The notes under the pieces are model-generated. The model was not told the origin of the DNA. It worked only from the letters and a program-made list of their open reading frames with translations, and did no database searches. Shown here one piece after another: positions 1 to 20,258 of a DNA stretch of 20,258 bases. A program made the position numbers and the translations under genes. Numbering within the stretch: the first letter of the stretch is position 1; the number at the start of each line of letters is the position of its first letter. Source of the stretch: a virus; IMG/VR virus record IMGVR_UViG_3300032278_000159, positions 1 to 20,258 of that record. One strand, written 5' to 3'.

Positions 1-240
1 AGCCCAGAAGCGACGATCTGTGATCCCAGGGCTGTGATACTTAATACCAGCCCCATCACGTAGATCCTTGATGAATACCCACTCAGAAGCAAGTGACTGA
101 TCAGAGAGGGACTGATCACCGATGACGATCTTGCCGGGGAACTGGTCTACGCTCTGTTGATATACATCCCCGTCAAGCCAGAAGGAATAGGTGCTGCCAC
201 CTGCGATAATGTCGACTACGCTGACATCTGCTGGAGGCAT
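1..240 (-). CDS. Partial structural protein of the neck/tail module (N-terminal 80 residues)
   Basis: An open minus-strand frame starts with ATG at 240-238 and runs to the left edge without a stop, giving 80 residues; the C-terminus lies outside the window. Its ATG overlaps the TAA of the upstream adaptor-like gene (TAATG), so translation is probably coupled. The visible part is soluble, with no signal peptide or membrane segment. It alternates short hydrophobic and polar stretches (for example VDIIAGG, SEWVFIKDL) as in beta-rich virion proteins. I do not recognise a family. Its place after the head-tail adaptor suggests a tail, nozzle or neck component, by position only. Confidence 0.7.
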   Translation of the reverse strand, partial: MPPADVSVVDIIAGGSTYSFWLDGDVYQQSVDQFPGKIVIGDQSLSDQSLASEWVFIKDLRDGAGIKYHSPGITDRRFWA

Positions 241-1577
241 TAGTTCGACTCGACAATGCGAGAGCCAGGTATGGGCTGGACCCTCCTGTACTCCTGTAGG
301 GCCAGCTTGCCATCCTGGACCAGGAAGTTAGCATCGACGTTCAGTGCATTGGCTGTAGCCATCGGTAGTCTCGGCGCCAGGATGCCGGCAGTTACCCGAG
401 TCAATGCAGAAGCCTCGACACTCACGTTAGAGGTATCCAAGGCAGGCTCACCTGCGTACTGCTGCCCCTCGATCCTGAGTATACGGCCGTCAGTGGGCGA
501 ATCCTCAAACCTGATCTGGCGAGTAGTAGAACCTACGAGATCCCAGTGGTCTGAAGGCAGCCTGTACATCTTGGTGCGAGACTGGCGAAGGCGGAATATC
601 AGATCAACCCCAGTAACTGCTGGCTGCCAAGACGACCCATTATGCCGGGTCAATGAACCATTAGCGTACCCTGCTCCAGTATCGGAGCCCAGTTGCATAT
701 AGTCATTCGGCGTTGCAGTCTCAGAAGTTACCTCAATAGCCCAGTGATATTGTGTAGAAGCCGTGAAGTAGTACGGCCTGGGCAGCGTATACAGGACATA
801 ACTCATAACCGAAGGCAGGTCGCTTGCAGCTATGGTATTTGTCCTGGCACCCACTGGGTCGCCAGCAGGTTCGGCGACCAACTCATCGGAGGGCACCCCT
901 GAGTTATCCGTATAGAAACTAACTCGAATAGTGAACGAGGGAGTATCCATTGCTCTCATAAAGATATAGATGCCATCGTACCAGCCGGACTCTGCTACCT
1001 GGAAACCCTGTGCCAATCGTGTATTCGCCGCAGCTTGTAGAAAGTTCTCAGCCGAGTCATAGGTGTCACTCTGGTGCCGGTCTCCACCTACTGCGTCTTC
1101 ATCCGAGGAGAGCGTGTGTATGTAGATGAAGTTGGAGGGCACGTCGTACTCGAACCTGTCCTCTTCCAGTGCTATGGAGCGGTCCTCCATAGTGTCGAGG
1201 GCCTTCCTGGATAGCTGCTGGATCGCCATGTTAATCGCATCGTTGTACATCTGGACTGTGGGCCAGCCTGGTCTATGTATCTCGAAGGTAGAGGCCGTAG
1301 TGGTTGAAGTCAACGCCCCAACCCATGTAATAGTCCCCGAAGAATCGACGAAGTCAGTTATTAGAACTTCGGTGCCATTCCCAGCACCAGTTCCATAGAT
1401 ATAGGCGCGATAGTTATTGTAGTAGTCATTGCCAGGACCGCTAATAGTTGAACAAACCAGCGTGGTTGCAGATCCGCTAGAGGTGGGAGTAAAGGTATGA
1501 GCGTTGATACCACCATCCCCCAAAAGACCCATCACCTGGTGGCGGATCTCGTAGTTGGTTTTGGCGATTACTGGCAT
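240..1577 (-). CDS. Head-tail adaptor-like virion protein with inserted beta-sandwich domain (445 aa)
   Basis: ATG start at 1577 with AAAGGTG four bases upstream. Residues 1-160 look like a virion adaptor: an N-terminal helix, a beta-rich section, then a helical stretch around 106-128 (PTVQMYNDAINMAIQQLSRK) leading into a 'YDVPSNFIYIHTL' strand near 144-155. The end (about 337-445) again has strands followed by an Ala-rich helix near 386-414. Such splitting is typical of podovirus head-tail adaptors of the SU10 type; that assignment is inference from layout and motif style. Residues about 170-332 form a separate beta-rich block (LAQGFQVAESGWYDGIYIF, IRVSFYTDNSGVP, YHWAIEV) resembling carbohydrate-binding or choice-of-anchor beta-sandwiches, apparently inserted in the adaptor. 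Alternative: an unrelated tail protein. The gene ends in TAATG overlap with the next. Confidence 0.6.
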   Translation of the reverse strand: MPVIAKTNYEIRHQVMGLLGDGGINAHTFTPTSSGSATTLVCSTISGPGNDYYNNYRAYIYGTGAGNGTEVLITDFVDSSGTITWVGALTSTTTASTFEIHRPGWPTVQMYNDAINMAIQQLSRKALDTMEDRSIALEEDRFEYDVPSNFIYIHTLSSDEDAVGGDRHQSDTYDSAENFLQAAANTRLAQGFQVAESGWYDGIYIFMRAMDTPSFTIRVSFYTDNSGVPSDELVAEPAGDPVGARTNTIAASDLPSVMSYVLYTLPRPYYFTASTQYHWAIEVTSETATPNDYMQLGSDTGAGYANGSLTRHNGSSWQPAVTGVDLIFRLRQSRTKMYRLPSDHWDLVGSTTRQIRFEDSPTDGRILRIEGQQYAGEPALDTSNVSVEASALTRVTAGILAPRLPMATANALNVDANFLVQDGKLALQEYRRVQPIPGSRIVESN

Positions 1578-1595
1578 TAGTCACCTTTACAAAGT

Positions 1596-1625
1596 GGGGG
1601 TAGGCCCTGGCTTAGACCTACCCCC
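1596..1625 (-). promoter_or_regulatory. Intergenic stem-loop ahead of the adaptor gene
   Basis: GGGGGTAGG at 1596-1604 pairs perfectly with CCTACCCCC at 1617-1625 around a 12-base loop. It lies in the 73-base gap between the coiled-coil gene and the adaptor gene, ending 18 bases before the adaptor ATG. On the minus strand the stem is followed by ACTTTG rather than a long U run, so a classic rho-independent terminator is doubtful. An RNA-processing, mRNA-stability or partial-termination role is possible. Confidence 0.5.
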
Positions 1626-1650
1626 GGACACTGAGAGAGGATGAGAAGAG

Positions 1651-1944
1651 TTAGTTCAGGACGCCATCCATCGCCTTGCCATTGTATGGCTTGGGCGAAG
1701 TATCATCAGTCTTCGGAGGCTCAAGTAACTCTTCCAGCATGCTCTTTCGGCCGACTAGCATGATGCTTCGCTGGGCCATTAGACCAAGTTGCTGTTGAAT
1801 CTCCTTGATTTGCTCCTGTCCCTGATTTAGTTGTGCATTCGTCTTGTCGAGTTCAGCACTCACCTCGTCCAGTTTGCCTTTGATTATGGTCTTCTCGACC
1901 GCCTCAACGACCTCTGGAGCTACTGGCGTCTTTGTTTCGCTCAT
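1651..1944 (-). CDS. Small coiled-coil protein of unknown function (97 aa)
   Basis: ATG start at 1944 preceded by AAGGAG at five bases. The protein is soluble and highly charged. Residues about 10-75 are predicted by eye to be a continuous helix with heptad-like spacing (KLDEVSAELDKTNAQLNQ, IKEIQQQLGLMAQRS), so it probably oligomerises. The tail after about residue 75 is Pro/Lys/Asp-rich and likely disordered. It sits 11 bases after the fibre-like gene and before the adaptor gene, in the head/neck cluster. Possible roles include a small scaffold, chaperone or neck component, but no family is recognised. Confidence 0.65.
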   Translation of the reverse strand: MSETKTPVAPEVVEAVEKTIIKGKLDEVSAELDKTNAQLNQGQEQIKEIQQQLGLMAQRSIMLVGRKSMLEELLEPPKTDDTSPKPYNGKAMDGVLN

Positions 1945-1955
1945 CCCGACTCCTT

Positions 1956-3404
1956 CTAGATACCTGATTCGAGTAGTGAGAGCTTCTTCTCAGAAGCAGT
2001 CAGCCGATCTGTAGCATCTGTCAGTCGCGCACCCAATTGGCGTATCGCACCAATAAGCAACATAGACAACTTACGAGTGGCCATGAAGTGATGTCCGTCA
2101 TCATTGAACTTCACAACTTTCATAGCTTCTAGCTGTTCACGATGCTCCTCAGTCCACAAACCGAAGTCTCGCTTCAGCCGTTCCTCAGGAGTTGACAGCT
2201 CATGCGCCATCGTATTCAGGATCGCAACGTCGTCGTAATCATCGAAGTTCAGCCACGCAGTTGTACCGATGTCCTGGTGAGATTCTCCATCTTCATCAAA
2301 GAGGAAGAGAGAGACCTCAGAACCGCCTTTATAACCACGGATGGCAAAGACATTGCCGTCCGCATCAACGTTGGCCGCACCGTTGGAACCATCGTGTTGG
2401 ATTCCTACGACTTCGACCATGCCACGACCACCTGCCGCCTTTGTGCCATCTGCCTGTCCACCAATGGCAGCCAGCCTTAGAACGGTTAGAAGGCTGGCAT
2501 TATTCTCGCCCAGCGCGGTAATGGTTAGACCACCCAAAGTCGCACTCTGCTTGAAGAACAGCCCGAAGTCGCCAGTATTGATACCATCGCCAATCAATGA
2601 ACTAAGCCCTGTCGCTACATCGCTTGACCGGAAGGCCAGGGCAGTTCCATCGGAAGCACCCAGGTCAATCAGTGCCGCATAGTCACTCACGCCCTCTGAG
2701 GGCTGACCGTTGACGTACAGGGTAGCAGCAGAGGTTATTGTGCCGGTTGCCGTAAGGTTAGGTTCGTTGACCCGTAGACTGGCCGCCACCGCAGTCGTAC
2801 CCGTCGGGACAGTTACAAGGTTTGTCGATGCTACTAGAAGCCGGGCATAGTCGACGGTAGCGGTCGTTTCGACTGCTGCCACATCCATCAGGACATGGGC
2901 GCTTGTCGAACCCACCGACCCAAGGCCAATCGTGGCATTGCCTGGATACCAGTTCCCCGTGATGCCACCAGTGAACACCCACGTATCATCAGTCGTGTTA
3001 GCGGTGAGGCCAACTCGCTGTGACTGTTTACCTCGCGTGGTGATCTCCCCGACTGTATCCGAGAGGCCAACGTCCTCGCCAGGGACAGTAAGGGTGCCAG
3101 AACCTGAAGATACGTCGACGACCGCAGCGGCATAGGCGGTCAGGGTATTCTCCGCCGCTGTGCGCGTCACGCCATCCGGTCGTACAGAGCAGATCTCCTT
3201 ACGCTCACCAACAATAAGTCGAGCCATGATGCCAGCATTTGCATCAGCCCGCACCCACTCGTTGTTGGTATCAATTCCAATCAGATCGCCTGGTTCATAT
3301 GGAGTGAGCGTTGTAGTGCTTGTGGTCGTTCCAATCTCTACTTTAACTGGCAGGATGCCTTCTCGAATAGAGCGGCCACCTACCAGTGTATCTGTAACAG
3401 CCAT
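1956..3404 (-). CDS. Fibre-like capsid-associated structural protein (482 aa)
   Basis: ATG start at 3404 with AAGGAGG five bases upstream, 10 bases after the major capsid stop. The N-terminus (1-75) is short, beta-rich and of decoration-protein style (REGILPVKVEI, YEPGDLIGIDTNNEWVRA). The middle (about 75-380) is Gly/Thr/Ser/Ala-rich beta repeat of the type found in phage fibres, including ATLYVNGQPSEGVSDYAALI. The last 95 residues (from about 388) are a different, charged module beginning DDYDDVAILNTM and ending in a helix (LTASEKKLSLLESGI), a C-terminal arrangement I associate with fibre-type virion proteins. Its place next to the capsid gene suggests a head decoration or head fibre rather than a tail fibre; this is inference. 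Confidence 0.65.
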   Translation of the reverse strand: MAVTDTLVGGRSIREGILPVKVEIGTTTSTTTLTPYEPGDLIGIDTNNEWVRADANAGIMARLIVGERKEICSVRPDGVTRTAAENTLTAYAAAVVDVSSGSGTLTVPGEDVGLSDTVGEITTRGKQSQRVGLTANTTDDTWVFTGGITGNWYPGNATIGLGSVGSTSAHVLMDVAAVETTATVDYARLLVASTNLVTVPTGTTAVAASLRVNEPNLTATGTITSAATLYVNGQPSEGVSDYAALIDLGASDGTALAFRSSDVATGLSSLIGDGINTGDFGLFFKQSATLGGLTITALGENNASLLTVLRLAAIGGQADGTKAAGGRGMVEVVGIQHDGSNGAANVDADGNVFAIRGYKGGSEVSLFLFDEDGESHQDIGTTAWLNFDDYDDVAILNTMAHELSTPEERLKRDFGLWTEEHREQLEAMKVVKFNDDGHHFMATRKLSMLLIGAIRQLGARLTDATDRLTASEKKLSLLESGI

Positions 3405-3414
3405 TTAATCCTCC

Positions 3415-4341
3415 TTATGCAGGCGCTGCATCAGTGATTCCCACGAGGGACGCACTGGACAACGTAGATTTCAGGGCAGCGCCAGCATACCACCGCAACC
3501 TGTGACGCTGGGCGTCTCGGTCGTGGAGCATGCCTAGCTCGATAGTTTCAATTCCATTCCCATTCTGGAGGCCATGAAGACCGGTAGAACCCATTCGCAG
3601 AGCGAAGATCGAAGTGGCACTTTCACTAGCTGCTGCATAGTTACCAGCATTCAGACCTTCGGTCATCGTGATGTGGTCGTTGATCAGGATCGGCACTCCG
3701 CCGTAGTCGCTGAGTGGCTTTCCGTCATCGCCCTTCGGCTGAGGAGAGCCAGCACCACGGTAGAAGGCGTTGAGGCGCCGCAGTATTGTGCGATTCATCA
3801 TTAGATAGTCAGGTCGACCCGGAAGGACTGTGTCGATCATCTGATCGAGAAAAGCCATCTCCAGGCGTCGAGGAGTTCCCACCGCGCCGCTGTCGGCCGA
3901 ATTATCCACGGACTGGGTGTCTGTGATCATAGCGTGCAGCCCGTCAGGCTGAAGTACGTTCGTGGCATTGTTGCCATAAATAATGTCAGTCTCGAACGTT
4001 CGCGCCATAGCTTTCGCCTTCTCAGCGATAGCCAGGGACACCTGATCCTGTACATTGCCATAGACCTTACGGTCGAATTCGCTCACGTCGGTGTCGCCAC
4101 CGAGAATGTATAGCGAAGCCGTATGAGAGGTCCTGACAGCAGCATCTTCCGTCCAGGTCCCTGTGCGTGAACGCCAGGAAACGGTTGGAAGAGATGACTC
4201 ACGGTTATAACGAATACCATCACCAACAATGTTCTCGAAGGGGAAGTATGCCAGGAAGTCACTTACAGTGATTATTTCCTGCATTACACCCCTGACCAGC
4301 ACATCGTTTGTCTGGCTTTGTGCATTAGCTAAGGATTGCAT
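3415..4341 (-). CDS. Major capsid protein, HK97-like fold (308 aa)
   Basis: ATG start at 4341 with AAGGA six bases upstream, 14 bases after the scaffold stop. The protein shows the layout of HK97-fold capsid subunits of about 300 residues: an N-terminal arm, an E-loop-like region (PTVSWRSRTGTWTEDAAV), a spine helix (DQVSLAIAEKAKAMARTFETD), a P-domain with YLMMNRTILRRLNAFYRG, and the typical strand YGGVPILINDHI. A final beta segment with RHRLRWYAGAAL follows. There is no long N-terminal delta domain and no recognisable prohead protease gene nearby, so assembly probably relies on the separate upstream scaffold. Gene order (portal, scaffold, capsid) supports the call. It forms the icosahedral shell into which DNA is packaged. 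Confidence 0.85.
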   Translation of the reverse strand: MQSLANAQSQTNDVLVRGVMQEIITVSDFLAYFPFENIVGDGIRYNRESSLPTVSWRSRTGTWTEDAAVRTSHTASLYILGGDTDVSEFDRKVYGNVQDQVSLAIAEKAKAMARTFETDIIYGNNATNVLQPDGLHAMITDTQSVDNSADSGAVGTPRRLEMAFLDQMIDTVLPGRPDYLMMNRTILRRLNAFYRGAGSPQPKGDDGKPLSDYGGVPILINDHITMTEGLNAGNYAAASESATSIFALRMGSTGLHGLQNGNGIETIELGMLHDRDAQRHRLRWYAGAALKSTLSSASLVGITDAAPA

Positions 4342-4355
4342 CGCCTATCCTTTTA

Positions 4356-5021
4356 TTATCGTTTGTTCGCAGCCTCGGCCCTTCGCTCCAGGCCACGCTT
4401 AATCGTATCTACGCCCCAGGTCTTAGTATTGCTGGCCACACTACCACCGCCTCCCTCAAATTGGTCGGCGCCGGTATTTTTCCTCGCGCCAGCCTGATTG
4501 TCGGAGGCATTCTTGCCGAGGAGTATAGCGGCGGTCCTCATTTCCTGGGGTGCCATCGATTGAACCTTTTCCCAACCCAGTGCATTGCTCAGGTCCTGCA
4601 AGCTAACGCCATGCTTCGCCTGGATCTCTTTATCCATGATGAAGGGGCCGAGCTGTGCAGCAACGGATTGAAGCCGTTGCTCCTGATCATTAAGGGCTTG
4701 CTGCTGTTCCGCAAGATTGAGATCGTTCTTCAGGTTAGCTCTCGCTGACCCAATAGCATTCTCATCTTCACCAGCTGCCTGGCCCTCAGCGACGATTAGC
4801 CTATCGAGAAGCTCCACGTTCTGCTGATTAGCTGCATCGAGTGCTTCATTGGTCTGCTTAAAGCGACCCTGAAGCCCGGCATATCGTGAGGTTGCTAGGT
4901 CCATCTGTGACCTGAGGTTGGCCTGTGACTGCGCCGGATCGTCCTGCTGACCATCCTGGGCTGAGGCGGTTGCATCCCGCCTGTCCGAGGTCTCAGCATT
5001 CGGGGTTGCAGCGTCTGTCAA
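4356..5021 (-). CDS. Capsid scaffolding protein (221 aa)
   Basis: The start codon is TTG at 5021 with GGAGGT six bases upstream; no ATG fits as well. The N-terminus (1-40) is acidic, Gln/Asp/Ala-rich and probably disordered. Residues about 40-125 are long helix with coiled-coil character (YAGLQGRFKQTNEALDAANQ, LNLAEQQQALNDQEQRLQSV). A smaller folded part and a Gly-rich stretch (FEGGGGSVAS) follow, then a basic helical tail (TIKRGLERRAEAANKR). An acidic start, coiled-coil middle and basic C-terminus directly before the major capsid gene is the usual pattern of phage scaffolding proteins, whose basic tail binds the shell. It is the first gene after the terminator/hairpin region. Confidence 0.75.
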   Translation of the reverse strand: MTDAATPNAETSDRRDATASAQDGQQDDPAQSQANLRSQMDLATSRYAGLQGRFKQTNEALDAANQQNVELLDRLIVAEGQAAGEDENAIGSARANLKNDLNLAEQQQALNDQEQRLQSVAAQLGPFIMDKEIQAKHGVSLQDLSNALGWEKVQSMAPQEMRTAAILLGKNASDNQAGARKNTGADQFEGGGGSVASNTKTWGVDTIKRGLERRAEAANKR

Positions 5022-5036
5022 TTCCTACCTCCAAAG

Positions 5037-5073
5037 GGCAAATAAAAAGCGCCCACCGTCAAGTGGGCGCTTT
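5037..5073 (-). terminator. Rho-independent terminator between ejection-protein and scaffold genes
   Basis: GTGGGCGCTTT (minus strand, 5073-5063) pairs perfectly over 11 bases with AAAGCGCCCAC (5056-5046) around a six-base loop. Read on the minus strand the stem runs into TTTTTATTT, the expected U tract. It lies about 16 bases before the TTG start of the scaffold gene. It should reduce read-through from the portal/ejection genes into scaffold and capsid, unless antitermination or the local promoter overrides it. Confidence 0.85.
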
Positions 5074-5089
5074 CACGCGGACTCGTTGA

Positions 5090-5118
5090 CCTCTGAGGAC
5101 GGTCTCCCGGCTCAGAGG
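5090..5118 (-). promoter_or_regulatory. Leader hairpin upstream of the terminator
   Basis: CCTCTGAG (5090-5097) and CTCAGAGG (5111-5118) form a perfect 8-bp stem with a 13-base loop. It lies between the promoter-like element and the terminator, in the untranslated leader of the scaffold/capsid transcript. No protein is encoded here. Function is unknown; it could stabilise the mRNA 5' end or take part in RNA switching. Confidence 0.5.
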
Positions 5119-5158
5119 GCGCTATTTATCCCGCTCAATATACCGTACAAATAGCGCC
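5118..5158. repeat. 10-bp inverted repeat overlapping the putative promoter
   Basis: GGCGCTATTT (5118-5127) and AAATAGCGCC (5149-5158) form a perfect inverted repeat with 21 bases between. A third, partial copy, AATAGCGC, follows at 5171-5178. The arms flank the TATATT of the promoter-like element, so the repeat could be an operator, or an RNA hairpin in read-through transcripts. Confidence 0.55.
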
Positions 5159-5165
5159 TGTGCAA
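5137..5165 (-). promoter_or_regulatory. Possible sigma70-type promoter for scaffold/capsid genes
   Basis: On the minus strand TTGCAC (5165-5160) is followed after exactly 17 bases by TATATT (5142-5137). The -10 matches consensus at five of six positions; the -35 matches only in TTG. It is well placed to drive the scaffold and capsid genes, which need high expression, but the terminator lies downstream of it. Moderate to weak support from sequence alone. Confidence 0.4.
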
Positions 5166-5222
5166 TTATCAATAGCGCTCTACGTATCTCAACCCAGAAG
5201 TTACGGTCTCTTTCATTAATCA

Positions 5223-8200
5223 CTAACGAGCATCCTGCTCTGCCAAGAACTGCTGCACTTCCTGTCGACTTCCCGCACCTGCCAGGCCACGCTGCAACCG
5301 CCAGGCCATGTAAGTCCTCAGCCACCCCTGCCGGTCTGCGCTAAAGACGTTCTCTCGCTGCTTATCTGTCTTAGCCATCCCTAGGGCTATTGCCTTGCCC
5401 CACAATTGTTGGGCATTGATGGATTGGCGAGGGGTGCCGAATGTACGGGCTGCCGGATTGCCCTCCAGGTACTGCCATCTCTCTTGTGCGTTCGTGACCC
5501 TACCCCGGGCATTCCGCAGAGTCGCAGGCATACCAGCGCGCCCCTCATAGGCGCGTTCCTCAGTCTGTGTCAGGGGCTGGATAAAGAATGGGGAGGTTAT
5601 CCCGAGAGCGAAACGGCGGGCTCTTTCCTCCCCTACCTGCCGGTCAGCGTCCATATAAATCTGACTACTGGGATTATTCTTAGCAGCCTCGTAGTCTCGA
5701 TGCCGGGCTTGACCTGTCACTTCTATGGACATCTCATCGATCCGCTTCTCGCGGGCATACTCACGGGGCGAAAACGACTCGATATTACTGGCTTCTCGAC
5801 CGATGAGGCCAGCCCCCGCCCTCTGGGCACCTACGGCAAGATTCCTTACCAACGCCTCTGGTTCTTTTCCTGTAGCAGCCTCGATTCCCCCTGAGAAACG
5901 CAGCATCGTCGGATAGTAAGCCCGATCACCCATTAGCCCAAGAGCATTCATACCGTACTGATGCAAGGGGAAGGTGCTGAAGCCGAAGCCCGATGCGACA
6001 TTAAGCCCCTTCTCAAGCTCCGAATCACCCCGATAGGATGGCTGGATCCCTGAAAACGGCAATACCGCACCTACTGGGTTGAAGTACCCCTTAGACGGTC
6101 GGCCCATCGCCTGGGTAGCTATCCAGGATCCAAGCGTGCCAGCGTTTACCATATTCTTAAAGCGTGGCGGCAAGTCCTTGGTATCCTCGTCGGATAGTGT
6201 CATGTACCGGCTCAGTGCAAGAATCCAACCAGGATGCTCTGATAGGGTATCGACCCAGAACGGTAGCGCTCTCTTCGGCCAGATGAAGAACGGCGATACG
6301 TAGCGCATCATCTCCTCAAAGTTATCGGTCTTGGCGTAGTCGAAGTTGATCTCGGCAGACCTCGCGTAACCAGCTTCTTGCGCTTCCCGCAACTGAGCAG
6401 CCCAGAAGTTTTGCACCCTACGAATCGTATCTGCGTCAGCGCCGTTTAACCTCAGGAGGGTTTGCATACTGGCTGCACTAACCTGCCCATCCTGGCGTAC
6501 TACCTCGGCAATCAAGTCTGCTTTACCACCAGCACCACCCTGGATTATCGGCGTCTCAAGGGCTCTAACATTATCTAATAGCAGCAAAATATTATCGGCT
6601 CGATCAGGGGGTATCAGAGGACCTGCAGCTGCCATAGCACCCTTAAGTGCAGCGCTGGATTCGGGTGTAGTAAATGCAAAGGCAAGAGGAGGCACGTTTA
6701 CTCGACTTACGAGATGCGAATCTTCGAGTATCCACTTCGTTAAGAGCCTCTTAGATTTGGCTATCTTTAGCATCGACTGTACCAATGGCGCCGTTAGCTC
6801 AGTCAGGGGCGGGGGTAGGGCTCGCGACGGTTCCCCGAGCTTCTCAACAAGTCTCTCTGCTATCCCTTTGATACGGCCCAAGTGCGCTTCCTGCACACGG
6901 TCAACTTTAAATTCCGTACCCTGCCGAAGGGCTCTCCCAATTGTGGAGATAATCTCGTCCTTTGCGAAGGCTGCTGCAATAACATATATTTGCTCGTCGG
7001 AAGCATACCGTATTGCATCAGAACGCAGGAAGTCGAGTACCTGCCTAGGGGTTCGGTACATTACCTGGTACTGCTTGCCCTTTACAAATGCGGCGTCACT
7101 TATGTGACCACTGTCGCGGAGCTGTCGGAGTGGGTCGCCTGGGAACTCCTCAGTAGATACCGGGCTGACCTCTCCCACAGGGGAACGACCTTCACCCTCC
7201 AATCTCACTCGACTGGCGTCCGCGTGCGGCGTAGATTTGCCTAGATCTTTATGAAACTGTTTAATTACCGCCTCTGTTGGGCTTTCCAGATTTGCGGCAT
7301 CTTTTTCTAATTGCCTAGCTTCTTTTTCTAATATCCTGGCTTGCGCTTTAGAGAGGTCGCCAACTCTTCTGGCAGCTCGTGCGGCATCTCGTTCTGCAAG
7401 CTTGGCAACGTGTTCCACGTCCAATTGTGCAAGACGGCCTTGCTGCCGAAGCGAAGAAGGCGGGTACCCCGGGGTACCAGGCCCCTGAGTGAGCGTGGCT
7501 GCAGTAGGTATCCGGAAGGATGATGTCACTCCCCGCCCAGGCGGAGGTGGCCTGGGCGGGGGAAGTTGGGTCCAGACATCTGGCTCGTCCAGATACTTAA
7601 CCAGGAGATCTTTCGCAATATCCATATGTTCAGTGACGCCTACCTGCCAGGAGGTAAGTCGGGCAGTTGATTCAATTACGCGGAAGAAGAGCTTATTAGC
7701 CGCAATATAGGTAGGGGCTGCTATTGCATTAACTGCACCAAGCGCCGCGCCTACAGGCCCAGCACCAGCACCCAGGAGCGCTCCTATAGCGCTTCGGGCC
7801 ATCCAACCGCCTGGGAGTCTCCCCATCGAAGTTGACTCTTGTCCCTGGCGAATCAAGTCCTTAATCAGGTCGACGGTAGAGCGATGTTGTGCTGGGTTGA
7901 GGATCTCACCCTGCTTGTCGAGTACATTTACAGCCCCAGGAAGGTCGGATACAGCTGCCGACAAACTTCCGCCCTCTGTGGCAGAAGGATGCGGGCGGTT
8001 GATGCCCATCTTCCCCGCAAACTCCCTGACCGATGCGGGAGCGCGAACATCACCTGTCTGTACCATCTCCCGGAACGTGCTAACAAAATTGCGAACAAGT
8101 ATATCTGGCGGTATGCCTCGTACGGCGCTCATCAAAATGATACCGAGGCCATTACGCTCGTGGAATCCAAGCGAGACTATAGCTTGTTCACGCCAGGCGG

Positions 8201-9593
8201 CTGAATAGAGGCGAAATAGATTGCGTTTTTCCTTAAATAAATCGCCAGCCTCAGCAGCGATAATGCGTTTGCCGGCTGCATCCAGCAGATGATCATTCAT
8301 GACATCCGAACCAAAGCCGATCCACTTCTTAGTGATGTTCCTTGCCGCCTGGGTCGTCATCGGATCAGAGTTCGCGGCCATCCAATCAAGTAGAGCTTTC
8401 GAACTTCCGAACATCTCCGCGTCTGGCCGCACTCTCTCAAGGGGGCCAATGAACCCCTCCTTGAGAGAAACTTCATGGACCAACTCTTGCAGGGCCCTGC
8501 GGTCCTTGTACGCTAACGTAGCACCCTCACGAATACGCGGGTAAAATTCCGTCAGTGTCTCACGGGCCTTGGGACTAACGGCGTACATAAATGCTGAGGG
8601 CATCACATCTGGGTTATCCGGGAAGTCGAGTTCACCTGTGCGAGGATTAATAGGGTCCCAGCGTGGAGCCTCGGTTATTGGTGCTCCAGTGACTGGGTCG
8701 CGGTCCTCGATGAAAGACTTCGGCTCATCAAGGGCAAGTTGGATCCTGTCGGACTTAAGTGACAACAGATGCTCTTCGGACCGGGCAGCAGGTCGGAGAG
8801 CCTTGGGCCAGCTCTCTGGCAACTTCGCTGTCTGACCATAGGCCCATCTCCCGAGCTTGAAAGGCTGCTCAATAGGGGCAGCGGCTATCTTGGTAAAGAC
8901 GTCCTCAGCCTTCTGTGCTATAACGGCTGATTTTGCCAAGGCTGGCTCTGCTTTAGCTAGCTCGGATATTACGCCCCACTCAGTTTTTTGAGCTATCTTG
9001 GGCGCGGCTCTAGCTAGCATAGATGCCCCTTTAAGCGCACGAGGTGCTAACCCATACCCCAAATAACTGGCGGGATCGGAGGCAGTATCAATCATGAACT
9101 GCCCCCAGGGGTCTTTCTCAGCCAGGAAGTTGATTGCAGCACGACTACCCTGGCGGTCTAGAATCCGCTGGGCCTGATCAAGATCGTCTTTCTGCGTTTT
9201 ATACTCAGCGTAGGAAAGCTCTTTTCGGGTCAGTCCCAACGCCTCATATATTCCTAATGTGTCATAGACCGGGAAGCCACCAACAGTTGTGCGCTTCGGC
9301 CTCGCCGTACCTGGTGGAGTGGGTCGATCTCGCTCAAGACGACGCTGTCCCTTTAGAATCCTTGCCTCAGGGGAGACCCCTTGCAGTGCCAAATGCGGTG
9401 TATCTTTCGCCCCTGCCTGCACTTGTCGGGGGCCTGCCTGGGTGTAGGCATCGATTGCGCGCATGAGGACGTTGCCGGCCGTACCCAGTGTCCCAATGGG
9501 GTCGCGAAGGGGTTTTATTATATCGTCAGGGGTGACCAGGTCTTTGAGGGCAAACTCTTTGAACCACTGCTTCTCTAGAGAATGTTGAGGCAT
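5223..9593 (-). CDS. Giant internal virion / DNA-ejection-like protein (1456 aa)
   Basis: The ATG at 9593 directly abuts the TAA of the transglycosylase gene (TAAATG). Residues 1-595 are mixed helical, with a DPASYLGYGLAPRALKG motif near 173-189. Residues 600-632 are a Gly/Ala-rich hydrophobic stretch (IGALLGAGAGPVGAALGAV) that could insert in a membrane. Residues 677-712 are a Pro/Gly linker, 713-785 a charged coiled-coil-like region, and about 800-1456 a second helical part. Residues 1084-1121 contain FDY...PFFIWPKRALPFWVD...HP, a motif style I associate with large polyvalent phage proteins and ejection proteins. Size, membrane-like stretch and position after a transglycosylase fit an internal virion protein injected with DNA. 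No catalytic site is recognised. The call is inference. Confidence 0.65.
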   Translation of the reverse strand: MPQHSLEKQWFKEFALKDLVTPDDIIKPLRDPIGTLGTAGNVLMRAIDAYTQAGPRQVQAGAKDTPHLALQGVSPEARILKGQRRLERDRPTPPGTARPKRTTVGGFPVYDTLGIYEALGLTRKELSYAEYKTQKDDLDQAQRILDRQGSRAAINFLAEKDPWGQFMIDTASDPASYLGYGLAPRALKGASMLARAAPKIAQKTEWGVISELAKAEPALAKSAVIAQKAEDVFTKIAAAPIEQPFKLGRWAYGQTAKLPESWPKALRPAARSEEHLLSLKSDRIQLALDEPKSFIEDRDPVTGAPITEAPRWDPINPRTGELDFPDNPDVMPSAFMYAVSPKARETLTEFYPRIREGATLAYKDRRALQELVHEVSLKEGFIGPLERVRPDAEMFGSSKALLDWMAANSDPMTTQAARNITKKWIGFGSDVMNDHLLDAAGKRIIAAEAGDLFKEKRNLFRLYSAAWREQAIVSLGFHERNGLGIILMSAVRGIPPDILVRNFVSTFREMVQTGDVRAPASVREFAGKMGINRPHPSATEGGSLSAAVSDLPGAVNVLDKQGEILNPAQHRSTVDLIKDLIRQGQESTSMGRLPGGWMARSAIGALLGAGAGPVGAALGAVNAIAAPTYIAANKLFFRVIESTARLTSWQVGVTEHMDIAKDLLVKYLDEPDVWTQLPPPRPPPPGRGVTSSFRIPTAATLTQGPGTPGYPPSSLRQQGRLAQLDVEHVAKLAERDAARAARRVGDLSKAQARILEKEARQLEKDAANLESPTEAVIKQFHKDLGKSTPHADASRVRLEGEGRSPVGEVSPVSTEEFPGDPLRQLRDSGHISDAAFVKGKQYQVMYRTPRQVLDFLRSDAIRYASDEQIYVIAAAFAKDEIISTIGRALRQGTEFKVDRVQEAHLGRIKGIAERLVEKLGEPSRALPPPLTELTAPLVQSMLKIAKSKRLLTKWILEDSHLVSRVNVPPLAFAFTTPESSAALKGAMAAAGPLIPPDRADNILLLLDNVRALETPIIQGGAGGKADLIAEVVRQDGQVSAASMQTLLRLNGADADTIRRVQNFWAAQLREAQEAGYARSAEINFDYAKTDNFEEMMRYVSPFFIWPKRALPFWVDTLSEHPGWILALSRYMTLSDEDTKDLPPRFKNMVNAGTLGSWIATQAMGRPSKGYFNPVGAVLPFSGIQPSYRGDSELEKGLNVASGFGFSTFPLHQYGMNALGLMGDRAYYPTMLRFSGGIEAATGKEPEALVRNLAVGAQRAGAGLIGREASNIESFSPREYAREKRIDEMSIEVTGQARHRDYEAAKNNPSSQIYMDADRQVGEERARRFALGITSPFFIQPLTQTEERAYEGRAGMPATLRNARGRVTNAQERWQYLEGNPAARTFGTPRQSINAQQLWGKAIALGMAKTDKQRENVFSADRQGWLRTYMAWRLQRGLAGAGSRQEVQQFLAEQDAR
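7463..7478. repeat. 16-bp perfect palindrome inside the giant gene
   Basis: GGTACCCCGGGGTACC reads the same on both strands. It encodes part of the Pro/Gly linker (around GTPGY) of the 1456-aa protein. With the inverted repeat at 7531-7561 it marks the linker as structurally unusual DNA. Confidence 0.7.
7531..7561. repeat. 11-bp GC-rich inverted repeat inside the giant gene
   Basis: CCCCGCCCAGG (7531-7541) and CCTGGGCGGGG (7551-7561) are perfectly complementary with a nine-base spacer, predicting a very stable mRNA hairpin. It encodes the Pro-rich run PPPRPPPPGRG between the two halves of the giant protein. Part of the symmetry may follow from Pro (CCN) and Gly/Arg codon composition. Confidence 0.65.
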
Positions 9594-10697
9594 TTAGGAG
9601 CCCCCCCAAAGCCCTTCTAGCTTTTCTTGATACATGCGTCGGGCGGCTCTGAAGCGCCTGACATACTCAAAGCCATCCACCTCGTTAATATCGGTCACCC
9701 CCGTTATCTGCTTCGTCCTCCAGTCATATGCATTGAAGTAAGCAGCTGCTGTGTGGTCCCAATCTTGAAGTGAGGCGAAGTTCTTGGCAAGGATCCAAGT
9801 ACCCACCTTGATATTCGTTTCTGGGTCCAGGGAATCTTCGCTAGGGAGAGGTCCCACCTCCGTTTTATAGTGCGGGAACCAGAAAGGCATCACCTGCATT
9901 AAGCCCTGTGCCCTCGGGGCACCCTCGTATTTTGGCTTGCCAAGCGCGTCAGGCACACCCTCGGACTCAATCTCTATGATCGCCAGGACGACATCCAGGG
10001 GAACATTGCTAGATTCGGCATATTTGTTAGCCAAGTTTATATATCGGACAGGGCCCTCCCCCGGTTTATGAGGCGAGAAGCTCAGATCCAAAGCGCCCTG
10101 GTCTGGCAATTGTGGCTCAATTGGCCCAATGACCTCGGTAATTTCTGGGCCTCTCAGCTCGAAGGGGTCATATATCACGGATGGACTGACCTTGGGCCCA
10201 CCTTGGGAGAGTGCAGCCAGAGGTGTATGGTAAGGGCTAGTCGGATACCGTTCTCCCTGTGGACTAATTTCACCAGTCTCTGGGTCATAGTACCGGCTCC
10301 CACCAGCGGTGGACTGGTCTAAGTCTGCTTGAGGCTCAGTGCTTGTAGGCGCGACGTAGCCTTCCCCAGGCTCAGCCGGCTGCCTGGGCCGACTGGACGT
10401 CTCTGCCTTTTCTCTCTCCAATGCCTCTGCATTAGCTGCTGCTCTCCGCTCCTGCATCCTAGTGGAATACATCCTTAGCATGTCGCCTAGGGGATTACTG
10501 GTGTTCCCACTTGACGACTGATACATTCCATATGGCTGCTGCGTTGGCTGCTGGGTACGATGCTTACGGCTACCCTCAAGCATGTAACCAAGCCAATCAG
10601 TTGACTCATCGCCAGGATACCCCATATGTTCCTGAGGTTGTTGTTCAGGCTCGTCCCCAAACAGATTATCCCAGCGCTGGTAAATACTCCTTGCCAT
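9594..10697 (-). CDS. Virion-associated lytic transglycosylase, SLT family (367 aa)
   Basis: ATG at 10697 overlaps the upstream TAA (TAATG). Residues 1-210 are low-complexity, Gln/Pro/Gly-rich and probably disordered. Residues about 217-362 are a soluble lytic transglycosylase-like domain: a helix (YINLANKYAESSNVPLDVVL), the catalytic motif AIIEIESEG with likely catalytic Glu244, the GLMQVMP motif at 265-271, DPETNIKVGTWILA at 291-304, and AAYFNA at 318-323. These match the SLT fold, which cleaves the MurNAc-GlcNAc bond of peptidoglycan with formation of a 1,6-anhydro product. There is no signal peptide. Position between portal and the giant ejection-like protein suggests an enzyme packed in the virion that opens the cell wall during DNA entry, rather than a lysis enzyme. 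Confidence 0.85.
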   Translation of the reverse strand: MARSIYQRWDNLFGDEPEQQPQEHMGYPGDESTDWLGYMLEGSRKHRTQQPTQQPYGMYQSSSGNTSNPLGDMLRMYSTRMQERRAAANAEALEREKAETSSRPRQPAEPGEGYVAPTSTEPQADLDQSTAGGSRYYDPETGEISPQGERYPTSPYHTPLAALSQGGPKVSPSVIYDPFELRGPEITEVIGPIEPQLPDQGALDLSFSPHKPGEGPVRYINLANKYAESSNVPLDVVLAIIEIESEGVPDALGKPKYEGAPRAQGLMQVMPFWFPHYKTEVGPLPSEDSLDPETNIKVGTWILAKNFASLQDWDHTAAAYFNAYDWRTKQITGVTDINEVDGFEYVRRFRAARRMYQEKLEGLWGGS

Positions 10698-11836
10698 TAG
10701 ACCAATACATTCCTACCCTGCCCCATAAAGCGACCAGGGTTTGAGCCCCGCTGCCACGAAGGTAAATCGGCTAGCAACTGCCCGAGATCTTGGGCACTCA
10801 AGAATTCCATCCAATCAGCATACGGATCATCAATTCCGCCACCAGTATGCTGACTGTACGTAGCTTCTAGTTGTGGGAAGAGGCTCTGCAACGCCTGTCG
10901 TGAAGCCTCAGAACCACCGAATTCATTCAGTAGTTGCTGGTAACCCCCTTCAAGATTGCCCTCATAAAGACCAGGGGCAAAACCCACCCCCTGGAAAGGG
11001 TTGCGATTAGTGCGGTAAACTTCTCGGGCAGCCTTTGGATCCTCGGACGCCGGGACCCAGCGACCACTATCAGCCCTTGTCCCTCCCGAGGGATTGCTCC
11101 ACACCATAGGTGTGTCTGAGTAGTACGCCTTCCGCCTCTCCTCAATGGATGGGCCAATATTCCATTGGGTGGGATCCTGCCACTCCTCCATGTACTTGTT
11201 AAGATCGCCTAGCTCCGAAAACTCTCCAATGAGAACTTGTTTCAGTGCATCAGGCAGACTATTAAATTGGCTCAGATACTGCTTGGCGACGAGGGAGCCA
11301 CCCCCTCCAGGCCCACCCCGACCAAAGAGGAAATCCACGGAGGTGCCCCGTGCCAGAGCAGCGCGCAGAGCTGCGGCCCAATCCCGGGACTCCTTGTTAA
11401 TAGCCGGATCATCAAATGGCGAGCGTTGATATAGAGACCCAGGTTGTGGCGGAATAGGAGGCAAGGGCTTTGCCGGAAAATGAGTCCCAGTCCCAGCTAT
11501 TGGCGGTGGATTATCCCACAACCAGGGCTTGTCTGGATTCTGTGAGTCACTTACGCGAAAGGGGTTGGTGTTGTTCTGCAAGGCTGTAGATAGCGACTGT
11601 GCAGACCAGGGTGGTGACTGGGTCTGCTCCCCGTGTGAGGCGAGATAGCTCGCCCACTGGGCACCTTGCCCCCGCTGTTGTGGCGCCGCCGCCGCACGTG
11701 TGGGAGGAGGGTAAGGGGTGGACGGACGCACGGGCAGATTGCTCGTCCCCGCCTTCCCAGGTACAGATGTCGGCGCGTACCTGCCGTAGAGATTACTACG
11801 ATTGTTACGCCGACTAGCTGACGAGAATAGTGGCAC
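10697..11836 (-). CDS. Low-complexity Pro/Gly/Ser-rich virion protein of unknown function (379 aa)
   Basis: The start is GTG at 11836, with GAGGG about ten bases upstream; the stop overlaps the transglycosylase ATG (TAATG). The first about 165 residues are rich in Pro, Gln, Ser, Asn and Arg (TPYPPPTRAAAAPQQRGQG, ANTNPF-like and PPIPPQPGS stretches) and should be disordered. The remainder has short helices (LSQFNSLPDALKQVLIGEF, LLNEFGGSEASRQALQSL) suggesting small folded parts. No family is recognised. Lying between portal and ejection genes and coupled to the transglycosylase, it may be an internal or ejected virion protein. Confidence 0.65.
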   Translation of the reverse strand: MPLFSSASRRNNRSNLYGRYAPTSVPGKAGTSNLPVRPSTPYPPPTRAAAAPQQRGQGAQWASYLASHGEQTQSPPWSAQSLSTALQNNTNPFRVSDSQNPDKPWLWDNPPPIAGTGTHFPAKPLPPIPPQPGSLYQRSPFDDPAINKESRDWAAALRAALARGTSVDFLFGRGGPGGGGSLVAKQYLSQFNSLPDALKQVLIGEFSELGDLNKYMEEWQDPTQWNIGPSIEERRKAYYSDTPMVWSNPSGGTRADSGRWVPASEDPKAAREVYRTNRNPFQGVGFAPGLYEGNLEGGYQQLLNEFGGSEASRQALQSLFPQLEATYSQHTGGGIDDPYADWMEFLSAQDLGQLLADLPSWQRGSNPGRFMGQGRNVLV

Positions 11837-11861
11837 TATTAGATGCCCTCACTAGAAATAG

Positions 11862-12758
11862 TTATCTATTTAGCTTCCATTTCCAATTGGGGTCAAATGT
11901 CCCCCCGTTGCCGGACGGATTGAGGTTCATCTGCTTTTTAAGGATCGGATCCCACACTCCTTCCGAGTATGCAGGGACGTAGGGCTCTTCTGCTTCTGCC
12001 ATGTCGTAATCCGGCCCTGGGTCAGGACCTGGGAGATCGAAGGGCTGAGTCGGCAACTCGTTAAGGATGTAGTTGATCCAGTCGAACACAGGGTCCCCAC
12101 CTTCGTAGGCCAGCTCCCTCTCTCCGAAGCCCCTTCCGACAGCGTCCATAATGAGTTCCTGTTCTCTTTGCCCAGGAAAAGCCAATTGCAGTATCGCGCC
12201 TAAGAGGTATGGGTTTGCATCAAATATTTGTGCGAGACCAGAAAGAGCCGCGTCGTCCGAGTCCTGCGCGCCAGCGGTAATATTGCCGATCATCGTCTGG
12301 ATTAGGTCCTGTCGTCCTCCGAGAGTCATACCACCTCGGCCACCAGGGGCCGACAGATAGTTCTGAATAAACCCTTTCTGCCTTCTCGGATCCGCTCCCG
12401 CACTCGGATCCCCTAATCCAGCAGCCGGGTAAAGATTTATGTCATCTACATCCTGGCCGCCAGCGGCGGCTCGTTGTAGTTGCTGTTGAGCAACCATGTC
12501 GCCCGCCTTGGATCTCTGACGGCGACGAAAACTCTGACTAAAGCTCCGCCCTCCGGGATCTCTAAGTGAAAGATCATCCAACATTCTGTCAATTAGAGCC
12601 TCTGTTTGCCGGATAGGCTTGTCCTGGTACGAGCCTCTTGTCATCGCATCCTGTGCGGACTGAGACATGCCACTCTTATAGCCAGCTACAGCCTGTCGAA
12701 AGCGGTTTCCACGCTGACGACTCGCCTCCAAATACGGTTTATAATTTACCGCCGGCAT
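11862..12758 (-). CDS. Unknown virion-module protein (298 aa)
   Basis: ATG start at 12758 with AGGAGG five bases upstream; the ribosome site overlaps the portal stop codon, so translation follows that of the portal. The N-terminus is basic and helical (YLEASRQRGNRFRQAVAGYK, then FRRRQRSKAGDMVAQQQLQR near 78-97). The middle is Gly-rich with helices (FDANPYLLGAILQLAFPGQR), and the C-terminus is acidic, Pro-rich and aromatic (PDPGPDYDMAEAEEPYVPAY), ending in WKWKLNR. No family is recognised. Its location directly after the portal suggests a portal-associated or internal head protein, by position only. Confidence 0.65.
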   Translation of the reverse strand: MPAVNYKPYLEASRQRGNRFRQAVAGYKSGMSQSAQDAMTRGSYQDKPIRQTEALIDRMLDDLSLRDPGGRSFSQSFRRRQRSKAGDMVAQQQLQRAAAGGQDVDDINLYPAAGLGDPSAGADPRRQKGFIQNYLSAPGGRGGMTLGGRQDLIQTMIGNITAGAQDSDDAALSGLAQIFDANPYLLGAILQLAFPGQREQELIMDAVGRGFGERELAYEGGDPVFDWINYILNELPTQPFDLPGPDPGPDYDMAEAEEPYVPAYSEGVWDPILKKQMNLNPSGNGGTFDPNWKWKLNR

Positions 12759-12767
12759 ATTTGCCTC

Positions 12768-14654
12768 CTAACCTGGTGGTGGTGATTCCCGATTCACTGC
12801 ATCGGCAATAAGTTGTTCGGCACCTGGAGCAGCATTAACCGCCCCAGTGAGATTCTGCGGCAGAGCCGACGGCGGAAGATTAACCTTCTCGCCTTCTTTT
12901 CCCTCTCCACCCTGCATTGTTTGTTGAGCTTGCATCCATGCCTGTATCTTGTCCTGATCTCCAACCTTGAGTAATTCCTTATAGGCCAGGGCATCTACAG
13001 CACTTGCGTGTAAGAATACACGTTCTTGTAGGATCTGGTCGTCTATCTGGTCGGGGTCATCTATATCCAGGTACTTCTCCCTGGCGAACTTCATACTTAC
13101 GACACTCTCCCGCACCAGTTGAGCAGCGAGGTTGCCCAGAGCCACTCGGTCCTGGGGTGATACTTCTTCGTAAACGACCTTGACATACGTACCATTCGAC
13201 AACACATCATTTCTCGTGAGACCCTCCTCCGACCACATAGGAGTTCCACGTTCCATCCCCATCGACTGTTTGCCCGTCTCATCGCCGGAGTAGGGGGCAA
13301 CAAAACCCATCTCTCCCTTAGACCACAGAGCGAATATCTCCAAGAATTTGGAGTACCGTCGCCCGTGAAAGCCTCCCAGTGCCCTGATAAACGGCCACAC
13401 ATTGTCTTGGGCTGCATTCATAAGGAGAGCCGACATAAAGCCAGACTCTAGAGAGGTACCCTCTCCGAATAGAGCAGCCGGCATCGAACCCTTATTGATA
13501 CGGTCCTGGAAGGTGGTCAGCAGGGGTATGAAGCTAGACATATCTGGATCCAACTGAAGAACTGCAAAGTCCTCATTAGTCAGCAGCACGGAGGTTTCAC
13601 CAGCTTCGGGCGATACAGCCTTGGGCTCTCCATCTACGGTTTTGAGAACCATCGGCGGGTTGAGAGCCTTGGCCGGCAGGTTTGCCAGGATCGTGACAAA
13701 TTGATTCAACGAGTCGAGCATGCCACGAAGAGCCTCAAGGTAACCCTCACCTATATGCTTGATATGCTGGTCTTTGCGGTCCTTCAAGGCTGAATGCGAG
13801 AACGTTCCTTTGGCTATTCCCAGTACCCAGGGCCAGTAACCAATAGCCTGTGGGGGCTTCACAAAAACATCATTCGCCACAACACAGTGGAAGAAGGGAG
13901 GTTTATTTATATAGAAGCCAGTACATTCGACCTCTTCATCAGGATCGCCCGTGAATATCTTGCGGGCTGATGGGAAGTCTTCAATAAGATCGCTCACAGT
14001 AGTCGTGTAGCGGTGGGTGATTCGTTTTACTCGGTTGTTTGAATACTGTGGATAGATGGTGACAGGATCGAAGAGATCTTCGCGCACCGCCCCCTCACGA
14101 TGATCATCCAGCACCAACCGGGAGCAGACCCACCCTCTGAGGAACAGGGAAAGGGCCTGATCATAGGACAGAGGGTTATGAAGACCATCCTCCCATTCAG
14201 CGGCATTCCGGTCAGCCCACCATCGGCATCCATTCTCAATCTTCTGAGCAGCTGAGATGTTGCTTTTCCCCTTGGGCGGGACCTGAATACGGTGGTCTCG
14301 TCTGGAGACCATACCAGCCAGCTTTTCAATAATGACTCGGGGGTCATTCAGATAGACTCTGAACTGCCCCTTCTTAGTCTCCATCTTTGGGATAAGGTCG
14401 AAGCGATCCTGGTCCTCCGCCATACGTTCATTGCGAGAATTCCAGAACGCCACATCCATACTGGACCATCGGATGACGTCTTCAATAGTAGGTCGACGGA
14501 AGCCTTTACCAGGATTGGAGGTGTCTTTGTAGCGATAGCCAGAGGAGAGGTCGCGTCTAAGACCGGAAAGAGGGGGCTCAACTGTTACGCCAACGCCAGT
14601 CATCACTCCGCCGTCGGAGAGAAACTTCTCGGCAGTCTTGTTATTACGGGCCAA
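12768..14654 (-). CDS. Portal protein (628 aa)
   Basis: The start is TTG at 14654 with AGGAG six bases upstream. Length and layout fit phage portal proteins: an N-terminal region with RRPTIEDVIRWSSMDVAFWN, a segment leading to the wing (YLNDPRVIIEKLAGMVSRRD), a central part including DPVTIYPQYSNNRVKRITHRY, the helical stretch EGYLEALRGMLDSLNQFVTI, a ring/crown region with NKGSMPAALFGEGTSLESGF and an acidic/Gln-rich C-terminal tail. The portal is the dodecameric ring at one capsid vertex through which DNA enters and leaves and to which the terminase docks. Gene order after terL and before scaffold/capsid supports the call. The family-level subtype is not assigned. Confidence 0.8.
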   Translation of the reverse strand: MARNNKTAEKFLSDGGVMTGVGVTVEPPLSGLRRDLSSGYRYKDTSNPGKGFRRPTIEDVIRWSSMDVAFWNSRNERMAEDQDRFDLIPKMETKKGQFRVYLNDPRVIIEKLAGMVSRRDHRIQVPPKGKSNISAAQKIENGCRWWADRNAAEWEDGLHNPLSYDQALSLFLRGWVCSRLVLDDHREGAVREDLFDPVTIYPQYSNNRVKRITHRYTTTVSDLIEDFPSARKIFTGDPDEEVECTGFYINKPPFFHCVVANDVFVKPPQAIGYWPWVLGIAKGTFSHSALKDRKDQHIKHIGEGYLEALRGMLDSLNQFVTILANLPAKALNPPMVLKTVDGEPKAVSPEAGETSVLLTNEDFAVLQLDPDMSSFIPLLTTFQDRINKGSMPAALFGEGTSLESGFMSALLMNAAQDNVWPFIRALGGFHGRRYSKFLEIFALWSKGEMGFVAPYSGDETGKQSMGMERGTPMWSEEGLTRNDVLSNGTYVKVVYEEVSPQDRVALGNLAAQLVRESVVSMKFAREKYLDIDDPDQIDDQILQERVFLHASAVDALAYKELLKVGDQDKIQAWMQAQQTMQGGEGKEGEKVNLPPSALPQNLTGAVNAAPGAEQLIADAVNRESPPPG

Positions 14655-14668
14655 CGTTGGCTCCTAGC

Positions 14669-15265
14669 TCAGGGAGTAATCAATCCCTTGAGCAAAAATG
14701 CAATCTGTTGCTCTATAGTCCTCTCTTCAATCACAGCTACACTGACAAGCCAGTCGTGCATGCTCTTCGGCAAGGAAATCTCGACCTTCATCCTATCCTC
14801 ACCTGGGTCTGGAGTTGGCGGAGCCGGCCAGCCGTATGGTTGGCCCTTATTGGCCTCAATAGCCATCACATGTTTCATATCTCTCACGATATGCGAGGGC
14901 ATAGCTTCTTCCAAACTAGGAACGCTGACTTGTGCTATCAGCTCATCCATCCTAGTGATAGGCGAAAAGGATAAGTCATTGGCAACTTCGACTACTCCCT
15001 GTACCTCTCCATTCGGAGGCTTATTCATGAGGGCTTCCCAAGCATCATTGGTCAACACCTGTCGGTGATTTTCCCCTTCACCGACATCCTCTTCAGCGAA
15101 TAATACGCACCAGGAACCAGCCAGGAAGGGTTGCCAGGTCCAGGACTCGGCGTCCTTATCAGTCAGAGGGGTCCACGTCTCGCTCTTAGCAACGGGAAAC
15201 TGCCCACCCTGATTAAATTTATCGGCCATGACGACACGGCCGTCGGCCAGGGTGAACTGTTTCAA
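14669..15265 (-). CDS. Unknown protein with ribbon-helix-helix-like C-terminus (198 aa)
   Basis: The start is TTG at 15265, one base after the TAA of the upstream 68-aa gene, with no strong ribosome site of its own, so coupled translation is likely. A later ATG (residue 13) is an alternative start. Residues 1-150 are mixed and soluble, with a beta-rich Trp-containing part (ESWTWQPFLAGSWCVLFAEE). Residues 159-195 read MKVEISLPKSMHDWLVSVAV followed by EERTIEQQIAFLLKGLI, which matches the strand-helix-turn-helix shape of Arc/MetJ-type ribbon-helix-helix DNA-binding domains. Role unknown; it could bind DNA at packaging or regulate late genes. It lies 14 bases before the portal start. Confidence 0.6.
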   Translation of the reverse strand: MKQFTLADGRVVMADKFNQGGQFPVAKSETWTPLTDKDAESWTWQPFLAGSWCVLFAEEDVGEGENHRQVLTNDAWEALMNKPPNGEVQGVVEVANDLSFSPITRMDELIAQVSVPSLEEAMPSHIVRDMKHVMAIEANKGQPYGWPAPPTPDPGEDRMKVEISLPKSMHDWLVSVAVIEERTIEQQIAFLLKGLITP

Positions 15266-15266
15266 T

Positions 15267-15473
15267 TTAGAACTTGGCTAGAGCCTTGCCAGGGCTATCC
15301 ATCTTCGCAGCCTTCATGTTGTCAGCGTGCTTTCCAGAGCGGCCATCCTGCGATGCCTTATGCTCCTTCATGTTGCTACTCATCACGGTCTGGGGCATAG
15401 CATAACGGTTATCTTGGGAATAACCATGTTCTTTCTTCACTGCCTTCAATTTCGCAGGACTATTCTTTGGCAT
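15267..15473 (-). CDS. Small basic protein of unknown function (68 aa)
   Basis: I choose the ATG at 15473, because AAGGAG lies about eight bases upstream and the start falls four bases after the TAA of the preceding gene. An in-frame extension to 15626 would overlap that gene almost fully and adds an Arg-rich segment typical of out-of-frame translation. The product is hydrophilic and rich in Lys, Ser, Met and His (PAKLKAVKKEHGYSQ, NMKAAKMDSPGKALAKF), without hydrophobic core, and is probably disordered or nucleic-acid binding. One of several small Lys-rich proteins around terL. No family recognised. Confidence 0.6.
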   Translation of the reverse strand: MPKNSPAKLKAVKKEHGYSQDNRYAMPQTVMSSNMKEHKASQDGRSGKHADNMKAAKMDSPGKALAKF

Positions 15474-15477
15474 GGTT

Positions 15478-15705
15478 TTAGCTCCTTGTCTTTGACCGCT
15501 TATTAGAACTCTGGGCCTGTCCGCCAGCTGAATTCCCACTCTTAAACGAAGATTTCTCGGATGTCTTTGAAGATGGCGCCGGCTTATGCGACTGAGCAAC
15601 TCTCGGATCACGGGCCGACGGACCACTCGTGGACTTCTTCATGACATCGTAAGGGTGGACAAAGCCACTATTGGATGGAACCTGGTCTAACCATCTACCT
15701 GGCAT
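15478..15705 (-). CDS. Small Ser/Lys-rich protein of unknown function (75 aa)
   Basis: ATG at 15705 with GAGGAG seven bases upstream. The first 22 residues (PGRWLDQVPSNSGFVHPYD) have some aromatic content; the remainder is Ser/Lys/Pro/Arg-rich and low in complexity (SEKSSFKSGNSAGG, ending SSNKRSKTRS), so it is probably disordered and basic. It is followed after four bases by another small basic gene. No family recognised. Confidence 0.6.
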   Translation of the reverse strand: MPGRWLDQVPSNSGFVHPYDVMKKSTSGPSARDPRVAQSHKPAPSSKTSEKSSFKSGNSAGGQAQSSNKRSKTRS

Positions 15706-15734
15706 GGGTGAACTCCTCTGTGGGCGAAGGAGAG

Positions 15735-16022
15735 TTACCCCTTCGCTTTGCCACTCTTAGCTTTCTTCTTGAGCTTCGCCAGCGTCTTGATCTTTACCGT
15801 GGCATCATCCGAGGAAGTCTCTGACGGAAAGAACTGGTCTGATAGGGCGCCAACGTCATTACGTAGAGACTGAAGCTCCGTAACCAGTGTATTTAGCAAC
15901 ACAACATTCATCAACTGAGCTTCAGCTATTACTTGGCCTGTTGGTATGGGATTCCCCGAATGCCTCGACGCATCAAGCTCAGATTGCTTAGTTTTCACCC
16001 AACTGGTTAAGTTCTTAGGCAT
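15735..16022 (-). CDS. Small helical protein with Lys-rich tail (95 aa)
   Basis: ATG at 16022 with GGAG five bases upstream, 19 bases after the terL stop. Residues about 30-62 form a hydrophobic-patterned helix (AEAQLMNVVLLNTLVTELQS) likely to oligomerise, followed by an acidic/Ser part (SETSSDDATVK) and a strongly basic tail (KTLAKLKKKAKSGKAKG). The basic tail suggests binding of nucleic acid or an acidic partner. Function unknown. Confidence 0.65.
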   Translation of the reverse strand: MPKNLTSWVKTKQSELDASRHSGNPIPTGQVIAEAQLMNVVLLNTLVTELQSLRNDVGALSDQFFPSETSSDDATVKIKTLAKLKKKAKSGKAKG

Positions 16023-16041
16023 AAGGTCTCCTATGGCCGGA

Positions 16042-17544
16042 CTATACCATACCCTCCCAATCAGCTACAACTCGGGGGATACTGTAGAACTCCTCTACTT
16101 TCCTGGGCTTAATGTTCACCGCCATAAACTCTACAGCAGTACGAAAATGGCTTGTCCAGTCGTGAACCGGCCTGGACGGGGCAGTAGTCGACTGGCTATT
16201 GGGGTTTCGGTCAGGGAAGCGAGAGTTTTTCAGCGCCTCATCCACTGCAACACATTCATAGTGGATACCCTCGATCTTCCGTATAAATAATTGAGTCGTT
16301 TTGTACCGATCATCGAATTTATTCACATCAGGCCGGGTATTTATAGTCACTCCTAGCTTCTTTAACTCACCGATAGGTGACGTACCCGTAACCTGGTTGC
16401 GCTGCTTGCCGGCCGGGTCACCATAGTTGATAGAAGGCCCCCATCCGGCGACTTTAGTGATGAAATCCAGGTCATCCTGGGTATAACTAAACTTCGTACC
16501 AGAAGGAACTTCACCAGTAACGAAGGGAGCATAGAAATCTATGACCTTGGAGTCATTCTGGTAGTAATCGATGATTCGATAGAACCCATTAGCGACATTT
16601 AGCTGCCAGAAGATAAGCGCAGTGGGGTCGGGGTTGTATCCAAAGTCCCAGGAAGCATAGAGAGGCCAGCCGGGTTGGTAAGGAAAGACTCCTCTGGGAA
16701 CATTATCCCACTCTGGGTAGACTCGACCTTTAATCGAGCGGTCGTAGGATATATCAAGCTCCTGAGAGACCTCCTCCTCGGACCGTCTGAGCTTCTCATT
16801 CTCGTACCACTCTTGCGATTTATTCGGATGCTTAGACCAGTGGATCGTTCTGACCTGGATCCGGCCTGAGTTACGTAAATCGGCAAAGAAGTTCCTACCA
16901 TTGGGGGTAGACACAACAATCCTGCAAGGCGACGAGTCAGCGGTAGCAAGCCAGGCACTCTCCGCCCACTCCCAGAAGGCAAACTCATCGAGAAGGATAA
17001 TAGCAACACGGGACTGGCGGCTGAAGTGTGGGTTAGTGGACTCACCTGAGATCGTATTCCCATTAACCGGGTTCACAATCTTCATAAACGTCTTATTCTT
17101 CTTGGGATCGAAGGCAACGTGCTGACCGAGGGCGTTTTCCCCTTTAGGCCAGAAAGTGGGATCCATATGCTCAATCATGTACATAAGCATCCCAAAGAGG
17201 GACTTCATCGTACCATCATCGACGTAGGGCTCTTTACGAGAGCCAATCAGGGCCTGGAAGCCCGGTTGGAAGCGCCAGAGCCAGACTATATAGGCAAGGA
17301 TGGTATAGGTAACACCCATATCTCTGGACTTCTCAATAAGGCCATCAGCGGGTGTCTGGAAGAGGCTATGAAGCCACTGGACAAGCTCGACCTGATAGTC
17401 ATATAGCTCAAAGGGAAGGTCGTAGGGAGCTATTCGTGGGTCGAACGTCTTGAGGAAGCTAGAGATGAAATATGCTGGGTCAACAGCGGCTCTTTGTAGC
17501 TTCTGGGCCTGTCTAACTGCATCCAGGGTGATACCAGAGATCAT
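16042..17544 (-). CDS. terL: Terminase large subunit: packaging ATPase and nuclease (500 aa)
   Basis: ATG at 17544. ATPase domain: a Q-like motif ELYDYQ at 46-51, a deviant Walker A EKSRDMGVTY at 71-80 (Lys72 before the loop instead of GK[ST]), Walker B IILLDE at 182-187 with acidic Asp186/Glu187, and the coupling motif VVSTPNG near 210-216. Nuclease domain (RNase H-like): first acidic residue Asp300 in YASWDFGYNPDPT, second Asp376 in YGDPAG, third Asp462 in HDWTSHFRTAVEF. This is the complete two-domain organisation of phage large terminases, which pump DNA into the prohead through the portal and cut the concatemer. The length is normal. The neighbours (small terminase upstream, portal downstream) agree. 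The distance from the small terminase, about 1.85 kb, is unusually large and is filled by accessory genes and a structured RNA region. Confidence 0.95.
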   Translation of the reverse strand: MISGITLDAVRQAQKLQRAAVDPAYFISSFLKTFDPRIAPYDLPFELYDYQVELVQWLHSLFQTPADGLIEKSRDMGVTYTILAYIVWLWRFQPGFQALIGSRKEPYVDDGTMKSLFGMLMYMIEHMDPTFWPKGENALGQHVAFDPKKNKTFMKIVNPVNGNTISGESTNPHFSRQSRVAIILLDEFAFWEWAESAWLATADSSPCRIVVSTPNGRNFFADLRNSGRIQVRTIHWSKHPNKSQEWYENEKLRRSEEEVSQELDISYDRSIKGRVYPEWDNVPRGVFPYQPGWPLYASWDFGYNPDPTALIFWQLNVANGFYRIIDYYQNDSKVIDFYAPFVTGEVPSGTKFSYTQDDLDFITKVAGWGPSINYGDPAGKQRNQVTGTSPIGELKKLGVTINTRPDVNKFDDRYKTTQLFIRKIEGIHYECVAVDEALKNSRFPDRNPNSQSTTAPSRPVHDWTSHFRTAVEFMAVNIKPRKVEEFYSIPRVVADWEGMV

Positions 17545-17568
17545 GACTCAAGCACCCACCTGGTCTAA

Positions 17569-17679
17569 TTACTTTTTCGGCTTCTTCTTCGACGACGAAC
17601 TGGCTTTCTTTACTGCGGCAGCGGCCGCTTTCTTGCCGGCTGCATCGTAACTAAACCGCTTAGAACCTACCTTCGGCAT
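17569..17679 (-). CDS. 36-aa Lys/Ala-rich peptide (MPKVGxKxF type)
   Basis: A short minus-strand frame from ATG at 17679 to TAA at 17571-17569, with AGGAG six to seven bases upstream. The product begins MPKVGSKRFSYDAAGKKAAA and ends in a Ser/Lys run. Very short phage peptides of this style (MPKVG, a Lys/aromatic pair, then AAGKKAA) recur among head-gene clusters as far as I know, which with the ribosome site makes a real gene likely. It is strongly basic, probably disordered, and may bind DNA or a virion protein. It lies 24 bases before terL. Confidence 0.65.
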   Translation of the reverse strand: MPKVGSKRFSYDAAGKKAAAAAVKKASSSSKKKPKK

Positions 17680-17723
17680 TTCACGCTCCTGTAGTCCATA
17701 TAACTAGCATTTTGTTGAGCAGC

Positions 17724-17761
17724 GGGGGAGAAAGAGGAGGTCGAGGCTCCAATGCTCCCCC
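17724..17761 (-). promoter_or_regulatory. Two-part GC-rich hairpin upstream of the 36-aa gene
   Basis: GGGGGAG (17724-17730) pairs with CTCCCCC (17755-17761), and inside it GGAG pairs with CTCC around GTCGAGG, separated by small internal loops. On the minus strand no U tract follows (GCTGCTCAAC), so it is not a typical terminator. It could end or protect the upstream structured RNA, or act in the mRNA leader. Confidence 0.45.
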
Positions 17762-17795
17762 TTATAACCTGCGACCCCTCCTCGCCGCGAGTTAG

Positions 17796-17917
17796 GGTCG
17801 GCGGCTGCGCCCGGACTCGAACCGGGACCTCCGTGGGCATCCCTTCTCCACACAGCCAAGTGGTCGACCCCCCAATCATGACCCACGTCAATATTTGGGT
17901 GTTGCTCGTGGCCGACC
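17796..17917 (-). ncRNA. Candidate structured RNA upstream of terL
   Basis: On the minus strand GGTCGGC (17917-17911) pairs perfectly with GCCGACC (17802-17796), closing 122 nt. Inside, CACG (17910-17907) can pair with CGTG (17887-17884), GGTC (17883-17880) with GACC (17865-17862), and GGCTGTG (17857-17851) with CGCAGCC (17809-17803), which encloses a T-arm. A TATAAT at 17929-17924 would place a transcription start near 17917, exactly at the first closing stem, but no convincing -35 box is seen. The gap codes for nothing. The helices are read by eye; short ones may be chance. Function unknown. Confidence 0.4.
17802..17857 (-). pseudogene. tRNA-like element: acceptor stem and T-arm, D-arm/anticodon arm defective
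   Basis: A 7-bp acceptor-like stem (GGCTGTG with CGCAGCC, one G-U pair) encloses a perfect T-arm (CCCGG-TTCGAGT-CCGGG, 17826-17810 on the minus strand) directly followed by the 3' acceptor strand, then G as discriminator and CCG in place of CCA. Only 24 bases lie between acceptor and T-arm, where a normal tRNA has about 41, and they do not form a 5-bp anticodon stem. It looks like a tRNA with an internal deletion, or a tRNA-mimic domain of a larger RNA. Confidence 0.5.
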
Positions 17918-17924
17918 GCACTTA

Positions 17925-18359
17925 TTATACCTCTTTCCCATCCCAACGCTTTGAGCCATCGGGGGTAACGAGACCCTGTGCAGCGAACCTTTCCTTCAGA
18001 TCCTCCTCAGTCTCATCATAATTTATGTCTAGCCACTCCACCGCCCAGAAATGGTAGTCGGTAGTCACCTCATTATCATCGAACCGCTCAACCATGCCAT
18101 CGACCCGTTCAAGATTAAAGAACTTATTGCGCCCATTTGAGCGTTTCTCCAGATAATCTCTAACCAGACGCTCAGGGGTCGGTCGTAGATGAAAAATGTC
18201 TGGGCCTACCCGAGCCGGGAACCAGAGGCCACCATAATGGTATTTCTCTGTGCATTTAGGCTGATCTGGATGTTCCGCATCAGGCCCCGTCTTGCATACG
18301 TGTGTAATAGGCGGCGTGTGGGTCGTGCTGCGCTCACTAGAAAGTACGCTATTACCCAT
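17925..18359 (-). CDS. Unknown protein with N-terminal Cys/His residues (144 aa)
   Basis: ATG at 18359 overlaps the stop of the upstream gene by eight bases, supporting both frames. The N-terminal part has His20, Cys22, His30, Cys36 and His41 in a loop-rich setting, which might bind a metal. The rest is charged alpha/beta (RPTPERLVRDYLEKRSNGRN, TTDYHFWAVEWLDINYDETE, EDLKERFAAQGL). No family is recognised. It belongs to the overlapping accessory gene group between the two terminase genes, and its stop codon lies within a TATAAT-like sequence leading into the structured gap. Confidence 0.65.
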   Translation of the reverse strand: MGNSVLSSERSTTHTPPITHVCKTGPDAEHPDQPKCTEKYHYGGLWFPARVGPDIFHLRPTPERLVRDYLEKRSNGRNKFFNLERVDGMVERFDDNEVTTDYHFWAVEWLDINYDETEEDLKERFAAQGLVTPDGSKRWDGKEV

Positions 18360-18615
18360 TGATCTTCTCCATCACCATCGTCCGATGATAGCCAATAAGC
18401 CATTTGGTGAAGCACTTCCGACAGATGGGCCTTTTATCCCCGTCCTCACCCTCCAGCCACCATATCTCTCCGTGAATTCCGTGCCCCTCCTGACAACGAT
18501 ACTTCGCAATGGCAGCCTGATTGATCTGATCCTGAAGAATGTCCGCCTTCACTTCCTCCGAGATAATGCCAGCAAGAACCATGCGGTCCAGCTCGTGTTC
18601 CCCCAGTTCAATCAT
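18352..18615 (-). CDS. Zinc-ribbon-like small protein (87 aa)
   Basis: ATG at 18615 overlaps the end of the upstream gene by eight bases; its own end overlaps the next start by eight. An N-terminal acidic helical part (LGEHELDRMVLAGIISEEVK, ILQDQINQAAIAKY) precedes a Cys/His cluster: Cys41, His45 and His48, then Cys65-x2-Cys68 (PICRKCF). The two halves suggest one zinc-binding ribbon. Such domains bind nucleic acid or mediate contacts. The exact family and role are unknown. Confidence 0.65.
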   Translation of the reverse strand: MIELGEHELDRMVLAGIISEEVKADILQDQINQAAIAKYRCQEGHGIHGEIWWLEGEDGDKRPICRKCFTKWLIGYHRTMVMEKING

Positions 18616-18784
18616 TCCTCTTCTCCCGCGACTTCAGGGCCCTCTCAGCGCCGTCCAGAGCCCTCTTTACTATCCGCTCCACCTCTTTCCCCCTCCTGCC
18701 CCCTACCCCTCTGACCGTCCTCTGTAACCCAGCCAGATACTCCGCCCCATCCAATACATCCACCTGAATCCTGACCTCTGCCAT
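18608..18784 (-). CDS. Small basic protein of unknown function (58 aa)
   Basis: A short minus-strand frame from ATG at 18784 to TGA at 18610-18608. The start overlaps the stop of the DUF1508-like gene (TGATG), and the end overlaps the zinc-ribbon gene by eight bases, so it fits a continuous overlapping operon and fills what would otherwise be a gap. The product starts MAEVRIQVDVLDGAEYLAGL and continues with an Arg/Lys-rich helix (GKEVERIVKRALDGAERALK). The short strand followed by helices could be a small DNA-binding fold, but no family is clear. Confidence 0.6.
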   Translation of the reverse strand: MAEVRIQVDVLDGAEYLAGLQRTVRGVGGRRGKEVERIVKRALDGAERALKSREKRND

Positions 18785-19080
18785 CAGCAGTCCACCTCCT
18801 CAATATTGTAAAACGGATTCTTCCAGCGGACCGTGTCCCCAGATGGCGAAATAGCATCCAGGTACCTCACAAGCCCCAGTCCCTCAGCCGCCCACTGACG
18901 TAATTTAACAACCGCTAGCTCACAGTCCCTCTTGTTGATGTAGCCCTCGCTGGCACAAACAACCTCCCCGTTCGACGCCCGTAGCCTCCACCTGTAGCGC
19001 CTCTTTCCCCCTCGCTTTACTACCCCCTCAGCATCCCGCTCCCCGAAAATCTCATACCGTGATCGTGGATCTGCCTTCAT
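18784..19080 (-). CDS. DUF1508 / YegP-like protein (98 aa)
   Basis: ATG at 19080. Residues about 9-62 carry the DUF1508 signature: YEIF, then YRWRLRASNGEVVCASEGY, then a helix with regularly spaced residues (NKRDCELAVVKLRQ). This small alpha/beta domain, known from YegP of Escherichia coli and many bacteria, has no established enzymatic role. The copy here has one domain plus a C-terminal extension (63-98). Its stop overlaps the start of the following 58-aa gene. A DUF1508 protein between terminase genes is unusual; it may have been acquired from a bacterial host. Confidence 0.8.
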   Translation of the reverse strand: MKADPRSRYEIFGERDAEGVVKRGGKRRYRWRLRASNGEVVCASEGYINKRDCELAVVKLRQWAAEGLGLVRYLDAISPSGDTVRWKNPFYNIEEVDC

Positions 19081-19131
19081 TCCCCGAAGTGCCCTCCCAA
19101 ATTTATAAAAAAATATTCCGGCCGTAGGTTC

Positions 19132-19311
19132 CTAGTCCTTCCCCGCCTTTCTCTTCCCCTTGCGCGTGCTTATGAAAGTCCCGCCAAGTGGCCCCGACTC
19201 CTTGCGTACTAAAAGATAAAACCCCGTTGCCGGACGGACCTCTATCAACGATCCCTTTGTCACATTCTTGTGAACCTGAATCTCACAGTCTTCCAACTCA
19301 AGAACATTCAC
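19132..19311 (-). CDS. Small basic protein of unknown function (about 59 aa)
   Basis: I prefer the GTG at 19311, preceded by AAAGGGG about nine bases upstream; the product then starts with NVLELEDCEIQVHKNVTKGS and ends in a basic tail (STRKGKRKAGKD). The frame stays open up to a GTG at 19380, which would add 23 residues, but that stretch is AT-rich and without a good ribosome site. The body is short, beta-strand-like (SLIEVRPATGFYLLVRK) and could be a small nucleic-acid-binding barrel; no family is recognised. It follows the small terminase gene. Confidence 0.5.
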   Translation of the reverse strand: MNVLELEDCEIQVHKNVTKGSLIEVRPATGFYLLVRKESGPLGGTFISTRKGKRKAGKD

Positions 19312-19394
19312 GCCTTTTTTCCCCTTTATGTAAATCTTAGTGGAATAACAAAATATTATTGCGAAAGGTAGAGGTCCCACCCGCCATCCCAGGG

Positions 19395-19937
19395 CTATGC
19401 AGAAGGGGTAGGGGGGGCTTCGGCCGGCGGTATTGGTTGCACTGGCAATGAGGGGTCCGGTTGTAGTTCGATCTCAGTGAGTATGCGCTCCAAGCGTTGC
19501 AGTTGCTCGGGGGATGCCTTTGTTAGATCGCTGTTGCCGGCGTTGACAGCCTGCGCCTTGAGGTAGGAAGCAAGGACTGTCTGAATTACCATCCGCTCCA
19601 GGTACTTGTCCGGCTTAAAGCCCTTAAGTAGGAAGATAAGTAGCGTAGTATTCCCAGCATAGGCCCGTTTGATCGCTTCTTCTTCCAAGTAGTCGCCGGC
19701 CATCTCGTACGCCAGCTCCATCATCGCTACGAATTGAGGATCATTCTTACGCCAATGCCATTGCGTTGCTCTGTCTATGCCGGCTGCCCTACATCCGCTA
19801 GCTACAGTGCCAACACGGCTATACGCGCTAAGGAATGCACGCTTTTTGGGATGTTGAATACCAGCGAACTGGACTACGTCATTGTCTTGTACCGTAACAT
19901 TCGTTCCTATGTCTGGCATACCAGCATCGGTTCCCAT
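19395..19937 (-). CDS. terS: Terminase small subunit (180 aa)
   Basis: The ATG at 19937 is chosen because GGAG lies five bases upstream; a GTG two codons earlier (19943) is possible. Residues about 29-110 show the small-terminase pattern: a helix-turn-helix (KKRAFLSAYSRVGTVASGCR, AAGIDRATQWHWRKND), then QFVAMMELAYEMAGDYLEEE, AIKRAYAGN and a FLLKGFKPDKYLER motif typical of this family. The helical oligomerisation part (about 110-160) and a Pro-rich tail follow. The protein recognises the packaging site on viral DNA and presents it to the large subunit. The packaging site often lies in or near terS, which makes the repeat-rich region upstream of interest. Confidence 0.85.
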   Translation of the reverse strand: MGTDAGMPDIGTNVTVQDNDVVQFAGIQHPKKRAFLSAYSRVGTVASGCRAAGIDRATQWHWRKNDPQFVAMMELAYEMAGDYLEEEAIKRAYAGNTTLLIFLLKGFKPDKYLERMVIQTVLASYLKAQAVNAGNSDLTKASPEQLQRLERILTEIELQPDPSLPVQPIPPAEAPPTPSA

Positions 19938-19940
19938 TAG

Positions 19941-19960
19941 CACTCCGTTACACTCCGTTT
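19941..19960. repeat. Tandem 10-bp repeat at the terS ribosome site
   Basis: CACTCCGTTA and CACTCCGTTT lie directly side by side. On the minus strand each copy reads ACGGAGTG, so the terS ribosome-binding sequence (GGAG) is present twice, only the nearer one being correctly spaced. Confidence 0.6.
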
Positions 19961-20064
19961 GACGGCGAAGAATCTCAATCCGTATCTGAGATTTCCGCCT
20001 TAATCATTCTTCCCGGCCAGGGTCCCGGAATCATTGGATCTAATTATATACGGTGCTGTCAAGA

Positions 20065-20155
20065 CGTTATGTCGAGTTAGGGTGGTCCGCCTGGGGTGGT
20101 CTCGCGCGGTAGCAGCAGCCATCACCGTGGTAGTAGGAGTGCGTTATGTCGAGTT
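20065..20155. repeat. 14-bp direct repeat CGTTATGTCGAGTT, two copies
   Basis: Identical copies lie at 20065-20078 and 20142-20155, start to start 77 bases. A related inverted form, CGTATGTCG on the minus strand, occurs near 20190. Between them GGGTGGTC occurs twice, 14 bases apart (20080-20087 and 20094-20101). Possible protein-binding sites. Confidence 0.65.
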
Positions 20156-20199
20156 GCTATAGACTATGTTATAGCTATTAACTAGCTAACGACATACGC

Positions 20200-20213
20200 C
20201 AGATGGCCATCTG
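20200..20213. repeat. 14-bp perfect palindrome
   Basis: CAGATGGCCATCTG is fully self-complementary. It stands between the 14-bp direct repeats and the 17-bp palindrome, and fits a symmetric protein-binding site. Confidence 0.6.
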
Positions 20214-20217
20214 TACC

Positions 20218-20234
20218 ACATTAATCATTAATGT
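20218..20234. repeat. 17-bp palindrome with one central base
   Basis: ACATTAAT-C-ATTAATGT is perfectly symmetric around one base. It is flanked by two copies of CTAGCTAAC (20182-20190 and 20236-20244). The form resembles a dimeric repressor operator. Confidence 0.6.
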
Positions 20235-20258
20235 CCTAGCTAACAGAAACCCCTATTA

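Follow-up and report, generated by a model that had tools for sequence, protein, structure and literature searches.

An anticodon-arm-less tRNA-like element upstream of a phage terminase gene and a recurring class of armless phage tRNAs

Results

A tRNA-like element in the gap ahead of terL

The window analysed here, a stretch of 20,258 nucleotides from IMG/VR virus record IMGVR_UViG_3300032278_000159, carries on its minus strand the gene for the large terminase subunit (terL, 16042-17544, start at 17544), whose product is assigned to ordinary terminase families (PHROG 2 and 5989). Upstream of it, open reading frames and sequence delimit a non-coding gap of 245 nt (17924-17680, minus strand), the length given in an earlier note on this DNA. 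The gap is bordered on one side by the stop codon of a reading frame without an assigned family (17925-18359, minus strand) and on the other by a Lys/Ala-rich frame of 36 codons with a Shine-Dalgarno-like GGAG (17569-17679, minus strand). This small frame separates the gap from terL, so the two do not adjoin as the note had stated; the frame itself is absent from the gene list owing to a 60-aa cut-off. The surrounding late genes (TerS to TerL) are co-oriented, and the gap would sit within their common transcript. The separate transcription start proposed earlier from a TATAAT is weakened, as this motif overlaps the stop codon of the upstream frame and a promoter scan returned no site there. 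Elsewhere in the window, positions 5223-9593 (minus strand) encode a 1456-aa protein without a Pfam family and without a match among annotated phages.

Within the gap lies a 56-nt element (17802-17857, minus strand) that reads GGCTGTG-TGGAGAAGGGATGCCCACGGAGGT-CCCGG-TTCGAGT-CCGGG-CGCAGCC-G, with the discriminator G at 17802. The two acceptor strands, GGCTGTG (17851-17857) and CGCAGCC (17803-17809), form 7 of 7 pairs including one G-U, and the T-arm (17810-17826) has a perfect 5-bp stem with a consensus T-loop, so that all 12 acceptor and T-stem pairs, as well as the T-loop, are intact. Both helices had been recognised before. The element thus has the 7-bp acceptor stem and the TTCRA-loop T-arm of a canonical tRNA and lacks the anticodon arm with its 7-nt loop. 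This arm is replaced by the linker CACGGAGGT (17827-17835), which in the linker list resembles CACGGTGC of the phage locus L330, and the spacing between acceptor and T-arm is 24 nt as compared to ∼41 nt in tRNA. A D-loop-like sequence, AGAAGGGA (17840-17847), retains A14, R15, G18G19 and A21 in alignments A5 and R2, in which the D-stem is vestigial with its 5′ strand ∼3 nt short. CCA is not encoded. The earlier idea of a tRNA-like head, or of a tRNA with an internal deletion, therefore holds up well, the anticodon arm being missing and the D-stem eroded.

Three local hairpins in the gap stand out from shuffled sequences (z −2.4 to −2.8). One (GGTCGGCC...GGTCGACC, 17862-17917, −24.6 kcal/mol, z −2.4) ends 4 nt before the element, a second (CGACCCT...AGGGGTCG, 17772-17800, −18.1 kcal/mol, z −2.8) begins 2 nt past it, and the third is the distal GC-rich hairpin noticed previously (GGGGGAG...CTCCCCC, 17724-17761, −19.2 kcal/mol, z −2.6). 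The gap as a whole folds no better than its shuffles (z −0.55). A 7-bp stem that had been taken to close the structure, GGTCGGC (17917-17911) with GCCGACC (17802-17796), can indeed be read from the minus strand, but it competes with a local 8-bp hairpin formed by GGTCGGCC and GGTCGACC.

The element exceeds chance and is tRNA-derived

ARAGORN at standard settings calls nothing in the window. At relaxed settings it proposes a poor tRNA-Ser and a tRNA-Pro interrupted by a 117-nt intron, both rejected because other loci give comparable weak matches. The Rfam tRNA model (RF00005), run on a 151-nt stretch, matches the element with 27.4 bits (E 0.0004), with the anticodon arm deleted in the match and the score below the gathering threshold of 29 bits. 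Apart from tRNA and the tRNA-like mascRNA, no known Rfam family scores above background in the gap. The latter family (mascRNA-menRNA, RF01684, from MALAT1 and MEN-beta) shares the top half of a tRNA and a reduced anticodon region; it comprises 3′ ends of vertebrate lncRNAs, and with 23.7 bits against a cut-off of 42.5 the window element is analogous at most. Bacterial Y RNA also carries a tRNA-like module, and Rfam gave no match to it in the gap.

A T-arm of this quality occurs once in 696 kb of loci and not at all in 20 shuffles, and an exact search with the T-arm and acceptor sequences in viral and host genomes returned no match. Two models built from armless tRNAs with the window excluded (see below) match the window only at the element and over its full length: R1, from 7 RNAs, with E 1.4e-6, and the covariance model R2, from 44 RNAs, with 28.4 bits and E 1.4e-8. 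Three nucleotides of the D-stem are missing in the match. When ordinary tRNAs carry an insertion of 15-17 nt they score similarly with these models, so the score by itself shows tRNA ancestry; it is the absence of such an insertion that groups the window with the armless form. Together with the anatomy, these results confirm that the tRNA-like element is real and exceeds chance.

Armless tRNAs form a class found in dozens of unrelated phages

IMG/VR was scanned with a strict exact pattern consisting of a TAGCTCA D-arm, GGTARAGC, 10-13 nt and the T-arm GGTTCRANTCC, which replaced a looser pattern whose matches had included many partial ones. The scan returned 97 contigs with 78 unique sequences, where by our own estimate far fewer than one would be expected by chance. 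Since the acceptor was left out of the pattern, its pairing provides an unbiased test: at least 6 of 7 acceptor pairs form in register in 57 of the 78 unique sequences, as compared to 0-2 of the 78 at shifts of 1-4 nt. The RNAs of this set are 57-60 nt long, with linkers mostly of 8-9 nt, and the linker CTTGGGTC recurs in six armless tRNAs whose acceptors differ. RNAalifold, applied to 44 sequences preselected for at least 6 of 7 acceptor pairs, returned exactly a three-helix fold of acceptor, D and T stems, in which both bases have changed at 10 of the 16 pairs. In one close pair (L330 and L482, 93% identical), C1-G72 is swapped for G1-C72.

Armless tRNAs are thus a real class, present in dozens of unrelated phages. 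Well-formed members score above the cut-off of the Rfam tRNA model, which makes them a variant of tRNA and not a new kind of RNA. The class is easily missed, because programs that annotate tRNAs rely on finding an anticodon, and it is relevant to the purpose that tRNAs serve in phages. Searches of openly licensed literature turned up no account of phage tRNAs without an anticodon, though one may exist. The armless element is absent from three Streptomyces and Rhodococcus phages related to L330.

The window element has the size (56 nt, within the 55-60 nt of the class), the paired acceptor (7/7) and T-arm (5/5) and the short linker of a member. It lacks the 4-bp D-stem, and its three-helix fold is not close to the energy minimum: the tRNA-like fold has −18.6 kcal/mol, or −21.2 with a D-like stem, and lies 3-5 kcal/mol above the minimum of −24.1, whereas 45 of 52 class members are within 2 kcal/mol of theirs. 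The best reading is that it is a somewhat degenerate member at the weak end of the class.

The closest terminase relative carries another non-standard tRNA-like element

A TerL profile search identified 80 viral and 46 genome loci, and searches with the major capsid protein (MCP) and portal yielded no close relatives. The best TerL relative, L083 (47% identity), has a tRNA-like element (L083:3696-3773) 233 nt upstream of terL, with a 7/7 acceptor, a T-arm, an encoded CCA and a non-standard middle. ARAGORN at standard settings makes no call here either. In Rfam the L083 element scores best against the tRNA-like domain of tmRNA (RF00023), which likewise has an acceptor and T-arm and no D-stem; the score (35.6 bits) is below the cut-off of 47, and no tag reading frame was identified. 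In the lowest-energy fold the acceptor and T-arm are retained and one long hairpin takes the place of the rest. If their shared position reflects homology of the two elements, several acceptor and T-stem pairs would have changed on both sides with pairing kept. L083 also has a basic 59-aa reading frame at a place similar to that of the window's 36-codon frame.

Ordinary tRNAs upstream of terL, which the earlier note had held would speak against its proposal, are found in some relatives (tRNA-Met in L163, tRNA-Gly in L153-155), so that this objection applies in part, the closest relative having a non-standard element. In most other TerL relatives, the 1.5 kb ahead of terL contains nothing tRNA-like, which indicates that the element is not a fixed part of the terminase module.

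Armless tRNAs beside head genes and GOLLD RNA

Several armless tRNAs lie at junctions of structural genes. The major head protein gene is just before the armless tRNA in L426 and L478; in L452 the scaffold gene precedes it and the major head gene follows; in L330 and L482 it is beside the gene after the capsid gene; and other neighbours are TerL (L436), head scaffolding (L485) and TerS (L460). Our impression is one of enrichment near head genes, with many neighbours having no known function. In L452 the junction of scaffold and major head genes also contains a match to abiF RNA (RF03085, L452:1866-1903), whose end lies 4 nt ahead of the armless tRNA. Hairpins upstream of armless tRNAs, such as the one before the window element, were considered as a speciality of the class and rejected, being no commoner than beside solitary ordinary tRNAs (p 0.12).

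In the streptococcal prophage L460 (around L460:6773-7223), the armless tRNA starts 3 nt past the end of a GOLLD RNA (RF02032). Related phages (L513-L517, around 1050-1300) have the same slot 3-10 nt after GOLLD, filled by variable tRNAs: tRNA-Ser in LYGO9 and phiGBSVK-D, tRNA-Phe in Javan565, a tRNA with a stop anticodon in Javan636 and an aberrant tRNA with a double T-arm in Javan577. That these occupants are interchangeable indicates that the decoding part is dispensable at this site and the tRNA shape is what is retained, and this is the best argument for a role in RNA processing. The window shares with these prophages the armless form and not the partner, as Rfam finds no GOLLD in the gap.

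Interpretation

A candidate RNA processing mark

The element is tRNA-derived and corresponds to the top half of a tRNA (acceptor stem, T-arm and a D-loop remnant). Armless tRNAs are unable to decode, and they retain the features recognised by RNase P, 3′-end enzymes and the CCA-adding enzyme. Known RNase P substrates include acceptor/T-stem-loop models, the phage M3 and C4 RNAs and mRNAs (PMC11143913; PMC4919922), and RNase P and RNase Z cleave the tRNA-like ends of MALAT1 and MEN-beta (PMC4919922). The phi80-induced M3 RNA and C4 RNA are small phage RNAs that host RNase P cuts, and an acceptor plus T-arm suffices for cleavage (PMC11143913); for the window, cleavage is a prediction. In the proposed scheme, host RNase P would cut at 17857/17858 and leave a hairpin, which could be protective, close to the 3′ end of the upstream mRNA, and a 3′ cut near 17802 would release the message for the small frame and terL with a new 5′ end. 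In this scheme the anatomy is observed, and all later steps, from transcription and cleavage to an influence on how terL is expressed, are inferred.

That the element belongs to the recurring phage class and acts within the late transcript as a processing mark for RNase P and RNase Z is the explanation we consider most likely, with confidence about evenly poised. In this form the regulatory role suggested earlier survives. A wider proposal is more doubtful and is offered tentatively: phages of many hosts may use armless tRNAs as portable RNase P/RNase Z punctuation in late operons and beside large RNAs such as GOLLD, with the window holding a divergent copy ahead of terL. A processing mark would explain why some phages keep non-decoding tRNA-like genes at junctions of capsid and terminase genes, and the tRNAs beside GOLLD would then have a testable explanation.

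Alternative explanations

The main alternative is decay, in which the anticodon arm was deleted from a phage tRNA at this site and the remainder is now an eroding, functionless pseudogene. The better alternative fold of the window copy makes this a serious rival, and we give it a substantial minority share of our belief. The D-stem is already gone, the lowest-energy fold is not tRNA-like, and some relatives have ordinary tRNAs upstream of terL (the tRNA-Met of L163 and tRNA-Gly of L153-155). Against decay, the T-loop and every one of the 12 pairs in acceptor and T-stem are intact, the armless form is shared by dozens of phages and shows compensatory changes, and L083 keeps its acceptor and T-arm with different pairs around a middle that is also non-standard.

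It is improbable, in our judgement, that the element is instead a tRNA mimic or decoy, a small RNA that would be charged or modified and would titrate either an enzyme acting on tRNAs or a host defence directed against them. Alanyl-tRNA synthetase does not need the anticodon, and G3-U70, typical of tRNA-Ala, is found in 11 of 52 armless tRNAs, the highest G-U count among the acceptor pairs, so that some members may be alanylated. The window has C3-G70, however, and a mimic does not predict placement beside late genes.

Still less probable is an attP site, in which a temperate phage would integrate by means of a host tRNA gene's 3′ portion that it carries. Such fragments are common in integrative elements (PMC9897764), but the 24-nt T-arm and acceptor sequence occurs in 0 of 84,980 species genomes, among which the true host may not be represented. 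The element is also inside the TerS-TerL structural gene block, no integrase was recognised among the reading frames tested, and the acceptor 5′ strand and D-loop are present besides the 3′ part.

A packaging RNA analogous to phi29 pRNA was raised in the earlier note by position and size, and proximity to terL and the ∼120 nt between the closing-stem strands speak for it. It has next to no probability, given a TerL of ordinary families in place of a phi29-type ATPase, no known pRNA fold and no matching Rfam family in the window, no conservation of the element beside terL in relatives, and the occurrence of the same class at many other gene junctions.

Other unusual tRNA-like genes

The phage of L090, another TerL relative, has two neighbouring tRNA-like genes elsewhere in its genome (L213:1284-1365 and 1501-1555). 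In one the anticodon arm is shrunken; the other, clean and 55 nt long, consists of acceptor, D-arm and T-arm and has no anticodon arm. A tRNA-Val-like gene ∼2 kb upstream of terL in L085 (L085:630-744) has an anticodon loop enlarged by ∼42 nt. The phage of L086, a 49.6-kb virus record (G004), has 28 tRNA matches, mostly clustered on the strand opposite terL.
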